This document shows, piece after piece, positions 1-64,000 of a DNA stretch of 64,000 bases. The notes under the pieces were generated by a model. It was not told where the DNA came from. It searched no databases and saw nothing but the letters and a program-made list of their open reading frames with translations. A program made the translations under genes and the position numbers. This DNA comes from an uncultured Clostridia bacterium (GTDB lineage: Bacteria > Bacillota > Clostridia > Christensenellales > Borkfalkiaceae). The stretch is from assembly GCA_944354265.1 (NCBI GenBank), contig CALVPX010000001.1:32854-96853 (forward strand), given 5' to 3'. Position 1 is the first letter of the stretch. Each line of letters begins with the position of its first letter.

Positions 1-128
1 ATGACCGCAAGGGCCATTACAAGCGAGCCGAGAGTGAAAATTATGCTCCACTTTGCTGACTTGGCGTTGAGGTGGTACACCTCTCTGTAGCCCTGCGGGA
101 GCTCATCGAAATGAGTGACCGCTTTCAT
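1..128 (-). CDS. DUF3267-like membrane protein, 5' end only
   Basis: Only the first 42 codons lie in the window; the gene runs off the left edge. The start ATG (128-126) overlaps the pgi stop as TGATG, so the two genes are probably co-translated. The peptide begins MKAVTHFDELPQGYREVYHL, followed by a polar stretch and then a hydrophobic segment (IIFTLGSLVMALAV) that looks like a first membrane helix. The 'LP-x-GY-x-E-x-YH' opening resembles DUF3267 putative zinc metallopeptidase membrane proteins of Firmicutes. The HExxH motif that would confirm this lies outside the window. Confidence 0.5.
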   Translation of the reverse strand, partial: MKAVTHFDELPQGYREVYHLNAKSAKWSIIFTLGSLVMALAV

Positions 129-1564
129 CAGACTATATACTTATCCTGCGCCTGAGGAGCGGAGTCGATCTCTCTCTTCTTCTCCTCATATCCCTTCTTG
201 CCGAGCAGGGCGAAGGTTGCCTTTTTGCCGTTTTCTACGCCCGGCTGATTGAAGGTATTTATGTTGAGCATGGCGCCCGTGTAAGCCGTTTGAAGTTCCA
301 AAAGGAACATGAGCTGACCCAAGGTGAAGGCGTTTACCATGGGAAGATTTATGGTGTAATTCATTCTGCCCGCCATGGCCAAGGCGTATGCGGTGGCCTT
401 ATTTTCGGCCTGAATGAGTTCCTGCATGGTGTGGCCGCCGAGGAAGCCGACGTCGGGAATGTCCTCACAGCCGTGGGGAATGGGCATCTGCGTGGCGTAT
501 TCGCCGACGGAGATGAAGGTTATAACCTTGTCGTAAGGGCCCTCGATGTACAGCTGAACCTGCGAATGTTGGTCGGTTACGCCGAGGGATTTGACGGGCG
601 TGGTGCCTGCGTTGACGACGTTGCCGTCGTAGTCGACGGCCTTGCCGAGGGACTCCGCCCAAAGCTGACAGTACCAATCGGCCATGAGCTTTAAGTTGTC
701 AGAATAGGGCATGAGCACGTTGATGTTCTTGCCCTCCTTCATGGTTATATACTGAAGGGCTGCGCAGGCGAGCGCGGGGTTCTTGGAGATTGAGGGCTTG
801 GAGCACAGGCTGTCCATATAGGCGGCGCCTGCGAGCATGCCCTTTATATCTATGCCGAGGACGGCTGCGGGAAGGAGTCCCACGGGGCAGAGTTCGGAGA
901 ATCTGCCGCCTACGCCGTCGGGGAGGACGTACTTTTTAATCTTGCCGCCGAAGGTGTCGTCGATCTTAAGAAGGTTGCCGCGGGCGGCGTCGGTGGTGAA
1001 AATCATGTTGTCGGCCACGTTGACGCCCTTCTGCTTTAAAATGTCGGAAATTATTAAGTACTGCGTCATAGTCTCTGACGTGGCGCCCGACTTGGAGATG
1101 ACGTTGAAGCAGGTTTTTTCGGGCTCGATAACATCTAACAGCGCTGCCATGCGAACGGGGTCGACATTGTCCTCTACATAGAACTTGGGACCCCTGCGCT
1201 TTGAAGGGGGAAGTTCGTTGTAGTGAAGGTGGCAGAGCGCATTGAAGGCCATTATGGGGCCAAGGGCCGAGCCGCCTATGCCGAGCACGACGAAATATTT
1301 GAACTTTCTTCTTATCTCTTTTGCTGTAGCTAAAATATCGGCAACTATGGCGTCCTGATTGTAGGGGAGCTCAGTCCAACCCATATACAAATCGTCGCGG
1401 CCGCGGTTTTCCTTGACATAGTTGAAAGCCTCCTCCGCCTTGCCCTTTATTGCCTTGAGCTGACTGTCCTTGATGCCCCTGTCCCCTAAGGTTGCGGACA
1501 TCATGTAATTGTAATCTACTGTGACGCGCATGGAGTTGCGCCATTCCTTGGTTTTATAAGCCAT
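128..1564 (-). CDS. pgi: Glucose-6-phosphate isomerase
   Basis: Cytosolic enzyme that interconverts glucose-6-phosphate and fructose-6-phosphate. The 478-residue product has the Pgi signatures: a sugar-phosphate-binding GIGGSALGP loop near residue 95, VISKSGATSET, GGRFSELCPVG, and the C-terminal QPGVENGKK segment with the catalytic lysine. The start is set at the ATG at 1564, six bases after GGGAGG (1571-1576); an ATG three bases upstream is too close to that site. A longer reading to 1654 would translate the repeat-containing leader and is not supported. It is the only glycolytic gene at this end; pgk, tpiA and gpmI lie 11-16 kb away on the other strand. Confidence 0.96.
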   Translation of the reverse strand: MAYKTKEWRNSMRVTVDYNYMMSATLGDRGIKDSQLKAIKGKAEEAFNYVKENRGRDDLYMGWTELPYNQDAIVADILATAKEIRRKFKYFVVLGIGGSALGPIMAFNALCHLHYNELPPSKRRGPKFYVEDNVDPVRMAALLDVIEPEKTCFNVISKSGATSETMTQYLIISDILKQKGVNVADNMIFTTDAARGNLLKIDDTFGGKIKKYVLPDGVGGRFSELCPVGLLPAAVLGIDIKGMLAGAAYMDSLCSKPSISKNPALACAALQYITMKEGKNINVLMPYSDNLKLMADWYCQLWAESLGKAVDYDGNVVNAGTTPVKSLGVTDQHSQVQLYIEGPYDKVITFISVGEYATQMPIPHGCEDIPDVGFLGGHTMQELIQAENKATAYALAMAGRMNYTINLPMVNAFTLGQLMFLLELQTAYTGAMLNINTFNQPGVENGKKATFALLGKKGYEEKKREIDSAPQAQDKYIV

Positions 1565-1581
1565 CATGATCCTCCCGGAAA

Positions 1582-1635
1582 ATTTTGCGGTTTGCCGCAG
1601 TTTAGCTCTATGTTTTGCAGTTTGCCGCAGTTTTA
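1582..1635 (-). repeat. Two tandem copies of an about 20-bp motif in the pgi leader
   Basis: Between the pgi promoter and its ribosome binding site the leader carries two similar copies of a block containing ACTGCGGCAAAC and GCAAAA. The second copy contains GCGGCAAACCGC, which can form a small hairpin. This could be a protein-binding or folding element controlling pgi, but no known riboswitch class was recognised. Confidence 0.5.
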
Positions 1636-1642
1636 CCTTTAT

Positions 1643-1671
1643 ATTATATAACAAGCGTCCGCTTTAGTCAA
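1643..1671 (-). promoter_or_regulatory. pgi promoter
   Basis: On the minus strand TTGACT (1671-1666), a 17-bp spacer and TATAAT (1648-1643) form a near-consensus SigA promoter. Transcription would start about 70 nt before the pgi ATG, so the leader contains the tandem repeat described separately. Confidence 0.8.
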
Positions 1672-1749
1672 TAGACAAATTAAATTTTAACGCCACAATT
1701 TGGTTAAAACAAGTTGCGTAAACTTATGTTTGGGTGGTACAATATAGAT

Positions 1750-2964
1750 ATGGCATATACGCTTACCGCCGAGCAACAGGAGGCAGAAAACTTAATAGCG
1801 CATTGGTTTTACCACTCCACCCGACAGACCTTTGTGCTGACGGGCTTTGCCGGCACGGGAAAGACTTCGCTTTTGCGGCACGCCGTGTGCGAGAGGCTTT
1901 CGCTTGTGCCCGATGAGAGCGCGGCATTCGTCACCCCCACGGGCAAGGCGGCAACCGTTTTAATTAAAAAGGGCATACCCGCATGCACGGTGCACAGGCT
2001 GATATATCAATCTATCGTCGAGGAGCAGGAGATGCTTTTGAACGGCAAGAAGGTTAAGGTGGAAAAGCTGACCTTTAAGCGGCGGGAGAGCATTGACAAG
2101 GGCATTAAACTTATAGTGTTGGACGAGGCGAGCATGGTCTCGGACGAGGTGATGTTTGACATACTCAACTTTGGCGTCAAGGTACTGCTGTGCGGCGACG
2201 ACTGCCAACTGCCGCCCGTTGAGGGATTCAACACCTACCTTAAGGCCCCCGATTTCTGCCTTAAGAACATTGTCAGGCAGGCACAGGACAACCCAATTAT
2301 ATACCTCTCCTCCCTTGCGCGCGAGGGCAGGCACATACCCTACGGCAATTACGGCAACAAGGCGTTTGTGCTAAGCCGCAGAAACTTTTCGGGCGAAAGG
2401 CGCAAAAAGCTATTGGTGCGAGCCGAACAGATTATATGCGGGCTGAACAGGACGAGGGTGAATATAAACAATGAAATGCGCGCGATATACGGATATTCGG
2501 GACTGCCCAAGGACGGGGAGAAACTTATTTGCACCGTAAACAATTGGGAGCAGTACATAGACGGCGAGATGAGGTTCAACCTTGTCAACGGCATTATCGG
2601 GCGGGCAATTGAGCCATTTTACGACGAGGGCAACTACATGGGGTTCATGCAGTTCAAGCCCGACTTTTTGGACGAGAAATGCCCCGAGGCCCTCCCCTTT
2701 GACGCGGGCATATTTATGACGGGGGAATACCGCTACCGCCACGGCGACTACTTTGAAAAGTTTGACGAGGAGGGCAACCCCACGGGCGTGTTTACGCTGA
2801 ACAGGTTTGAATACGGCTACTGCATATCCTGCCACAAGGCGCAGGGTTCGGAATTTGAGAGCGCGATAGTATTTGACGAGAGCTATGCCTTTAAGGAGGA
2901 CGCCCACCGCTGGCTTTACACCGCCATTACCCGTGCCAAGGACAGGCTGATTTTAGTGAGATGA
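1750..2964 (+). CDS. RecD/Dda-like SF1 DNA helicase
   Basis: ATP-dependent 5'-3' helicase-like protein of about 404 residues. Visible motifs in order: Walker A GFAGTGKTS near residue 32, Walker B LDEASMVSDE, an RQA segment (motif III/IV region), the motif V HKAQGSEFE and the arginine-finger motif YTAITRAKDRL at the C-terminus. No RecD N-terminal extension or nuclease domain is present, so this is the compact Dda/RecD2-core type. The start is placed at ATG 1750; an upstream ATG in frame is less likely because TACAAT (1738-1743), a plausible -10 box, sits between them. With that box the mRNA would start at or beside the ATG. Specific DNA-repair role is not inferable. Confidence 0.85.
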   Translation: MAYTLTAEQQEAENLIAHWFYHSTRQTFVLTGFAGTGKTSLLRHAVCERLSLVPDESAAFVTPTGKAATVLIKKGIPACTVHRLIYQSIVEEQEMLLNGKKVKVEKLTFKRRESIDKGIKLIVLDEASMVSDEVMFDILNFGVKVLLCGDDCQLPPVEGFNTYLKAPDFCLKNIVRQAQDNPIIYLSSLAREGRHIPYGNYGNKAFVLSRRNFSGERRKKLLVRAEQIICGLNRTRVNINNEMRAIYGYSGLPKDGEKLICTVNNWEQYIDGEMRFNLVNGIIGRAIEPFYDEGNYMGFMQFKPDFLDEKCPEALPFDAGIFMTGEYRYRHGDYFEKFDEEGNPTGVFTLNRFEYGYCISCHKAQGSEFESAIVFDESYAFKEDAHRWLYTAITRAKDRLILVR

Positions 2965-2981
2965 TTTTTTAATGTAAAAAC

Positions 2982-3018
2982 AGCGCCCGCGCCGCTCACT
3001 TGAGCGGCGGGGGCGCTA
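2982..3018. terminator. Bidirectional hairpin between helicase and deoC-like gene
   Basis: A G+C-rich inverted repeat (AGCGCCC...GGGCGCT with an inner GCCGCTCA/TGAGCGGC stem) lies between two convergent genes and is followed by T-rich sequence on the plus strand and A-rich sequence before it, so it can serve both genes. Confidence 0.75.
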
Positions 3019-3030
3019 TTTAATTTGCGT

Positions 3031-3837
3031 TTAATTTTTGGCGTCATTGAGCAGGCGGGAGCAGATTTGAATTGCGTCGTCGCAGTTGATGAGGGACACG
3101 CCCAAGGCCTCCGCCTCCTCCATCTGCGAGAGCGTTTGGCCGTCTGACTTTAAAAGGCACCTGTCGCGCAGGGCGGACTTTGCCGAAGTTATTACCGAGA
3201 GCCCGCTTGCGTTGACGATGCGTATGACGTTTACGCCGCAGTCGGCGGCGCAGTTGCAGGCGCGGACGACTTCGCTCTCTGACAGGTAATTGCAGTCGAG
3301 CACGAGCCTGATGGCGCGGGGGCGGGCGGCTTTGACGAGCTTTTTACATTCGCGCTTGAAGTACGCCATGTTGCCCTCCCTGAGTGCGGAAAAGCAGGCG
3401 TAGACCTCCACCTCGTCCACCCCGTCCTTGACGGCGCGCTTGGTTGCGGCAACCTTGCTTTCGGTCGTGTCGCCGCCGTGGGGATAGGACACGGGCGCGA
3501 TGAGCGAGCACGAAGGGTCGTTGCCGAGGTACGCCACGCACGGCTTTACATATGCGGGCAGCACGACTATGCCGCCGAGGCTTATGCGCTCGGCTTCGCG
3601 GCAGAGATTTTTAAGCTCCACCTTGGTGGCAGTGGGCGAAAGGCAGTCGCACTCGACCTTGGCTATGCGGGCGCGCGTCTGCTCTAAAAATTTAAGCTTT
3701 TTGAACTGTTCGAACTGCAGCAGTTCCTCCGTACTCATGCCTGCGCTCTGCGGCGAAGAGGGCGGCTGCGGGGTCGGCTGATGGGGTAAAGGCGCCTCCG
3801 CCTGCACCTCTCCGTCGGCGGTAAAATTATTCTGCAT
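3031..3837 (-). CDS. DeoC-family aldolase homologue lacking the Schiff-base lysine
   Basis: A 268-residue protein with a proline-rich, low-complexity N-terminus (about residues 1-35), a short charged helix and a DeoC/LacD-type TIM-barrel domain. Family landmarks are present: VSYPHGGDTTESK (substrate loop), DGVDEVEVY near 139, and LVLDCNYLSE near 178. The segment that in deoxyribose-phosphate aldolase reads F-[IV]-K-T-S-T-G is here VIRIVNASG (204-212), with Arg at the lysine position; the second catalytic lysine region is CLLKSDGQ with K230 kept. From family knowledge this should abolish Schiff-base aldolase chemistry, so the real function is uncertain. SD AAAGGAG precedes the ATG. It stands alone, without nucleoside phosphorylase neighbours. 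Confidence 0.8.
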   Translation of the reverse strand: MQNNFTADGEVQAEAPLPHQPTPQPPSSPQSAGMSTEELLQFEQFKKLKFLEQTRARIAKVECDCLSPTATKVELKNLCREAERISLGGIVVLPAYVKPCVAYLGNDPSCSLIAPVSYPHGGDTTESKVAATKRAVKDGVDEVEVYACFSALREGNMAYFKRECKKLVKAARPRAIRLVLDCNYLSESEVVRACNCAADCGVNVIRIVNASGLSVITSAKSALRDRCLLKSDGQTLSQMEEAEALGVSLINCDDAIQICSRLLNDAKN

Positions 3838-3900
3838 AAAAACACTCCTTTATACTTTTAATTGCAAAATACTGCGCTGAAATCAGGGTAGTATGTAAAT

Positions 3901-4143
3901 ATGGCAGCAGCAGGATTCTTTTATACGGTATTGATATTTGCAATCTGTTTTGTAATAGTCAGCGTTATAAAGCTGGCGAGGATGGGCGTTGAGAGCACGA
4001 AGATGCCGACCGCCGAAGAGGAGAAAAAACAGCAGAAGGCGGAAAAGCCAAAGCCCGTCTATTACATAGTTGAAAAGAGGCGCACGCGCAAGAGTTACAG
4101 CGAGCCGAGGGAGATTACCTTTACCGACGACAAGCGCAGATGA
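3901..4143 (+). CDS. Small single-pass membrane protein
   Basis: 80 residues: one N-terminal hydrophobic helix (about 5-25, FFYTVLIFAICFVIVSVI) and a highly charged, lysine-rich cytoplasmic tail ending DDKRR. No family recognised. It is transcribed towards rsfS and ends 8 bp from that gene. TAGTAT (3889-3894) just upstream is a possible -10 box that would give an almost leaderless mRNA; no clear Shine-Dalgarno is visible. The charge pattern and tight fit between neighbours argue that it is a real gene. Confidence 0.6.
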   Translation: MAAAGFFYTVLIFAICFVIVSVIKLARMGVESTKMPTAEEEKKQQKAEKPKPVYYIVEKRRTRKSYSEPREITFTDDKRR

Positions 4144-4151
4144 GAAAAATT

Positions 4152-4502
4152 TCAGTCGGTGTAGCGGACGATATTTTTGCCGTCCTCCCAAAGGCGCTCG
4201 AGATTGTAAAAGTCGCGCATTTCGTCGTTGAAAATGTGGACGATTACGTCGGCATAGTCGATGACCGCCCAACGGCCTTCGCGGAAGCCTTCGTGACGGC
4301 GGGGAATTTCGCCGTGTTCCTTTTGCAGTTTTTCCTCTAAATTTTCTGCGAGGGATTTGACCTGCGTGGACGACCTGCCGCTGCAGACAATGAAATAATC
4401 GCACAGCGAAGTCTTTTGGGTGACATCGATATAGACGATGTTGCCCGCCTTTTTTGATGAGAGAATGTTACAGATTAATAAGCATTTTTCTTTTGATGTC
4501 AT
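4152..4502 (-). CDS. rsfS: Ribosome silencing factor RsfS
   Basis: RsfS (Iojap/YbeB) binds ribosomal protein L14 and blocks joining of the subunits when nutrients fall. The 116-residue length is standard. Typical segments are visible: KAGNIVYIDV, TSLCDYFIVCSGRSSTQVKSLAE and WAVIDYADVIVHIFNDEMRDFYNLERLW. The ATG overlaps the stop of the nadD-yqeK fusion by four bases (ATGA), the standard nadD-yqeK-rsfS order of Firmicutes, so it is translated as part of that operon. Confidence 0.95.
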   Translation of the reverse strand: MTSKEKCLLICNILSSKKAGNIVYIDVTQKTSLCDYFIVCSGRSSTQVKSLAENLEEKLQKEHGEIPRRHEGFREGRWAVIDYADVIVHIFNDEMRDFYNLERLWEDGKNIVRYTD

Positions 4503-5635
4503 GTAAGGAATTCCTTTAAATACAGGTAAGCCTGTTTAGTGAGCGGATATATGTCGCCTCCGCAGGCGTTTAAATAAGTTATCTGATGCTCGAGGGCGGC
4601 GAGCATGGCGTGGGATAAGTCGCCCTCATAAAAGGCGCGCCTCAGTTCCTCCACCCCTTCGAAGTCGCGGCCCTCCTCTAACATGTCGCAGAGATATAAA
4701 AGCATTTCTGCCTGCGACATGCCCGCCCTGCCGCTTGTGTGATAGCGAATGGCGTTGAGAAGATTTTCATCGGTCACGCCGAAGTGAGTGCGCGCCACAT
4801 ACGCGCCCGAGTATTGGTGCATGACGGGCGAGGGGACACCCTCGGGAGGGACGAAGCCCTTTAAAAAGGGGCTGTCGGCGGGGAGATTTTTTGATACGTC
4901 GTGCAGTGCCGCCATTGTGACGGCCTGCTCCTCCATGAGGCGGGCGCGGGCGGCGTTTTCAGCGCACATTGCAGCTACGCGCACAGAGTGTGCCCAACGG
5001 GATTTTTTTTCGAGCTCCTTTGCGCTTGAGAGGTTGGCGTTGTAGTAGAGCCCCCTGCTCTTTATATATTGACGAACGGGAGGCAAAACATACGCGCCTA
5101 TGTCCTCTCCGAGGCAGGCGAGCGTACGGACGCGGGTTGAGGAGACCTTCTGACCCGTGTAGCGCACCCTTTCCACCTTGACGCAGAACACGCGCTCAAC
5201 TTCGCTCTTGCTCTTTTTGAGATCTGCCGCGCTCTCCCTTGCCCCTGCGGCGAGGGTGACGCAGGAAAGAATGCGTTCAGGCTCGCGCCATGTGGGAAAT
5301 GAGGCGAGCATGTCGCCGCCCATGAGAAAGTAGATGTCGGCGTCGGGATAGAGATCTTTGAAGTGTTCGCAGGTTATATACGAGTAACTTACGCCGCCGT
5401 TGGAAATTTCGTAATCGGAGACCTCGGCACAGGGGATGTCGGCAAAGGCGAGGCGGCACATGTTCAGCCTGTCCTCACCTGAGGCGACAGAGCTGCCCGA
5501 TTTGTGCGGGCTGACCGCCGTGGGGATGACGATGAGCTTTTGAGGATTAAATTTTTTGACCGCCGCCCTTGCGAGGGCGACGTGTTCCTTATGTACGGGA
5601 TTGAACGCCCCGCCGAAGAGTAAAATTGTTGACAT
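4499..5635 (-). CDS. nadD: NadD-YqeK fusion: nicotinate-nucleotide adenylyltransferase plus HD-domain Ap4A hydrolase
   Basis: A 378-residue two-domain protein. Residues 1 to about 195 are NadD, which adenylates nicotinate mononucleotide in NAD synthesis: the nucleotide-binding loop reads GGAFNPVHKEHV (the usual HxGH is HKEH here) and the SSTRVR motif is near 167. Residues about 205-378 are a YqeK HD phosphohydrolase (symmetrical Ap4A cleavage) with its metal ligands: WAHSVRV, ALHDVSK, MHQYSGA, RYHTSGR and CDMLEEGRDF. In most relatives these are two adjacent genes; here they form one reading frame. No Shine-Dalgarno is evident before the ATG. Confidence 0.93.
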   Translation of the reverse strand: MSTILLFGGAFNPVHKEHVALARAAVKKFNPQKLIVIPTAVSPHKSGSSVASGEDRLNMCRLAFADIPCAEVSDYEISNGGVSYSYITCEHFKDLYPDADIYFLMGGDMLASFPTWREPERILSCVTLAAGARESAADLKKSKSEVERVFCVKVERVRYTGQKVSSTRVRTLACLGEDIGAYVLPPVRQYIKSRGLYYNANLSSAKELEKKSRWAHSVRVAAMCAENAARARLMEEQAVTMAALHDVSKNLPADSPFLKGFVPPEGVPSPVMHQYSGAYVARTHFGVTDENLLNAIRYHTSGRAGMSQAEMLLYLCDMLEEGRDFEGVEELRRAFYEGDLSHAMLAALEHQITYLNACGGDIYPLTKQAYLYLKEFLT

Positions 5636-5692
5636 TATAAATTTTTTACGTTTGTACCTATAAATTTGCCATTTTCAGGCAATAACTGAGGC

Positions 5693-6436
5693 ATGAAGAG
5701 GATAAGTTTGTTCGCCGTGATTGCAGACAGCATACTTGCGGCGCTGTGCGCGTTTGCCCTGTTCTTTACGGCGGTGAGGTTTTACACGAAGAGCCCCGCA
5801 ATAGGGCTGACATTGGGGATAGCGGCGTTTGTGATATTCGGAGCGCTTGCATTTTTAAGGCTGAGTTCAAAGCGCGGAAAGGCCGCAGCATTCGGAAAAA
5901 ATCAGCGCCGCAGGCAGGCACTGCGCGCATATCTTTGCACCCTTGCCCCAAAAGAGGCGAAAGAGCTTTTAGCCGGCGCCGTGGGTGGAAACATATGCGG
6001 GCGGGGCGTTGAGAGCGACGGAAAAATTTACGTTGCGCGCTTTGAGCCCTCTGCACTGACGCCGAACGAGATGTATGAAGCGCTCGCCTTTGACAGTTCT
6101 TTAAAAAAGGTTGTGGCGTGCAACGAGGCCACCGATGACGCCATTGCATTTGCAAAGAGGGCGGGCGCAGACATTATGACCGCCGACGAGATATTTGACA
6201 AACTTGAGGCGACGGGCACACTGCCCGAGCCCCATCTTAAAGATGATGCCAAGCCTGCTTTTAAGGACAGGCTCAAAGGGGCAATAAGGCGCGCCAACGC
6301 GGGGAGATTGTTTTGGTGCGGGCTGTGGCTGACGGCGTTCAGTTACTTTACCTTCTTCCCCGTCTACTACATTGTTGCGGGGGGACTGATGCTCATTTTT
6401 GCGGCCGTCTGCCTTGTTTTCGGCAGGCGGGACTGA
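5693..6436 (+). CDS. Membrane protein with two helix pairs and a soluble middle domain
   Basis: 247 residues: two hydrophobic helices at about 5-27 and 35-55, a basic linker (SSKRGKAAAFGKNQRRR), a soluble domain at about 75-190, and two helices at about 210-245. No family was firmly recognised. The middle part ends with a VVACNEATDDAIAFAKRAGADIMTADEIFDKLE-type pattern (positions about 145-177), which resembles the last strands of Mrr-like restriction-endonuclease folds, but no intact D...(D/E)xK site is visible, so a catalytic role is doubtful. It is divergent from nadD-yqeK and convergent with yhbY. Confidence 0.75.
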   Translation: MKRISLFAVIADSILAALCAFALFFTAVRFYTKSPAIGLTLGIAAFVIFGALAFLRLSSKRGKAAAFGKNQRRRQALRAYLCTLAPKEAKELLAGAVGGNICGRGVESDGKIYVARFEPSALTPNEMYEALAFDSSLKKVVACNEATDDAIAFAKRAGADIMTADEIFDKLEATGTLPEPHLKDDAKPAFKDRLKGAIRRANAGRLFWCGLWLTAFSYFTFFPVYYIVAGGLMLIFAAVCLVFGRRD

Positions 6437-6444
6437 AGAGTAAT

Positions 6445-6478
6445 TTACGGGCGCGGCGCGCATGCGCCGCGCCCGTAA
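6445..6478. terminator. Perfect 14-bp stem hairpin shared by convergent genes
   Basis: Stem 6445-6458 pairs with 6465-6478 around a 6-nt loop. It is very G+C rich with TTA/TAA at the base and lies between the 3' ends of the membrane protein and yhbY. Confidence 0.75.
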
Positions 6479-6484
6479 GTTGCG

Positions 6485-6784
6485 TCAATCGAGTTTGATA
6501 TGGTCAAAATCATTGCGCGGCGAACGACGGTAGAGAACCGCCTTGCGGCCGATGACAATTACACACTCGGCGTTGAGGCGGTCGGCGAGCTCGTGCCCGA
6601 GCTGTTTGGGGTCGCCGTCGGCGTTCTCCAATATGCTGACCTTTATGAGTTCGCGGGCGTCGAGACAGTCGGAAAAGCTTTTGAGCATATTTTCGCCTAT
6701 GCCCTCCTTGCCCACCTGACCGACGGGCTGAAGGTTTGCCGCGATTGATTTTAATTTGCTGCGTTGTTTGGATGTAAGTGGCAT
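6485..6784 (-). CDS. yhbY: YhbY/CRM-domain RNA-binding protein
   Basis: A 99-residue CRS1/YhbY (CRM) domain protein that associates with pre-50S ribosomal subunits. Visible: LTSKQRSKLKSIAANLQP opening, the VGKEGI...L GxxG-type loop, RELIKVSIL, and VIVIGRKAVLYRRS near the end. It normally sits next to obgE and nadD, as here, although a 325-bp gap separates it from obgE. Confidence 0.93.
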   Translation of the reverse strand: MPLTSKQRSKLKSIAANLQPVGQVGKEGIGENMLKSFSDCLDARELIKVSILENADGDPKQLGHELADRLNAECVIVIGRKAVLYRRSPRNDFDHIKLD

Positions 6785-7109
6785 TGTATTTTCCTTAAAA
6801 TATTATTAAATGGTAAAAAAGTAATTTTATATATCCTACCGCCTTGCTCCACTAAAGTTTCGCAAGCTCTCAAACGGCGCAATGACAACGCCGTTTTCGG
6901 TCACCGCGTCGGGCATGCTTATGCCCTCGCTCATCTCACTTCGGCACGCAATGTGGATATCCACATTGCTATGAAATGCCTAGTTCGTCCTCCCTTTCGC
7001 AAGGGAGGCTTGGAGTTACTGACTTCGTTTGGGGGATTTCTACGCTTCGCGCAATGATTGCGCTTCGGTCGAAATGACAGGATGCCGAAACAGAGGCGAG
7101 GGCTGAGGA
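6785..7109. repeat. Intergenic region with an R1 unit and other short inverted repeats
   Basis: No gene is visible. The region holds small inverted repeats (for example GGCGCAATGACAACGCC near 6877 and TGTGGATATCCACA near 6952), a degenerate R2-type CCTCCCTTTCGCAAGGGAGG block (7000-7013) and an R1 unit at 7034-7080 (GATTTCT...GGTCGAAATGACA). Confidence 0.7.
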
Positions 7110-8393
7110 TTAATTGATAAACTCGAACTCGACGTCGCCGACGACGACCGTGTCCTTTTCCTCAATGCCCATTGCCTTGAGTTTGGCAATTACGCCCTTG
7201 TCGCGCAGAATTTTTTGGAAGTACGCCATGGAGTCGGGGTCGTTCAGAGCAACGTTGCGGCAAAGCATGTCCACAAGGCTGCCGACGACGACATAGGCGC
7301 CGTTTTCGTCGACAAAAATTTCGTAGTCCAAATCGCCGCTTCTGCGGTAGGTGAAGCTTTCGTCCGCCTCCACGGGCTCTACGGGAGGCAGATCCTTTAA
7401 GACGGAGAATATGCCCTCGATAAGCTCCTTTGTGCCCTCGCCCGTGAGGGCGGTTATGGGATAAATTTTATACTTTCTGCCGTAGGCCTTTTTGAAGGCC
7501 TTTATGTTTTCCTCCGCGCCGTAGACATCGCACTTGTTGAGGGCGATTATCTGCGGAAGGGAGGCGAGCTTTTGGGAGTAGCCGGCAAGTTCGGCGTATA
7601 TCTTTTTGAAGTCGTCGACGGGGTCCCTGCCCTCTATGCCGGAGATATCGACGACATGCAGGAGCATGCGCGTGCGCTCGATATGCTTTAAAAAGTCGTG
7701 ACCGAGGCCTGCGCCCTGCGAGGCGCCCTCTATGAGCCCGGGGATATCGGCCGCGACGAAGGACTGTTCGTAGTACTGCACTACGCCGAGGTTGGGCGAG
7801 AGAGTTGTGAAGTGATAATTGGCGATTTTGGGACGGGCGGCAGATATCTTTGAAAGAAGGGTAGACTTGCCGACGTTGGGGAAGCCTATTATGCCCACAT
7901 CTGCAATAACCTTGAGTTCGAGGAGCAGAATGTGCTCTTCAGTCTTTTCGCCCTTTTGGGCAAAGTTGGGGGCATGCCTGCGCGCCGTGGTGAAGCGCAC
8001 GTTGCCCTTGCCGCCCCTGCCGCCTTCGGCGATGAGCTTTTTGTCGCCGTCGCGGAACATGTCGCAGATGACCGTCTTGGTTTCGTAGTCCCTGACGATG
8101 GTGCCGACGGGCACTTTGATGACGACGTCGGCCCCGCCCTTGCCCGAGCAACGGTTTGTGCCGCCGCGCTCGCCGTCGCCCGCAACATATTTGTTGGTGA
8201 AGCGGAAGGACAACAGGTCGTTCATAGACCTGTCGGCGAGGAGATAGACGTCCCCTCCCTTGCCGCCGTCGCCGCCGTCGGGACCGCAGGCGGGCTTGCC
8301 TTTGAACGACTTGAATGAGTTCATCCCGTCGCCGCCGTCGCCCGATTTGATTGTTATGCGGACTTTGTCCGTAAATTGATTTTTATCTATCAT
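7110..8393 (-). CDS. obgE: Obg GTPase
   Basis: Essential GTPase acting in late 50S assembly and, in spore formers, in stress and sporulation signalling. The 427-residue protein has the glycine-rich Obg fold (1-158, with GPDGGDGGKGGDV), the G domain with G1 GFPNVGKSTL near 166, G3 DIPGLIEGA and G4 NKCD, and a C-terminal OCT domain (about 350-427). Its ATG overlaps the rho stop (ATGA), so the two genes are translationally coupled. Confidence 0.97.
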   Translation of the reverse strand: MIDKNQFTDKVRITIKSGDGGDGMNSFKSFKGKPACGPDGGDGGKGGDVYLLADRSMNDLLSFRFTNKYVAGDGERGGTNRCSGKGGADVVIKVPVGTIVRDYETKTVICDMFRDGDKKLIAEGGRGGKGNVRFTTARRHAPNFAQKGEKTEEHILLLELKVIADVGIIGFPNVGKSTLLSKISAARPKIANYHFTTLSPNLGVVQYYEQSFVAADIPGLIEGASQGAGLGHDFLKHIERTRMLLHVVDISGIEGRDPVDDFKKIYAELAGYSQKLASLPQIIALNKCDVYGAEENIKAFKKAYGRKYKIYPITALTGEGTKELIEGIFSVLKDLPPVEPVEADESFTYRRSGDLDYEIFVDENGAYVVVGSLVDMLCRNVALNDPDSMAYFQKILRDKGVIAKLKAMGIEEKDTVVVGDVEFEFIN

Positions 8394-9832
8394 CTTTTAT
8401 AATTTTCCAAAAACTGCCGGCAACGCGCCACAAAGGTTGAATTGTCGGCGGCCTTTGACATCTCCTCAAGCACTTCGGACACCTTTAAACCGTGCGCAAG
8501 CGCAGAACGGACGGCTACAGCCGCCTCCATCTCCTCCGCGGAGAGGAGAAGCTCCTCCTTGCGCGCGCCAGAAGATCTTATGTTGATTGAAGGGAACACG
8601 CGCGATTCGGCAAGTTCGCGCGAGAGGACGATTTCCATATTGCCTGTTGATTTGAATTCTTCGTATATGATATCGTCGAGCTTGCTGCCCGTCTCCACGA
8701 GGGCAGTGGCAATTATCGTGAGCGACCCGCCGTCCTCCGTGTTGCGGGCGGCGCCGAAAAAGCGCTTAGGCTCCACGAGGGCCTGAGCGTCAAGTCCGCC
8801 GCTGAGTATCTTGCCCGAGTTCGCCACCGAATTGTTATAGGCGCGGGCGAGGCGGGTTATGCTGTCCAACAGTACGACGACATCCCTGCCCGATTCCACG
8901 AGGCGCTTTGCATGTTCGAGGGCGAGGCTCGCCGTATGAATGTGGTGGGCATCACCCCTGTCGAAGGTTGAATAGGCTATATGCGCGCCTTCGACGGTGC
9001 GTTTGAAGTCGGTCACTTCCTCGGGCCGCTCGTCGACGAGGACGATTATTACGCTGACTTCGGGATAATTTTTTATTATTGCCGAGGCAATATGCTTGAG
9101 CAGAGTAGTCTTGCCCGCCTTGGGGGGCGAAACTATGAGGGCGCGCTGTCCCCTGCCGACGGGAGCGAACAGGTCGATGACACGCTCGGTAAGTGAGCAG
9201 CCGGGGTATTCGAGGGTAAGGCGCCTGTCGGGATAGCAGGGAGTGAGACTTTCGAAGGGCACGCGGCGGAGATTATCCGGGGCGACGCCGTTGACAGAGA
9301 TGATATAAGTTGCTCCCGGACATTCGTCCTGACTGCGGTACCTTGCCTTGCAGACGACATAGTCGCCCGTGCGCAGTCTGAACCTGTTTATGAACGAGGT
9401 GTGCACGAACACGTCGCAATTGGAAGATGCCTGCATGTAGCGCGTGCGGACAAACCAATATTTATCGGTATTTTCGAGTATGCCCGAATAGACCTGCTCC
9501 TCTTCGTCGCAGTCGGGGGAGGCCACCGCCGCGTTTGTGACGGGGAGGTCCTGCTCGGTCTGCGTGAGGGTGAGCCCCTTATAGTAAAGGCGGCAACGCT
9601 CGACTTCGGAGAGGAGAGCTTTGTCGTAATCTTCCGACTTGGGCGGAGCGCCGCGGTGGTTGCTTTCGACGGGGTCGGCGCGGTTGGTTGCGATGGCCAA
9701 AATGTCTGAAATGAGCTCGTCCTTCTTTTTGTTTGTGGGACTGTATACCCCCACCGCCCTGCCAAGCTGACGGAGCGGATGTATGCCGCTCAATTTGAGT
9801 TTTTTTGTAAGGTTATCTAAAATTTCGCTCAC
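8390..9832 (-). CDS. rho: Transcription termination factor Rho
   Basis: Hexameric RNA helicase that terminates untranslated transcripts. 480 residues: an N-terminal Rho_N domain (KLKLSGIHPLRQLGRAVGV), a charged insertion, a cold-shock-like RNA-binding domain (about 115-190), and the ATPase core with P-loop SPPKAGKTTLL, Walker B VIIVLVDERPEEV and the Q-loop/R-loop region ARAYNNSVANSGKILSGG. The start is GTG at 9832, directly after the TAA of the upstream hydrolase; a GGAG 11 nt upstream can serve as ribosome binding site. Confidence 0.96.
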   Translation of the reverse strand: MSEILDNLTKKLKLSGIHPLRQLGRAVGVYSPTNKKKDELISDILAIATNRADPVESNHRGAPPKSEDYDKALLSEVERCRLYYKGLTLTQTEQDLPVTNAAVASPDCDEEEQVYSGILENTDKYWFVRTRYMQASSNCDVFVHTSFINRFRLRTGDYVVCKARYRSQDECPGATYIISVNGVAPDNLRRVPFESLTPCYPDRRLTLEYPGCSLTERVIDLFAPVGRGQRALIVSPPKAGKTTLLKHIASAIIKNYPEVSVIIVLVDERPEEVTDFKRTVEGAHIAYSTFDRGDAHHIHTASLALEHAKRLVESGRDVVVLLDSITRLARAYNNSVANSGKILSGGLDAQALVEPKRFFGAARNTEDGGSLTIIATALVETGSKLDDIIYEEFKSTGNMEIVLSRELAESRVFPSINIRSSGARKEELLLSAEEMEAAVAVRSALAHGLKVSEVLEEMSKAADNSTFVARCRQFLENYKR

Positions 9833-10489
9833 TTAACAGCAATTCTCCATTACTATTATAGTCGTCTGCTCCCCGTCGAGGTCGTCGCGCGAAATTTCTA
9901 TTTCGTCCCCCTCTTCGATTATGGCGACGTTTTCGCCGTCAAACTCGTCGAGAAAGTCGTCGACCTTGTCGATATCGAGTTTGCAGCCCTTTGCGCGGTA
10001 GTGCATGGGGATGACTATGTCGGGCATGATTCTGTCGACATATTCCTTTGCCATGGCGGCGTCTATGGTATAAGTGCCGCCGACGGGAATGAGAAGGACG
10101 TTTACGGGAAGAATCATCTCTATGAGGTCGGACGAGCAGTCCTCGCCGAGGTCGCCGAGGTGGCAGACGTCGAGGCCGTCCATGCGGAATTTGAAGATTA
10201 TGTTTTCGCCCCGCTTTTTGCCGCGGCAGTCGTCGTGAAAGCTCTTTATGGAGGAAATTTCCACGCTGTCCTTTAAGACGTAACCCGTCTCCTTGTCCAA
10301 AATGACGGGGTTGCCCTTGACTTTTGCAACTGCGTCGTGGTCGTAATGATGGTGCGAGACCGTCACTGCGTCGGCAGTGACTTCGGGCATGGTGTAGCCC
10401 ACCGAATCGTCGTAGGGGTCGGTTACGACGCTTGTGCCCGTGCTTTCGGTTAACTTGAATGACGAGTGACCGAGATACTGTATTTTCAT
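9833..10489 (-). CDS. UlaG-like metallo-beta-lactamase-fold hydrolase
   Basis: A 218-residue MBL-fold protein of the UPF0173/UlaG type. The metal-binding SHHHYDHD motif is at about 44-51, followed by SFHDD, HLGDLGE, GGTYTIDA and PMHYR, so all expected metal ligands seem present. Substrate unknown; the family includes lactonases and nucleases. SD AAAGGA lies 7 nt before the ATG. It ends directly at the rho GTG. Confidence 0.88.
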   Translation of the reverse strand: MKIQYLGHSSFKLTESTGTSVVTDPYDDSVGYTMPEVTADAVTVSHHHYDHDAVAKVKGNPVILDKETGYVLKDSVEISSIKSFHDDCRGKKRGENIIFKFRMDGLDVCHLGDLGEDCSSDLIEMILPVNVLLIPVGGTYTIDAAMAKEYVDRIMPDIVIPMHYRAKGCKLDIDKVDDFLDEFDGENVAIIEEGDEIEISRDDLDGEQTTIIVMENCC

Positions 10490-10520
10490 CTTTAAATCCT
10501 TTAAGATTTTTATTTTACCT

Positions 10521-10546
10521 GCGGCGGGCGTTCGGGCGCCCGCCGC
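10521..10546 (-). terminator. Hairpin between DUF1934 gene and MBL hydrolase
   Basis: A 10-bp G+C-rich stem (10521-10530 / 10537-10546) with a 6-nt loop immediately after the stop of the upstream gene. On the minus strand it is followed by A-rich rather than U-rich sequence, so termination may be partial. Confidence 0.55.
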
Positions 10547-10547
10547 T

Positions 10548-10934
10548 TTATTGCTTTTTGAGTGCGATGGCGCGGATCTTTAAATTTACGCGCTCCCTGT
10601 CCCCGCCCGAAAGATATTCTATGCGGGCGTCTACGCCCATACTTTTTGCAATGCAGTCGAGGCGGGTTGTAAAAATTTCATAGCCGCCGCGCAGGGCGTC
10701 GTCGCCGATGATGCAGGCGGTTTTGCTGTTCGCGACAAAAGTAAGGCGGAGGTCAACGCTGCCCCTGCGCACCTGCTCGGCGCGCTCGGGACTTAAAAAG
10801 AGCGTGCAGTCGTCGCCGTCAAGCTGATAATATATGCGTGCGAAGCCTTCCCCGACCTCCATTTTTGCGCTCTGCAAAATATTGCTCTCCCACCCCTTGC
10901 CGCGGGAGATTATTGACAGTCTGCAATCAATCAC
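10548..10934 (-). CDS. DUF1934 (YwiB-like) protein
   Basis: A 128-residue protein that looks like a small calycin-type beta barrel. Features fitting DUF1934: short opening strand LSIISRGKG, an IYYQLDG segment, R-R-G in the middle (EQVRRGSVDLRLTF), GGYEIFTTRLDCIAKSM and a final alternating strand (ERVNLKIRAIALKK). Function unknown. It starts with GTG and overlaps the end of the Bax inhibitor-like gene by 8 bases, which suggests co-expression. Confidence 0.65.
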   Translation of the reverse strand: MIDCRLSIISRGKGWESNILQSAKMEVGEGFARIYYQLDGDDCTLFLSPERAEQVRRGSVDLRLTFVANSKTACIIGDDALRGGYEIFTTRLDCIAKSMGVDARIEYLSGGDRERVNLKIRAIALKKQ

Positions 10935-11619
10935 GGTCGCCGAAAATTATGAGCAGACGCAGGAACACGTTTATTATGTCGAGGTAGAGCCCGCAGGCGG
11001 AGTCGACGGCGTTATCAAGCGTCTTGGGGCGGTTTTTGGCGAGCGCAATGTCAAAGCCGATATAGCAGCAGAAAATGAGGACGACTATCCAATCGAGCCA
11101 AACATAGCCGGAGGAGAAATATGCGCCCGTGAGCATGGCGACAAGCGACCAAATGAGAGCTATGAGCAGGCTGACAAAGAGCACCTTCCACATTGAGTAG
11201 AACACGCGGGGATAGAGCACGGCCAAGAGGCCGAACACTGCGGTAAGAAGCGCCGTTACAAGGAACGCCGAGCGCACAACGCCGAAGGAATATTCGGGAA
11301 CGGCAAGGGCGAGCACCGCACCGATGGGCATCACAACGAGGCAATAGCCGATAAAGCTCAAGAGGGGCTTGCGGCTGAAGGCGTTTATGCACACGCCCGC
11401 GATGGCGAGCACGAAATATATAACATAAAACCAAATGATATTTGCGCCCGTATTGACGAAATCGAAGATTATATCGGCGAGGAAAAACACCTCGAGCGCG
11501 TTGACGGCGAAGCCGAAAAAGAGCACCGCCGCCACGACGAGGTAGAAAGCCTTGTCGGATATAATTTTAGCGTTTTGGATATTGTTGAATCTGTCTTTAT
11601 TAAAAATTGATGTTGCCAA
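10927..11619 (-). CDS. Bax inhibitor-1/YccA family membrane protein
   Basis: An integral membrane protein of about 230 residues with seven hydrophobic helices. The C-terminal signature LYLDIINVFLRLLIIFGDRD and the 'FDIALAK' segment identify the BI-1/UPF0005 family (Ca2+-leak channel-like proteins). A strong AGGAGG site nine bases upstream selects TTG 11619 as start; the GTG further out at 11646 would place that site inside the gene. Confidence 0.88.
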   Translation of the reverse strand: MATSIFNKDRFNNIQNAKIISDKAFYLVVAAVLFFGFAVNALEVFFLADIIFDFVNTGANIIWFYVIYFVLAIAGVCINAFSRKPLLSFIGYCLVVMPIGAVLALAVPEYSFGVVRSAFLVTALLTAVFGLLAVLYPRVFYSMWKVLFVSLLIALIWSLVAMLTGAYFSSGYVWLDWIVVLIFCCYIGFDIALAKNRPKTLDNAVDSACGLYLDIINVFLRLLIIFGDRD

Positions 11620-11639
11620 ATGGAAATAACCTCCTAACT

Positions 11640-11942
11640 CACTCACAAAAGTCTTGGTAAAATGGAAGTAAATGGAATCTGAATATAAACCCTTCCGTCG
11701 TGCTAAAGCACGCCACCTCCCCTTTTAAAAAAGTGGAGGCTATAATTCGGTCGAAATGACAGGAAGGAAGTTTTAGGCGAGCTCCCTTGTCATGTTGAGC
11801 GAAGGTGTAAGCGACAGCGCGCACCGTAGTCGAAACATCTTGCATGATTTCAAACCGAACAAGATACATTCGACTACGCAGGTCTACGCCCTGCTACGCT
11901 CAGTATGACAATGGGCAGCGACGGACAAAAGAGCGCACATTT
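11640..11942. repeat. R2 fragment plus R1 inverted pair
   Basis: No gene. From left to right: a degenerate R2 block (CCACCTCCCC...GTGGAGG, about 11711-11740), a partial R1 end (TCGGTCGAAATGACAGG), an R1 unit with ATGT/ACAT stem (11788-11842) and, after an 18-nt spacer, a facing R1 unit with ATAC/GTAT stem (11860-11911). The same facing arrangement recurs near 21.1 and 55.4 kb. Confidence 0.8.
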
Positions 11943-12797
11943 TTACTTTAAAAGAGTTGTAACTATGTCCTTGCCTTGGAAGGAGTTGTTCTTTTGATCT
12001 TCGAACTGTTCGCGGCCCGATTTTAAAAGGTTGCTTAAGGGCTCAGACTCCCCCGCCTCTATCGCCGAGGCGACCTCGCTCAAGTGGCGCGCAAGCGTGC
12101 GGACATTGCCCGCAAGGTTGTCGGCATTGGCGAGATAGAGCTCCGTCCAAACGTTTTCGTCGACGCCGGCTATTCTTGTCATGTCCTGAAAGCTGCCGCC
12201 CGTGAAGCCGAGGCAGCCTTCGATCTGTCCGTCCTTGACATAGCAGTTGGATACGATGTGCGCGAGCTGCGAGGTGTAGGCAATCTTTTGGTCGTGCACC
12301 TCGGCAGAACACTCCACAAGGCGCTTGAAGCCGATGTCTTTTACAAGCTTTTTTATGAGCGAATATGCGCATTCGTCCGTATATATGTTGGAAGTAAGCA
12401 CCATGGAGGCGTTGTCGAACAGGTTCGCGCAGGCGTTTTCCACGCCCGAAACTTCCTTGCCCGCCATGGGGTGTGTGCCGACATATTTCAATGAGTGGCG
12501 GCGGGACAGAACCTCCCGCTCGATATATCTCTTTACGCCGCAGATATCGGCGACGACGGCGTCAGTTTTAAAGGGCGCGGTGCAGATGTAGTCTGCCGCG
12601 GCCTTGGGCGGAAGGGCGACAAATACGACGTCGCAGCCCGACACATCGTCCGAGGCCTCGTCTATCACGCCGTGCGAGAGGGCATATTCAAGCGGGGCGG
12701 ACGAACGGTTTTTACCGACTACAAAATAGCCCGCGCGCCTTAAAGAGAGAGCGAGGGAGCCGCCTATTAATCCCAAGCCTACTATTCCAATAATCAT
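11943..12797 (-). CDS. tyrA: Prephenate dehydrogenase
   Basis: NAD(P)-dependent enzyme of tyrosine synthesis that converts prephenate to 4-hydroxyphenylpyruvate. 284 residues with Rossmann motif GLGLIGGS at 7-14, the DICGVKR segment, THPMAGKEVSG (substrate-binding His) and the C-terminal GGSFQDMTRIAG helix. No ACT domain or chorismate mutase fusion. It has its own promoter: TTGTAC, 18 bp, TATAAT within an extended TATGG context, about 35 nt upstream. No other aromatic-pathway gene is nearby. Confidence 0.94.
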   Translation of the reverse strand: MIIGIVGLGLIGGSLALSLRRAGYFVVGKNRSSAPLEYALSHGVIDEASDDVSGCDVVFVALPPKAAADYICTAPFKTDAVVADICGVKRYIEREVLSRRHSLKYVGTHPMAGKEVSGVENACANLFDNASMVLTSNIYTDECAYSLIKKLVKDIGFKRLVECSAEVHDQKIAYTSQLAHIVSNCYVKDGQIEGCLGFTGGSFQDMTRIAGVDENVWTELYLANADNLAGNVRTLARHLSEVASAIEAGESEPLSNLLKSGREQFEDQKNNSFQGKDIVTTLLK

Positions 12798-12913
12798 AAT
12801 TGCGCCATACTTTAAAGTTTATACAAAAATATTATACCATAACGGCGCATTTTTGTACAATGTTTTAAGCAACTTTTTATTAAATTTTATACACGCAAAG
12901 GACGCGCATACAA

Positions 12914-12942
12914 TTGACAAGTTACTTTTTATTATTTATAAT
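12914..12942 (+). promoter_or_regulatory. pgk promoter
   Basis: TTGACA (12914-12919), 17-bp spacer, TATAAT (12937-12942): perfect consensus boxes, fitting strong constitutive expression of a glycolytic gene. SD AAAGGAG follows before the ATG. Confidence 0.9.
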
Positions 12943-12985
12943 AAAAACCGATAATAAAATATTTATTTAAAGGAGTTAATTTGTT

Positions 12986-14296
12986 ATGAACAAGATGTCG
13001 ATTTCAGACATTAAAGATTTCAAAGGCAAGAAAGTGCTTGTACGCTGCGACTTCAACGTACCCATGAAGGACGGCAAAATTACCGACGAAACGAGAATTG
13101 TCGGCGCCCTCCCCACAATTAAATACCTCTTGGAAAAGGGTGCAAAAGTTACGCTGTGCTCGCACATGGGCAAACCCCACTCCATCTTCTCGGCCGAAGT
13201 AAAGCTCAACAAAAAGGATCAGAAAAAGGTTGACTCCGGCGAGGCTACAAAGGAAGAAATTATTGCAAAGGCTAAAAAAGATGAGCCCAAAAAGCTCACC
13301 CTTGCCCCCGTTGCCGACAGGCTCAACGAGCTTCTTGACGGCAAGGTTACATTTGCGCACGACGTTATAGGCCCCGACGCAAAGGCTAAGCGCGACGCGC
13401 TCAAAGAGGGCGAAGCCGTACTACTTGAAAACCTCCGCTTCCATTGGGAGGAGGAAAAGAACGACGAAGGTTTCTGCAAGGCGCTTGCTTATGACGCAGA
13501 GATCTATGTAAACGACGCCTTCGGCACGGCTCACCGCGCCCATGCCTCCACCGCCGGCATAGTTCAGTACGGCATCATCAAGACGGCCGTATGCGGCTTC
13601 CTCATTGAAAAGGAACTGACCGTCATGGGCGACACGCTTGACAATCCTCAGCGCCCCTTCGTTGCAATTCTTGGCGGCGCAAAGATTGCCGACAAGCTCA
13701 ACGTTATTTCCAACCTGCTTGAAAAGTGCGACACGCTGATTATCGGCGGCGGCATGGCATACACCTTCCTCAAGGCAAAGGGCTACGAAGTGGGCACCTC
13801 CCTTTTGGACGAAGAGAAGATCGGCTACTGCAAGGACATGATGGAAAAGGCTGAAAAGCTTGGCAAAAAGCTGCTCCTTCCCATCGACACGGTAGTAACC
13901 ACCTCCTTCCCCGACCCCATCGACGCAGAGATTGAAGTTGAAACGGTGCCTTCCAACGCCATCCCCGCAGACAAGATGGGCATGGACATCGGCGGAAAGA
14001 CGAGGGCGCTCTATGCCGAGGCCATTCACGGCGCAAAGTCGGTAATTTGGAACGGCCCCATGGGCGTATTTGAGAACCCCACCCTTGCGAAGGGCACGAT
14101 TGCAGTTGCTCAGGCGCTTGCAGACGTTTACGGCAAGTGCACCACCATTATCGGCGGCGGCGACAGCGCTGCGGCAATTCAGCAGCTTGGCTTTGCAGAC
14201 AAGGTTACGCACATCTCCACCGGCGGCGGCGCTTCGCTTGAGCTGTTCGAAGGCAAGGTTCTTCCCGGCATTGATTGCTTGAACGATAAAAACTAA
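12986..14296 (+). CDS. pgk: Phosphoglycerate kinase
   Basis: Glycolytic ATP-forming enzyme, 436 residues. Visible: [34 protein letters not shown], the nucleotide loop GGAKIADKL and the C-terminal GGGDSAAA. It is longer than the usual 390-400 residues because of a charged, lysine-rich insertion at about 74-105 after the SHMGKP loop, a feature seen in some Clostridia. Pgk leads the pgk...tpiA-gpmI group; gap and eno are not here. Confidence 0.97.
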
Positions 14297-14400
14297 TCGC
14301 TCAAGTCGTACTCGCTGTGCTCCGTGCGACTTGCAGCGAGGTGAGTTGTCGGGCGGTGCTTAACGGCAGAAATAAATTCCGCCTTGCGACATAATTTATT
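14297..14400 (+). repeat. R3 partial copy (3' portion)
   Basis: After the pgk stop there is an imperfect hairpin (AAGTCG...CGACTT) and then a block, GGCAGAAATAAATTCCGCC followed by TTGCGACATAATTTA, that matches the terminal hairpin and tail of the R3 element at 20826-21010. The four upstream R3 hairpins are missing. Confidence 0.6.
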
Positions 14401-14419
14401 TTAAAATGTCTAAGCTTTT

Positions 14420-14448
14420 ATGCCGCGGCGACAACGTCGCCGCGGCAT
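14420..14448 (+). terminator. Hairpin downstream of pgk
   Basis: A 13-bp G+C-rich stem (14420-14432 / 14436-14448) with a 3-nt loop followed by an alternating TA tract. Likely terminator of pgk; the downstream TATAAT also makes this a possible start region for the next gene. Confidence 0.65.
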
Positions 14449-14471
14449 ATATATAATTGTGGAGTATGAAT

Positions 14472-14690
14472 ATGGAAAATGTACAACAAAGCGAAAACGT
14501 AAATTCTTCGTCGAGGATGCGCGGGGCGCTTGGGGCCGTTGTGAATGTATTGATAATAGCGCTTTTTGCGTCCCTGCCGGGCATTGCGGACGCAGTTACG
14601 GGCAATCGGCTGCAAATGTACATACCCACTTGGGCATTCTGCCTTGCCGATATTGCCATGCTTGCAATCATGGTGTTGATAGGCGTATAG
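14472..14690 (+). CDS. Small membrane protein
   Basis: 72 residues with a polar serine-rich N-terminus and two hydrophobic segments (about 18-38 and 50-71). No family recognised. The start is ATG 14472, seven bases after GGAG (14461-14464). It is followed after 3 bp by another membrane protein gene, suggesting a two-gene unit placed between pgk and tpiA. Confidence 0.55.
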   Translation: MENVQQSENVNSSSRMRGALGAVVNVLIIALFASLPGIADAVTGNRLQMYIPTWAFCLADIAMLAIMVLIGV

Positions 14691-14693
14691 TGC

Positions 14694-15215
14694 ATGTCGC
14701 GCGACAGCGCGTTCGGCGTTGTACTTTTTATTGCGGCAGGCGTACTGCTTTTGGCCATGATAATTTATGCAATCTCGCATGGCGAAGGCATTGTTATAAC
14801 GCATGACACCATACTATTGATATCCGATATCGGCGTTATACTATCTGCTTTGGGCTGCGTATTTTTAGTGTGGCAACAAAAAGAAAGGGCGGCCTTTATT
14901 TTAGTGCTTTTAATGTTCTTGGCCTTAGCGGGATTTCTGGTATTCAGAATTTTGCTGAACTTAGCCTTTCATCTTCCCGAGAGCGATATGCTGACCGTGC
15001 TTGAGGACGGCAATGTACTTATGGTCATGCAGAACGTCGCCGTACACGACCCCACATACAGCATTCTTGTACGCAATTCGCCGCTCACTTTTGAGCAGCT
15101 TGCCGTCGACATCGACGGAATACCCGACATAGAACATATTTTAAGCAACGTTGAATACTTTGACGGCGGGTTTACGCTTAAACGCGGCGGCGAAGTATAT
15201 CAGTTTATAAATTGA
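14694..15215 (+). CDS. Membrane protein with soluble C-terminal domain
   Basis: 173 residues: three hydrophobic helices within 1-100 (FGVVLFIAAGVLLLAMII, LLISDIGVILSALGCVFLV, AFILVLLMFLALAGFLVF) and a C-terminal soluble part of about 70 residues (LTFEQLAVDIDGIPDIEHIL...). No family recognised. No distinct ribosome binding site; translation may be coupled to the preceding gene. A 19-bp tandem duplication covers its stop codon. Confidence 0.6.
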   Translation: MSRDSAFGVVLFIAAGVLLLAMIIYAISHGEGIVITHDTILLISDIGVILSALGCVFLVWQQKERAAFILVLLMFLALAGFLVFRILLNLAFHLPESDMLTVLEDGNVLMVMQNVAVHDPTYSILVRNSPLTFEQLAVDIDGIPDIEHILSNVEYFDGGFTLKRGGEVYQFIN

Positions 15216-15244
15216 AAATTAAATTATAAATTGAAAATTAAATT
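15207..15244 (+). repeat. Perfect 19-bp tandem duplication over a stop codon
   Basis: Two identical 19-bp copies (15207-15225 and 15226-15244), each containing AAATTGAAAATTAAATT. The first holds the TGA stop of the upstream gene. The A+T-rich stretch lies directly before tpiA and may act as a spacer or upstream promoter element. Confidence 0.85.
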
Positions 15245-15268
15245 TTACATAAAATTAAAGGAGAAATT

Positions 15269-16012
15269 ATGCGTAGACCTTTGATTGCAGGAAATTGGAA
15301 GATGAACATGACGGCGGAGAGCGGAACAAAGCTGATTGAGCAGCTGAAACCGCTTGTTGCCGACGCCAACTGCGACGTGGCGCTTTGCGTGCCCGCCATA
15401 CTCATACCCGCCATGACAAAGGCGGCCGAGGGCAGCAACATTGCCATAGGCGCCGAAAACGTGCATTGGGCGGAGAGCGGAGCATACACGGGCGAAATTT
15501 CGTGTGCGCAGCTGAACGAATACGGCGTGAAGTATGCCATTATAGGCCACAGCGAGAGAAGGCAGTACTTCGGCGAGACTGACGAGGGCGTGAACAAGCG
15601 CACTTTAGCCGCGCTTGCACACGGCATTACCCCCATAGTATGCGTCGGCGAAACGCTTGAGGAGCGCGAGGGCGGCGTCACCGAAAAGGTGCTTTTAACT
15701 CAACTCAAGGACGGCCTTGCAAACGTTGAGGACATTACAAAGGTCGTCATAGCCTACGAGCCCGTATGGGCGATAGGTACGGGGCGCACCGCCACCGACG
15801 AGCAGGCGCAGGAGACGATAGCTTTCATAAGAAAGACGATAGGCGAACTCTTCTGCCCCAAGTGCGCGGAGAAGGTAATCATTCAGTACGGCGGCTCCAT
15901 GAACGCCAAAAACTGCAAGGGACTGATGGCACAGCCCGACATCGACGGCGGCCTCATCGGCGGCGCAAGCTTAAAGCTTGACTTTGCAACTATTGTAAAT
16001 TACGATAAATAA
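15269..16012 (+). CDS. tpiA: Triose-phosphate isomerase
   Basis: Interconverts dihydroxyacetone phosphate and glyceraldehyde-3-phosphate. 247 residues, typical length. Catalytic residues are visible: GNWKMN (Lys), IIGHSERR (His), AYEPVWAIGTG (Glu) and the phosphate loop YGGSMNAKN / DGGLIGGASL. SD AAAGGAG precedes the ATG. A strong terminator separates it from gpmI. Confidence 0.98.
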   Translation: MRRPLIAGNWKMNMTAESGTKLIEQLKPLVADANCDVALCVPAILIPAMTKAAEGSNIAIGAENVHWAESGAYTGEISCAQLNEYGVKYAIIGHSERRQYFGETDEGVNKRTLAALAHGITPIVCVGETLEEREGGVTEKVLLTQLKDGLANVEDITKVVIAYEPVWAIGTGRTATDEQAQETIAFIRKTIGELFCPKCAEKVIIQYGGSMNAKNCKGLMAQPDIDGGLIGGASLKLDFATIVNYDK

Positions 16013-16015
16013 TTT

Positions 16016-16060
16016 TCAAAGGCCGCGCGCAAAAAATTTTGCGCGCGGCCTTTGAAAAAT
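16016..16060 (+). terminator. tpiA terminator
   Basis: A long inverted repeat (16016-16030 pairing with 16041-16055 plus A/T pairing in the middle) just after the tpiA stop, with a T-containing tail. It separates tpiA from the gpmI promoter. Confidence 0.75.
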
Positions 16061-16072
16061 CTTTTAATTGAG

Positions 16073-16102
16073 TTGCTATGCGGCGGCAATTTGGTTTATA
16101 AT
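16073..16102 (+). promoter_or_regulatory. gpmI promoter
   Basis: TTGCTA (16073-16078), 18-bp spacer and TATAAT (16097-16102), 37 nt before the ATG. Confidence 0.65.
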
Positions 16103-16138
16103 ATTACAGAAAGAAAAATTTATTTTGAGGTATAACAT

Positions 16139-17692
16139 ATGAGTAAGAAGGTGCCTTACGCACTCATCATTATGGACGGCTACGGCCTTGCGCCCGCCGG
16201 CCCCGGCAACGCCATTGCGCTTGACGGCAGCAAGAACATCAACGAACTTGAAAGAGAATACCCCTCCGCCACCCTCGGCGCGAGCGGACTTTCGGTGGGG
16301 TTGCCCGACGGTCAGATGGGCAACAGCGAAGTCGGCCACCTGAACATGGGCGCCGGCAGAATAGTTTATCAGGATCTGACGAAGATTACCAAGGCCATTG
16401 AGGACGGCGACTTTTTCACCAACCCCGCCCTTTTAAAGGCTATGGACAACGCAAAGAACGGCAAAAAGCTGCACCTTTACGGTTTGGTTTCTGACGGCGG
16501 CGTGCACAGCCACCTGACTCACATATTTGCACTCTTGGACATGGCAAAGCTGCACGGCGTGAAGGACGTATATGTGCACTGCTTTATGGACGGGCGCGAC
16601 GTTTCGCCCACGAGCGGCGCAGGATTTATTGCCGAACTGCAGAGCCACATGGCAAAGATCGGCTGCGGCAAAGTTGCCTCGGTCGTAGGCAGATACTACG
16701 CCATGGACCGCGACAACAATTGGGATCGCGTTGAGAAGGCTTACGACATGCTCACCCTCGGCGAGGGCAAGCCCTGCACTGACCCCGTGGACGCCGTTCA
16801 CGAGAGCTATGAAGAGGGCGTGACCGACGAGTTCATCAAGCCCATAAAGGTTTACGAGGACGGCAAGCCCATAGGCCTTATTGAAAAGGGCGATTCTGTC
16901 ATCTGCTTCAACTTCCGCCCCGACAGGGCAAGGGAGATTACGAGGGCGGTTTCGCAGAATCCCTTTGTGGTGCCCAAGGGCACGGCGTTTGAGAGAAAGA
17001 CGGGCTTCCTTGAACCCGTTTATGTATGCTTCACGGTATACGACGCCGAATATAAAAACGTTGAAATTGCCTTTCCCAAGACGACCCTGCACAACACTTT
17101 GGGCGAATACCTTGCAAAGATGGGCAAAAAGCAGCTGAGAATTGCCGAGACCGAGAAGTACGCGCATGTGACATTCTTCTTCAACGGCGGCGTTGAGGCG
17201 CCCAACGACAACGAAGTGCGCGACCTTATACCCTCGCCCAAGGTTGCAACATATGACTTGCAGCCCGAGATGAGCGCATACCTTGTTACCGACAAGGTTT
17301 TGGAGGAGCTTGACAGCGGCGAGTTCGACGCGATAATTCTGAACTATGCAAACTGCGACATGGTTGGCCACACAGGCGTTATACCCGCCGCCGAAAAGGC
17401 CGTGCACACCGTGGACGAGTGCGTAAAGAAGGTTTGCGACAAGATACTTGAAATGGGCGGCGCGGCCATTGTGACCGCCGACCACGGCAACGCGGACAAA
17501 CTGCTCTCTGACGACGGTTCTCCCTTCACGGCGCACACCACCAACCCCGTGCCCGTGATTGTAGTTTCGGAAAAGTACAAGAACGCCGAGCTGAGAAAGG
17601 ACGGCATACTTGCCGACCTTGCCCCCACACTTCTCACTTTGATGGGGCTGCCTGTTCCCGCAGAGATGACGGGCAAATCTTTAATAAAATGA
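16139..17692 (+). CDS. gpmI: 2,3-bisphosphoglycerate-independent phosphoglycerate mutase
   Basis: Mn2+-dependent mutase of lower glycolysis, important in spore formers because its pH and Mn2+ sensitivity lets 3-phosphoglycerate accumulate in the spore. 517 residues with the alkaline phosphatase fold: metal-binding IMDGYG at 11-16, the phosphoserine motif GNSEVGHL near 60, HCFMDGRD, NFRPDRARE, and the metal ligands NCDMVGHTG and ADHGNAD. SD GAGGT before the ATG. Confidence 0.97.
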   Translation: MSKKVPYALIIMDGYGLAPAGPGNAIALDGSKNINELEREYPSATLGASGLSVGLPDGQMGNSEVGHLNMGAGRIVYQDLTKITKAIEDGDFFTNPALLKAMDNAKNGKKLHLYGLVSDGGVHSHLTHIFALLDMAKLHGVKDVYVHCFMDGRDVSPTSGAGFIAELQSHMAKIGCGKVASVVGRYYAMDRDNNWDRVEKAYDMLTLGEGKPCTDPVDAVHESYEEGVTDEFIKPIKVYEDGKPIGLIEKGDSVICFNFRPDRAREITRAVSQNPFVVPKGTAFERKTGFLEPVYVCFTVYDAEYKNVEIAFPKTTLHNTLGEYLAKMGKKQLRIAETEKYAHVTFFFNGGVEAPNDNEVRDLIPSPKVATYDLQPEMSAYLVTDKVLEELDSGEFDAIILNYANCDMVGHTGVIPAAEKAVHTVDECVKKVCDKILEMGGAAIVTADHGNADKLLSDDGSPFTAHTTNPVPVIVVSEKYKNAELRKDGILADLAPTLLTLMGLPVPAEMTGKSLIK

Positions 17693-17698
17693 GTTTAC

Positions 17699-18000
17699 TT
17701 GCTACCATTAAAAGGGCTTATTGCAGCATTAGAGGCTCCTTTGTGTAAAGGGAGCTGCCGCAGGCGAGCTTGCGAGACTGTGACTGAGGGATTGTTACCT
17801 TATTTCATTAACTACGGCGGCTCCGCCGCCTACAATCCCCCCTTTGATCCCCCCTTTACACAAGGGGGGCTTGGGAGAGGTGTGTTCGTCGCCCTTTACA
17901 CAAGGGGGCTTGTAGTGAATTCACCACTCCTTTATACAAGCGAGCAAAATGATGCGAACGACTCATAGGCGTTAGCCTCTTTTAAATCATGCGACTATCG
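17699..18000. repeat. R2 composite copy 1
   Basis: No gene. At 17732-17916 lies an inverted composite: a GGCTCC-TTTGTGTAAAGGGAGC hairpin unit ending GAGGGATTGTTACC, a central GGCGGCTCCGCCGCC hairpin, and an opposite unit CAATCCCCCCTTT...TTTACACAAGGGGGG. The same composite is at 47105-47294 with very high similarity. A shorter CCCTTTACACAAGGGGGC follows at 17892. Confidence 0.8.
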
Positions 18001-18022
18001 CGTGGTTTTCGTTATATTATTA

Positions 18023-18056
18023 TTGCCGCCGCCCGAACGGGCGGCGGCAATTTTTT
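18023..18056. terminator. Strong hairpin terminator
   Basis: 13-bp stem (18023-18035 / 18038-18050), loop AA, then six T on the plus strand. It lies 8 bp from the stop of the minus-strand orphan gene and could stop transcripts from both sides. Confidence 0.75.
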
Positions 18057-18063
18057 ACGCACA

Positions 18064-18690
18064 TTATTCTTCTTTTAAAGAGATATCCCTGATGAACTTT
18101 AAATATTTAATGTTCAACCGCGGCAAAACAACACTTTCGAACCTGTTGAGCGCCTCGCATTTTGCAAGTCTGCACTGAATATTTGTGTTATGAGATGCCG
18201 CATCCTGCCTGAACAGGTGATTTATATGCTCTGATATTCTGTCGCGGTAAAATTTGCCTTCGCTCTGCCTGCTCCCCAAACCGAGTTCATCACAAATATA
18301 TTCATTGAAAATCTGATTTGCATATAGTTTACACTTTCCGCCGTAAGATGACAAAATATCGGCTATCTTAACGGAGTTTTCAAAACTTAAATTTATCAGA
18401 TAATAATTTTTGGGCTTGGCGTTAAACTTATTGAGGGAAAAATATTCGCAGATATACAATACGGCCTTATCTTCAACGCCGCTCAGGTCTGCGCACAGCG
18501 ACACCATGTAGCGCCTTAAAAATTTGCAGCTGTCAGCTTTTTGCCTGTCGTTATTGAGCTTGAAATATTTTAATTTTTTCAGACCGTCGCATGCCCATCT
18601 TTCGTAGTCCTCTTCCATTATTTGAGTAACAAAGCCGATGACAGTTTGCACCCTCTGCAACGACTGTTCGCTTAAAATTGCTTGGCTCAC
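18064..18690 (-). CDS. Orphan protein of unknown function
   Basis: 208 residues, soluble, no signal peptide or membrane helix, cysteine-containing (about eight Cys spread over the chain), rich in Lys, Asn and Tyr. No motif recognised. Codon use is more A+T rich than in neighbouring housekeeping genes, which hints at transfer. It is divergent from a small XRE repressor with a palindrome between them, a typical arrangement of a repressor with its target gene. Role cannot be inferred; regulator, defence or toxin functions are all open. Confidence 0.6.
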   Translation of the reverse strand: MSQAILSEQSLQRVQTVIGFVTQIMEEDYERWACDGLKKLKYFKLNNDRQKADSCKFLRRYMVSLCADLSGVEDKAVLYICEYFSLNKFNAKPKNYYLINLSFENSVKIADILSSYGGKCKLYANQIFNEYICDELGLGSRQSEGKFYRDRISEHINHLFRQDAASHNTNIQCRLAKCEALNRFESVVLPRLNIKYLKFIRDISLKEE

Positions 18691-18745
18691 AAGTTTATCT
18701 CCAAAATTAATTACTAATAAAATATTATCAAGTCATTTTTGGGTT

Positions 18746-18767
18746 GTTAAGTCTAAAACGACTTAAC
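18746..18767. promoter_or_regulatory. Palindromic operator between orphan gene and XRE regulator
   Basis: GTTAAGTC (18746-18753), 6-nt spacer, GACTTAAC (18760-18767): a perfect 8-bp inverted repeat in the 94-bp divergent promoter region, with a related half site CAAGTCA at about 18730. It is the expected type of target for the adjacent XRE dimer. Confidence 0.7.
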
Positions 18768-18784
18768 TTTGCTAATATATTATT

Positions 18785-18988
18785 ATGAACATTGGGGAGA
18801 GGCTGATTGAGCTGAGAAAAGAGAAAAATATCAGCCAAATGGAATTAAGCAAAGCAACGGGAATCAGCCAATCGGCCATTGCAAGGTGGGAACTGAATAA
18901 ATCGGAACCTACCGCCTCTGCCATTGTTATTCTATCTAAATATTTTGGTGAAAGTGCCGACTACTTGCTTGGACTGACAGACGATTGA
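18785..18988 (+). CDS. XRE-family HTH regulator
   Basis: A 67-residue protein that is a single Cro/CI-type helix-turn-helix domain: LRKEKNISQMELSKATGIS with recognition helix QSAIARWELNKSEPT, ending at LSKYFGESADYLLGLTDD. Likely a repressor of itself and of the divergent orphan gene through the palindrome in between. No Shine-Dalgarno is apparent; TAATAT ends 6 nt before the ATG, so the transcript may have little or no leader. A strong terminator begins at its stop codon. Confidence 0.9.
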   Translation: MNIGERLIELRKEKNISQMELSKATGISQSAIARWELNKSEPTASAIVILSKYFGESADYLLGLTDD

Positions 18989-19014
18989 CCACCCGCTAAA
19001 CGGGTGGTTTTTTA
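18988..19014 (+). terminator. XRE gene terminator
   Basis: ACCACCCG (18988-18995), 5-nt loop, CGGGTGGT (19001-19008), then six T. The stem begins at the last base of the stop codon. Confidence 0.9.
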
Positions 19015-19019
19015 TTGCT

Positions 19020-19340
19020 GAATGTGACTGCAACGCATTCATGATACGGTGCTTACGCACCTACAATCCCCCCTTCAAATCCCCCATTTACACAAGGGGG
19101 GCTTGGGTTTCTGTCATTTCGACTAAGTGAGCGACAGCGAACGCACGGAGAAATCTGCGGGAACGCAGTCCTAACTTCGTTTGAGAGATTTCTCCTCGTC
19201 GGGGCAAACTTCGCTCTATGCAAGCCGTAAACACACGCCTTGCGACTTTGCTACGTTGCCCCTCCTCTTCGCGCAAATACTACAGTTTTGCGCGAGTGCT
19301 ATGGTTTATTATGCATATCTTCGGTCGAAATGACAAGAGA
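19020..19340. repeat. R2 fragment and two R1 units
   Basis: No gene. An R2 half (CAATCCCCCC...TTACACAAGGGGGGC, about 19062-19104), a forward R1 unit with ATTT/AAAT stem (19112-19156) and a reversed R1 unit whose outer arms (GAGATTTCTC at 19184 and TCGAAATGACA near 19335) are separated by an unusually long loop of over 100 nt. Confidence 0.75.
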
Positions 19341-19373
19341 GAAAGGGCGGCACTAATCTTTTAATGCTTTTAC

Positions 19374-19402
19374 TTGCAAAAATTGGGGGCGGTGATTATA
19401 AT
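19374..19402 (+). promoter_or_regulatory. Promoter of the EamA transporter gene
   Basis: TTGCAA (19374-19379), 17-bp spacer, TATAAT (19397-19402), about 40 nt before the ATG. Confidence 0.75.
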
Positions 19403-19443
19403 AATACGGAAACATATTTTTATTGAGAGAGTTTTTAAGCGGA

Positions 19444-20430
19444 ATGGAAAACAACATTACAGGTAGCGCGGCAGGCGCGCCGCAGGGCGCGGACAGAGCG
19501 CAGGCCTTTTTTACAAAGGGCTGGGTTGTGTGCGTAGGCGCGATAATTTGCTGCATACTTTGGGGAAGCGCCTTCCCCTGCGTTAAAATAGGGTACACCT
19601 TATTTTCGGTGGATACCACGCATGTGCCCTCCATTATACTGTTTGCAGGGCTGCGCTTTACGCTTGCGGGGCTGCTTGTAATAATTTTCGGCTGCATACA
19701 GAAGAGAAAATTTTTGCTGCCCAAGAAAAACAATTGGTGGCGGGTGCTGCTTGTGTGCTGTTTTCAGGCGGTGGCGCAGTACATCTTCTTCTATATAGGT
19801 CTTGCCAACGTTTCGGGCGTGAAGGGCTCGGTTCTCAACGGATTGGGCGTGTTCTTCACCATTATTATTGCCTGCTTTGTGTTCCGCACCGAAAAATTTA
19901 ACCTTGTAAAGCTTGCGGGCTGCATTTTGGGATTTTGCGGCGTGGTGCTGATAAACCTCGGCGGAGATTTCACCTTTGAATTTTCGCTGATGGGCGAGGG
20001 GTTTGTTATACTTTCGGGACTTTCGGCGGCGGTTGCGGCCGGGCTTGTGAAGATTTTTTCCAAATACGAGGACACCACCGCCCTGTGCGGTTGGCAGTTC
20101 TTCATAGGCGGGCTGATACTCATTGCCGTGGGCGCGGGATTCGGCGGGCATGTTATGCCGACGGGCGTTGGCTCGTACTTTATGCTGTTGTACCTTGCGC
20201 TGATATCTTCGGTGGCGTTCACGTTGCAGGGCTACATTGTGAAGTACAACCCCATATCTAAATTTGCCGTCTACAAGAGCACCAATCCCCTGTTCGGGGC
20301 GGTATTTTCCGCCATAATACTCGGCGAGAGCGAACAGCTTTTGAGCTACTACACTATTATTGCCATAATTTTAGTATGTTTAGGAATTTTTATAATTAAT
20401 AAATTTGGAGAAAGGCACAAAAAAAATTGA
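19444..20430 (+). CDS. EamA/DMT-family transporter
   Basis: Drug/metabolite-transporter family permease of about 328 residues with ten predicted hydrophobic helices in two EamA repeats (first from about 25, second from about 175). GSAFPCVKIGYTLF and GVKGSVLNGLGVFFTII are typical EamA repeat features. Substrate unknown. The start is taken as ATG 19444; an in-frame TTG at 19423 is the alternative and neither has a strong ribosome binding site. Confidence 0.88.
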   Translation: MENNITGSAAGAPQGADRAQAFFTKGWVVCVGAIICCILWGSAFPCVKIGYTLFSVDTTHVPSIILFAGLRFTLAGLLVIIFGCIQKRKFLLPKKNNWWRVLLVCCFQAVAQYIFFYIGLANVSGVKGSVLNGLGVFFTIIIACFVFRTEKFNLVKLAGCILGFCGVVLINLGGDFTFEFSLMGEGFVILSGLSAAVAAGLVKIFSKYEDTTALCGWQFFIGGLILIAVGAGFGGHVMPTGVGSYFMLLYLALISSVAFTLQGYIVKYNPISKFAVYKSTNPLFGAVFSAIILGESEQLLSYYTIIAIILVCLGIFIINKFGERHKKN

Positions 20431-20448
20431 AATTCGCCTTATTTTTAA

Positions 20449-20477
20449 TTGTAAATTGTTTAAAGGTATGGTATAAT
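20449..20477 (+). promoter_or_regulatory. secG promoter (extended -10)
   Basis: TTGTAA (20449-20454), 17-bp spacer, TATAAT (20472-20477) preceded by TGG, an extended -10 context. AAGGA follows before the ATG. Confidence 0.85.
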
Positions 20478-20509
20478 CTTCAGGTAGAAAAATTGTTAAG
20501 GATGAAATT

Positions 20510-20782
20510 ATGTATCAGGCATATCTTATAAGTTCTGTAGTTTTATATGTGTTGCTGTTTGTTGCAGCCGTTGTAGCTATTATACTTGTACTCTTTCAGC
20601 AGAGCAATTCTGACGGTATTCAGGGAATTACCGGTTCAAGCGAAACATTCTTCGGCAAAAACAAGGGCCGCTCGCTTGAGAGCAGAATGAAAAAATGGAC
20701 ATGGATTTGCCTTGCGGTTATCACCGTGTTGGCAATCGTTGCCTATGCAATTGCACTTGTTGCTACAAGTTTGCTTGGTTAA
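20510..20782 (+). CDS. secG: Preprotein translocase subunit SecG
   Basis: A 90-residue accessory subunit of the SecYEG channel with two membrane helices: about 6-30 (LYVLLFVAAVVAIILVLF, then QQS) and 65-88. The QQSNSDGIQGITGSSETFFGKNKG loop matches the SecG signature, in which an LxQ-x-S/G-rich cytosolic loop follows the first helix. Followed by rnr and smpB, the classical Firmicutes order. Confidence 0.95.
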   Translation: MYQAYLISSVVLYVLLFVAAVVAIILVLFQQSNSDGIQGITGSSETFFGKNKGRSLESRMKKWTWICLAVITVLAIVAYAIALVATSLLG

Positions 20783-20793
20783 AAAAATTTTGG

Positions 20794-20820
20794 GGCGGCT
20801 GTTTAAACAGTCGCCTTTTA
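20794..20820 (+). terminator. secG terminator
   Basis: Hairpin GGCGGCTGTTT/AAACAGTCGCC (one G-T pair) followed by TTTTATTT. It makes secG monocistronic although rnr follows. Confidence 0.85.
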
Positions 20821-20825
20821 TTTAT

Positions 20826-21010
20826 ATTAACGCAAGTTGTGCATAAGAGGATATGCACCAACTTGCCGTTATTTGAGGGCGCTGCCCTCGTGGACGCAAT
20901 CCTAAATTGCCCTACTTTATATAATTGCGCCCACTTCACCTGCTGAGGCGAAAGTTTTCGCAAATTGGGGCCGCTGACGGCGAAATGAATTCGCCTTGCG
21001 ACGTTAATAA
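20826..21010 (+). repeat. R3 structured element, copy A
   Basis: Five consecutive hairpins: P1 TAACG-CAAGTTG-TGCAT paired with ATGCA-CAACTTG-CGTTA (20828-20871); P2 GAGGGC/GCCCTC with loop GCT (20875-20889); P3 GG-CGCAAT/ATTGCG-CC (20892-20931) with a 23-nt A+T-rich loop; P4 GCGAAA/TTTCGC followed by CAAATTGGGG; P5 GGCGAA/TTCGCC. The tail TTGCGACGTTAA is inversely related to the TTAACGCAAG start. Compared with the copies at 37521, 42622 and 51024, stems change with compensation while loops stay alike. No coding potential. Confidence 0.8.
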
Positions 21011-21044
21011 TTATAACACTCTTTCGCTTTGGAAGCACTACCAA

Positions 21045-21159
21045 TGTCATCTTGAGCGAAAGGAGCGAAGCGAGTGAAGTCGAAAGATCTTGTTCAATTT
21101 CGTACCAAACAAGATACATTCGACTACGCAGGGGTTACCCCTGCTCCGCTCAGTATGAC
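21045..21159. repeat. R1 facing pair
   Basis: R1 unit with ATCT/AGAT stem (21045-21092), a 17-nt spacer, and a facing unit with ATAC/GTAT stem (21110-21159). Same architecture as at 11788-11911 and 55410-55532, including similar spacer sequence. Confidence 0.85.
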
Positions 21160-21223
21160 CCCTAAGCGGGGTACGACGACAGGGGGAAAATTTTTAAAAA
21201 ATACATAAAATATTATTGGTGCT

Positions 21224-23311
21224 ATGAAACTTAAGGAAAGTATTCTTATTAAAATTAAAGAGGGCAAGCTGACATTTAAAAATGCAAAGGCCATGTGCGA
21301 CAGCCTTGGCATGAGGTATTCTGACCGCGACAAGGTTAAAAAGGCGCTCGCCGAGCTTGAGGACGAAGGCAAAATTATTAAGGACGGGCAGGGCGGCTAC
21401 GCCACGCCCGAACAGTTGGGCGCATTCCGCGGCACCGTTCAGGGCAATGAGCGCGGATTTGCCTTTATTATTCCCGACGACAAGAGCGTGCGCGACGGAG
21501 ACTTTTTTGTGCCCCGCCGTGCTTTAAACGGGGCGATGAACAGGGACAAGGTGCTAGCCGTGCACAAGCGCGGCACCGAGGACGAGGCCTACGTTGTAAA
21601 GATTATTGAGCGCGGACAAAAGAGAATTGTGGGCACGTTTGAGAAGGACAAGCGCGCGGGCTATGTTTTGCCCGACGACAAGCACTTTGACAGCGACGTT
21701 TATGTTCCCCTCTCCCTCTGCATGAATGCAAAGCCGGGCGACAAGGTTGTGGCGGAGATTACAAGCTACCCCAAAAACGCCATGGTGGGCGGCAAGATTG
21801 TGGAAATTTTGGGCGAGAGCGGCGATTTTTACACCGAGGAACTCTCCATAATCCGCAGCTACGGGCTGATTGAGGAGTTCCCCGCCGAGGTTGAGAGAGC
21901 CGCCGAGGAGGTCGCCCGCCAACCCATTACCCCCGGAAAGCGCAGGGATTTGAGAAATCTTCTGACAATAACCATTGACGGCGAGGACACGAGGGACATT
22001 GACGACGCGGTGTCCTTAGAGCGCGACGGGCAGAACTACGTTTTGGGCGTGCACATTGCCGACGTAAGCCACTATGTTAAGCTAAACGGCAAGCTCGACC
22101 GCGAGGCATACGCGCGCGGCACGAGCGTCTACTTCCCCGACATGGTGCTGCCAATGCTGCCCAAGGCGCTTTCGAACGGGGCGTGTTCCTTAAACGAGGG
22201 CGAGGACAGATATGCCATGAGCTGCTTTATGGTGTTTGACCAAAGCGGCAAGAAGCTTGGCTACGACATCTGCGAGAGCATTATAAAAAGCGACCACCGC
22301 ATGACCTATACCGAGGTGACGGCAATTCTCGACGGCGACGAGGCTGTAACCAAAAAATATGCCGACATTGCGCCCATGCTGAGGGAGATGGAAAAGCTGT
22401 GCTTAAAGCTTGAAAAGAGGCGCAAGGCGGCGGGTTCTATAGACCTCGACGTCAAAGAGGCGCACATATACGTCAACGAACAGGGCGAGATTGTAATACC
22501 CGACTATGAACGCTCGGTTTCGCACAGAATAATCGAGCAGTTTATGGTGTCCGCCAACGAGAGCGTGGCAGACTTCGCATTCAATCGCAAGGCGCCATTT
22601 TTGTACCGCGTGCACGAACAACCCTCGCCCGAGAAGGCCTCTACCTTCTTTTCGTTTTTGAGAGATTTGGGAATAACCCCCATGGGCAACGTACAGGATT
22701 TGCAGCCTTCGGACTTTCAGAAAATATTAAAGGAGGTCGAGGACAAGCCCTACTCCCCCGTCGTCAACCGCGTGATGCTGCGCTCCATGCAGAAGGCGAG
22801 GTACTGCGAGGACAATTTGGGGCACTTTGGACTTGCCTCGCAATGTTACTGCCACTTTACCTCCCCCATCCGCCGCTATCCCGATTTATTCGTTCACAGG
22901 GTGCTTAAAAAACTTTTGGCAGGCGACGACGCGGGCGCCAAGAAGACCTACGGCCCCATAGCGCACGAGGCGGGCATTGACACGAGCGAGTGCGAAAGGC
23001 GGGCGGACATGGCCGAACGCGACGTGGACGACCTGTATAAAGTTGTGTACATGCAGGACAAGATTGGTGAGAAATTTGACGCAGTCATTTCCGGCGTGAC
23101 CAACTTTGCCGTATTTGCCGAGCTGCCCAACACCATTGAGGGCATTATGCGCATTGAGACGCTGCCGCAGGACAGCTATGCCTTCATAGAGGAGAAATTT
23201 TTGCTCAAGGGCATTAAGCACTCCTTTAAGATAGGCGACCCTATACGCATTAAGGTTGCAGGTTGCGATTATGGCAATATGAGAGTGGAATTTGTTCCCA
23301 TATGCGATTAA
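21224..23311 (+). CDS. rnr: Ribonuclease R
   Basis: 3'-5' exoribonuclease for structured RNA; with SmpB and tmRNA it degrades mRNAs of stalled ribosomes. 695 residues: N-terminal winged-helix-like region (1-65), cold-shock domains (about 70-220), the RNB catalytic domain with TIDGEDTRDIDDAVS near 255 (Asp metal ligands), SPIRRYPDL near 545, and a C-terminal S1 domain (about 620-690). No clear Shine-Dalgarno. An inverted repeat TTCCCATATG...CATATGGGAA (23295-23323) spans the stop codon. Confidence 0.96.
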   Translation: MKLKESILIKIKEGKLTFKNAKAMCDSLGMRYSDRDKVKKALAELEDEGKIIKDGQGGYATPEQLGAFRGTVQGNERGFAFIIPDDKSVRDGDFFVPRRALNGAMNRDKVLAVHKRGTEDEAYVVKIIERGQKRIVGTFEKDKRAGYVLPDDKHFDSDVYVPLSLCMNAKPGDKVVAEITSYPKNAMVGGKIVEILGESGDFYTEELSIIRSYGLIEEFPAEVERAAEEVARQPITPGKRRDLRNLLTITIDGEDTRDIDDAVSLERDGQNYVLGVHIADVSHYVKLNGKLDREAYARGTSVYFPDMVLPMLPKALSNGACSLNEGEDRYAMSCFMVFDQSGKKLGYDICESIIKSDHRMTYTEVTAILDGDEAVTKKYADIAPMLREMEKLCLKLEKRRKAAGSIDLDVKEAHIYVNEQGEIVIPDYERSVSHRIIEQFMVSANESVADFAFNRKAPFLYRVHEQPSPEKASTFFSFLRDLGITPMGNVQDLQPSDFQKILKEVEDKPYSPVVNRVMLRSMQKARYCEDNLGHFGLASQCYCHFTSPIRRYPDLFVHRVLKKLLAGDDAGAKKTYGPIAHEAGIDTSECERRADMAERDVDDLYKVVYMQDKIGEKFDAVISGVTNFAVFAELPNTIEGIMRIETLPQDSYAFIEEKFLLKGIKHSFKIGDPIRIKVAGCDYGNMRVEFVPICD

Positions 23312-23667
23312 CACATATGGGAAATGAATTGCAGACGATTATATCGTCTGCATGAATTGAACGCCAAAGGCGTTCATGAATTGGCTATGCCATGAATTCT
23401 CGCAATCTGCGATTGCTCCATTGAGGCGAAAAATAATTTGAAAGTATTTCTCACCACAATGCAAGCGAAGCTTGCAATTCATGCCGCCAATAGACTTGTC
23501 ATTCCGACCAACGTGGAGAAATCTCGGAGCTACCATTGTCGCGCTTATCGCGCAGATTTCTCGACTTACGCTCGAAATGACAATGGTAGCGACGGACAAG
23601 GCTATGGCGGCAATTCATGAAAACGGCTTGCCGTTTTCAATTCATGCGAGCATAGCGAGCAATTCAT
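23295..23667. repeat. R5: array of mini-hairpins separated by ATGAATT, with an R1 pair inside
   Basis: After rnr the DNA reads as small hairpins separated by exactly the heptamer ATGAATT: TTCCCATATG/CATATGGGAA, ATGAATT, GCAGACGAT/ATCGTCTGC, ATGAATT, GAACGCC/GGCGTTC, ATGAATT, GGC/GCC, ATGAATT (to 23398), then GCAAT/ATTGC. A second half has the reverse heptamer AATTCAT: GCAAGC/GCTTGC (23461-23475), a GCCGCC/GGCGGC unit (23483...23611) whose loop holds two R1 units (23497-23525 and 23554-23582), GAAAACGG/CCGTTTTC (23619-23638) and AATTCAT again. No gene is visible. Confidence 0.75.
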
Positions 23668-23671
23668 TTAC

Positions 23672-23700
23672 TTTACAATATTGATTAAATGGGCTATAAT
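23672..23700 (+). promoter_or_regulatory. smpB promoter giving a near-leaderless mRNA
   Basis: TTTACA (23672-23677), 17-bp spacer, TATAAT (23695-23700). The ATG is at 23709, so transcription should begin one to three bases before it and no Shine-Dalgarno is present. Confidence 0.8.
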
Positions 23701-23708
23701 ATAGAGTA

Positions 23709-24155
23709 ATGAAGCAGATTGCATATAACCGCTCGGCGGGATTTGAATATTTTATTGAAGAAAAGTTTGAGGCGGGCATAGCCCTTGAGGGCGCAGAAGT
23801 TAAGGCCCTGAGGCAGGGCAACTGCAACCTTAAAGACAGCTTTTGTTATATTTCGGACGGCGAAGTATACCTAAAGAACATGCACGTACCACTCTACGAC
23901 AAGAGCGGCGCCTTTAACAGCCGCGACAGCAAGCGGGACAGAAAGCTGCTGCTTCACCGCCGCGAAATTGACAAGATTACGGGCAAAATTCATGCAAAGG
24001 GCATGACGCTTGTGCCCATAAGCCTGTACTTTAAGGATAACCTTATTAAGGTTGAAGTGGCGCTCTGCCGCGGCAAGCAGAGCTTTGACAAAAAACGGAC
24101 AATTAAGGAGCGCGACATCAAGCGCGACACCGACAGATTATTAAAGAATTATTGA
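23709..24155 (+). CDS. smpB: SsrA-binding protein SmpB
   Basis: Binds tmRNA and delivers it to stalled ribosomes (trans-translation). 148 residues, usual length. Signatures: AYNRSAGFEYFIEEKFEAGI, LEGAEVKALRQGNCNLKDSF, HAKGMTLVPISLYFK and the basic tail DKKRTIKERDIKRDTDR. No tmRNA gene was recognised in the following sequence; metY starts only 8 bp downstream, so smpB may share a transcript with the methionine genes. Confidence 0.96.
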   Translation: MKQIAYNRSAGFEYFIEEKFEAGIALEGAEVKALRQGNCNLKDSFCYISDGEVYLKNMHVPLYDKSGAFNSRDSKRDRKLLLHRREIDKITGKIHAKGMTLVPISLYFKDNLIKVEVALCRGKQSFDKKRTIKERDIKRDTDRLLKNY

Positions 24156-24163
24156 GGTAATTT

Positions 24164-25435
24164 ATGGATAAATACAATCTTGACACGCTTTGCGTGCAGG
24201 CGGGCTACAGCCCCAAGACGGGAGAGAGCAGAATTCCCACTATATGCCAAAGCACGACATTTTTTTACGGCGACAGTCAGGCCATGGCCGACTGCTTTGA
24301 CTTAAAGAGCGACGGATATTTTTATTCGCGCCTTGAAAACCCCACCGTTGCGGCGTTCGAGGGCAAGGTTGCCGCGCTTGACGGCGGCGTTGCTGCCGTT
24401 GGCTGTGCGAGCGGCATGTCTGCCGTAACCCTCGCCGCGCTGACCATTGCCGGCGCGGGCGACAACGTACTGTGCAGTCAGGCGGTATACGGCGGCACCT
24501 TTAACCTGTTTGGCACCACCATGCCCAAGCTCGGCATTGAGTGCAGGTTTTTCGACCCCGACGACAGCGCCGAAGATATTGAAAAACTTATTGACGACAA
24601 GACAAAGTTTATTATAGCCGAGACAATAGCAAACCCTTCTATCGTGGTGCTCGACTTTGACAAAATTGCGGGCATCGCCAAAAAGCACAAGCTTGTATTC
24701 ATGGTGGACAACACCCTTGCCACCCCCATTTTGTGCCGCCCCAAGGAGTTCGGAGCGGACATTGTGCTGTATTCCACCTCCAAATACATTGAGGGACATG
24801 CGGCGGCTTTGGGCGGAATGATAGTTGACTGTGGAACGTTCAACTTTAAGGACAACCCGAGATACCCTTCGTTCAACGTGCCCGACGAGAGCTACCACGG
24901 GTTGGTGTATGCCGATCTTGCCGTGCCCTTCGGCACCAAGTGCCGCGCTCAGCTGATACGCGACACGGGCGCTATAATGGCGCCCATGAACGCCTACCTT
25001 TCGTATCTTGGCTGCGACACGCTTGCGCTGCGCATGGAGAGACATTCGGAAAACGCCAAAAAAGTTGCGGCGTTCCTTGCAAAGCACCCCAAGGTTGCAT
25101 GGGTAAAGCACGCCTCACTGCCCGACAACAAGTATCACGCATTGGCCGAAAAGTACCTGCCCAAGGGACAGGGCGGCATGATGAGCTTCGGCATAGACGG
25201 CGACATTGAAAAGTGCCGCACCTTTATGGAGGCCCTGAAGCTGATAACTCAGGAGACGCACGTCGCCGACGTGAGAAGCTGCGTACTCCACCCCGCCTCC
25301 ACCACCCACAGGCAGCTTTCCGAACACGAACTTGAGATGGCGGGCGTGCCCCAAAATCTTGTGAGGCTTTCGGTGGGAATTGAGAACGCCGACGACATTA
25401 TTGCCGATTTGGACGGCGCGCTGAAAAAAATTTAA
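24164..25435 (+). CDS. metY: O-acetylhomoserine sulfhydrylase
   Basis: PLP enzyme that makes homocysteine from O-acetylhomoserine and sulfide in direct sulfhydrylation. 423 residues of the Cys/Met metabolism PLP family: YSRLENPTV near 48, GCASGMSAVT near 85, DNTLATPILCRP, the PLP-lysine motif YSTSKYIEGHAAALGG near 205, and SCVLHPASTTHRQL near 370. SD GAGGT. It is followed after 9 bp by metA, giving a complete two-step route from homoserine to homocysteine. No SAM riboswitch was seen upstream. Confidence 0.94.
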   Translation: MDKYNLDTLCVQAGYSPKTGESRIPTICQSTTFFYGDSQAMADCFDLKSDGYFYSRLENPTVAAFEGKVAALDGGVAAVGCASGMSAVTLAALTIAGAGDNVLCSQAVYGGTFNLFGTTMPKLGIECRFFDPDDSAEDIEKLIDDKTKFIIAETIANPSIVVLDFDKIAGIAKKHKLVFMVDNTLATPILCRPKEFGADIVLYSTSKYIEGHAAALGGMIVDCGTFNFKDNPRYPSFNVPDESYHGLVYADLAVPFGTKCRAQLIRDTGAIMAPMNAYLSYLGCDTLALRMERHSENAKKVAAFLAKHPKVAWVKHASLPDNKYHALAEKYLPKGQGGMMSFGIDGDIEKCRTFMEALKLITQETHVADVRSCVLHPASTTHRQLSEHELEMAGVPQNLVRLSVGIENADDIIADLDGALKKI

Positions 25436-25444
25436 GGTAAATGT

Positions 25445-26353
25445 ATGCCCATAGTCATAGATAAAGATATACCGGCATTTAAAATACTGACGGGCGAGCG
25501 CATATTCTGCATGGATACCGACAGGGCGTTTTCGCAGGAGATAAGGCCGATTGAAATTGCAATTTTAAACCTTATGCCCACCAAGGAGACGACCGAGACG
25601 CAGTTTATGAGGCTGCTTTCCAACTCGCCCCTGCAGGTAAACATTACGCTTGTGCGCACAGCCACATACAACCCCACCCACACCGAGCAGGAGCATTTAA
25701 AGCGCTTTTACAAGTCATTCGACGAGATAAAAAATCGCAGGTTCGACGGCATGATTATAACGGGCGCGCCCGTTGAGAACATGGACTTTGAGCAGGTGGC
25801 CTATTGGCGCGAACTTGAGGAGATACTCGACTGGACGACGACAAACGTCACCTCCACCCTGTTCATCTGTTGGGGAGCGCAGGCGGCGTTGCACTACTTT
25901 TACGGCATAAAGAAGCACCCCCTGAAGGAGAAGTGCTTTGGAATTTTTGCACACCAACGCGTTTTCGACGGCGAGCAGGAGCCGCTCATGAGGGGAATTT
26001 CGGACGAGTTCCACATGCCACACTCCCGCCACACCATCATCTACGCCGCCGACATAAAGAACGTGCCCGAGCTGAAGATTTTGGCATTTTCGCGCAGGGC
26101 GGGCGCGAGCATAATAAAGAGCCTTGACAACAAGAGGGTGTTCGTTACGGGGCACATGGAGTATGACCGCGACACCTTAAAGAAGGAATATGAGCGCGAC
26201 AAGGCCAAGGGACTTGACATCAAGCCGCCCGTAAACTACTTTGCCGACAAGGAGATGACCAAGGTGAAGATGAACTGGTCCTCCACCGCCAACCTGTTTT
26301 ACATAAACTGGCTCAACTATTACGTCTATCAGGTTACGCCTTACATTCTTTGA
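25445..26353 (+). CDS. metA: Homoserine O-acetyltransferase (MetA type)
   Basis: Acylates homoserine to supply MetY. 302 residues, with catalytic Cys142 in FICWGAQAALHY and conserved His/Glu further on (HSRHT, TGHMEYD). Family knowledge says residue 111 decides the acyl donor: Glu for acetyl-CoA, Gly for succinyl-CoA. Here TGAPVENMDF places Glu exactly at 111, so acetyl-CoA is predicted, which fits the adjacent O-acetylhomoserine sulfhydrylase. Confidence 0.94.
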   Translation: MPIVIDKDIPAFKILTGERIFCMDTDRAFSQEIRPIEIAILNLMPTKETTETQFMRLLSNSPLQVNITLVRTATYNPTHTEQEHLKRFYKSFDEIKNRRFDGMIITGAPVENMDFEQVAYWRELEEILDWTTTNVTSTLFICWGAQAALHYFYGIKKHPLKEKCFGIFAHQRVFDGEQEPLMRGISDEFHMPHSRHTIIYAADIKNVPELKILAFSRRAGASIIKSLDNKRVFVTGHMEYDRDTLKKEYERDKAKGLDIKPPVNYFADKEMTKVKMNWSSTANLFYINWLNYYVYQVTPYIL

Positions 26354-26384
26354 TAAAATTCTATCGGTTTTTTTGCACTATAAT

Positions 26385-26420
26385 GGCGCGCCGCTTGCAA
26401 GCAAGCGGCGCGCCTCCTTT
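26385..26420 (+). terminator. metA terminator hairpin with R2 fragment
   Basis: 13-bp stem 26385-26397 / 26402-26414 of the type GGCGCGCCGCTTG. The same arm sequence recurs in the hairpin at 28844. A short R2-like CCTCCTTTATACAAGGGAG (26413-26431) overlaps its 3' side. Confidence 0.65.
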
Positions 26421-26503
26421 ATACAAGGGAGACTGAAATTCAACCTTGCAATTGAAAGCTAAGCATGTTATAATTAATGCTGAAAACAACGGAGGACAAT
26501 TAA

Positions 26504-27130
26504 ATGGAATTTTACGAGGCAGTAAACAAGAGAAGAACGACAAGGCAGTTTTTACAAAAAGAAGTTGACTTTGAAGCCATTAAAAGAATTTTAGAGGCGG
26601 GCAACAAGGCTCCCACATGGAACCACAACCGCAATTGGCAGTACATTATTCTGCGGACGGACGAGGAAAAGGATTACGCCTTTGTCGAAGCGAAAAAGAT
26701 TGCCGACAAGTTCGACGCCGACAGATACCTTAATATGCCGAGGCCCTACCCCATAACATTGGGGCAGAAGATGTACGGCTACGCCATGCCGAGGCAGTTT
26801 ACTATGCTGAAAGACGCGCCCTATGTTATTATCCCACTGTTCAAGTCGAAGCAACTGAACGGCGAATATGTTTCCAAATTCAACCCCTTTGCCACCATTT
26901 GGTGCGTGATAGAGAATATCTTTTTGGCCGCCACCGCCGAGGGGCTGTCCTGCTCGATGAGGATACCCCTCAATCAGGAGCACGACATAGCTAAAGCAAA
27001 ACTCAAAGTGCCGCCCACCTTTATGATACCCGTGTTCATAGGCATAGGTTACGCCGACCCCGATGAGCCGCAGTTGGAGCAGTATCACCCCGACCTCGAC
27101 AAACAGATACGCTTTGGAAGATGGAAATGA
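26504..27130 (+). CDS. Nitroreductase-family protein
   Basis: FMN-dependent oxidoreductase-like protein, 208 residues. The N-terminal RRTTRQF phosphate-binding motif, EAGNKAPTWNHNRNWQY, and a late GLSCSMRIP segment are family features. Substrate unknown. A GGAGGACAATTAA site precedes the ATG. Its TGA overlaps the ATG of the downstream radical SAM gene (ATGA), so the two were one translational unit. Confidence 0.88.
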   Translation: MEFYEAVNKRRTTRQFLQKEVDFEAIKRILEAGNKAPTWNHNRNWQYIILRTDEEKDYAFVEAKKIADKFDADRYLNMPRPYPITLGQKMYGYAMPRQFTMLKDAPYVIIPLFKSKQLNGEYVSKFNPFATIWCVIENIFLAATAEGLSCSMRIPLNQEHDIAKAKLKVPPTFMIPVFIGIGYADPDEPQLEQYHPDLDKQIRFGRWK

Positions 27131-28002
27131 TTGTAAGAGAAATTGCCGTAAAGGACATAATAACAAAGTCAAACCTGCCTGTGTGCGATTACTCGCTCAA
27201 CCCCTATGTGGGGTGCTAACACGGGTGCAGATACTGCTATGCCTGCTTTATGAAGCGGTTTACGGGGCACGAGGAAAAGTGGGGCGAGTTTATCGACGTC
27301 AAGTATTGGAAGCCCATTGCCCGCCCCGAAAAGTACGCGGGCAAGGAGATATTCATAGGCTCGGTCACCGACCCCTATCAGCCGTGCGAGGAAAAGTATA
27401 AGCGCACCCGCGCCGTTTTGGAACAGCTGCAAGGCTGCGGCGCAAAGCTGTCCATAGCCACAAAATCAGACTTAATTTTGCGCGACCTAGATTTGATAAA
27501 GTGTTTTCCCAACGCCCGCGTTTCGTGGTCGGTAAACACCCTCGACGAGAGTTTCCGCGAAGATATGGACCATGCCGTATCGATTGAGCGCAGGCTTGCC
27601 GCCATGAAGGCCTTTCACGACGCAGGCGTGCGCACCACATGCTTTATCTCCCCCATCTTTCCCGAAATTACCGACGTGAAGGCGATAATTGAGCGAGCGA
27701 AAGATTATTGCAACCTGATATGGTTGGAAAATTTAAACCTGCGCGGCACCTTCAAGCCGCAGATAATGGAATACATACAAAGTAAGCACCCCGAGCTTTT
27801 GCCGCTGTACCGCGACATATATACTCGCGGCGACAACGGTTATTGGCAATGGCTGGACGGCGAAATGCGCGAATACGCAAATCAAATCGGACTTGAATAT
27901 GTGACCAACGACGACACGATGCGCCGCCCGTTTGAGGCTCCGCCCGTAATCGTCAACTATTTTTACCACAGCCAAATAAAAAAATCAGCCCAAAAGAGGT
28001 GA
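27127..28002 (+). pseudogene. Radical SAM (SPL-like) gene interrupted by in-frame TAA in the iron-sulfur motif
   Basis: Reading from ATG 27127 gives MIVREIAVKDII...SLNPYVGC, then TAA at 27217-27219, then HGCRYCYACFMKRFTGHEEKWG... in the same frame to 28002. The stop falls at the first variable position of the CxxxCxxC cluster-binding motif (Cys codons at 27214, 27226, 27235), where relatives have Ser, Thr, Gln, Glu or Pro. Without the stop the protein would be 291 residues, similar to SPL-family radical SAM proteins. A restart at ATG 27250 would make a 250-residue protein without the cluster. Everything downstream is intact, so the mutation is recent, or the base is an error, or the codon is read through. 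Confidence 0.8.
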
Positions 28003-28006
28003 ATTT

Positions 28007-28828
28007 ATGCCCGAACTGCCCGAAGTGGAGACCGTGCGGCGGGTTCTTGAACCGCACCTTTCAAATAAGAAAATTACAGAAGTACGCATACATAACGCGC
28101 AGGTAATAGCCTCCCCTTCTCCCGAACAATTTATTGCAGGCGTGACGGGGCAGAGCATTGCCGCCTTTACGCGGCGGGGAAAGTATTTGCAACTGCTGTT
28201 TGAAAGCGGCGATCATCTCACTATTCACCTGCGCATGACGGGGTGTAATACCATAGAGCGACAGACCGCGCCGACGGAAAAGCATACGCACGTTGTAATT
28301 GCACTCGACGACGGCAGTCAAATGCGCTATGAGGACGTGCGCCGCCTCGGCAAAATGTGGTTTGCAAGGAGCGGCGAAGAGGACATAAGCGGCGCAAATC
28401 AATTGGGCATTGAACCGTTTGACGGCGCATTGAATGCGGCATATCTGCGGGGCAAATGCCAAAACAGCAGGAAGCCCGTAAAAACTATGCTGCTTGACCA
28501 AAGCATTGTGGCGGGCATAGGCAATATCTATTCGGACGAGATACTCTTTGCCGCACATATCCGCCCCGACAGGCCGTGCAATACGCTTACGGACAGCGAT
28601 TTTGAACGGCTTGCGGCGACCATACCCGAAAGGTTAAACTACTTCATAGAAAAGAACGCCATGAGCTTTGAGGAATACACAATCAGCAAGGGAAAGGACT
28701 ACCGCAACACTCCTTTCCTGTGCGTCTACGGCAAGGGCGGCGAGCCCTGCCCTATTTGCGGAGAAACTTTACAGCGCATTATCATCGGCGGCAGAAGTTC
28801 GGTTTTCTGTCAAAATTGTCAGAAATAA
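28007..28828 (+). CDS. mutM: Formamidopyrimidine-DNA glycosylase
   Basis: Removes 8-oxoguanine and other oxidised purines and nicks the DNA. 273 residues: catalytic PELPEVE (Pro2, Glu3), TRRGKYL (Lys), H2TH region with KTMLLDQSIVAGIGNIYSDEIL near 165, and a C-terminal zinc finger CPIC...CQNC. Starts 4 bp after the broken radical SAM gene. Confidence 0.96.
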   Translation: MPELPEVETVRRVLEPHLSNKKITEVRIHNAQVIASPSPEQFIAGVTGQSIAAFTRRGKYLQLLFESGDHLTIHLRMTGCNTIERQTAPTEKHTHVVIALDDGSQMRYEDVRRLGKMWFARSGEEDISGANQLGIEPFDGALNAAYLRGKCQNSRKPVKTMLLDQSIVAGIGNIYSDEILFAAHIRPDRPCNTLTDSDFERLAATIPERLNYFIEKNAMSFEEYTISKGKDYRNTPFLCVYGKGGEPCPICGETLQRIIIGGRSSVFCQNCQK

Positions 28829-28843
28829 ATAGTTGTTAAATTG

Positions 28844-28883
28844 AATGGCGCGCCGCTTGCTTGCAAGCGGCGCGCCATTTTGC
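28844..28883. terminator. Bidirectional hairpin between mutM and the HtrA-like gene
   Basis: 17-bp stem 28844-28860 / 28863-28879 with a 2-nt loop and T/A flanks on both sides, between convergent genes. Confidence 0.8.
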
Positions 28884-28902
28884 TCTATAAAGTTATGTCT
28901 GA

Positions 28903-30318
28903 TTACAGATAATACTGCAGGTTTGAGGAAGCGACCGTGAAGGTGTAGTAAACGGGGTTTTCCTCGCCTGAGCGGAGGACGGTAACCGTTACGCTGTCCC
29001 CTTCGCGGGCGGAAATGAGAACTTCGGTGAGGTTATACATGCGGGTAACGCTTACGTCTTCCTTGCAGGTGCCGTTTTCATCGCAAATTTTGATGCCGGT
29101 TATCTGATCGCCCGCCTGAAGGCTGCCGTCTGCGAGGGAGCCCGAGGAGACTTGGGAAACTTCGACGGTGTCTATTATCTCCACGAGGTTGGTGTCGTTA
29201 TTCATATATGCCGAGCTTGACAAAGCTTGCGCTGTAACGCCGAGGACGGCCTTGTATATGCCGTTTGTGGCCTCGCCCGTCTGTTCGTAGCGGTCGATCA
29301 TGCTCTGCACGACCCTGCGCACATTTGCCGCGGGGAGCGCGTGGCTGATGTTGTCCGAATATTCGCCGTCCTGAGTGGCGACCGTCTTTGAATTGATTAT
29401 GCCGACGAGCTGACCTTCGGCATTGAACAGGCCGCCGCCCGAGTTGCCGCTGTAGATGGGAACGCTTGTGCGTATGGTGCGGTAAGTGAAATCGTCGGAG
29501 GTGTTGCTTGTTGTGTCGTACATATCGAGGGTGATATTTTCGCTGTCGACGCAGATTATGCCGTTGGTGGCGCTTATGCCGTCGCCCGCGGCGTTGCCGA
29601 CCGCATACACCGTCTGACCGACGCTGACATTTTCGTCTGTCGACCACACCGCCTCCATTACCGAGCTGTTTTTGACCACATCGCTGTCTTCGACCTTGAG
29701 CAAGGCGATGTCGTAATTTATGGATGTGCCCACTATTGTCGCGGGGATGGCGTTGGTTTCGTCGATGTAGGTGTCGCCCTGACTGTCGGTATAAAGCGAG
29801 TACTCTTTGCCGTAGATGTAGACGTTGATGTCGGTGCTGTACTGTTCGTCTGCCGAGTTCATGAATACGACGTGGCAGTTGGTGACGATGTACATATCGC
29901 CCTCATCCTTATTCAGGTCTATTATGACACCCGAACCCTGCGAATAGTAAGTGTTGGTGCCGCCCTGCTGCTGCCAAAACGGGAAGCCGCCCGACGAGGA
30001 GGTTGTAACTTCAAACGAGGCCGTGACCTGTACGGAGGACAGGAGCGAGCGGTTGATGGCCGTCTGTAGAGAGGTGAGCTGCTCTGCCTCGGTGCCGTCG
30101 TAGCTTAAATATTCGGATATGAATTCAAGAAATGTAAGCTGACCGAGCCCTTCGTCTGCGCGGGCCTGATTGGTAGCTTCGTAAATGTCGTAAATTGAGA
30201 CGTCCTGACCGTCCCTGCCGTCCGCCCCGAGCGAGACGGTGCAGCCTGCAAAGACAACTGTGCAGGCGATTACTGCGACTGATAGTGCCGCAACGAGAGT
30301 TTTGAAAATTAATTTCAT
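28903..30318 (-). CDS. HtrA/DegP-like S1C serine protease lipoprotein
   Basis: Predicted surface-anchored protease for envelope quality control. 471 residues: lipoprotein signal with lipobox VFAGC (Cys26), a linker of about 80 residues with a helical part, the trypsin-like domain with triad His149 (VTNCHVV), Asp203 (NYDIALLKV) and Ser293 (GNSGGG), and a C-terminal PDZ domain (about 360-465, with GSLADGSLQAGDQITGI). Most HtrA proteins of Firmicutes have a membrane helix instead of a lipid anchor. SD AGAGGT before the ATG. Confidence 0.92.
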   Translation of the reverse strand: MKLIFKTLVAALSVAVIACTVVFAGCTVSLGADGRDGQDVSIYDIYEATNQARADEGLGQLTFLEFISEYLSYDGTEAEQLTSLQTAINRSLLSSVQVTASFEVTTSSSGGFPFWQQQGGTNTYYSQGSGVIIDLNKDEGDMYIVTNCHVVFMNSADEQYSTDINVYIYGKEYSLYTDSQGDTYIDETNAIPATIVGTSINYDIALLKVEDSDVVKNSSVMEAVWSTDENVSVGQTVYAVGNAAGDGISATNGIICVDSENITLDMYDTTSNTSDDFTYRTIRTSVPIYSGNSGGGLFNAEGQLVGIINSKTVATQDGEYSDNISHALPAANVRRVVQSMIDRYEQTGEATNGIYKAVLGVTAQALSSSAYMNNDTNLVEIIDTVEVSQVSSGSLADGSLQAGDQITGIKICDENGTCKEDVSVTRMYNLTEVLISAREGDSVTVTVLRSGEENPVYYTFTVASSNLQYYL

Positions 30319-30365
30319 TTAAACCTCTGCTTTTGCCCGACCGCAAAAGCGCGGTAAGGCACAAT

Positions 30366-31586
30366 TTATAGTTTTACGCCGTTGAGCTTTAACAGCTGAC
30401 GTGCGCTTTCTACGCTGTCGACGCCCGTCTTGTTCTTTACGGGCGCAAACTCCCTCTCCCTGACCACTTCGAAGGCGAGGCAGGAGCCCATGAGCCTGAC
30501 TATGTCCACGGCCAAAGTTTCGAACTTGTAGCCGCAGGGCTCGGAAGGGGTCACCCTGACGCCGTTTTCGATGTGGGGAATGGCCTTGAAGGCGAGGTGA
30601 CAGGGGAGCTTATCCCTGTAAATTTTATTTAAAACTTCCACCGAGAACAGGTAATTGAGTATTACGCCGTAACGGTAGGTGAGCTGGCCGTCCGCGTCGC
30701 GCAATGAGGCGAGTTCGGGAGGCATTTCGTAATATTCCACGATGGTGGGCAGACCGTCCTCCTTGCAGAGGACGCCCACGCGCTCTTCGGGAGCGGCCTT
30801 TTTGACGACCTTGCCCGAGCAGGCGCAGCCGCTTTGGAGCGTGGCGCCGATGAATACGGGGTCGCATATGCGCTGAAGGACGTTATCGACGGCATAGATG
30901 TTGAGCCATTCGATGCCCTCCTCCTTCAAAAGCTGAGCATAGCCCGCATCGACGAGCGAGGAGTACCAACCGCCGTTGCCGTTGGGGGAGAGAGATACCT
31001 TGTACTTTTCGTCGAGGTATATTTTGCCGTCCTTTGAGCATGTGGGGGCGAGCTTCTGTTCGTAGAAGTGTATCTTTTGCGGGTCGTAGCCGAAGTAATT
31101 GCACTCCTCAAAGTAGGCACGGGTTTGGGCGTCGTTGAGGTCGCTTGTCATGATGAATATGTGGAACATGCAGCCGGCCCTGTCCGTAACCTCTTTTATG
31201 TTGTTCATCTGCTGTTCAAAGATAGTCAGCTTGCGCGTGACGCCTATGTTGAACATGCCCTTGGGCAGGGACGAACCAAGTCTTGTGCCCTGACCGCCCG
31301 CAAGGAGAACTGCCGCCACTTTGCCCGAGCGCAGCGCCGAAAGGCCGGCCTCCTCATATTGCTGTTTTGAACACTCGATCTCCTCGACGGAGAGGGCGTC
31401 TGCGGGGGAGAGATTGCCGAGCTCCTTGGAGTGCGTGGCGCCAAGATTTTCGAGCACGGAAAAGTCTAACTTTTGGATATCGGAGAGCAGTTTTTGCTGC
31501 TGATCTGAGGTAAGTTCGTCGTAATAGTCGAGCAACTGAAGCTGACCGTATTTTGTAAGCAGCTCTTTTGCCTGTGCGTAGTTCAT
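30366..31586 (-). CDS. UDPGP-type nucleotidyltransferase (UAP1-like UDP-sugar pyrophosphorylase)
   Basis: Makes UDP-sugars from UTP and a sugar-1-phosphate. 406 residues in the eukaryote-like UDPGP/UAP1 family rather than the bacterial GalU family: uridine-binding LLAGGQGTRLGSSLPKGM near 92, IMTSDLNDAQT, SPNGNGGWYSSL near 205, YAVDNVLQR and the C-terminal FKAIPHI...CGYKFE. By family knowledge it is a UDP-N-acetylhexosamine or UDP-glucose pyrophosphorylase; the substrate is not settled by sequence alone. SD AAGGGG. Confidence 0.88.
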   Translation of the reverse strand: MNYAQAKELLTKYGQLQLLDYYDELTSDQQQKLLSDIQKLDFSVLENLGATHSKELGNLSPADALSVEEIECSKQQYEEAGLSALRSGKVAAVLLAGGQGTRLGSSLPKGMFNIGVTRKLTIFEQQMNNIKEVTDRAGCMFHIFIMTSDLNDAQTRAYFEECNYFGYDPQKIHFYEQKLAPTCSKDGKIYLDEKYKVSLSPNGNGGWYSSLVDAGYAQLLKEEGIEWLNIYAVDNVLQRICDPVFIGATLQSGCACSGKVVKKAAPEERVGVLCKEDGLPTIVEYYEMPPELASLRDADGQLTYRYGVILNYLFSVEVLNKIYRDKLPCHLAFKAIPHIENGVRVTPSEPCGYKFETLAVDIVRLMGSCLAFEVVREREFAPVKNKTGVDSVESARQLLKLNGVKL

Positions 31587-31799
31587 AGTTTTTGCCCCTT
31601 AAAGCTTTTTTTTACCATGAACATTATACATTATACAAAAAAGTATGTCAACCGCATTTTGGATTTGTGAAAAATTGATAAAAAATAAAAATGGTGGCGA
31701 ACTATGCGGCGGACAGTGAGATATTTTACATAAATTTAACGCCAACGTCTTGAATTTTTTGAAAGGATAATATATAATAATTATTGAGATAATTTTTAA
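31587..31799. other. A+T-rich divergent promoter region
   Basis: Intergenic, strongly A+T rich, no repeat family copy and no gene seen. It holds the divergent starts of the UDPGP gene and the Nudix gene; no clear -35/-10 pair stands out. Confidence 0.5.
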
Positions 31800-31814
31800 A
31801 AGGAGGCAGGATGA

Positions 31815-32312
31815 ATGTATTGCAGCGTATGCGGAGAAAAACTTGCGTTGGTAGTGCATAAGCAGGAAGGGCTTGTGCCGTACTGCAAAAATTGCGGCGA
31901 GTACCGCTTTCCCCAATTTGCCACGGCAGTATCGCTTGTAGTTACCAACAGGACAAAGGACAAAGTTCTTCTTGCAAAGCATTTGGGACAGGAAGATTAC
32001 ATACTCATTGCAGGCTACATAAAGAAGGGCGAAACGGCCGAAAAAGCCGTCACCCGCGAGTTCAAGGAAGAGACAAAGCAGAATGTAGTTAAGTACAAAT
32101 ACATGTCTTCGCGCTATCATGAGCCGAGAAACGTTTTGATGCTCAACTTTCTTATCATTGCAGAGAACGGCGAAATAATTGCCGACCCCGAAGAGATTGA
32201 AGAATGCAGATGGTTTGACCTTGACGAAGCACTTGATTATGTAAGAAAGAATTCTGTGGCGGAGGCATTTTTGAAGAGCGCCATAACAGAGATTAAAAAC
32301 AATAAAATTTAA
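31815..32312 (+). CDS. Zinc-ribbon Nudix hydrolase
   Basis: 165 residues. N-terminal zinc ribbon CSVCG...CKNCGEYRFPQ followed by a Nudix domain whose box reads G-x5-E-x7-REFKEET (about 82-104), with the usual final Gly-hydrophobic replaced by KQ. The layout resembles the NADH pyrophosphatase NudC, but the SQPWPFPxS motif of true NudC is not visible, so the substrate is unknown. SD AGGAGG at 31801-31806 selects ATG 31815; the ATG at 31811 is in another frame. LemA follows after 13 bp. Confidence 0.88.
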   Translation: MYCSVCGEKLALVVHKQEGLVPYCKNCGEYRFPQFATAVSLVVTNRTKDKVLLAKHLGQEDYILIAGYIKKGETAEKAVTREFKEETKQNVVKYKYMSSRYHEPRNVLMLNFLIIAENGEIIADPEEIEECRWFDLDEALDYVRKNSVAEAFLKSAITEIKNNKI

Positions 32313-32325
32313 GGAGGAAAATTTT

Positions 32326-32901
32326 ATGCCCGACTGGGTTATACCCGTAATTATAGTGGCCGTGGTTGTGCTGATTATAATTATTATTGTATGCTGGGCT
32401 ATTTCTGCAAGGAATAAATTTGTGGAAATGCGCAACAGCACCGAGGAGGCATTTGCGACGATAGACGTGTACCTTAAAAAGAGGTATGACCTTATACCCA
32501 ACCTTGTGGAGACGGTGAAGGGCTATGCAAAGCACGAGAGTCAGACGCTTGAAAACGTTATACGCGCAAGAAACAATGCGGCGAGCGCCAACACCACCGC
32601 CGAAAAGATTGAGGCCGACGCGCAGCTTTCGAATGCGATAAAGAGTTTCAATATCGTAGCCGAGCGCTATCCCGAGCTCAAGGCAAATACAAACTTCCAA
32701 AGTTTGATGAACGAACTGAGGGGCATTGAAGGCGAACTTGCCAATGCGCGCAAGTACTACAACGCCATGGTCAAGAACTTCAACACACAGAAGGACATAT
32801 TCCCCAAGTCTATCATCGCCGGCATGATGAAGTTGGAAAAATTCCCCTACTTTGAGCTTGACAGCGCAGAGGAGAGGAAGAACGTAAAAGTTAGTTTTTG
32901 A
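32326..32901 (+). CDS. lemA: LemA-family protein
   Basis: 191 residues: one N-terminal membrane helix (about 4-26) and a soluble four-helix coiled domain with ARNKFVEMRNSTEEAF, the family signature KRYDLIPNLVETVKGYA and ARKYYNAMVKNFNT. Function of the family is unclear; it often occurs with DUF2207 or TPM-domain membrane proteins, as here. SD AAGGAGG. Confidence 0.95.
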   Translation: MPDWVIPVIIVAVVVLIIIIIVCWAISARNKFVEMRNSTEEAFATIDVYLKKRYDLIPNLVETVKGYAKHESQTLENVIRARNNAASANTTAEKIEADAQLSNAIKSFNIVAERYPELKANTNFQSLMNELRGIEGELANARKYYNAMVKNFNTQKDIFPKSIIAGMMKLEKFPYFELDSAEERKNVKVSF

Positions 32902-32937
32902 CGCCGTTTGAGGCATTTGCCGTAGAGCGGTAAAGTA

Positions 32938-32963
32938 AAAGAGCGGTCACCCCACCGCTCTTT
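32938..32963 (+). terminator. Hairpin between lemA and DUF2207 gene
   Basis: 10-bp stem 32938-32947 / 32954-32963 with a 6-nt loop and short T tail; probably partial, limiting read-through into the DUF2207 gene. Confidence 0.7.
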
Positions 32964-32983
32964 AATTGTAATGGGAGAAAAAT

Positions 32984-34876
32984 ATGATGAGAACGCGATT
33001 AAAGAAAAAGCTGTGGCTGTTTTTTGCGCTGATAGCGGCAATTTTTGCACTTATTTTGCTGCCATCCGCCTCCCCCTCCGCCGCTGCCGACGCGGCGAGT
33101 CAGCCATACTCGTTTACCATAAACCAATTTGATGTAAGCTACGACGTGCACCCCGACCGCACCATAGACGTTGAGGAACGGGTTACCATTCACTACACGG
33201 GCTATGCGAGCACGGGATTTTACCGCGATTTGCCCGTAAACGCGGGCGACAGGGTGTACAACGCCGACGTGAAGCAGCTGAACTCCGCCGGTGCGGAGAC
33301 TGACGTGGACTACAGCGTGGAGATCGAGGACGAGCTTGTTATACTCAACATTGGCGACTACTCCAACAAGACCAACCAAACTATAACCTATGTCATTCGC
33401 TATGAGTACGCCGTGACGAGGCCGACGGCGGACAACGCGCTGTACCTGAACATAATAGGATTCGGCAGTGAGGCCGCCATAGAGGAGAGCCATGTAACCG
33501 TAAACCTGCCCGACGGATTTGAGAGCGCAAACCTGTATATAGGAAACTCCTCGACGGCGGTTGAGACCTTTACGGACGACGGCACAAACGTTATTGAAAT
33601 TGACCTCAGCGATCTGAGAGCCTTTGAGGGCGCCACATTGGACATGTTTTTTGCCGACGGAGTGCTGTCCACGCGGTTTGACATAACGCCGTACATAATG
33701 GTCATTGCCGGCTGCGTGCTGCTTGCGGTGCTGATTGCAGTAAAGTTTTTGGCCTTCCGCAAAAAGGATCTGACGCCCGTAGTCACCTTTGCGCCGCCGA
33801 GGGGAATGGACCCCGTGGAGGTCAGCAAGCTGATTGACAACAAGGTTGAGAGCGCGGACGTTACCACGCTGATATATTATTGGGCGTCCAAGGGATATAT
33901 TAAAATTGATTTATCCGACGAAAACGACCCCATACTCATACGCATAAACAGAGAGCTGCCCGCCGACACGCCCAAGCATCAGATTGTTATGTACAACGCG
34001 CTGTTCATGAACAGGGACATGGTTAAGACGAGCGAGCTTGAGGGCAGGTTCTACACAACAATTGAGCGGGTTAGGAAGCTTGTCAACGAAAAGCACACGG
34101 GGCTCTACACCAAAAAGAGCATATGCGCTTCGCTGATTTTTACTCTGTTGGGCGGACTTCTGATGGTGCTTGCGCCCATTGTATGCGGAATGGCGGGCAT
34201 AAACGCCTCACTCTTCTACTACCCCGCCTTTTTGGCGCTTGTGCCGGCTTTCATAGTTTACGGCGTGACCGAGACATATGCCTATTCCGTACACAAGTTC
34301 AAGAGCTCCACAAGGGGGTTGATGATATGCGGGGTAGTGCTGCTGTGCGCGCTGTTCACGGCGCTGTACGCATGGCTTGTGCCGTCGGCGATAATTGAAT
34401 TGATACCAAAAATAATAGTGTGCATTGTGGCGTACATTGTCATAATAATTTCGGTGACGCTGATAACGCGCACCGACCAATACAACGCCGAGCTCAACGA
34501 GATTATAGGGTTCCGCAACTTTATACTGCATGCAGAAAAGGACAGGCTGGAACTTATGCTGAAGGACGACCCCGAATTTTACTACAAGATACTGCCCTAT
34601 GCGCAGGTGATGGGCGTTTCGGACATATGGGAGGACAAATTCAAGGCGCTGACGGTTGAGCCTCCGCAGTGGCTGATTGACCCCATGGGCAACTTTGTGA
34701 CCTTTGCGCTTGTAAACAGGGCGGTGAGGATGAGCGCCATGTCCTTTACGGCATGCATGGTGGCAAGGCCCAACGCTCCCTCAGGGCGCTCCTACTCGGG
34801 TGGCGGACGGAGCGGAGGAAGCTTTGGCGGACACGGAGGCGGAGGCCACGGTGGCGGCGGTTTCCGCGGAAGATAA
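32984..34876 (+). CDS. DUF2207 membrane protein
   Basis: 630 residues: N-terminal signal/anchor (about 8-30), an extracellular DUF2207 beta domain (about 40-220, with DVHPDRTIDVEERVTIHY), a membrane helix near 235-255, a cytoplasmic domain, three or four further helices at about 370-500, and a Gly/Ser/His-rich tail (SGGGRSGGSFGGHGGGG...). The ending is typical of this family. Function unknown; pairing with LemA is recurrent in Firmicutes. Confidence 0.92.
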   Translation: MMRTRLKKKLWLFFALIAAIFALILLPSASPSAAADAASQPYSFTINQFDVSYDVHPDRTIDVEERVTIHYTGYASTGFYRDLPVNAGDRVYNADVKQLNSAGAETDVDYSVEIEDELVILNIGDYSNKTNQTITYVIRYEYAVTRPTADNALYLNIIGFGSEAAIEESHVTVNLPDGFESANLYIGNSSTAVETFTDDGTNVIEIDLSDLRAFEGATLDMFFADGVLSTRFDITPYIMVIAGCVLLAVLIAVKFLAFRKKDLTPVVTFAPPRGMDPVEVSKLIDNKVESADVTTLIYYWASKGYIKIDLSDENDPILIRINRELPADTPKHQIVMYNALFMNRDMVKTSELEGRFYTTIERVRKLVNEKHTGLYTKKSICASLIFTLLGGLLMVLAPIVCGMAGINASLFYYPAFLALVPAFIVYGVTETYAYSVHKFKSSTRGLMICGVVLLCALFTALYAWLVPSAIIELIPKIIVCIVAYIVIIISVTLITRTDQYNAELNEIIGFRNFILHAEKDRLELMLKDDPEFYYKILPYAQVMGVSDIWEDKFKALTVEPPQWLIDPMGNFVTFALVNRAVRMSAMSFTACMVARPNAPSGRSYSGGGRSGGSFGGHGGGGHGGGGFRGR

Positions 34877-34891
34877 TATTTGACACAACAG

Positions 34892-34932
34892 GCGGCGCGG
34901 ACGAAAACTTCGTCCGCGCCGCAAATTTTTTT
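34892..34932. terminator. Strong terminator after the DUF2207 gene
   Basis: 14-bp stem 34892-34905 / 34909-34922 followed by a T-rich tract ending in seven T on the plus strand; also downstream of convergent rplI. Confidence 0.9.
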
Positions 34933-34939
34933 ATTGAAT

Positions 34940-35386
34940 TTACTGTTCGTCTGCCACCTGAACTTTGACTTTGGTGGATATGCCCTCCAAAAGTTTGATA
35001 TCTACATCGTATACCCCCACCATTTTTATGGGATTGGCGAGCACTATCTTTTTCTTGTCGACATCGTACCCGGCGGCGGCCATTGCCTCGGCAACGTTGG
35101 CGCTTGTGACCGAGCCGAACACCTTGCCGCCCTGACCGACCTTTATGTTGACGGTGAAGGTTTTGCCCTTGAGTTCGGAGGCGAGGGCGTGCATGGCCTT
35201 TATCTCCTCCTGCTTATGATAGTCGGCGGCAGCCTTTTTCTGCTTTAAATCGTTGATTTTATTGGACGTTGCGACCTCGGCAAATCCCTTTTTGACGAGA
35301 AAGTTGCGGGCGTACCCCTCGTTCACGTCGATGAGGTCGCCCTTTTTGCCCTGTCCCTTTACGTCCTGCAATAAAATTACCTTCAT
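34940..35386 (-). CDS. rplI: 50S ribosomal protein L9
   Basis: 148 residues, standard length. N-terminal domain MKVILLQDVKGQGKKGDLID-type with NEGYARNFLVKKGFA, a long connecting helix (LKQKKAAADYHKQEEIKAM) and a C-terminal domain with GKVFGSVTSANVAEAM. SD AAGGAGAT. It stands alone rather than beside rpsR/dnaB. Confidence 0.97.
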   Translation of the reverse strand: MKVILLQDVKGQGKKGDLIDVNEGYARNFLVKKGFAEVATSNKINDLKQKKAAADYHKQEEIKAMHALASELKGKTFTVNIKVGQGGKVFGSVTSANVAEAMAAAGYDVDKKKIVLANPIKMVGVYDVDIKLLEGISTKVKVQVADEQ

Positions 35387-35589
35387 AAAATATCTCCTTC
35401 GGTTGGCGGTGCGCGTATAGCTTTATGCCGAAAGCGCCCTGCTATGCCATGCGTTTTACTTTTTATCACAATAATTTTAAACCATAAACGCAGTTTTGTC
35501 AATAGCCGCGCGAATAAAGGGCGCGCATTGTGGGCAAAATAATAACAGCGCTACCCGCGGCATATGCGGCGGGAGCAAACGGAGGTATT

Positions 35590-35739
35590 ATGGAAAACAT
35601 CAATTTCGGCATAGCCTGCGACGTGAACATGTGCAGGTACAATCACGACGGATGCAACTGCACCCTCGACAAGATTCAGGTGGGCAGCACGCACAACAGC
35701 GAACAGTGCACCTGCTGCAGAAGTTACATCGAAAAGTAA
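35590..35739 (+). CDS. DUF1540 cysteine-rich peptide
   Basis: A 49-residue peptide with six cysteines in the DUF1540 spacing: C-x4-C-x7-C-x-C then C-x-CC near the end (IACDVNMCRYN, GCNCTLDKIQVG, EQCTCCRSY). Likely metal binding; members are small proteins of Clostridia of unknown function. ATG 35590 follows GGAGG closely; an upstream in-frame start at 35530 would add a non-conserved stretch. A strong terminator follows at once, supporting a real short gene. Confidence 0.8.
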   Translation: MENINFGIACDVNMCRYNHDGCNCTLDKIQVGSTHNSEQCTCCRSYIEK

Positions 35740-35779
35740 TTATAAAGGCCGCGCCCGAACGGGCGCGGCCTTTATAATT
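35738..35779 (+). terminator. Terminator of the DUF1540 gene
   Basis: Long perfect stem from AATTATAAAGGCC... (from 35738) to ...GGCCTTTATAATT (to 35779) with loop AA. Confidence 0.85.
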
Positions 35780-35789
35780 ATGGTAAAAC

Positions 35790-35840
35790 AATCCCTCCGT
35801 CACGCTTAAGCGTGCCACCTCCCTTTACACAAGGGAGGCA
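35790..35840. repeat. R2 single unit
   Basis: CAATCCCTCCGTCACG...CGTGCCACCTCCC then TTTACACAAGGGAGG. A solo, intact unit of the R2 family, with an internal CACGCTTAAGCGTG hairpin. Confidence 0.75.
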
Positions 35841-35864
35841 GAAAAAAATGCTTTACCTTATAAT

Positions 35865-37514
35865 TTATTTATTGAAGTTGCTCTTCAGGGTGACTATTTC
35901 AGAGAGGACGGTGGTTGCGCCGTCGGTACACTTTTTGTAGTAGCCCGTGCGCATGAGCTGATAGGGCTTTTGGTCCTCGCCGTCGACCACATAGGGTTCG
36001 CACATGCCCTTAAGCACGCTTTCGCTTTGGGGGTCGAGGCGCTCGGCATAGTCCTGATCGGGGTACTGCTCATCCTTTAAGAGGGGCTTATACCGCCTGA
36101 ACTCTACCACCCTTCCGTACTTTGCGTCCACCCAATGGATGACGCCCTTGGCCTTTATGTCGCTCTTTACCTCGCTGCCCGAGCGGGTCTCGGGGAAGTA
36201 GGTGCAGAATATCTCCTCCACCCTGCCGTCGGCGCCCACCTTTACGTCGTCGCAACGGACGATGTAGGCCGCCTTCAAGCGCACGTTTGCGCCATTAGTT
36301 AAGCGCTTGTACTTGGGAGGGGGGTCGAGCGCGAAGTCGTCGCGGTCGATATACACCGTGCCCGTGAACTTTACCTTGCGGGTTGCGCCCGTGCCGTCGG
36401 TGGGGTTGATTTCGAAGTCGAGCTCCTCCTCTCCCTCGTAATTTGTTATGGTCAGCTTGACGGGGTCGAGCACGGCCATGGCTCTTTCGGCGGTGGCGTT
36501 GAGTTCGTCACGGATGCACTCATCGAGCTGTGCGAGGTCGACGACCGAATAGTTTTTGGCGACGCCGACGTCGGCGCAGAACTTTTTGAGCGCCTTAGGG
36601 GGCACGCCGCGGTTCTTTAAGCCCATTATGGTGGGCATGCGGGGATCGTCCCATCCGCGGACAAAACCTTCGTCGACGAGTTTTTTGAGGTACCGCTTGG
36701 ACATGAGCATGTTGGTTATGTTGAGGCGGGCGAACTCTATCTGACGGGGTACGGGGGCGGGGAAGCCTGCCTTTTCGATGACCCAATCATAGAGGGGACG
36801 GTGATTTTCAAACTCAAGCGAGCACAGCGAGTGGGTTATGCCCTCAATAGCGTCGGATATGGGGTGGGCATAGTCGTACATGGGATAGATGCACCACTTG
36901 TCGCCCTGACGGTAGTGGGGAACGTGCGCTATGCGGTAGATGACGGGGTCGCGCATGTTGATATTGGGCGACAACATGTCTATCTTCGCCCTCAACACCT
37001 TTGCGCCGTCGGGATATTTACCCGCCTTCATTTCGCGGAAGAGCTGCAAGTTTTCCTCCACAGACCTGTTGCGGTAGGGGGAGTTTGTGCCCGGCTCCGT
37101 GAGTGTGCCGCGGGTGGCGGTTATCTCCTCGGCGGAGAGGTCGCACACATAGGCGTTGCCGTCCATTATATACTTTTCTGCAATTTCGTACAGCTTGTCG
37201 TAGTAGTCGGAGGCAAAAACGAGCTGATCGTATTCAAAGCCCAACCACTTTACGGCGTCGATTATGGAGTTTACATACTCATAATCTTCCTTGGCGGGGT
37301 TGGTGTCGTCCATGCGCAGGTTGAGCTTGCCGTGGTACTTTTCCTTGACGCCGAAATTGATGCACAATGCCTTTACATGGCCTATGTGCAGATAGCCGTT
37401 GGGTTCGGGCGGGAAGCGGACGACAATCTGATTGCCGCGGCTTTCGAATTTGCCCGCTTCAAGTTCCTCGTTGATAATTTGTTCGATAAAGTTTGTAGCT
37501 TCGGGAAGATTCAT
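35865..37514 (-). CDS. glnS: Glutaminyl-tRNA synthetase
   Basis: Charges tRNA-Gln directly, class I synthetase, about 549 residues. HIGH motif in PPEPNGYLHIGHVKA near 37, DDTNPAKEDYEYV, the GlnRS-type YPMYDYAHPISDAIEGITHSLCSLEF, and the KMSKS equivalent MSKRYLKKLV near 270; a C-terminal anticodon-binding beta-barrel follows. Many Clostridia use GatCAB instead, so GlnRS implies direct glutaminylation here. ATG 37514 is preferred; GTG 37523 is the alternative. No T-box was found; an R3 copy directly abuts its 5' end. Confidence 0.95.
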   Translation of the reverse strand: MNLPEATNFIEQIINEELEAGKFESRGNQIVVRFPPEPNGYLHIGHVKALCINFGVKEKYHGKLNLRMDDTNPAKEDYEYVNSIIDAVKWLGFEYDQLVFASDYYDKLYEIAEKYIMDGNAYVCDLSAEEITATRGTLTEPGTNSPYRNRSVEENLQLFREMKAGKYPDGAKVLRAKIDMLSPNINMRDPVIYRIAHVPHYRQGDKWCIYPMYDYAHPISDAIEGITHSLCSLEFENHRPLYDWVIEKAGFPAPVPRQIEFARLNITNMLMSKRYLKKLVDEGFVRGWDDPRMPTIMGLKNRGVPPKALKKFCADVGVAKNYSVVDLAQLDECIRDELNATAERAMAVLDPVKLTITNYEGEEELDFEINPTDGTGATRKVKFTGTVYIDRDDFALDPPPKYKRLTNGANVRLKAAYIVRCDDVKVGADGRVEEIFCTYFPETRSGSEVKSDIKAKGVIHWVDAKYGRVVEFRRYKPLLKDEQYPDQDYAERLDPQSESVLKGMCEPYVVDGEDQKPYQLMRTGYYKKCTDGATTVLSEIVTLKSNFNK

Positions 37515-37520
37515 ATTTCT

Positions 37521-37703
37521 CACAAAAATTATGCGCTGGCGACGCGCAATAATTTTTCGTGATTTTTGGGAGCTCCGCTCCCCTTTGCGCGATGCCTTAT
37601 AGCACTCTATTATTAATCGCGCAAATTCACCTCGGCTGAGGCGCAGGTATGCGCAAATTGGGGCTGCTGCGGGGAAGTCAATTCCCCTTGCAACGTAAGT
37701 TAT
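37521..37703 (+). repeat. R3 structured element, copy B (upstream of glnS)
   Basis: P1 CAC-AAAATTA-TGCGC paired with GCGCA-TAATTTT-GTG (37521-37562); P2 GGGAGC/GCTCCC (37568-37582); P3 TTTGCGCGAT/ATCGCGCAAA, a perfect 10-bp stem (37584-37593/37616-37625) around loop GCCTTATAGCACTC...ATTA; P4 GCGCA/TGCGC then CAAATTGGGG; P5 GGGGAA/TTCCCC and tail TTGCAACGTAA. Same order as copy A with different stem bases. P1 overlaps the possible GTG start of glnS, on the opposite strand. Confidence 0.8.
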
Positions 37704-37720
37704 TTAAAAGTTCACAGAAA

Positions 37721-39382
37721 TCAGGAGAGACCTGTTATTTTTCCGTTTTCGTCAATATCTATCTTTTCGGCGCAGGGGACTTTGCCGAGGCCGGGCATGA
37801 GCATTATGTCGCCGGCGATTGCCACGATGAAGCCCGCGCCGCCCTTATAGATTATATCCCTTACATGGACAGTGAAACCTGTGGGACGGGCAAGTTTTTT
37901 GGCATCGTCCGAGAGAGAGTACTGCGTCTTGGCAATGATGACGGGCAGACCCTTTATGCCGTTCTGCTCTATCTCTTTAAGCGACTGTTCGGCGCGCTCG
38001 GAATAGGTTGCGCCGTCGCCGCCGTAAATTTTGGTTACAATGTCGTTTATCTTGGTCTTTACGTCGTCCTCTAAGTTGTAGGCATAAGTAAGCTTTTCCT
38101 TACCTTCACACTTTTCAAGTACGGCACGGGCGAGCTCTTCGCCGCCTTCGCCGCCCTTTAAGAATACGTCGGTGAACACCGCCTTGGTGCCTGCCTGTTC
38201 GCACGCCTCCATTACGGTTTTTATCTCCTCCTCGGAGTCAGTTGCAAACCTGTTCATGGCGACGACCACGGGGCGCGAATATACCTTTTTCATATTTTCG
38301 ACGTGCTTTAAGAGGTTGGGAAGCCCCGCCTTCAAAGCCGAAACGTCGCTTTGGGTGAGGTTGTTTTTATCTGCCCCGCCGTGAAGCTTTAGGGCCTTGA
38401 CGGTGGCGACCACCACCACGCAGTCGGGTGCGATGCCCGCGACGCGGCACTTGGTGTCGAGGAATTTTTCAGCGCCGAGGTCTGCGCCGAAGCCGGCTTC
38501 GGTGACGGCGTAGTCGGCAAAACTCATGGCGGCGTAGGTTGCGCGCACAGAGTTGCAGCCGTGGGCTATGTTTGCGAAGGGGCCGCCGTGGATTATGGCG
38601 GGAGTTCCCTCCAATGTCTGAACGAGGTTGGGATTGATCGCATCCTTTAATAGGGTTGCCATTGCGCCCTCGGCGTGCAGCTGACGGGCGTAGACATATT
38701 GACCCTTGGAGTTGACGCCGACGACAATGTTGCCCAAGCGCTCCTTTAAATCTTTAAGGTCGCGGGCGAGACATAAAATTGCCATTACCTCGCTTGCGGC
38801 AGTAATTTCAAAGGATTCCTTACGTTCATAGTCGGCGCAGCCCTTCATGTTGCCCGCCTTACAAGTAAGGAGGATGTCGCGCAGGGCCCTGTCGTTCATG
38901 TCCATGCAGCGGTGGAAATTTACCCTTTGAATGTCGAGGGCGTTGCCGCGGAAGATGTGGTTGTCTATCATGGCGCACAGGAGGTTGTTTGCCGATGTTA
39001 TGGCGTGCAGATCGCCCGTGAAGTGCAGATTGATGTCTGCCATGGGCACTACCTGCGCATAGCCGCCGCCTGCCGCGCCGCCCTTTACGCCGAACACGGG
39101 ACCCAAGGAAGGTTCGCGAAGAGCGAGGCAGACCTTTTTGCCGAGGCGGGAGATGCCGTCTGCAAGTCCGATTGAAACGGTGGTTTTGCCCTCGCCGCTC
39201 GCCGTGGGGTTGATTGCCGTGACCAATATAAGCTTTGCTTTGGGGTTGAGATTGGAAACGTTGATTTTTGCCTTGTACTTGCCGTAGAGCTCAAGGTCGT
39301 CCTCCGACAGTCCGAGCTTTTGGGCAATTGTGCGGATGTCCTTAAGTTTGCAGCTCTCTGCAATTTCAATGTCGCTGAGCAT
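37721..39382 (-). CDS. fhs: Formate-tetrahydrofolate ligase
   Basis: ATP-dependent synthesis of 10-formyl-tetrahydrofolate from formate; in Clostridia it feeds purine and fMet synthesis and, in acetogens, the methyl branch of the Wood-Ljungdahl pathway. 553 residues: ATP-binding TAINPTASGEGKTTVSIGLADG near 57, REPSLGPVFGVKGGAAGGGYAQV near 90, FANIAHGCNS, and RPVVVAMNRF. No other Wood-Ljungdahl gene lies nearby, so acetogenesis is not implied. Confidence 0.97.
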   Translation of the reverse strand: MLSDIEIAESCKLKDIRTIAQKLGLSEDDLELYGKYKAKINVSNLNPKAKLILVTAINPTASGEGKTTVSIGLADGISRLGKKVCLALREPSLGPVFGVKGGAAGGGYAQVVPMADINLHFTGDLHAITSANNLLCAMIDNHIFRGNALDIQRVNFHRCMDMNDRALRDILLTCKAGNMKGCADYERKESFEITAASEVMAILCLARDLKDLKERLGNIVVGVNSKGQYVYARQLHAEGAMATLLKDAINPNLVQTLEGTPAIIHGGPFANIAHGCNSVRATYAAMSFADYAVTEAGFGADLGAEKFLDTKCRVAGIAPDCVVVVATVKALKLHGGADKNNLTQSDVSALKAGLPNLLKHVENMKKVYSRPVVVAMNRFATDSEEEIKTVMEACEQAGTKAVFTDVFLKGGEGGEELARAVLEKCEGKEKLTYAYNLEDDVKTKINDIVTKIYGGDGATYSERAEQSLKEIEQNGIKGLPVIIAKTQYSLSDDAKKLARPTGFTVHVRDIIYKGGAGFIVAIAGDIMLMPGLGKVPCAEKIDIDENGKITGLS

Positions 39383-39517
39383 ATACGCACCACTCCGAAG
39401 TGATAATAATTCCTTAAGATTATATCACACAACAAACAAAAATGTATATACTTTTGGCGCAGTTTTTATAAAATTATAAAAAATTTTGGCCGTACGCGCT
39501 GAAAAAGTTACATTCGC

Positions 39518-39546
39518 TTGACTTGCGAAAAGTTATTTAATAAAAT
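39518..39546 (+). promoter_or_regulatory. glyS promoter
   Basis: TTGACT (39518-39523), 17-bp spacer, TAAAAT (39541-39546), giving a leader of about 50 nt with AAGGAG before the ATG. No T-box. Confidence 0.8.
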
Positions 39547-39604
39547 AGTTGTATTGAATATTGAACGTGCGCATTGCTGCCAAGTGCGCCGAAGGAGTAA
39601 TTTT

Positions 39605-41008
39605 ATGGCTGAAAACAAGAGAGCGGTGACGCAGGAAAAGCTTGTTGCACTCTGCAAAAACCGCGGATTCATATTCCCCGGAAGCGAAATTTACGGCGGC
39701 CTCGCCAATACATGGGACTACGGCCCCTTGGGCGTGGAGCTTAAAAACAACATTAAAAAGGCGTGGTGGAAAAAGTTTGTAACCGAAAACACCTTGAACT
39801 GCGGCGTGGACTGCGCCATACTCATGAACACGAGAACATGGAAGGCTTCGGGCCATTTGGGCGGTTTTTCCGACCCCCTTATGGACTGCAAGAACTGCAA
39901 GACGAGGCACAGGGCCGACAACCTTGTTGAGGCATATGTGGCAAAGCACAACATGGACGTAAAGGTTGAAGCTATGGACAACGACGCCTTGGAGACGTTC
40001 ATTAAGGAGCACCATGTGGTATGCCCCGTGTGCGGCAAGAGCGACTTTACGCCCATAAGAAAGTTCAACCTGATGTTCAAGACCTTTCAGGGCGTTACCG
40101 AGGACAGCGTAAACACCGTTTACCTCCGCCCCGAGACGGCGCAGGGCATATTTGTAAACTTCAAGAACGTGCAGCGCTCGACGCGCATGCGCGTGCCCTT
40201 CGGCATAGGGCAGATAGGCAAGTCCTTCCGCAACGAGATAACGCCCGGCAACTTTATATTCCGCGTGCGCGAATTCGAGCAGATGGAGCTTGAGTTCTTC
40301 TGCAAGCCCGGCACAGACCTTGAGTGGTTCAACTATTGGAAGGAATACTGCCGCTCATTCCTGCTCTCGCTCGGCATGAAGGAAGAAAATTTAAGACTTC
40401 GCGACCACTCGCCCGAGGAGCTCGTGTTCTACTCCAAGGCGACGACCGACTTTGAATACAAATTTGCCTTCGGTTGGGGAGAACTTTGGGGCGTTGCCGA
40501 CAGGACGGACTACGACCTGACACAGCACCAAAACGAGAGCGGCGAGAGCATGGAATACACTGACCCCGTGACCAACGAGAAGTATATTCCCTATGTAATA
40601 GAGCCCTCCCTCGGTGTTGAGAGAATGGTGCTTGCGTATCTGACCGACGCCTACGACGAGCAGGTGATTGACGAGGCCAAGAAGGATGTGAGGACCGTTT
40701 TGCACCTCCACCCCTTCCTTGCGCCCTACAAGGCCGCCATTCTGCCCCTGCAGAAAAACCTCTCCGAAAAGGCGGAGGAAATTTACAAAAACCTTGCCAA
40801 AAAGTTCTGCGTGACTTACGACGTGACGGGCTCTATAGGCAAGAGATATCGCCGTCAGGACGAGATTGGCACGCCCTTCTGCATCACCATTGACTTTGAC
40901 ACTCTTGAGAACGACACCGTTACCGTACGCGACCGCGACAGCATGGAGCAGATTCGTCTGCCTATTGCCGATCTTGAGGCGTACATTGAAAAAGCAATAG
41001 AGTTCTAA
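39605..41008 (+). CDS. glyS: Glycyl-tRNA synthetase (dimeric type)
   Basis: Class II synthetase, 467 residues, the homodimeric alpha2 form. Visible: [27 protein letters not shown] near the start, the Zn-like Cys pairs [12 protein letters not shown] and VCPVCGKSD, motif 2 [25 protein letters not shown] and motif 3 [14 protein letters not shown]. The start is ATG 39605 behind AAGGAG; an in-frame extension upstream translates the promoter region and is rejected. Confidence 0.96.
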
Positions 41009-41249
41009 TAGTCACAGCAATGACATGCACGGTTTTAATCCCGCAAGATCTTTCGACTTCGTGGCGGCAGGCGGCAGCCTGCCGCCACTTCGCTCAAGAT
41101 GACATAGAGGGGAAAACGGGCAGATAAACCGCCTGCGGCGAACGCTGTTCGCCGTAGGCGTTATTTCAATAAATTAAGTTTTACACTTTTACACTTCAAA
41201 GGGGAAATGGTAACGGCGTTTGAGGGGATTTCTCCGCTACGTTCGTCGG
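41009..41249. repeat. R1 units and a yigZ 3'-end remnant
   Basis: A reversed R1 unit with ATCT/AGAT stem and a long inner hairpin (41044-41104), a GCCTGCGGCGAA/TTCGCCGTAGGC hairpin near 41131-41158, a 28-bp remnant of the yigZ 3' end (41195-41222) and the beginning of another R1 unit (41225-41279) that overlaps the end of the kinase gene. Confidence 0.75.
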
Positions 41250-41804
41250 CTATACCTCCTCTCTTCGGTCGAAATGACAAGGGGCGGCACAATCGGGAAA
41301 ACCCAACTGTAGTTTAAAAGCGCATTTGTCAAGCTGTTTTTGATTTTTTATTATAAACACCTCGCCCTTGCAACTGTGCGCAGCCGAGTAAAGCCCACGA
41401 CGACGGGAGCGCGTTCGGCCGTCCCAAAGAATCCATTTTGCAAACTCGAAGTCGAACTTTTCAGGGCAGGGCAAATCGGGGCGCGGACGACCCTTGAATT
41501 TTTTATAGCGCGAATAGGCGCGGCGGAGACATGCAAATCGGTTAAAGGCGAGAAAGATAAGCACGTCACATTCCTCAAACCGCTGAGGATAGGCATACCT
41601 GTAATTGCCTTCGATAATGTAATTTGCATTGCTGCGGGCAAATTGTGCGACGATTGAGTCAACTTCTTCGTGCGGGCGGTGCTGCCAATTGCCATACCAA
41701 TACACGCCGTCGAGGTGCAGACATGGAATGTTGAGTTCTTGCGAAAGGGCGCGGGCAAGCGTAGACTTGCCCGCGCCCGAATAACCTATTATACAAATTT
41801 TCAT
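41250..41804 (-). CDS. P-loop kinase-like protein (topology-modulation/FlaR type)
   Basis: 184 residues with Walker A GYSGAGKST at 7-15, LHLDGVYW, EGNYRY and the LID-type Arg-rich region RPRPDLPCPEKF: features of the adenylate kinase-like 'DNA topology modulation' family. Natural substrate unknown. The last dozen residues (CAAPCHFDRREEV) are encoded by an R1 repeat, so the native C-terminus was probably replaced when the repeat inserted. The ATG overlaps the yigZ stop (ATGA). The gene is flanked by duplicated copies of the yigZ 3' end. Confidence 0.8.
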   Translation of the reverse strand: MKICIIGYSGAGKSTLARALSQELNIPCLHLDGVYWYGNWQHRPHEEVDSIVAQFARSNANYIIEGNYRYAYPQRFEECDVLIFLAFNRFACLRRAYSRYKKFKGRPRPDLPCPEKFDFEFAKWILWDGRTRSRRRGLYSAAHSCKGEVFIIKNQKQLDKCAFKLQLGFPDCAAPCHFDRREEV

Positions 41805-42430
41805 GTCAGTTCAAAGGGGAAATGGTAGCGGCGCTTTGGCGAGATGCGCACTTTGCCGTTGAGGCGGTTTATAATGCCGCCGTCAAATGCCTCCTCCCCC
41901 GCGGCGCGCACGGCGACGGTGAAGGTTACGCCGCTGTCGTAGGCCGTGTTTATGAGCGAGCAGTCGTTTTCGGAAAAATAGCGTTTGGCGAGCTCGGCAG
42001 AAGAATAGTCGACGGAGTATTCGCCCTCGGCGCACTCCTCGTAGGAGACAAGTTTTGCGGCGGTCAAATTTTCAGCCACGCTGCCCGAGTAGGCGCGCAC
42101 CAAGCCGCCCGCACCAAGCTTTATACCGCCGAAGTAGCGGGTCACCACCACCGCCGCCTGCACTAATTTTTTGGCCTTCAACACCTCGAGCATGGGCATG
42201 CCCGCCGTGCCCGAAGGTTCACCGTCGTCGGAAAAGCGCAGAAAGTTGCCCTTTTCGTCGCAGATATATGCGTAGCAGTTGTGGGTGGCGTCGGCAAATT
42301 CCTTGGATATGCGCGCGATGAAGGCCTTGGCCTCCTCCTCGCCCTCGACATGGGCGGAGGTTGTTATGAACTTGGATTTTTCTATAACTTTTATAGTGCG
42401 GCATTCGCCCGAGATTGAGAGGTAGTTCAT
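41801..42430 (-). CDS. yigZ: YigZ/IMPACT-family protein
   Basis: 209 residues: N-terminal UPF0029 (IMPACT) domain with KSKFITTSAHVEGEEEAKAFI, HNCYAYI, FSDDGEPSGTAGMPMLEVL and VVVTRYFGGIKLGAGGLVRAYS, then a short C-terminal ferredoxin-like domain ending RRYHFPFELT. Linked in relatives to translation or stress control; biochemical role unclear. No Shine-Dalgarno; TAATAT lies about 18 nt upstream, so the leader is very short. Confidence 0.93.
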   Translation of the reverse strand: MNYLSISGECRTIKVIEKSKFITTSAHVEGEEEAKAFIARISKEFADATHNCYAYICDEKGNFLRFSDDGEPSGTAGMPMLEVLKAKKLVQAAVVVTRYFGGIKLGAGGLVRAYSGSVAENLTAAKLVSYEECAEGEYSVDYSSAELAKRYFSENDCSLINTAYDSGVTFTVAVRAAGEEAFDGGIINRLNGKVRISPKRRYHFPFELT

Positions 42431-42480
42431 GTTGTTGTGAAAGATATATTATCCCTCTTTTGTCGGCGCGTTACCGCGCT

Positions 42481-42576
42481 AGATACATTCGACTTCGCTC
42501 AGTATGACAAAAGATGGCATGGCGCCCGTTGTCCGTCGTTACACTCCGAGATCTTTCGACTACGCTCAAGATGACA
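42481..42576. repeat. Two R1 units upstream of yigZ
   Basis: Reversed units with ATAC/GTAT stem (42481-42509) and ATCT/AGAT stem (42547-42576), both close to the minimal length, separated by 37 nt. The yigZ promoter region lies directly beside the first. Confidence 0.85.
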
Positions 42577-42621
42577 ACGGGAAAATACGCAATTGACAAA
42601 AGAGGGATTGCGTTAATTTTT

Positions 42622-42812
42622 ATAATTAATGTTTTCACCCAAAACCACGCTTTTGGGTGAAAGGCCCCAATTTGCGCATACCTGCGGCTCACCTGAGGTG
42701 AAGGCGCACAATTATATTATTGAGGGCTATTTAAGATTGTGCGCCGAGGAGCGGAGCTCCTAAAACTAACGGGAAATTGGTGCATGTCCTCCAATGCACA
42801 ATTTCCGTTAAT
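42622..42812 (-). repeat. R3 structured element, copy C (starts in the tyrS stop codon)
   Basis: Read on the minus strand: P1 TAACGG-AAATTG-TGCAT/ATGCA-CAATTT-CCGTTA, P2 GGAGC/GCTCC, P3 GGCGCACAAT/ATTGTGCGCC (10 bp) with loop CTTAAATAGCCCTC...ATA, P4 CGCA/TGCG then CAAATTGGGG, P5 TTTCACCCAAAA/TTTTGGGTGAAA. The first TAA of the element is the tyrS stop codon (42808-42810). Confidence 0.8.
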
Positions 42813-43992
42813 TGAATTTTATTCGTATATGCACTTTCTTGCCCTTGTGGATGACGTCGCCGTCGGAGACGGGGGCGTTGATGTCGGTGACTTTGTCTTC
42901 GTTGAGGGACACGCCGCCCTGCGCGATCAGCCTGCGGGCCTCGCCGTTGGAGGAACATATTCCCGCAGCGACGAGCACGGGGATTATCGTTTTATTTTCA
43001 ACGGAAACCGTCTTTTCGGGCAGATTGTCGCCGCCGCCGAATGCCGCCTGAGCCTGTGCCTGCGCGGCATTTGCCTTTTCCGCGCCGTGGACGAGCTTTG
43101 TGAGCTCGTATGCAAGAATGGCCTTCTTTTCATTTATGCGGGAGGCGTCCCACTTCTCCATTTCGTAAATTTGCTCAAGGGGAATGAAGGTGAGCATCTT
43201 TATGCACTTCATGACGTCGGCGTCATCGACGTTGCGCCAATACTGATAGAAGTCGTAGGGGCTTGTCTTGTTTTCGTCAAGCCAAACGGCGCCCTTTGCA
43301 GTCTTGCCCATCTTTTTGCCCTCGCTGTTGAGCAGCAGGGTTATGGTCATTGCGTAGGCGTCCTTGCCGCTCTTTTTACGGATGAGCTCGGTGCCGGCGA
43401 GCATGTTGGACCACTGATCGTCGCCGCCGAACTGCATGTTGCAGCCGTAGTGCTCGTTTAAATACCAAAAGTCGTACGCCTGCATTATCATATAGTTGAA
43501 CTCGAGGAAGGAAAGTCCCTTCTCCATACGCTGTTTGTAGCACTCGGCACGCAGCATGTTGTTGACCGTGAAGCATGCGCCCACTTCGCGCAGCAGTTCA
43601 ACGTAGTTGAGCTTTAACAGCCAATCGGCGTTGTTGACCATGATCGCCTTGCCGTCGCCGAATTCGATGAAGCGCTCCATCTGCTTTTTGAAACATTCGC
43701 AGTTGTGGTTGATGACCTCGTCGGTCATCATGGTGCGCATGTCCGTGCGGCCTGAGGGGTCGCCTATGTGACCCGTGCCGCCGCCGACGAGGACGACGGG
43801 CTTGTTGCCCGCCATCTGCAACCTCTTCATCAGGCAGAGCGCCATGAAGTGGCCGACATGCAGACTGTCGGCTGTGGGGTCGAAGCCTATATAAAAGCGG
43901 GCGCCGCCGCCGTTGATGAGCTCCCTTATTTCCTCCTCATCGGTCACCTGAGCGATGAGCCCGCGGGCCTTAAGTTCTTCGTAAATTCCCAT
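42808..43992 (-). CDS. tyrS: Tyrosyl-tRNA synthetase
   Basis: Class I synthetase, 394 residues from ATG 43992. HIGH-type motif YIGFDPTADSLHVGHFMAL near 33, GGGTGHIGDPSGR, the tyrosine-binding MQAYDFWYL and GGDDQWSNML, KMSKS equivalent KKMGKT near 225, and a C-terminal S4 RNA-binding domain (ARRLIAQGGVSLNEDKV). GGGAGG lies 13 nt upstream; a TTG at 44025 would put that site inside the gene. It has a roughly 210-nt leader with hairpins but no recognisable T-box. Confidence 0.96.
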   Translation of the reverse strand: MGIYEELKARGLIAQVTDEEEIRELINGGGARFYIGFDPTADSLHVGHFMALCLMKRLQMAGNKPVVLVGGGTGHIGDPSGRTDMRTMMTDEVINHNCECFKKQMERFIEFGDGKAIMVNNADWLLKLNYVELLREVGACFTVNNMLRAECYKQRMEKGLSFLEFNYMIMQAYDFWYLNEHYGCNMQFGGDDQWSNMLAGTELIRKKSGKDAYAMTITLLLNSEGKKMGKTAKGAVWLDENKTSPYDFYQYWRNVDDADVMKCIKMLTFIPLEQIYEMEKWDASRINEKKAILAYELTKLVHGAEKANAAQAQAQAAFGGGDNLPEKTVSVENKTIIPVLVAAGICSSNGEARRLIAQGGVSLNEDKVTDINAPVSDGDVIHKGKKVHIRIKFN

Positions 43993-44074
43993 ATTAAGGA
44001 TATTTCCTCCCGTTAAGATTTTCAAATAAAAGCCTTTAAAAAGAAGGCGTTACATTTATTTAAGTATTAATATA

Positions 44075-44100
44075 GGCGGTTTACCCATCGGTAAACCGCC
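44075..44100 (-). promoter_or_regulatory. Hairpin in the tyrS leader
   Basis: 11-bp stem 44075-44085 / 44090-44100 with a 4-nt loop, about 85 nt before the tyrS start. On the minus strand it is followed by an A+T-rich stretch without a clean U run, so attenuation is possible but unproven. The conserved T-box sequence is absent. Confidence 0.5.
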
Positions 44101-44209
44101 TTTCACCCAAAATTTGATTTACCCCGCGACAAAGCGCGCATTACTTATTAAAGCAATACGAGCAGGCGCGGTAATAGAGATGTGCAAACTTTAAGCCAAT
44201 CATATAAAA

Positions 44210-44239
44210 ATTATAGCACGCGTCATAATACACTGTCAA
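44210..44239 (-). promoter_or_regulatory. tyrS promoter
   Basis: TTGACA (44239-44234), 18-bp spacer, TATAAT (44215-44210): consensus boxes directing a long tyrS leader. Confidence 0.85.
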
Positions 44240-44240
44240 G

Positions 44241-44942
44241 TTATTCACCCAAAAAATCCTCGGGTTTGAGGTATTCGCGCGCCTTTTGAATGGCCTTTTT
44301 TTCTATGCGGGATATGTAAGAGCGGGAAATGCCCAACTTTTTTGCCACCTCGCGCTGTGGAAGGGGCACGCCGTCCTCAAGCCCGTAGCGCAGGGTGATT
44401 ATGGTGTATTCGCGCATGTTGAGTATGTTTTTTAAGAGCTTGACGAATTTTTCCTTGCGGATGGACTGTTCCACCTGCGAAAAGACGGACTCCTCCTCCG
44501 CCACCACATCCATTATCGTCAGCTCGTTGCCGTCCTTGTCGAAGCCGACGGGGTCGGAGAGGGAGAGCGTGTTTTTGTGCTTTTTGCCTGCGCGGAGGAG
44601 CATTAAAATTTCGTTTTCGATGCAGCGGGCGGTGTAAGTGGCGAGCTGCGTGCCCTTGCCCTCCTGATAGGTATTTATGGCCTTGATGAGACCGATGGAG
44701 CCGACGGACATAAGGTCGTCAGTTTCGGCGGCGCCCGAGTACTTTTTGACGATATGCGCGACGAGGCGCATGTTGTGGCGGACGAGAATATTTTTTGCCT
44801 CTGCATTGCCCGCACGGGCCAAGGCGAGGTATTTTTTCTCCTCCTCGGGCGGAAGGGGCTTAGGGAATGACCCCTTGCCCTGCACCACGCCCGTAAACAC
44901 AAAAATTTTTGAAAGCAGCAGCCCTATTACATCGAAAAACAT
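44241..44942 (-). CDS. sigK: Sporulation sigma factor SigK
   Basis: Late mother-cell sigma factor, 233 residues, in one piece (no skin-type interruption). It has the hydrophobic pro-sequence MFFDVIGLLLSKIFVFTGVV that is removed by SpoIVFB in Bacillus, then FPKPLPPEEEKKYLALARAGN, region 2 (NMRLVAHIVKKY...DLMSVGSIGLIKAI), region 2.4 (ATYTARCIENEI) and region 4 HTH (REVAKKLGISRSYISRIEKKA). The pro-sequence and sequence separate it from SigE at 56.9 kb. SD GGGGGG before the ATG. Confidence 0.92.
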   Translation of the reverse strand: MFFDVIGLLLSKIFVFTGVVQGKGSFPKPLPPEEEKKYLALARAGNAEAKNILVRHNMRLVAHIVKKYSGAAETDDLMSVGSIGLIKAINTYQEGKGTQLATYTARCIENEILMLLRAGKKHKNTLSLSDPVGFDKDGNELTIMDVVAEEESVFSQVEQSIRKEKFVKLLKNILNMREYTIITLRYGLEDGVPLPQREVAKKLGISRSYISRIEKKAIQKAREYLKPEDFLGE

Positions 44943-45043
44943 ATAAATCCCCCCTTTTTGCTAAGTTTACTAACTTATGATTTGCGGGGGTTGTACTATG
45001 TGTGGGGACAGGCTGAAAATAAACATAAATATTTGTGCTCCCC

Positions 45044-45072
45044 TTGACTATTTACACAGCTAGTGTTAAACT
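45044..45072 (+). promoter_or_regulatory. Promoter of the LRR lipoprotein
   Basis: TTGACT (45044-45049), 17-bp spacer, TAAACT (45067-45072), about 40 nt before the ATG, with AAGGAG. Confidence 0.65.
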
Positions 45073-45110
45073 GAAAGTGCAAAGCATACTCGACAACTGA
45101 AGGAGATGAA

Positions 45111-46514
45111 ATGATGAAAAAAGTCGTAATGTTTGTGCTTGCACTGATAACGGCGCTCGGCCTTGTGTTCGCCCTGCCTGCGTGCACGCCATCGAACGAG
45201 GGCACTACCCCCGGTGACTTGACCGAGGAGGAACATCCCGACGACAACGACGAGCAATCCCCCGGCGACAAGCCCGAACCTGAACCCGAACCTGAGCCTG
45301 AACCCGAACCTAAGCCTGAACCCGAACCTGAGCCCGGACATGGCGAACAGGAACTTAACTACACAATTTCACCCGACAACAGCTTTTACACCGTATCCGG
45401 CATAGGCACGGTGACCGACGATGAAATTGTTATTCCGTCAACATATCGCAATCTGCCGGTCAAAAACATTGGCGAATACGCATTCTTCGGCTGCAACTCG
45501 CTTACGAGCGTAACCATTCCCGAGGGAATTGTTTCAATAAATGACAGTGCATTCTACGACTGTTTATCGCTTACAAGCATTTCCCTGCCGGAAAGCATTG
45601 AGAACATAGGCGAAAACGCATTCTACAACTGCATAAACCTCATTGAATATGAGGACGGCATAGGATATGTCGGCGAATGGGTTGTAGCCTGCGAAAATCC
45701 TCCGGAAAATACTACCCTCCGCGAAGGTACTTTGGGCATTGGTAACGGTACGTTCAGCCATGAGGCGATTGAGGAAATAACCATCCCCAGCGGAGTTAAA
45801 ACGATAGGCTTCATGGCGTTTTACGACTGTGCATCGCTAAAGAGCGTGACCATTTCGGAGGGGGTTACAACCATTGGACCAAGCGCATTCAGCGAGTGTA
45901 GCTCACTAACCACCCTTTCACTTCCTGACAGCATTACAGATATAGGAAGCGGGGCATTTCAGTCGTGCGATTTGCTCAATTACAACGAATATAATGGTTT
46001 CCTTTATTTGGGCAACGACGCCAACCCCTATGTCGCTCTCGTGATTTCCAACGAGCCGAGCGTTACAAGTTATGATATACACAGTCAGACAAAGGTGATA
46101 TGCGACTACGCATTTTACGGGTGCACCTCGCTAAAGGACGTGACCATTCCCGAGGGAGTCAAGACCGTTCAAAGTTTTGCTTTTTATTACTGCAATGCGC
46201 TTGAGAATGTGACTATTCCGGACCGCGTAACATTTATTGGCGAGTCTGCATTCGCCAACTGCAGTGCGCTTAAAGAAGTCAGAATAGGCAAAGGAGTTGC
46301 GACCATAAGCCCGGACGTTTTCGCATGGTGCACCGTACTAGAGAGTGTGACCATTCAGGACAGCGTTACAACAATTGCCGAAGGTGCCTTCGCCAATTGT
46401 AAATCGCTGAAGGCGATATACTACTGCGGCACCGAAGAACAGTGGAACGCAATTGAGTTTGGCACAGGAAACGACTGTCTTAAAGATGCAGAGGTGTTCT
46501 ACAACTGCGAGTGA
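45111..46514 (+). CDS. BspA-type leucine-rich-repeat lipoprotein
   Basis: 467 residues, surface protein. Lipoprotein signal with lipobox ALPAC at about 21-25, an acidic spacer (residues about 30-50), a Pro-Glu repeat linker (PEPEPEPEP type, about 54-77), then eight or more LRR_5/BspA repeats of about 23 residues (I-G-x-x-A-F-x-x-C-x-x-L-x-x-V-T-I-P pattern). It ends with the YYCGTEEQWNAI motif common in such proteins. Likely adhesion or host/polymer interaction. M1 and M3-coded starts (45111, 45114) are both possible. Confidence 0.9.
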   Translation: MMKKVVMFVLALITALGLVFALPACTPSNEGTTPGDLTEEEHPDDNDEQSPGDKPEPEPEPEPEPEPKPEPEPEPGHGEQELNYTISPDNSFYTVSGIGTVTDDEIVIPSTYRNLPVKNIGEYAFFGCNSLTSVTIPEGIVSINDSAFYDCLSLTSISLPESIENIGENAFYNCINLIEYEDGIGYVGEWVVACENPPENTTLREGTLGIGNGTFSHEAIEEITIPSGVKTIGFMAFYDCASLKSVTISEGVTTIGPSAFSECSSLTTLSLPDSITDIGSGAFQSCDLLNYNEYNGFLYLGNDANPYVALVISNEPSVTSYDIHSQTKVICDYAFYGCTSLKDVTIPEGVKTVQSFAFYYCNALENVTIPDRVTFIGESAFANCSALKEVRIGKGVATISPDVFAWCTVLESVTIQDSVTTIAEGAFANCKSLKAIYYCGTEEQWNAIEFGTGNDCLKDAEVFYNCE

Positions 46515-46538
46515 GAACGATGACAACGCAGAAGTCAG

Positions 46539-46570
46539 GCGGCGGGGGCGCCGAAAGGCGCCCCCGCCGC
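46539..46570. terminator. Bidirectional hairpin between LRR and arsR genes
   Basis: 14-bp G+C stem 46539-46552 / 46557-46570 with GAAA tetraloop, between convergent genes. Confidence 0.8.
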
Positions 46571-46600
46571 GTTCATTATACCACCGCGCTTATATGTGTT

Positions 46601-46939
46601 TTACATGCCTAAGAATTCGACGCCCTTGAGCATGACGTCGTTGACGAGGTCGCTGACGAGAGAGTAAAAAATTACCTTGCCGTAGCGCTCGCTTTTGACG
46701 ATGCCGAGATTTTTTAGCAGCCGCAATTGGTGCGAGACCGTGGTCTGATTGATATTGAGTATGCGCGACAGGTCGGTTACGCACATTTCTGATATGGCGA
46801 GGGCGGAGAGCATCCGCACCCGGGTGGGGTCGGCGAAGATTGAAAAGAACATTACTACGCTCTCCAACACGTCGCCTTCGGGGACGTATTCGCGCACCAA
46901 ATCTGCCGTTCTTTTGTCCAACAACATCATATCCTGCAT
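46601..46939 (-). CDS. ArsR/SmtB-family repressor
   Basis: 112 residues, winged-helix repressor. ADPTRVRMLSALAISEMCVTDLSRIL is the alpha2-alpha3 region and NINQTTVSHQLRLLKNLGIVKSERYGKVIFYSL the recognition helix and wing. Only one Cys is present in the place of the ELCVCDL metal motif and the alpha5 His/Asp ligands of SmtB/CzrA are absent, so the inducer is not predictable. It lies downstream of copA on the same strand with its own promoter (TTGATA, 16 bp, TATAAT), so a role in copper control is only suggested by position. SD GAGGTG. Confidence 0.9.
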   Translation of the reverse strand: MQDMMLLDKRTADLVREYVPEGDVLESVVMFFSIFADPTRVRMLSALAISEMCVTDLSRILNINQTTVSHQLRLLKNLGIVKSERYGKVIFYSLVSDLVNDVMLKGVEFLGM

Positions 46940-47305
46940 AATATCACCTCTTTATTCAATTATAAGCGCATATGCAGAAATATCAATATTTTATTTTGTA
47001 CAGTTGTGACGATATAAATGTTTTATTGTCTTATAATAAATATACGCTTGAAACACAATTGGTTTTCAAGCGCATTGAGTGTGACGATTTAGAAGGGCTT
47101 TTAACAATCCCCCCTTCGATTCAGGCTCCCTTGTGTAAAGGGAGCTGGCGCGGACGCGCCTGAGGGATTGTTACCTTATTTAATTTACTACGGCGGCTCC
47201 GCCGCCTACAATCCCCCCTTTAATCCCCCCTTTACACAAGGGGGGCTTGAAGTGGGTACTCTCGTCCCCCTTTACACAATGGGGATTGGGGGTGCGTTAA
47301 CTTTT
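46940..47305. repeat. Hairpin and R2 composite copy 2
   Basis: No gene. The arsR promoter is at its left end, a hairpin CGCTTGAAA/TTTCAAGCG at 47045-47072, and the second R2 composite at 47105-47294, nearly identical in layout and sequence to 17732-17916 (including the central GGCGGCTCCGCCGCC). Confidence 0.8.
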
Positions 47306-47521
47306 TTATTTCTCTTCGATGCCTGTTACGGTGTAGCCGGCTTCCTCCACTGCCGCTTTTATCTGCTCGTCAGAGACGGCGGCCTTGCTGTGGACAACGG
47401 CACACTTCTTTTTGAGCTTTACGTCCACCTTTTCGACGTTTTCAACGGCGGAGATCGCCTTTTCTACGCGGGCGGCGCAGTGTTCGCAGGACATGCCTTC
47501 GATTGAAACTATCTTTTTCAT
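47306..47521 (-). CDS. Possible internally initiated CopZ
   Basis: Within copA, AAAAGGAAG followed after about 10 nt by ATG 47521 starts MKKIVSIEGMSCEHC and would give a 71-residue protein of normal CopZ length. The sequence looks like a former copZ gene whose upstream copA stop was lost, with ribosome binding site and start kept. Whether free CopZ is still made cannot be told from sequence. Confidence 0.45.
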   Translation of the reverse strand: MKKIVSIEGMSCEHCAARVEKAISAVENVEKVDVKLKKKCAVVHSKAAVSDEQIKAAVEEAGYTVTGIEEK

Positions 47522-49795
47522 ACCATCAACTTCCTTTTGATTTATTATATTTTCATGGTCGCCGACATGGACGGCCTTTAAATTTTTATTTTTATACAGC
47601 AGCAGCCTTAAGGCGTTGCCGACGACAAACAGCGACGACAGCGACATACATGCGGCGGCTATCATGGGATTGAAGGTGAAATTGAACGCCGAAAAGGCGC
47701 CCGCCGCCACGGGGATCATGACTACGTTGTAGATGAACGCCCAGAACAGATTTTCCTTGATGTTGCGCACGGTGGCACGGCTTAAATCGAACACGGTGTC
47801 AAGCGTGCGGATGTCGTCAGAGACGAGGACGACGCCTGCGGAGTCGATTGCCACGTCCGTGCCCGAGCCGATTGCAATGCCGACGTCGGCCTGCTTTAAG
47901 GCGGGGGAATCGTTTATGCCGTCGCCAACCATGGCGACGCAGCCGCCGACCGACTGAACGTTTGTGACGGCGTTGAGCTTATCTTCGGGCATGACCTCGG
48001 CGACAAACTCGTCAATGCCCACACTGTCGGCGACGGCCTTGGCGCAGGTTGCATTGTCGCCCGTGAGCATTGCCACGCGCATGCCACGCTTTTTGAGGAG
48101 GGCGACCGTCTGTGCAGCGCCGTCCTTTAACCTATCGGAAACGGCGATGAGAGCGGCGACCTTGCCGTCCTCGGCGAGGTGCAGAACGGTCTTGCCCTGA
48201 GAGGCGAGCTCTTCAGCCTTTTTGGAGATTGAGGCGGGAATATGCACCGACGAAAGCAGTTTGGCGTTGCCCAAGAGATAGGTCTTGCCACCGCATTTTG
48301 CCTTGGCGCCCTGACCGACGACATACTCGAAATCGGTCACTTCAACGCTCTCGGGGTGGTAGTTCACCACGCACTTTGCAAGGGGGTGGTTGGAGTGCTT
48401 TTCTATGCCCGAGGCGATTGAAAGCAGCTCCTCCTCGTCCCCGCCGAAGGTGACGACGTCGCAGACGGAGGGTTTGCCGACGGTTATCGTGGCGGTTTTA
48501 TCGAGGAGGACGCAGTTGATTTCGCTAAGTCTTTGCAAGTTTTCGGCATCCTTATATAATACGCCGAGGGACGCGCCCTTGCCTGTGGCCGTCATGATGG
48601 CGACGGGCGTTGCAAGACCGAGCGCGCACGGGCAGGAGATTACGAGCACGGAGATTGCGTAGGTTACGCAGTGTTCGGGGACGAAGGCGCCGTCGACGAG
48701 CAGCCAAATTACAAATGTGAGCAGAGCGATTGCCACGACGGCAGGCACGAATACGCCCGCGATTTTATCGGCGAGCTTCTGAATGGGAGCCTTTGAGGCG
48801 CCCGCCTCGCGCACCATTTTGACTATCTTTGAAAGGGTGGTGTCTCCCCCCACCTTCTGCGCGCGCACCTTTATTACGCCGCTCTTGTTGAGCGCTGCCG
48901 TGGTGACGAGGTCGCCTTCGGCAACTTCGACGGGCAGGCTTTCGCCCGTGATGGCAGATTTATCTATGAACGACGAGCCCGAAATGATGACGCCGTCGAC
49001 GGGGACATAGTCGCCCTGACGGACGATTACGGTGTCGCCCACCTTTACGCTGCCGACGGGCACTGTGACAAATTGACCGTCCTTTTCGACGGTGACGGTG
49101 TCGGGGGCGAGCTTGAGAAGCTTTTCAATTTCGTCGCCCGTCTTGCGCTTTGCCTTTTCCTCGAGCCATTTGCCGACGTCGACGAGGGCCAAAATCATGG
49201 CCGCGCTCTCGAAGTGCAAATTCATGGCATTGTGGTGGGCGTCGATGCCCATGAAGATTAATACGGTGAGCGCGATTGAATAGGCGAAGGACACGCCCGA
49301 GCCGAGGGCGACCAAGGTGTCCATATTGGGCACGCGGCGTATGAGGGCCATGAAGCCCTTTGAAAAGTACTGATAATTTACGCCGATTACAACAGCCGCA
49401 AAGACGAGCTGATAGAGCGCGAACCAACGCTCGTTGCCGTAGTCGGGATTGAGCGACGGCGGCACGGGAGCGCCCCACATATGACCCATTGAGACATACA
49501 TTAAGGGCACGAAAAGGACGACGGAAATTATAAACCTTATGAACAGCACTCTATCAGTGCGCACCTCTTTGGGTGCGGGTGCGGTTTGTTCAGTGTAGAC
49601 GCCGTAGCCGAGTTCGCGGACTGCGGAGAAAATGTCCTCCTCCGAAACTTTGCCTTCGTCGAAGTCGACCTTCATAGTCTTGCCCATGAGGGAAACTTCT
49701 ACCGAGTTGACCCCCTCCATTTTGCCGACGGCGCGTTCGATGCCCGATGAGCACGCCGAACACGTCATGCCGGTGACGACATAAGTATTGACCAT
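47306..49795 (-). CDS. copA: Copper-exporting P1B ATPase CopA fused to a C-terminal CopZ domain
   Basis: 829 residues. N-terminal heavy-metal domain with GMTCSAC (Cys12, Cys15), eight membrane helices, actuator motif ITGES, channel motif SCPCALGLATP, SNHPLA (HP locus), TGDN and GDGINDSPAL, then a C-terminal heavy-metal domain with GMSCEHC (about 758-829). The phosphorylation motif reads DKTATIT instead of DKTGTIT (48488-48502). The last 71 residues match a free CopZ chaperone. ATG 49795 follows AAGGAA; the longer reading to 49858 translates the promoter. Confidence 0.93.
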   Translation of the reverse strand: MVNTYVVTGMTCSACSSGIERAVGKMEGVNSVEVSLMGKTMKVDFDEGKVSEEDIFSAVRELGYGVYTEQTAPAPKEVRTDRVLFIRFIISVVLFVPLMYVSMGHMWGAPVPPSLNPDYGNERWFALYQLVFAAVVIGVNYQYFSKGFMALIRRVPNMDTLVALGSGVSFAYSIALTVLIFMGIDAHHNAMNLHFESAAMILALVDVGKWLEEKAKRKTGDEIEKLLKLAPDTVTVEKDGQFVTVPVGSVKVGDTVIVRQGDYVPVDGVIISGSSFIDKSAITGESLPVEVAEGDLVTTAALNKSGVIKVRAQKVGGDTTLSKIVKMVREAGASKAPIQKLADKIAGVFVPAVVAIALLTFVIWLLVDGAFVPEHCVTYAISVLVISCPCALGLATPVAIMTATGKGASLGVLYKDAENLQRLSEINCVLLDKTATITVGKPSVCDVVTFGGDEEELLSIASGIEKHSNHPLAKCVVNYHPESVEVTDFEYVVGQGAKAKCGGKTYLLGNAKLLSSVHIPASISKKAEELASQGKTVLHLAEDGKVAALIAVSDRLKDGAAQTVALLKKRGMRVAMLTGDNATCAKAVADSVGIDEFVAEVMPEDKLNAVTNVQSVGGCVAMVGDGINDSPALKQADVGIAIGSGTDVAIDSAGVVLVSDDIRTLDTVFDLSRATVRNIKENLFWAFIYNVVMIPVAAGAFSAFNFTFNPMIAAACMSLSSLFVVGNALRLLLYKNKNLKAVHVGDHENIINQKEVDGMKKIVSIEGMSCEHCAARVEKAISAVENVEKVDVKLKKKCAVVHSKAAVSDEQIKAAVEEAGYTVTGIEEK

Positions 49796-49825
49796 AGAAA
49801 TTCCTTGAATATTTACTGTGGTATA

Positions 49826-49854
49826 ATTATAGCCGAGCCGTGCAACAATGTCAA
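49826..49854 (-). promoter_or_regulatory. copA promoter
   Basis: TTGACA (49854-49849), 17-bp spacer, TATAAT (49831-49826). No CsoR- or CopY-type operator was recognised with confidence. Confidence 0.85.
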
Positions 49855-49970
49855 GCATTAATTCCTATAAAGTTGATAGGAATTTGTGGCAGTAATATGA
49901 AAGTCTAAGTATTACAATATATGTGAATAATGCTGCAGCAATAAGCGCCCTTTTGTCCGTCGCCGCCCAT

Positions 49971-50140
49971 TGTCATACTGAGCATAGCCGAATGTATCTC
50001 GCGCGGCTTCCGCGCGGACAATGGGCGGCTTCGAGATTTCTCCACGTTGGTCGAAATGACAAAAGGGGCGAAAATGGCGCTCAAAATAACGGCGGGTTGG
50101 TGCATATCCTCATATGCACCAACCCGCGTTAACCTTTTCC
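49971..50140. repeat. R1 pair and an R3 P1-hairpin remnant
   Basis: R1 units with ATAC/GTAT (49971-49999) and ATTT/AAAT (50032-50061) stems, then at 50089-50137 a long hairpin AACG...GGTTGGTGCATAT/ATATGCACCAACC...CGTTAA matching P1 of R3 (minus-strand orientation, loop GAGG as in copy A). The remaining R3 hairpins are missing. Confidence 0.7.
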
Positions 50141-50150
50141 ACGCAAAACA

Positions 50151-50170
50151 GGCGGCGCAATAGCGCCGCC
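50151..50170 (-). terminator. rpmF terminator
   Basis: 8-bp stem GGCGGCGC/GCGCCGCC (50151-50158 / 50163-50170), followed on the minus strand by TGTTTTGC. Confidence 0.7.
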
Positions 50171-50192
50171 TTGAAAATTTTGCGGGGTTAAA

Positions 50193-50378
50193 TTAGTTGT
50201 TTGCTTCCTGCTTGATTACTTCCTCCTTGTCGTAATAGCCGCAGTTTGCGCAAACCCTGTGGGCCTGCATTTTTTCGTGGCAATGAGGGCACTCAACTAA
50301 TGTGGGCGCCGTTGCCTTATAGTTTGCAAACCTTTTGTTTGTTCTGCTCTTGGACTGTTTTCCCTTGGGTACTGCCAT
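50193..50378 (-). CDS. rpmF: 50S ribosomal protein L32
   Basis: 61 residues. MAVPKGKQSKSRTNKR opening and zinc-ribbon pairs CPHC and CANC, i.e. the zinc-containing C+ form. Downstream of yceD, the usual pair. SD GAGAGGT. Confidence 0.97.
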   Translation of the reverse strand: MAVPKGKQSKSRTNKRFANYKATAPTLVECPHCHEKMQAHRVCANCGYYDKEEVIKQEANN

Positions 50379-50408
50379 TTTTATCTACCTCTCTTATTTT
50401 TTGCTTAG

Positions 50409-50807
50409 TTATACTTGGGACTGTGCGCATGACGTGCATAAGAGCACTTCGGGCTGACTGAACACAAAGGCGTCGTCAACCGCGGGCTGAATGTTCAGCC
50501 TTGCGCCGTCGTAATAATAGTTGTCCGCATCGTTTTTATCGGGCACAAACAGCGCTTCGTACGAATAAGCGACAGACTTTTCCGCCTCCGCAAGGCAATA
50601 GGAGCACTGCCCTTTGAGTTTGTAGGAAATTTTTATGGACACGCCAACGCTGTCGTCATCGTAAATTTCATACTCCCCCTCCACGTTTATGTCGCCATCG
50701 ACTTCCGCAAGGGGAAGGATGAGCTTATCGGCGAGCGGAGCCATGTTGAATTGAAAGTTGCCGACGTATTTTTTTAAAGCTATCAGCCTTTTAACTTCAA
50801 TAATCAT
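50409..50807 (-). CDS. DUF177/YceD-family protein
   Basis: 132 residues, partner of L32 and possibly involved in 23S rRNA maturation by family knowledge. The mid segment GQCSYCLAEAEKSVAYSYEALFVP is typical. The C-terminus ends at LLCTSCAQSQV, shorter than the common form that has a longer Cys-rich tail (C..C.GLCP.CG). ATG 50807; no strong ribosome binding site. Confidence 0.88.
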   Translation of the reverse strand: MIIEVKRLIALKKYVGNFQFNMAPLADKLILPLAEVDGDINVEGEYEIYDDDSVGVSIKISYKLKGQCSYCLAEAEKSVAYSYEALFVPDKNDADNYYYDGARLNIQPAVDDAFVFSQPEVLLCTSCAQSQV

Positions 50808-51022
50808 ACCCGAATTGACTAAACAATTATATTATAAGAGAAAATCTTTGTCAACTCAAAATGTAGCTGATAAAGTACTTTTTAAATTAAATTATGCCGT
50901 AAGATGCAAGAGAGTGACTTCGTTTGGGGGATTTCTCCGCTTCGTTCGTCGGCTCCGCCTCCTCTCTACGGTCGAAATGACAAAGAAAGAAAAACGCACA
51001 ACGAGCGTTAATATTCAAAAAT
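50808..51022. repeat. R1 unit in the yceD upstream region
   Basis: Contains the yceD promoter area (A+T rich) and one reversed R1 unit with ATTT/AAAT stem (50929-50982). This unit is nearly identical to the one at 41225-41279, including its loop. Confidence 0.8.
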
Positions 51023-51023
51023 A

Positions 51024-51208
51024 ATTAACGGCGCAAGTGAAGTCGCGCCTTCACGCAGCGCAACCCAATTTGCGAATCCTTTCGCCTCAGCAGTGGGAAT
51101 TGCCGCGACTATATAATATGTGGGCTATCATAAGGTCGCGGCAAGGGCGGCAGAGCCGCCAAAATTAACGGCAAGTCGCAGGCGTCGTCAGCCAAGACTT
51201 GCGTTAAT
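51024..51208 (-). repeat. R3 structured element, copy D (downstream of ackA)
   Basis: Minus strand: P1 TTAACGCAAGTC/GACTTGCCGTTAA, P2 GGCGGC/GCCGCC, P3 TTGCCGCGAC/GTCGCGGCAA (10 bp) with loop CTTATGATAGCCCAC...ATA, P4 GCGAA/TTCGC then CAAATTGGG, P5 GTGAAG/CTTCAC, ending GCGCCGTTAA. Both ends carry TTAACG with GCAAG, an imperfect terminal inverted repeat. It lies 10 bp after the ackA stop. Confidence 0.8.
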
Positions 51209-51217
51209 GACCGTGCG

Positions 51218-52411
51218 TTAAACTAGTGCTAAGGTTTCTCTTGCAATGACAAGTTCTTCGTTGGTGGGGATGACGAGCACCTTGACCTTAGAATCCTTGG
51301 CGGAAATTTCGCGGACGGAACCTGTGTTTTTACCGTAATTTGCCTCTTTATCGAGCTTGACGCCGAGGAATTCGAGGCCTTCGCACGCGCCTTCACGGAC
51401 GGTGGGAGTATTTTCGCCGATGCCTGCGGTGAAAACTATGCAGTCGAGACCGCCCATTGCCGCGGCATAGGAGCCGATGAACTTCTTGGTCTGATAAGCG
51501 AACATGTCGAGGGCGAGCTGACACCTTTCATTGCCTGCCTCTGCGCCGGCGATGAGGTCGCGGAAGTCTGAGGAGACGCCCGATATGCCTAAAACGCCGC
51601 ACTCCTTGTTGAGGTAAGTTACCATACGGGCGGCATCATAGCCCTTTTTGCGGGCGAGGAATTCGACTGCCGACGCGTCGATACAGCCCGAACGGGTGCC
51701 CATGAGTACGCCGTCGAGCGGGGTGAAGCCCATGGAGGTATCTACGCAGACGCCGCCGTCAACGGCAGAGATGGACGAACCGTTGCCGAGGTGGCAGGTG
51801 ACCGTCTTTAAATCCTTGATGTCCTTGCCGAGGTACTTTGCCGCCTCCTGAGAGACAAATTTGTGCGAAGTGCCGTGGGCGCCGTACTTGCGGACGCTGT
51901 AGGCCTTGTAATCTTCGAACTTGATGCCGTACATATATGCCTTGGGGGGCATGGTCTGATGGAAGGACGTGTCGAACACGAGCACCATGGGGGTGTGGGG
52001 CATTACCTCTATGCACGCCTTGACGCCCGTTGCGGCGGCAGGGTTGTGAAGGGGGCCGAGTTCGAAGGTCTTTTCGAGAGTCTTTAAAACTTCGCCGTCC
52101 ACAAGGGTGGGCTTTTTGAAGTATTCGCCCGAAGCGACTACGCGGTGGCCGACAGCGCCGATCTCCTCCATAGATTTTATGACGCCGATTTCGCCGTCGG
52201 TGAGCGCGTGAAGGACGAGCTCGATTGCCACTTTATGGTCGGGCATGTCCTGTTCGTAAACTTTTTCGTGGCCGTTGCCCTTGGCCTTCAATACCGAGCC
52301 GGCAATACCTATTCTTTCGACATTGCCCTTGGCGATTACACCCTCGGTTTCCATGTCGATGAGCTGATATTTGAGCGACGAGCTGCCGGCGTTAACTACC
52401 AAAATTTTCAT
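51218..52411 (-). CDS. ackA: Acetate kinase
   Basis: Converts acetyl phosphate and ADP to acetate and ATP, the energy-yielding end of fermentation. 397 residues: VNAGSSSLKYQ at 5-15, VGHRVVASGE near 90, FDTSFHQTMP near 148, HLGNGSSISAV near 207, GTRSGCIDAS and FTAGIGENTP near 325. Follows pta on the same strand with a repeat-filled gap of about 370 bp. SD AGGAG. Confidence 0.98.
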   Translation of the reverse strand: MKILVVNAGSSSLKYQLIDMETEGVIAKGNVERIGIAGSVLKAKGNGHEKVYEQDMPDHKVAIELVLHALTDGEIGVIKSMEEIGAVGHRVVASGEYFKKPTLVDGEVLKTLEKTFELGPLHNPAAATGVKACIEVMPHTPMVLVFDTSFHQTMPPKAYMYGIKFEDYKAYSVRKYGAHGTSHKFVSQEAAKYLGKDIKDLKTVTCHLGNGSSISAVDGGVCVDTSMGFTPLDGVLMGTRSGCIDASAVEFLARKKGYDAARMVTYLNKECGVLGISGVSSDFRDLIAGAEAGNERCQLALDMFAYQTKKFIGSYAAAMGGLDCIVFTAGIGENTPTVREGACEGLEFLGVKLDKEANYGKNTGSVREISAKDSKVKVLVIPTNEELVIARETLALV

Positions 52412-52500
52412 GAACCAAATTTCTCCTGATATTCTCTTTATAAAATTAATCTAAACCACAAAACAATCGTGCAATAGAAGCGAGCACATACATTTTTTAC

Positions 52501-52615
52501 TGTCATTTCGACTGAAGCCGAAGGCGGAACGGAGAAATCTCCATGAGATATTTGACTTCGTTGGGGAGATTTCTCGACTGCGCGGCGCTAAACCGCCGCT
52601 TTGCTCGAAATGACA
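52501..52615. repeat. Facing R1 units between ackA and pta
   Basis: Two R1 units with ATTT/AAAT stems facing each other (52501-52541 and 52566-52615); the second has a GCGGC...GCCGC inner hairpin. Confidence 0.85.
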
Positions 52616-52668
52616 GGAGGGATATGCGATGCTTATATTGTGCGAAACAATATTTATCCGTGAAATAG

Positions 52669-52766
52669 ATGCGAGCAAGACAAGGCGCGCGAGGAAAACC
52701 TGAGGAAGTTTACTAAGACGTAAATGACCGAAGGTTGCCGCAGCGCAACGCCGTATTGCGACGCAT
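52669..52766. repeat. R4: long interrupted hairpin
   Basis: One extended imperfect hairpin: ATGCG/CGCAT at the base (52669-52673, 52762-52766), then GCAA/TTGC, GGCG/CGCC, AACCT/AGGTT (52697-52701, 52732-52736) and a terminal TTTAC/GTAAA stem with loop TAAGAC. Successive stems are nested in register, which suggests a folded RNA or a DNA cruciform rather than chance. Preceded by a small ATATTGT/ACAATAT hairpin. No coding potential. Confidence 0.65.
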
Positions 52767-52780
52767 ATATTTTGCGGAGA

Positions 52781-53788
52781 TTATTCGGCTTGGAGGGCTG
52801 TAACCGCCACCGTAGCCACAATATCCTCCACAATGCAGCCGCGGGAGAGGTCGTTCAAAGGCTTTGCAAAGCCCTGACATACGGGACCGATTGCCATGTA
52901 GCCGCCGAAGCGCTGTGCAATTTTATAGCCGATGTTGCCTGCGTTGATGTTGGGGAATATGAATACGTTTGCGTGGCCTGCAACAGAAGAACCGGGAGCT
53001 TTGAGCTGGCCGACTTCGGGTGCGACGGCTGCGTCGAACTGGAATTCGCCGTCCAAGGCGAGGTCGGGAGCCATCTCCTTGGCGAGAGCTGTGGCCTCCT
53101 GAACCTTGGGTACTGTTTTGTAGAATTTATCGTCGTTGCCGCTTCCCTTTGTGGAGAACGAGAGCATTGCGACCCTAGGCTCTATGCCGGCGATGGCCTT
53201 TGCCGTCTTTGCGGAGGAAACGGCGATGTCGGCGAGCTGTTCTGCCGTGGGTTCGATATTTATGGCGCAGTCGGCAAATACCGCAACGCCGTCGGGATTG
53301 TAAGGATTATTTGCGCCCTCGGGAGCGATCATGATGAAGCAGCTTGATACAGTTTTGATGCCGGGAGCCGTTTTGACGACCTGAAGTCCGGGACGGAGAG
53401 TATTTGCCGTGGAGTGGCATGCGCCCGAGACATAGCCGTCTACGTCGCCCGCCTTGAGCATGAGCGCGCCGAACATTGTTCTGTCCTTGGCCTGCTTTGC
53501 GGCTTCCTCCTCAGTCATGCCCTTGGCCTTTCTTGCTTCGTAGAGTATTTTTGCGTATTCGGCAGTCTTTTCAGACGTGAGGGGATCGATGAGGGTGATG
53601 CCCGTGAGGTCTACTTCGGGAGCAACCTTTTTGCACTCTTCTTCATTGCCGATAAGAACAATTTTGGCAATGCCCTGTTTTGTGATTTCGGCAGCGGCCT
53701 GCACCACGCGCTTGTCCTCGCCCTCGCAGAGGACTATCGTTTTGCCGAGTTTTGCGGCTTTTGCCTTGATTTCATCAAGTAACGACAT
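52781..53788 (-). CDS. pta: Phosphate acetyltransferase
   Basis: Converts acetyl-CoA and phosphate to acetyl phosphate. 335 residues, the short Pta form without the N-terminal regulatory domains. Typical: IVLCEGEDKRVVQAA, VSGACHSTANTLRPGLQVVKTAPG near 132, NIEPTAEQLADIAV and the C-terminal GPVCQGFAKPLNDLSRG. Works with AckA. SD AAGGAG. Confidence 0.97.
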   Translation of the reverse strand: MSLLDEIKAKAAKLGKTIVLCEGEDKRVVQAAAEITKQGIAKIVLIGNEEECKKVAPEVDLTGITLIDPLTSEKTAEYAKILYEARKAKGMTEEEAAKQAKDRTMFGALMLKAGDVDGYVSGACHSTANTLRPGLQVVKTAPGIKTVSSCFIMIAPEGANNPYNPDGVAVFADCAINIEPTAEQLADIAVSSAKTAKAIAGIEPRVAMLSFSTKGSGNDDKFYKTVPKVQEATALAKEMAPDLALDGEFQFDAAVAPEVGQLKAPGSSVAGHANVFIFPNINAGNIGYKIAQRFGGYMAIGPVCQGFAKPLNDLSRGCIVEDIVATVAVTALQAE

Positions 53789-53902
53789 AACAAATTCTCC
53801 TTAAAACACTTTATTTATGCGCCGCAAGTGTGTATAATTATAGCGGCGACTTGATTTAACGCTATTATTATATAATAAAAATTTACGATTGTAAAGGCAA
53901 TA

Positions 53903-55051
53903 ATGAAAATTTGTGCAATAATTTGTGAGTTCAATCCATTCCACAACGGACACGCATACCTCATTGAACAGGTGAGGGCGACGGGCAGGTTTGACGGCAT
54001 ACTTTGCGTGATGAGCGGACACTTTACGCAGCGCGGCGACAGGGCGGTGCTCGACAAGTTCACACGCGCAAGGCACGCCGTTTTGGGCGGGGCGGACTGC
54101 GTTGTTGAGCTGCCCGCGCCCTTTGCCACCTCCCCCGCGCCCGTATTTGCCGAGGGAGCAATAAAGCTTGCGCTTTCCGTGCCGGAAGTATGCGCAGTCG
54201 CCTTCGGCTGCGAGGACATGCTCGACTTTAAAGCGGTTGCGGGGGCGGCTTTGGAGGAGAACGGACAATTCAGACAGGAGATTGCCCGCCGCCTTGCCGA
54301 CGGGGAAAGCTATGCACAAAGTTATTCGCTTGCGCTCCAAAAAATATGCGGTGCAAACGTAAATTCACCCAACAATATATTGGCCTTAGAGTACGCTAAG
54401 GCCGTTTTGAAATATCGCCCCGAAGTGGAACTTTTTCCCGTAAAACGTGCGGGCGCAGGATACAACGACAGGGCATTGGGCGGCACATATGCCTCGGCGA
54501 GCGCCATACGCGAACATATGGGCGAGGCGCATATTGCAGACTACGTTCCACCCTTTGTCGCCGCAGAGTTAAGAGAGGACGAAGCCGCCGATACGCGATG
54601 GGAGGCCATTGTTAAGTATGCGCTTGCACAGACTTCCGCAGAGCAACTTGCGCAAGTTTACGGCGGGGGCGAAGGGTTGGCGAACAAGCTGAAGAGCCTG
54701 CAGCGGCTTAAGCTGTGCGACATTATAGCTCAGGCGACGAGCAGGCGGTACCCCTCTTCGCGGATAAGGCGGGCGCTGACGCAGAACGCGCTGAAGCTGA
54801 CCGCAGAACACATTCAGAAATTTTTAGAGGGGGCGGGATATATCAAGCCCCTTGCCGTAAAGGCTGACAAGGCGGACGAAATGCTGAAGGCGCTTTCCGC
54901 CTCCCCCTATCCCGTTGTCATTACGGGAAGCGACGTTGAAAGACTTGACGGGCTGAACGCGCAGCTCTATGAGGCGAGCCGCTTTGCCGACGACGTGTGG
55001 TGTGCCGCGGCGGGCAGGGATGTATACGACTGCACCATAGTCAAATGTTGA
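53903..55051 (+). CDS. tmcAL: tRNA(Met) cytidine acetate ligase TmcAL
   Basis: 382 residues of the nucleotidyltransferase DUF795 family; in Bacillus subtilis it activates acetate with ATP to make N4-acetylcytidine in the wobble position of elongator tRNA-Met. Visible: IICEFNPFHNGHAYLIEQ with the HxGH-type motif HNGH, VMSGHFTQRG, SPNNILALEYAKA, and SASAIREHM. Placement beside the pta-ackA acetate pathway fits a requirement for acetate as substrate, though they are on opposite strands. Confidence 0.93.
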   Translation: MKICAIICEFNPFHNGHAYLIEQVRATGRFDGILCVMSGHFTQRGDRAVLDKFTRARHAVLGGADCVVELPAPFATSPAPVFAEGAIKLALSVPEVCAVAFGCEDMLDFKAVAGAALEENGQFRQEIARRLADGESYAQSYSLALQKICGANVNSPNNILALEYAKAVLKYRPEVELFPVKRAGAGYNDRALGGTYASASAIREHMGEAHIADYVPPFVAAELREDEAADTRWEAIVKYALAQTSAEQLAQVYGGGEGLANKLKSLQRLKLCDIIAQATSRRYPSSRIRRALTQNALKLTAEHIQKFLEGAGYIKPLAVKADKADEMLKALSASPYPVVITGSDVERLDGLNAQLYEASRFADDVWCAAAGRDVYDCTIVKC

Positions 55052-55107
55052 CAAGCGGTATATGCCGTGATATAATTTATTTAAACTTGATACGGAGGGA
55101 ATATTTT

Positions 55108-55338
55108 ATGAACAAGCTGAAGATGATGTTCGGCATGACGCTTGAACTTGTTGCAATTTTGCTTGCAATACTTGCAGGCTACGCGGGCGGAGGCGCCGGG
55201 GAGATTTTTCTTGTAGTCGCCGCGATTGTGGTGGCTGTGGGCGGCATAGTTGTGTGCATAATCGCAATGAACGGCGCGTATAAGGACAGCGAAAAGAACG
55301 CCGGCAATGACGGCTGCAAAGACGGCGACAATACATAA
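55108..55338 (+). CDS. Small two-helix membrane protein, paralogue 1
   Basis: 76 residues: hydrophobic helices at about 8-25 and 32-54 joined by a glycine-rich GYAGGGAGE turn, then a charged tail. Same plan as the gene at 55648: G-[YF]-A-G-x-G-A-G-[EQ]-I followed by an Ile/Val/Ala-rich helix and VGG. Function unknown. GGAGG before the ATG and a terminator after the gene. Confidence 0.75.
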   Translation: MNKLKMMFGMTLELVAILLAILAGYAGGGAGEIFLVVAAIVVAVGGIVVCIIAMNGAYKDSEKNAGNDGCKDGDNT

Positions 55339-55355
55339 TGTATACGACATAAAGG

Positions 55356-55387
55356 GCGGGGCGCAGACTAAAAGGTCTGCGCCCCGC
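55356..55387 (+). terminator. Terminator after paralogue 1
   Basis: 13-bp stem 55356-55368 / 55375-55387 followed by a pyrimidine-rich tail with TTTT. Confidence 0.75.
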
Positions 55388-55409
55388 TATCTGCTTTTAT
55401 ATACCTCAT

Positions 55410-55532
55410 TGTCATCTTGAGCGAAGCATGGAGGGCTTCCTTGCCCGACATGCGCAGTCGAAAGATCTTGCTGAATAATAACCGAGAAAGATACATTCGA
55501 CTACGGCACTTTGTGCCTCCGCTCAGTATGAC
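55410..55532. repeat. R1 facing pair between the paralogues
   Basis: Unit with ATCT/AGAT stem (55410-55470) and facing unit with ATAC/GTAT stem (55488-55532), the third instance of this exact arrangement in the window. Confidence 0.85.
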
Positions 55533-55647
55533 ACTTCGGTGCTGTTTATTTTTAGAATATACACCTTGCAGGCACTTCAGAATTTTTAGAAGTCTTGACA
55601 TATTTGCGCGGATATGATAGTATTATAAAAAATGGAGAGGAAAAATT

Positions 55648-55884
55648 ATGACTAACCTTATAAGAGTTCTGTTTGGCATTGCGCTCATCCTTATGGCCAT
55701 GTTTGTGACCACGCTTGCAGGTTTTGCAGGCCGCGGCGCAGGGCAGATTATTTTAATTGTGATTGCGGCGCTCATAGCCGTGGGCGGTTTGCTGTTCTGC
55801 GTTGTCAGCATAACCGCAAACGAGAATAAAAAGGCCAAGGAAGAGCAGCCTGCCGAGAGTGCGGCGCAAAAAGATGAAAGCTAA
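55648..55884 (+). CDS. Small two-helix membrane protein, paralogue 2
   Basis: 78 residues, two hydrophobic helices (about 5-23 and 31-54) joined by GFAGRGAGQ and a charged Glu/Lys-rich tail. Clearly related to the gene at 55108, so a local duplication that was later separated by an R1 pair. SD GGAGAGG. A strong hairpin follows. Confidence 0.75.
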   Translation: MTNLIRVLFGIALILMAMFVTTLAGFAGRGAGQIILIVIAALIAVGGLLFCVVSITANENKKAKEEQPAESAAQKDES

Positions 55885-55930
55885 ACTGACGGCAAAGCAA
55901 CAAATAAAATTGTATAGAGCTGTATAAAGC

Positions 55931-55960
55931 GCGGGGCGCCCGTTGAAACGGGCGCCCCGC
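55931..55960. terminator. Hairpin between paralogue 2 and sigG
   Basis: 14-bp stem 55931-55944 / 55947-55960 with a 2-nt loop between convergent genes. Confidence 0.8.
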
Positions 55961-55985
55961 CATTCTGTTATGCAAAAAATTGCAG

Positions 55986-56756
55986 TCAGCCTATATCCTC
56001 TTTGATGCGGTTGAGGGCCGATTTTTCGAGGCGGGAGACCTGAGCCTGCGAGATGCCGACTTCGGAGGAGATTTCCGTTTGGGTCTTGCCCTCGAAGTAG
56101 CGCAGGAGCACTATGCTCTTTTCGCGCTCGTCGAGTTTGGAGATCGCCTCGTACAGGGCGGCGCGCTCCGTCCACACCTCGTCGTTGTTTTTTTTATCGA
56201 AAATCTGATCGACGAGCAGCAGTTCGTCACCCGACTTGTTATATACGGGGTCGTAAAGCGACACGGGGTCGGAGATGGCGTCCAACGCGTAGGCGACTTC
56301 GGAAACGGCGATGTTCATCTTTTGGGCGATTTTATCGTAAGTTACGTCGTCGTCCTCGCTTTCGAGCTGTTCGCGCACCTTTAAGATTTTATAGGCAGTA
56401 TCCCTTATCGAACGCGACACGCGCAGCGAATTTCCGTCGCGCAGGTAGCGCTTGATTTCGCCCATTATCAGGGGGACGGCATATGTGGAGAAGCAGACGC
56501 CGACGGACATGTCGAAGTTGTCTATCGCCTTTATCAGCCCCACACAGCCCGCCTGAAAGACGTCGTCCGCGTTGGCGTTTTTAGACCAAAACCTGCGCAC
56601 GAGCGACAATACGAGGCGCATATTGCCGACGATGAACTGTTCGCGCGCCTTTTCGTCCCCCGCCTTTAAGCGGCGCATGAGTTCATCCTGCTCCTTGCGC
56701 GAAAGTTTGGGCAGGCCTGACGTATCTACCCCGCAAATTACTACCTTTGACAGCAT
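55986..56756 (-). CDS. sigG: Sporulation sigma factor SigG
   Basis: Late forespore sigma factor, 256 residues from ATG 56756 (SD GGAGGG). The opening KVVICGVDTSGLPKLSRKEQDEL is the SigG-specific N-terminus; region 2 (NMRLVLSLVRRF...DDVFQAGCVGLIKAIDNFD, FSTYAVPLIMGEIKRYLRD) and region 4 (TEISSEVGISQAQVSRLEKSAL) are complete. A longer reading upstream crosses an R1 repeat and is rejected. It lies directly downstream of spoIIGA-sigE, as in Bacillus and Clostridium. Confidence 0.95.
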   Translation of the reverse strand: MLSKVVICGVDTSGLPKLSRKEQDELMRRLKAGDEKAREQFIVGNMRLVLSLVRRFWSKNANADDVFQAGCVGLIKAIDNFDMSVGVCFSTYAVPLIMGEIKRYLRDGNSLRVSRSIRDTAYKILKVREQLESEDDDVTYDKIAQKMNIAVSEVAYALDAISDPVSLYDPVYNKSGDELLLVDQIFDKKNNDEVWTERAALYEAISKLDEREKSIVLLRYFEGKTQTEISSEVGISQAQVSRLEKSALNRIKEDIG

Positions 56757-56879
56757 AATATTACCCTCCGTAATGTATGTAAAGGTAGGGGTCAGGGGTA
56801 GGGGGAGTAATAAGTAATAGTGAATAGTAAAGAGTGAAAAGTATGGTAAGATTGACCCTTTGCCCGTCGCTGCGCTCCG

Positions 56880-56907
56880 AGATCTTTCGACTTCGCTCAA
56901 GATGACA
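56880..56907. repeat. Minimal R1 unit between sigE and sigG
   Basis: GAGATCTTTCGACTTCGC then TCAAGATGACA: the most compact ATCT/AGAT version of R1. Confidence 0.85.
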
Positions 56908-56937
56908 AAGGGAAAAAATTTGCACTGCTACCCTGCT

Positions 56938-57633
56938 TTAAATTTTGCGGGAGATGTCCTTCTTCAGTTTGACGATTATCTTTTTTTCGAGGCGGGATAT
57001 GTAGCTTTGGGAGATGCCCAAGGCGTCGGCGACGTCCTTTTGGGTCATCTCTTCGCCGCCGTCGAGGCCGAAGCGCATGCGCATTATCTTCTGTTCGCGC
57101 GGGCTGAGGCGGGAGAGCGACGCCTTTAAAAGTTCGCGCTCCACCCCTCCCTCTATGTCCGAATAGACGGCGTCGGCATCGGTGCCCATTACGTCGGAGA
57201 GGAGCAGTTCGTTGCCCTCCCAATCGGTGTTTAAGGGTTCGTCGAAGGATATCTCCTGCTTTAAGCGGGACATGCGGCGGAGATACATGAGTATTTCGTT
57301 CTCTATACAGCGCGAGGCGTAAGTGGCGAGTTTGATATTTTTATCAGATTTGAAGGAATTTATCGCCTTGATGAGCCCTATGGTGCCGACGGAGACGAGG
57401 TCGTCGCCGTCGACGCCCGAGCCTTCGAACTTTTTGGCTATATAGACGACGAGGCGCAGGTTGTGCTCCACAAGTTCATTACGGGCGGCGCTGTCGCCGC
57501 CTTCCAACAGCTGGATGGCCTCCCTCTCCTCCTCTCCCGAGAGCGGCAGGGGCAGGGCTTCGGTTCCGCAGATATAGTCGAGGGTGTTTTCGCCAAAGAT
57601 TGAGCGCAGTATGCGCTTTATAATGTTGATCAT
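56938..57633 (-). CDS. sigE: Sporulation sigma factor SigE
   Basis: Early mother-cell sigma factor, 231 residues, made as pro-SigE. The N-terminal pro-sequence (about 1-27, [21 protein letters not shown]) is cleaved by SpoIIGA. Then [11 protein letters not shown], region 2 ([14 protein letters not shown]...[34 protein letters not shown]) and region 4 ([21 protein letters not shown]). GGAGG and a four-base overlap with spoIIGA couple their translation. Confidence 0.96.
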
Positions 57634-58421
57634 TTGATTGCCTCCGCAAGGTCGGGGTGGAGCACGGCGGTGCTGCGCGAACCTTCCGCCACGCAGAAAG
57701 TGACGCCCCGAAGTGAAATTACTTTTTCTCCGCAGTGTATTTCGACCTTATCGGCGGTAAACACAGGCAGCTTTTTGCCGCCTGCAACAGTATGTACGGT
57801 TACAAAGGTTTTTATTCCTTTGACGTCGATTAGTTTTTGGGCATAGCTTTGGGGGAGCACGCTTACGGGCGAGCCATGGCGGTAGACCTTGTTGCCGCTG
57901 TCGAAGAACGCAGGCACGCTGACCGAGCTTTGACCCGCATATATGCAGCAGGTAACGGCTATGTTACTGTTTTTTGAGACAAACCTGCGGGCTATTTTTG
58001 CGACGGCAAGCACGAGCATGAGCGCCGCAAAGAGCGGTATGCCGACGGGCACCGACGAGAGGATTACCCCGCCGCCCGAGGAGTAATTTATGTTTGAGAG
58101 CGAAAAGACGGCAATCAGCGCGCCGCCGAGGGCAAATGTGAGCGCTGTGAACACCGCGGTGAACTTTAAATAGCCCTTTACGCTTGAAAATGCGCCCGCG
58201 GCAAGGCACAGGAGCGCGCCTGAGATTATTTTTATGACGACTGACAGCCAACCGCTTATGCCGAACAAGGGAAAGAGGACGGCGAAACACGCGCCGAGCG
58301 CCGCCGCAATGCTTATCCGCCACAGCCCCGCGCGGTTTTTGCAGGCGGCCTTTGCGGCGTACAGAAGGCAGAAATCCATGCAGAAATTTTCGGCGAGGGC
58401 GTATTCGATGTACACCTCCAT
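57630..58421 (-). CDS. spoIIGA: Sigma-E processing protease SpoIIGA
   Basis: Membrane-embedded aspartic protease of the septal membrane that activates pro-SigE. 263 residues: five hydrophobic helices in the first 150 or so residues (opening [21 protein letters not shown]), then the cytoplasmic protease domain with catalytic Asp in [11 protein letters not shown] near 190. The start at ATG 58421 aligns with the family N-terminus; longer readings cross the promoter. No Shine-Dalgarno is present and the promoter lies very close. Confidence 0.93.
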
Positions 58422-58431
58422 TGCGAGAGGT

Positions 58432-58465
58432 ATTATATAACTTAATGTATGCCCGAAAATGTAAA
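58432..58465 (-). promoter_or_regulatory. spoIIGA promoter with 22-bp spacing
   Basis: Minus strand TTTACA (58465-58460), spacer of 22 nt (58459-58438), TATAAT (58437-58432). The 17-bp position holds only ATTTTC. In Bacillus subtilis the spoIIG promoter has the same 22-bp spacing and needs phosphorylated Spo0A. A clear 0A box was not identified; CCCGAAAA (58452-58459, plus strand) is a weak candidate. Transcription would start about 4 nt before the ATG. Confidence 0.6.
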
Positions 58466-58467
58466 AA

Positions 58468-58527
58468 TACGACGCTTTTTGGAAAAAAGCGTCGTATGCG
58501 GCGGGCGGCAACGAAGTTGCCGCCCGC
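58468..58527 (-). terminator. Two hairpins after dusB
   Basis: Stem 58501-58512 / 58516-58527 (GCGGGCGGCAAC type) and stem TACGACGCTTTTT/AAAAGCGTCGTA (58468-58497) lie between dusB and the spoIIGA promoter and should block read-through from dusB. Confidence 0.75.
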
Positions 58528-58543
58528 TTAATGGTTTAACTGA

Positions 58544-59485
58544 TTAAAAGGTTAAATTTTCGAGAATTTCTTCGATTTGTTGCCTGCAGGTGCACTTGAA
58601 CAGGGCGAGCTTTATTGCCGAGGAGTTGGGCTGACCCTTTATGTAAAAGGCGAGCATTTTGCGCATGAACACTATGGCAAAGCGCTCATCGAAGTATCTG
58701 AATGTGTCTGCAAGCTGTCTTTTAATGACAGATTTTTTATCGGGGACGGGACCCCCCGTGATTTCGGCAAAGATAAAGGGATTATACAGCGCGGCGCGGG
58801 CGACGGCGACGCCGTCGGCACCCGTTTTATCCATTAGCTCCTCCGCCTCCTTTAAAGAGAACACGCCGCCGTTTGCAATGACGGGAATGGAGAGCGCCGC
58901 CTTTGCGGAGGCGATTTGCTCAAAGTTGACGGGGCCTGAATAAATTTTGTCGCGCGTGCGGCCGTGGATGGTAACCATACAGGCGCCTGCGTCCTGCATG
59001 GCGAGGGCGAAGTCGCGCGTTACTAAGTGCTTTTCGTCCAAACCCGTGCGGAACTTGACGGAGACGGGCTTGCCCGCCTTTGCAACTTCGCAGACGATTT
59101 TTTGAGCGAGGGGAATGTTCGCCATGAGGGCGCTGCCCTCGCCGTTTTTGAAGATTTTGGGGACGGGACAGCCCATGTTGATATCTATTAAATCGAAGGG
59201 GGCAAGTTCATCGCTCTCTGCCGCCCTGCGCATGAAATGCGGGTCGGAGCCGAAAATCTGAACGGCCTTTATGCCCTCGTAGTCCTCAGGCAACAGCAGA
59301 AGTTCGCGCGTGTTTTTGCTGTCGTAACACAGCCCCTTGGCGCTGACCATCTCTGAAAAGGTAAGCCCGGCGCCGAGTGAGTAACACATTTGCCTGAACA
59401 CGCAGTTTGTGTAGCCCGCAAGGGGCGCCAAAAACACGTTGTTTTTTGTATGTAGGTTGCCTATTTTAATTGCTTTTAGTTGCAT
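58544..59485 (-). CDS. dusB: tRNA-dihydrouridine synthase
   Basis: FMN enzyme that reduces uridines in tRNA D-loops. 313 residues: FLAPLAGYTNCVFR near 18, the catalytic-Cys segment DINMGCPVPKIFKNGEGSALM near 100, VKFRTGLDE, TIHGRTRDKIYSGP and IANGGVF. Its first 20 bases overlap the end of the yabN gene. Confidence 0.94.
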   Translation of the reverse strand: MQLKAIKIGNLHTKNNVFLAPLAGYTNCVFRQMCYSLGAGLTFSEMVSAKGLCYDSKNTRELLLLPEDYEGIKAVQIFGSDPHFMRRAAESDELAPFDLIDINMGCPVPKIFKNGEGSALMANIPLAQKIVCEVAKAGKPVSVKFRTGLDEKHLVTRDFALAMQDAGACMVTIHGRTRDKIYSGPVNFEQIASAKAALSIPVIANGGVFSLKEAEELMDKTGADGVAVARAALYNPFIFAEITGGPVPDKKSVIKRQLADTFRYFDERFAIVFMRKMLAFYIKGQPNSSAIKLALFKCTCRQQIEEILENLTF

Positions 59486-60881
59486 TCTTTGCCATTAACC
59501 AATAGTAGTCGTATTCCTCGTCGCAGAGGTCATTGAGGTTTTTACCGTCCTTTGTGGCGAGCTCCTCAAAGGCAGCGAATCGCTTTATGAATTTATCTGT
59601 AGCGGCGGCGAGGGCCTGTTCGCAGTCTACGCCCGCAAGGCGGCAGGTGTTGACGGCCGAAAGGAGCAAATCGCCCGATTCCTCGAATACGGCGTCCTTG
59701 TCCTCTGCCTGAAGAGCCTTTAACAGCTCTATTACCTCCTCGCCCAATTTTTCTGACGCGGAAAGCGGAGAAAGGAAATCCATACCGCTCTTGGCGGCAC
59801 GCTTGCCTACCTTTTGGGCGCGCATGCAGGCGGGGAAGTTGATGGGGACGGCCTGCAGGCTTTGGGTGTAGGTAGTCTGATGCTTTTCCTTCATCTTGTT
59901 CTTTTCCCACACGCTGAGGGCAGAGTTTTCGTCTGCCGCCTTGTCGCCGCCGAAGATGTGCGAATGGCGGAATATGAGCTTTTTGACGACGCGGGTTATT
60001 ACGTCGGAGCCTGTGAAGGCGCCCTGTTCCTCCTTCATGACCGAGTGGAATGCCGCCTGAAGGAGAACATCGCCGCACTCCTCCTCTATGCCGTCGTCGT
60101 CGCCGCGGTTGATGGCGTCGACGAGTTCGTAGGCCTCCTCAATCATGTTCTGCTTGATTGAATCGTTGGTCTGCACTCTGTCCCACGGGCAGCCGCCGGG
60201 GGCGCGCAGAAGCTTTATTATGTGCTCGAGGTCGGAATAGTCGTACCTGTCCTTTTTGAGAAACTCGGCCTCCTCCACCGCAACGGCGCAATCGGCGTCG
60301 TAATTTTTGAAGCGGTCAATTTCGTAAATTTTAATTTTGTGGGCGCCCTCTGAATTGAAGAAAGTGCACTCGGTCTCCTCGCCGAAGAGCTGTGACAGCC
60401 TGCTCTTTACGAGGTCGGCGAGGTAGAAGTCGTCGAGGTCGTAGATGACGGCGGCGGGACAGCTCTTTAAAGAGGAGATGTCGTACGCCGAAAGGGCGGT
60501 CACGCACGAACTTTTGAGGCGGGCGGCCGTCTTTATTTTGGATATCTTGGACACGCCCTCAAAGACGGTACAGTCCTTTGATTTGGAGAGGATGATTTTG
60601 CAGCCCTCGTCCTCACTGACGGCGCCGTCAACGCAGTATACTACGGGGGTAAGTTTGGACTGAGCCAACACCTTGCCCGCCAAGTTTTTATTCAACGTGT
60701 CGAAGTTGCGCGAGCGAGTGTATACCTCGTCGAGATACTCAACTTCATAGCCGTCAAGCTGCCTGTAGGCCGTGCCCGACGACGTGCGCGCCATGATCTT
60801 TTGGGCGCCGTCCAAAGCGCCCTTAGCGGACAGCGTTAAATCGCCTTCGCCTGTTCCCAATCCCACTAAAGTTATCTTCAT
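59466..60881 (-). CDS. mazG: YabN: tetrapyrrole-methylase-like domain fused to MazG
   Basis: 471 residues. Residues 1 to about 205 form a tetrapyrrole (SAM) methylase-like domain (ITLVGLGTGEGDLTLSAKGAL) and about 215-471 two MazG nucleotide pyrophosphohydrolase repeats: LRAPGGCPWDRVQTNDSIKQNMIEEAYELVDAI and EECGDVLLQAAFHS, then EKLGEEVIELLKAL and EESGDLLLSAVN. Likely removes aberrant nucleotides. Follows spoVT and spoVB as in Bacillus. Its start (SD AAAGGAG) lies 59 bases inside the end of spoVB. Confidence 0.93.
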   Translation of the reverse strand: MKITLVGLGTGEGDLTLSAKGALDGAQKIMARTSSGTAYRQLDGYEVEYLDEVYTRSRNFDTLNKNLAGKVLAQSKLTPVVYCVDGAVSEDEGCKIILSKSKDCTVFEGVSKISKIKTAARLKSSCVTALSAYDISSLKSCPAAVIYDLDDFYLADLVKSRLSQLFGEETECTFFNSEGAHKIKIYEIDRFKNYDADCAVAVEEAEFLKKDRYDYSDLEHIIKLLRAPGGCPWDRVQTNDSIKQNMIEEAYELVDAINRGDDDGIEEECGDVLLQAAFHSVMKEEQGAFTGSDVITRVVKKLIFRHSHIFGGDKAADENSALSVWEKNKMKEKHQTTYTQSLQAVPINFPACMRAQKVGKRAAKSGMDFLSPLSASEKLGEEVIELLKALQAEDKDAVFEESGDLLLSAVNTCRLAGVDCEQALAAATDKFIKRFAAFEELATKDGKNLNDLCDEEYDYYWLMAKNATKSN

Positions 60882-62178
60882 TTTTAACTCCTTTTACCCT
60901 AACAATATACCATATATTCAGCAAAACCGCAACCAAATAGCAGATATTTGAGGATATTGCCGCGCCGACGACGGATAGATTTGTAAAGGCGACGAGCACG
61001 CAGGAAAGCGCGACTCGAAGAGCCGACGTAACCCACTGCGTGACAGTGCCGTACAGCGGTCTGCCGAGAGATGTGAGGCAGGCGGACGACGTTTGGACGA
61101 GGGACAGAGTGACCGAATTTATGCACATTATTCTGACGAGGGAAATGAGAAGCTCCCTCTCCCCCTCCGTCAGCGAGCCGAAGATGAGGCGGGCGGCGAG
61201 AGGTGAAAATATATACAGCGCCACCGCGCAGGGAAGCGATATGGCGAGAGTTATCAGTAATGAATTCCTTACCTGTTGTTTTGCGCCCGCCATGTCGCCG
61301 CTTTGGGCAAGAGGTGAAATTTTGGGAACGCCCGCCGCAGCGAGACCGTATGTCAGGGACACGGGCAGATTTATGAGCGTCATTGCGCAGCCCGAAAATA
61401 CGCCCCACAGGGCGGTTGCGTTGTCGAACGAGCGACGGAGAAGCGCCACCACGACTATGCTTTCGACGAGCTGACTCAAGGGCATGGCTATGGCGGTGAA
61501 CGTCAGCGGGACGGTGTACTTCAATATGGTCTTATAGTGGTCGGCGGGGCGGTAATAGAGCGGGACGGCGCTCCTTTGAGAGCGGGCGTAGAGCACAGCG
61601 GCGTAGCAGGCGGAGAGAGCTTCAGATATGGTGACGGCAAAGACGGCCGCGGCGGCGCCGCGATAGGCGTCGCCGCGGAATATATAACATAGCACAACGC
61701 CGAAGGCGACCTTTATGGCCTGTTCCGCCACCTCGGTTGCGGCGGTGGGCAGCATATTGCCCCTGCCCTGAAAGTAGCCGCGCACGACCGAAATGACCGC
61801 GACAAATGCGACGGACGGGGCGAGCAGTTTACAGCAGAGCGCCACCGAAGGTTCGCCCTGAGCGGCCGCCAATGGCGCCGAGAGGGCAAACATCAAGAGC
61901 GAGCCGACAAGCCCTATTGCGCCGTACAATTTAAAGGCGGGACGCTCTGCAAAAGCGCATTGGCGGGAGGATATTATGCGGGCAATGCCCGTGGGGATGC
62001 CGCTTGCCGAGACGGTTAAGAGTATACAGTAGAGCGGATACACCATCTGATAGATGCCCATGCCCTCGCCGCCGAGGAAGGCAATGAGCGGTATGCGGTA
62101 GACTGCGCCTAAAAGTTTGGAGATAAACCCGCCCGCCGAGATTATGAACGCGCCCTTTAAGTAGCTTTGGCTCTTCAT
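60823..62178 (-). CDS. spoVB: SpoVB/MurJ-family polysaccharide flippase
   Basis: 451 residues, a multidrug/oligosaccharidyl-lipid/polysaccharide exporter with about 12-14 hydrophobic helices. The opening SYLKGAFIISAGGFISKLLGAVYRIPLIAFLGGEGMGIYQMVYPLY is the SpoVB signature. Linked to spore cortex precursor transport. The ATG overlaps the spoVT stop (ATGA). The last about 20 residues, basic and non-conserved (GNRRRRFNAVR), are translated from the yabN start region, suggesting an extended C-terminus. Confidence 0.92.
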   Translation of the reverse strand: MKSQSYLKGAFIISAGGFISKLLGAVYRIPLIAFLGGEGMGIYQMVYPLYCILLTVSASGIPTGIARIISSRQCAFAERPAFKLYGAIGLVGSLLMFALSAPLAAAQGEPSVALCCKLLAPSVAFVAVISVVRGYFQGRGNMLPTAATEVAEQAIKVAFGVVLCYIFRGDAYRGAAAAVFAVTISEALSACYAAVLYARSQRSAVPLYYRPADHYKTILKYTVPLTFTAIAMPLSQLVESIVVVALLRRSFDNATALWGVFSGCAMTLINLPVSLTYGLAAAGVPKISPLAQSGDMAGAKQQVRNSLLITLAISLPCAVALYIFSPLAARLIFGSLTEGERELLISLVRIMCINSVTLSLVQTSSACLTSLGRPLYGTVTQWVTSALRVALSCVLVAFTNLSVVGAAISSNICYLVAVLLNIWYIVRVKGVKNEDNFSGIGNRRRRFNAVR

Positions 62179-62720
62179 TCAAACTGATTGGCGAGTATTG
62201 TTGCCGAAAGTTGGGCGAGCTTGCAGGCGCCCTGCTCCATCTTTGCGCCCTGTTCGTACGACAGGAGTGCGACCGCACCGAGGCAGTCGCCGCCGCTGAC
62301 GATGGGAACGATGACCTGTGCGGTTGCGGGGGTATTTTCGTCCTCGATGACGGGGACGACGTCGCCGCCGTCTGAAAGGTTTGCCACATAGCTCTTTCTG
62401 TTTTTGAGAATTTCATCGAGCTGCGGCGAGATAGTTTTGCCTGCGACCTCCTTTCTGCCGCTGCCCGAAGCGCAGATTATTTCATCGGTGTCGCAGATGA
62501 CGGCGAGGTGACCCGAAAGGTCGCTCAGGGACTTAGCCGTGCCGCATGAAAACTGCCCCAAAGAGGCTATGGGCGAATATTTTTTGAGCATGAGCTCGTC
62601 GCGGTCGGTGAAAATTTCAAGCGGGTCGCCCGACTTGAGCCTTAAAGTTGAACGTATCTCCTTGGGAATGACGACGCGGCCGAGTTCGTCTATTCTTCTT
62701 ACTATGCCTGTTGCTTTCAT
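62175..62720 (-). CDS. spoVT: Stage V sporulation regulator SpoVT
   Basis: AbrB-type regulator of forespore genes, 181 residues: N-terminal swapped-hairpin DNA-binding domain MKATGIVRRIDELGRVVIP, KEIRSTLRLKSGDPLEIF, and a C-terminal GAF domain (about 55-181). SD AAAGGAG. A SigG-like promoter lies upstream. Confidence 0.96.
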   Translation of the reverse strand: MKATGIVRRIDELGRVVIPKEIRSTLRLKSGDPLEIFTDRDELMLKKYSPIASLGQFSCGTAKSLSDLSGHLAVICDTDEIICASGSGRKEVAGKTISPQLDEILKNRKSYVANLSDGGDVVPVIEDENTPATAQVIVPIVSGGDCLGAVALLSYEQGAKMEQGACKLAQLSATILANQFE

Positions 62721-62748
62721 AATTTCTCCTTTTATGAGTTTATGAAAT

Positions 62749-62777
62749 AAGTATGTGAAGTAAGTTTGGGAATATAC
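62749..62777 (-). promoter_or_regulatory. Possible SigG-type promoter of spoVT
   Basis: Minus strand GTATA (62777-62773), 17-bp spacer, CATACTT (62755-62749). This fits the SigG consensus (GHATR, about 17-18 bp, CATWHTA) at all but the last base. In Bacillus spoVT is SigG-dependent, and sigG is in this window. Confidence 0.5.
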
Positions 62778-62890
62778 TTACAAATGCGCAAACAGCTCAA
62801 AAAATAGTTATTAAAATCAAAAATATGCCTCTATGCACATATAATCATTTGTATTAACTGTATATACTGTTTTAACTGTATTATATAAAT
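62778..62890. other. A+T-rich spacer upstream of spoVT
   Basis: A+T-rich sequence between the spoVT promoter and the terminator of the secreted protein; no gene or repeat recognised. Confidence 0.5.
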
Positions 62891-62899
62891 TAGAAAATT

Positions 62900-62928
62900 G
62901 CCCGCCCGCACAAGCTGTGCGGGCGGGC
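62900..62928 (-). terminator. Terminator of the secreted-protein gene
   Basis: 12-bp stem 62900-62911 / 62917-62928; the minus strand continues with AATTTTCTAATTT. Confidence 0.85.
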
Positions 62929-62935
62929 TGAAATG

Positions 62936-63634
62936 CTACTTTGTGACTTGTTCAAAACTTTCGGGAATGTTGACTATTGTCGTACTAACCAAGGCGGTGA
63001 AGGAATATGTGCCGCCCTGCTCCAACGAGCTTTGCTCTGAAGTTATTGTTACGCTTGTACTTGACGCAGAAGCATTTACCGACCAACTGCCCGTGGGATT
63101 GAGATAGTAGGTTGCTTCCAAAGTCTGCTGCGAACTTGTTGCAAGGCTGCATGTATTATCGCCGCTGACAAGCTCGAATGAAATATCATAAAAATTGCTC
63201 AAGTCGTTGAGCGTCACGGTAAGGATTGCCTTACTGAGCCAATGCGCATACAATGTTACGCTTGACTGCCCTGTAAAGCAGCTGAGCACATCCTCGCCAC
63301 TCTCCACCCGTTGGCCGCCTTGGGGCGAGGTGTACCATCCACCGAAATAATATGCCATGGCGGGGTCATCGTCATAGACAGTAAAATTTTCATAGGGAAG
63401 CAGATAATCGCCCTGCGACAGAGTGACGGACGGCTGTGTGAGAGACGAATAGCCTTGTAAATTACTGTTTGAATCAAAATTGACGGAAAGCGACGACCCC
63501 GACGAAATTATCCACTGTCCCGACTGAACGCCGACATCTGTTGCAGTTTGTGGAATGACCCAACCTGCATAGGCCGAAGGAACCAACAGGCATATAAGCG
63601 CCGCAACAACAAAAATTATTACCCACCGCTTCAT
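62936..63634 (-). CDS. Secreted protein with an InlB/Listeria-Bacteroides repeat
   Basis: 232 residues with a Sec signal peptide (about 1-23, cleavage after AYA). Residues about 72-132 match the InlB B-repeat (Listeria-Bacteroides) pattern: ENFTVYDDDP, FGGWYTSPQGGQRVESGE, VTLYAHW. The rest is Ser/Thr/Gln-rich and beta-type. No sortase signal or membrane anchor at the C-terminus, so it is probably released or wall-associated. SD AAAGGAGGT. Confidence 0.85.
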   Translation of the reverse strand: MKRWVIIFVVAALICLLVPSAYAGWVIPQTATDVGVQSGQWIISSGSSLSVNFDSNSNLQGYSSLTQPSVTLSQGDYLLPYENFTVYDDDPAMAYYFGGWYTSPQGGQRVESGEDVLSCFTGQSSVTLYAHWLSKAILTVTLNDLSNFYDISFELVSGDNTCSLATSSQQTLEATYYLNPTGSWSVNASASSTSVTITSEQSSLEQGGTYSFTALVSTTIVNIPESFEQVTK

Positions 63635-63754
63635 GCCCGCTACCTCCTTTACCTATTTATATAATTATACAGCACGGAAGAAAATTTAACAAGGCAAATG
63701 AGCTGAAAACTTAAATTTAACGGCAAATTATATGACCTGCCGCGCAAAAATAGG

Positions 63755-63783
63755 TTGACAATGCCACTGTGCTTTGATAAAAT
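63755..63783 (+). promoter_or_regulatory. tRNA-Ser promoter
   Basis: TTGACA (63755-63760), 17-bp spacer, TAAAAT (63778-63783), about 14 nt before the mature tRNA. Confidence 0.85.
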
Positions 63784-63796
63784 AATATAGCATTTT

Positions 63797-63884
63797 GCAG
63801 AGATGGCGGAGTGGTCGAACGCGGCGGTCTTGAAAACCGTTGATGGGCAACTATCCGGGGGTTCGAATCCCTCTCTCTGCGCCA
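63797..63884 (+). tRNA. tRNA-Ser (anticodon UGA)
   Basis: Acceptor stem GCAGAGA/TCTCTGC, D-stem GCG/CGC, anticodon stem GCGGT/ACCGT with loop CTTGAAA (anticodon TGA), a long class II variable arm, T-arm GGGGG-TTCGAAT-CCCTC and encoded GCCA end. 88 nt. Reads UCA and related serine codons. Confidence 0.96.
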
Positions 63885-63891
63885 AACGAGT

Positions 63892-63945
63892 ATAATCCGA
63901 ACCTGAAACCGATTTTAGTCGGTGGAGCGTTCGGATTATTTTTAT
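63892..63945 (+). terminator. tRNA-Ser terminator
   Basis: Long hairpin from 63892 to 63939 with an inner ACCGA/TCGGT stem and TTTTT following. Confidence 0.8.
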
Positions 63946-64000
63946 ATTTATGACTTTATCATTTATATAGAAAGTATGGGGCTTGCTTTTATATGCAATT

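Follow-up and report, generated by a model that had tools for sequence, protein, structure and literature searches.

R3 copies in the window and their anatomy

The window (the whole 64-kb stretch of DNA that was analysed) carries four full-length copies of an element, R3, with a unit length of about 185 nt. The first copy lies in the gap between a gene that we take to be secG and rnr, which encodes RNase R. All four copies claimed in the original prediction were recovered by a covariance model, R1, for which the 32 copies of alignment A2 were used, with scores of 155.8 to 199.3 bits, and a fifth, degenerate copy was also found. The features are as follows:

20826-21008 (+): R3 copy 1, full length (model R1, 199.3 bits); neighbours presumably secG on one side and rnr (NCBIfam TIGR02063) on the other
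20827-20871 (+): P1 of copy 1, long hairpin whose 3' arm has, close to its base, a conserved bulged C
20875-20889 (+): P2 hairpin of copy 1
20890-20934 (+): P3 hairpin of copy 1, with a conserved loop
20948-20961 (+): P4 of copy 1, small hairpin
20962-20970 (+): conserved unpaired linker of copy 1, AAATTGGGG
20972-21000 (+): P5 of copy 1, two-part hairpin; other hairpins in its place in some copies
21001-21008 (+): 3' end of copy 1, ACGTTAAT, in a short inverted relation to the 5' TTAACG
37518-37700 (+): R3 copy 2 (model, 161.3 bits)
42625-42812 (-): R3 copy 3 (model, 171.7 bits)
49926-50133 (-): fifth, degenerate P1-headed copy (model, 48.6 bits)
51024-51208 (-): R3 copy 4 (model, 155.8 bits)

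The five hairpins follow an identical order in the four full copies, and their stems differ between copies as first described. The unpaired parts are also conserved, namely the P3 loop (GC-C and TTATATA) and the AAATTG located 3' of P4. The ends had been presented as inversely related: a short TTAACG/CGTTAA relation does exist, but this outer relation is variable, because the 5' TTAACG has its main pairing partner in the 3' arm of P1 itself (CGTTA).

P1 is the end of R3 that tends toward gene edges. In copy 4, TTAACG starts 10 nt past the end of the acetate kinase gene (51218-52411, -; TIGR00016) and, in copy 3, the TAA within TTAACG is the stop codon of the ORF 42808-44025 (-). The P1 end of copy 2 lies at the start of the ORF 35865-37523 (-), which as mechanically listed overlaps the element by 6 nt, and the automatic junction test gave no edge there. 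In the 49926-50133 fragment, P1 and the beginning of P2 give way to another repeat, and by eye a P1 bulge looks paired up. Repeats of the TGTCATTTCGA...GAAATCT kind, present at 21040-21190 of the window, adjoin many R3 copies on their P5 side.

Copy number and host range

The genome from which the window comes (1.75 Mb in 55 contigs) matches copy 1 by BLAST at 42 places (E ≤ 0.001) and the model at least 66 times (E ≤ 0.01, best 150 of 654 candidates scored). We infer that the host genus is Candidatus Coproplasma. At least 54 of the 61 genomes of this genus harbor an R3 match at E ≤ 1e-4, with copy numbers per congener ranging from none found, in seven of the 61, to more than 40 (model, 43 candidates per genome scored); with copy 1 as its sole query, BLAST gave matches in 27 of the 61 genomes, all of the host genus. 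Furthermore, among the matches listed for a diagnostic R3 stretch, the genomes named belong to Candidatus Coproplasma (several species) or to uncultured Clostridia, Clostridiales or Eubacteriales. When 200 genomes of the order were searched, matches were found in all six of the genus and, as weaker relatives, in four of six from one sister genus of the same family. The other 188 genomes (one from a third genus of the family and 187 which, by listing order, belong to other families) gave none. The elements of the sister genus retain the P1 hairpin, a GCAAAT linker and P5, and in some of them P1 seems, by eye, to follow a stop codon directly. Among the genomes searched, many R3 copies are thus confined to one bacterial family.

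A phage or plasmid origin was considered; copy 1 has no blastn match in phage and plasmid collections. One IMG/VR contig catalogued as viral (L237) carries an R3 copy at 1459-1642 (-). Its neighbours are of restriction-modification type, namely genes for a GmrSD-type protein and an N-6 methylase, the two of four proteins scanned that have Pfam matches; a viral origin is thus possible. Among the titles and abstract openings listed in searches of the open-access PMC literature, R3 is not named.

Placement of P1 at gene edges

Placement was assessed on 105 distinct copies that matched both model ends and had at least 800 nt on each side, 103 of which could be assigned. The median distance to the ORF edge is 7 nt for the P1 end and 184 nt for the P5 end, and 67 of 103 P1 ends versus 10 of 103 P5 ends fall within -7 to +12 nt of an edge; these ORFs come from a simple ORF caller instead of a gene finder, so that starts are approximate. 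Fourteen of the 103 P1 ends lie in frames open into the element. After removal of such frames, 53 of 89 P1 ends and 7 of 100 P5 ends are still at an edge (Fisher p 2e-15). Moreover, the share of free intergenic length found on the P1 side departs from uniformity (KS p 4e-25).

Fifty copies from the own genome and a relative, G062, were classed by what P1 faces: a stop for 26 of them, a start for 22, and neither for the other two; six of the 50 overlap an ORF of at least 120 aa by more than 30 nt. Among 134 P1 junctions, 24 have no gene edge. Of 84 stop positions, 40 precede TTAACG by 3-8 nt and in 14 cases the TAA of TTAACG is itself the stop. Of 49 start positions, 20 are located 7-12 nt away, which corresponds to the ribosome site. 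Insertion aimed at edges, or one-sided loss of DNA beside P1 down to a selected base, may each give such a placement. This sharp, testable oddity points either to an enzyme yet to be named or to strong selection acting locally.

Insertion sites and modular structure

Two gaps were followed in related genomes. Upstream of rnr, two of 11 genomes, the own one and G062, have R3 directly after the presumed terminator of the preceding gene, and the other nine have a short gap without R3. The second gap is flanked by genes that we take to be pfkA and ppk. The same two genomes, out of ten, carry there an inverted R3 pair that is flush with both genes; G029 carries a P1-headed other element, with R3 further on, and the remaining seven have a short R3-free gap, which in one of them shows an apparent remnant. 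One-sided loss of DNA beside P1 is proposed because the native gap is lost at pfkA-ppk. Among 37 own copies taken up for comparison with G062, 16 have both flanks in 574 kb of that genome. By eye, two of these sites hold the same inverted pair, four hold another or rearranged R3, and ten hold none or scraps. As judged from these alignments, R3 subtypes differ between genomes at one and the same site.

Between the species, the orthologous inverted pair shows 98-99% identity in each 100 bp over 300 bp, versus 73-91% in windows of the flanking genes, and in one of its copies the P1-P2 part is replaced. Since the pair is far more alike than its flanks, it looks like a product of constraint or of recent exchange in place, not like a decaying insertion. 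Such resemblance, together with the median distances of 7 and 184 nt given above, would suit a cis-acting gene-edge element, whose P1 is selected to end, protect or insulate messages, or which acts as a protein-binding cruciform, its mobility being past. We consider this unlikely, since R3 is missing from 9 of 11 genomes at one of the sites followed and from 7 of 10 at the other, subtypes differ at a single site and seven of the 61 congeners are without a match (43 candidates scored per genome). The insertions seen relative to related genomes, the tandem arrays and the restriction to one family fit one of the two proposals initially made, a mobile element kept by its fold. By eye, none of 70 listed junctions shows a target duplication, and no clean empty site was found for comparison. 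Transposition is therefore at most probable, movement itself not having been observed.

R3 copies are modular. P1 occurs in several apical types, the P2 loop holds in some copies an extra block of about 110 nt, and P5 can be replaced by another hairpin set. The 110-nt block (L020, L064, L065, L276, L288) has hairpins and conserved parts of its own, and seemingly related blocks replace P5 in L016 and L058. Several relatives carry tandem arrays in which the copies are separated by an AT-rich spacer and often have a partial P1 after them; inverted arrays also occur. P1 also heads other repeats (L060, L062, L335), in which it is followed by rows of small hairpins with GTGAATT- or GTGAAAT-like spacers. 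These loci and sites in G062 (L298, L306) correspond to a separate repeat type that is sometimes P1-headed; its small hairpins differ much, and its GTGAATT/AATTCAC-like spacer is constant.

Stem covariation and the nature of the fold

The covariation first read in the four copies was examined in alignment A3 (103 matches, 102 of them distinct, from 100 chosen loci). All 42 pairs show changes on both sides. Standard pairs are formed in 96.1% of A3 cells; shuffling reduces this to 71.7%, none of 500 shuffles reaching the observed value, and sliding the partners by 1-3 columns lowers pairing to 35-48%. Changes affect both sides in 1002 cells versus 283.6 in shuffles, and 28 cells have one-sided changes that keep a standard pair. 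As A3 was fitted to the model, it leans toward the model structure; in A2, which was aligned by MAFFT without structure and leaves out L016, L020, L058 and one duplicate of L017, double changes are found in 33 of the 42 pairs. These data confirm the R3 observation, which is not due to chance and which the first description understates.

RNA tolerates G-U pairs, whereas the mirror combination A-C is a mismatch; if DNA alone matters, both should be alike. The 4209 cells of A3 comprise 4014 Watson-Crick pairs, 30 G-T, 41 A-C and 124 others (G-T versus A-C, binomial p 0.24), and A2 contains 10 G-T and 16 A-C. By contrast, RNase P RNA of the genus (30 of 47 found, treated with MAFFT and RNAalifold as for A2) has 247 G-U and 18 A-C, and a tRNA control, for which the acceptor and T stems were taken from 28 distinct tRNAs present in the loci, has 32 and 7. 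Fisher tests gave p values of 7e-11 for A2 versus RNase P RNA, 1e-19 for A3 versus RNase P RNA and 5e-5 for A3 versus tRNA, pair cells being non-independent since R3 copies are related. Infernal scoring should favour G-U if anything, so that such a bias would oppose the result obtained for R3. Since G-T is not above A-C, the stems look kept as DNA, without preference for one strand. Hence, the R3 fold looks kept paired on DNA and not as RNA.

The G-T count speaks against the conserved folded RNA that had also been proposed. A structured RNA, whether a small RNA or a leader or trailer that regulates in cis, would account for the covariation of all 42 pairs, for the conserved loops and linker and for the position beside stop codons and ribosome sites. 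We nevertheless hold it to be very improbable: besides the G-T count, R3 lies in both orientations to its neighbours, reaches 66 matches in one genome (best 150 of 654 candidates scored) and is covered by no Rfam family. At gathering score, neither the window nor 20 further loci have an Rfam family lying over R3, and a permissive search with copy 1 gave matches only far under cut-off. Near-perfect covariation, the usual mark of a functional RNA, here appears to derive from DNA and calls for caution. A simple count of G-T versus A-C separates RNA from DNA, and motifs predicted elsewhere could be tested in the same way.

The Rfam searches also gave a Gut-1 RNA match in G062 (L276:15075-15179, +; 52.8 bits for a gathering score of 50), a family to which the G-T/A-C test could be applied, and an ordinary T-box leader in a congener (L118:2236-2477, -).

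Shape features and changes of the hairpin arms

The unpartnered base of the P1 3' arm forms a bulge in 99 of 102 copies (95 C and 4 T). It is paired up in two copies, tandem neighbours in one genome, whose 5' arm has gained the matching G. In the loops of at least 4 nt of P1, P4 and P5, the only ones covered by the orientation test, none of the 102 copies has a loop whose reverse complement occurs in another copy. The retained bulge and the unflipped loops argue for recognition of a folded strand with polarity.

Genomes G031 and G027 have 709 bp in common with three differences, two of which are both partners of one P2 pair (A-T versus C-G). This suggests that both arms changed in a single step. 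The stretches are near draft contig ends, so that recent exchange or mis-binning is possible; the double difference stands. Among copies at least 85% identical (34 non-independent pairs), 63 changed pairs are one-sided and 92 both-sided, and among copies 60-70% identical, which also share sequences between comparisons, 85% of changed pairs are both-sided. In ten close pairs sharing some sequences, 41 changes in unpaired columns were counted versus 9 one-sided pair changes, one of them mis-registered; the nhmmer alignment of close pairs mis-registers the P2 pair of L034/L109, for which direct alignment was preferred. Paired columns thus vary less than unpaired columns when near-identical copies are compared, which means that selection may act on some of the copies.

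According to PMC8794818, template switching can rewrite the arms of a hairpin in one event. Conversion between copies would give the same arm pattern, and selection on point changes may be an alternative. Template switching by DNA polymerase could even be all that is needed, the arms of neutral palindromes being equalised and covariation arising whether or not the fold has a function. PMC8794818 describes the mechanism, and the scarcity of one-sided changes (28 cells versus 1002), the double difference within the 709 bp and the bulge paired up in two tandem copies and, by eye, in the 49926 fragment are consistent with it. Such a process should tend to erase the P1 bulge, yet this is kept in 99 of 102 copies; it could also invert loops, which is not seen in those of P1, P4 and P5, it leaves gene-edge placement unexplained, and one-sided changes do occur (63 versus 92 in the 34 non-independent pairs above). 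We therefore regard neutral palindromes as decidedly unlikely. Whatever maintains the arms, R3 is a natural system for studying one-step change of palindrome arms.

Search for a driving enzyme

A Y1_Tnp domain scores over cut-off in 18 of the 61 genomes. No Y1_Tnp was found in the R3-rich genomes G002, G014, G016, G030, G062 and G077, each with at least 42 or 43 R3 matches; these are drafts, in which the absence of a single gene is weak evidence and may reflect an assembly gap, though hardly in all six. The sole Y1_Tnp gene of the own genome (G000:C16:3743-4099, L059), which we take to encode an ordinary IS200-type TnpA, has no R3 match in its 3.4-kb locus; a TnpA/IS200-like gene bounded by R3 ends, which would have supported a mobile origin, was thus not found there. 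PMC8266576 and PMC3733652 describe REP sequences as intergenic, imperfect palindromes with a conserved bulge, present in high copy number and in mosaics, and limited to related species. The many-copy intergenic hairpins of R3, with their bulge, arrays and inverted pairs, recall these traits and could point to a REP/BIME-type element moved by an IS200/IS605-like Y1 transposase (RAYT). The Y1 distribution, its absence from the six R3-rich drafts and the R3-free Y1 locus of the own genome make this extremely improbable.

Two other drivers are not supported either. An IS91/Helitron-like element would use a Y2 HUH transposase, and Y2_Tnp is over cut-off in one of the 61 genomes (two at E ≤ 0.001). 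The TnpB-type domain is over cut-off in three of the 61: G075, with 13 R3 matches, and G067 and G070, where R3 gave no match. The resemblance to HEARO/omega-type RNAs envisaged at first finds no support either in this distribution or in Rfam. No autonomous partner or enzyme was found, and no gene-bearing relative of R3 was noticed in the loci examined.

Likeness to known repeat systems

R3 resembles REP, BIME and REPIN sequences in being an intergenic, bulged palindrome with many copies, arranged in tandem and inverted mosaics and limited to related species; 44 of 50 copies do not overlap an ORF of at least 120 aa by more than 30 nt. It differs from them in having five different palindromes per unit of about 185 nt, stem sequences that vary widely, P1 near gene edges and no linked Y1 gene. 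No conserved GTAG was seen by eye in the R3 alignments; CGTC is found on the reverse strand beside P5, by eye only in copies ending with GACGTTAA or the like. R3 thus falls outside REP (no tag, no Y1 partner), outside Rfam-type RNAs and outside TnpB-linked omega RNAs.

MITEs and ERIC-like repeats are short, interspersed, structured sequences without ORF and with short inverted ends. Like MITEs, R3 is short, has no gene of its own and is present in many copies. Enterobacterial RU repeats share this short, interspersed, structured and ORF-less character. Unlike MITE, RU and ERIC sequences, R3 has several covarying hairpins and exchanges modules, and neither target duplication nor a parent transposon was found; in the loci examined its terminal inverted repeats amount to the short TTAACG/CGTTAA. 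Integron attC sites are also folded DNA recognised by its shape, with an extrahelical base and tandem arrays, whereas R3 has five hairpins and no gene cassettes were seen. The ends of R3 do not appear to match the attC core consensus. Lastly, the template-switch-maintained hairpins of PMC8794818 share with R3 single-step compensating changes and perfect stems; R3 differs from them in being a dispersed DNA repeat with a retained bulge and loop orientation.

A probable mobile palindromic element and its possible mechanism

We consider R3 to be probably a non-autonomous, modular, composite palindromic DNA element that is mobile within one family (Coproplasma and a sister genus), a reading based on comparison of sequences. 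By analogy, this modular variant of the bacterial palindromic repeat most likely works like REP and other folded-DNA elements. As for the enzyme and the copying route, we infer that an enzyme provided in trans would recognise the fold in DNA, either as a hairpin or as a cruciform. Recognition would rest mainly on the P1 end, as it does on the hairpins of REP, IS200/IS605 or attC, and the arms could be equalised by template switching or by conversion between copies. P1 would become flush with genes through targeted insertion, or through repeated loss beside P1 up to the first base that selection protects.

A bolder reading, which is tentative and rather unlikely, is that DNA mobility is guided here by hairpin shape without a known Y1, Y2 or TnpB enzyme. 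Any P1-shaped fold with a bulge would then serve as an end, interior hairpins would be exchangeable cassettes, and insertion or repeated one-sided deletion would be aimed at the edges of translated regions. If such shape-guided mobility is true, these bacteria rebuild their intergenic regions out of hairpin modules.
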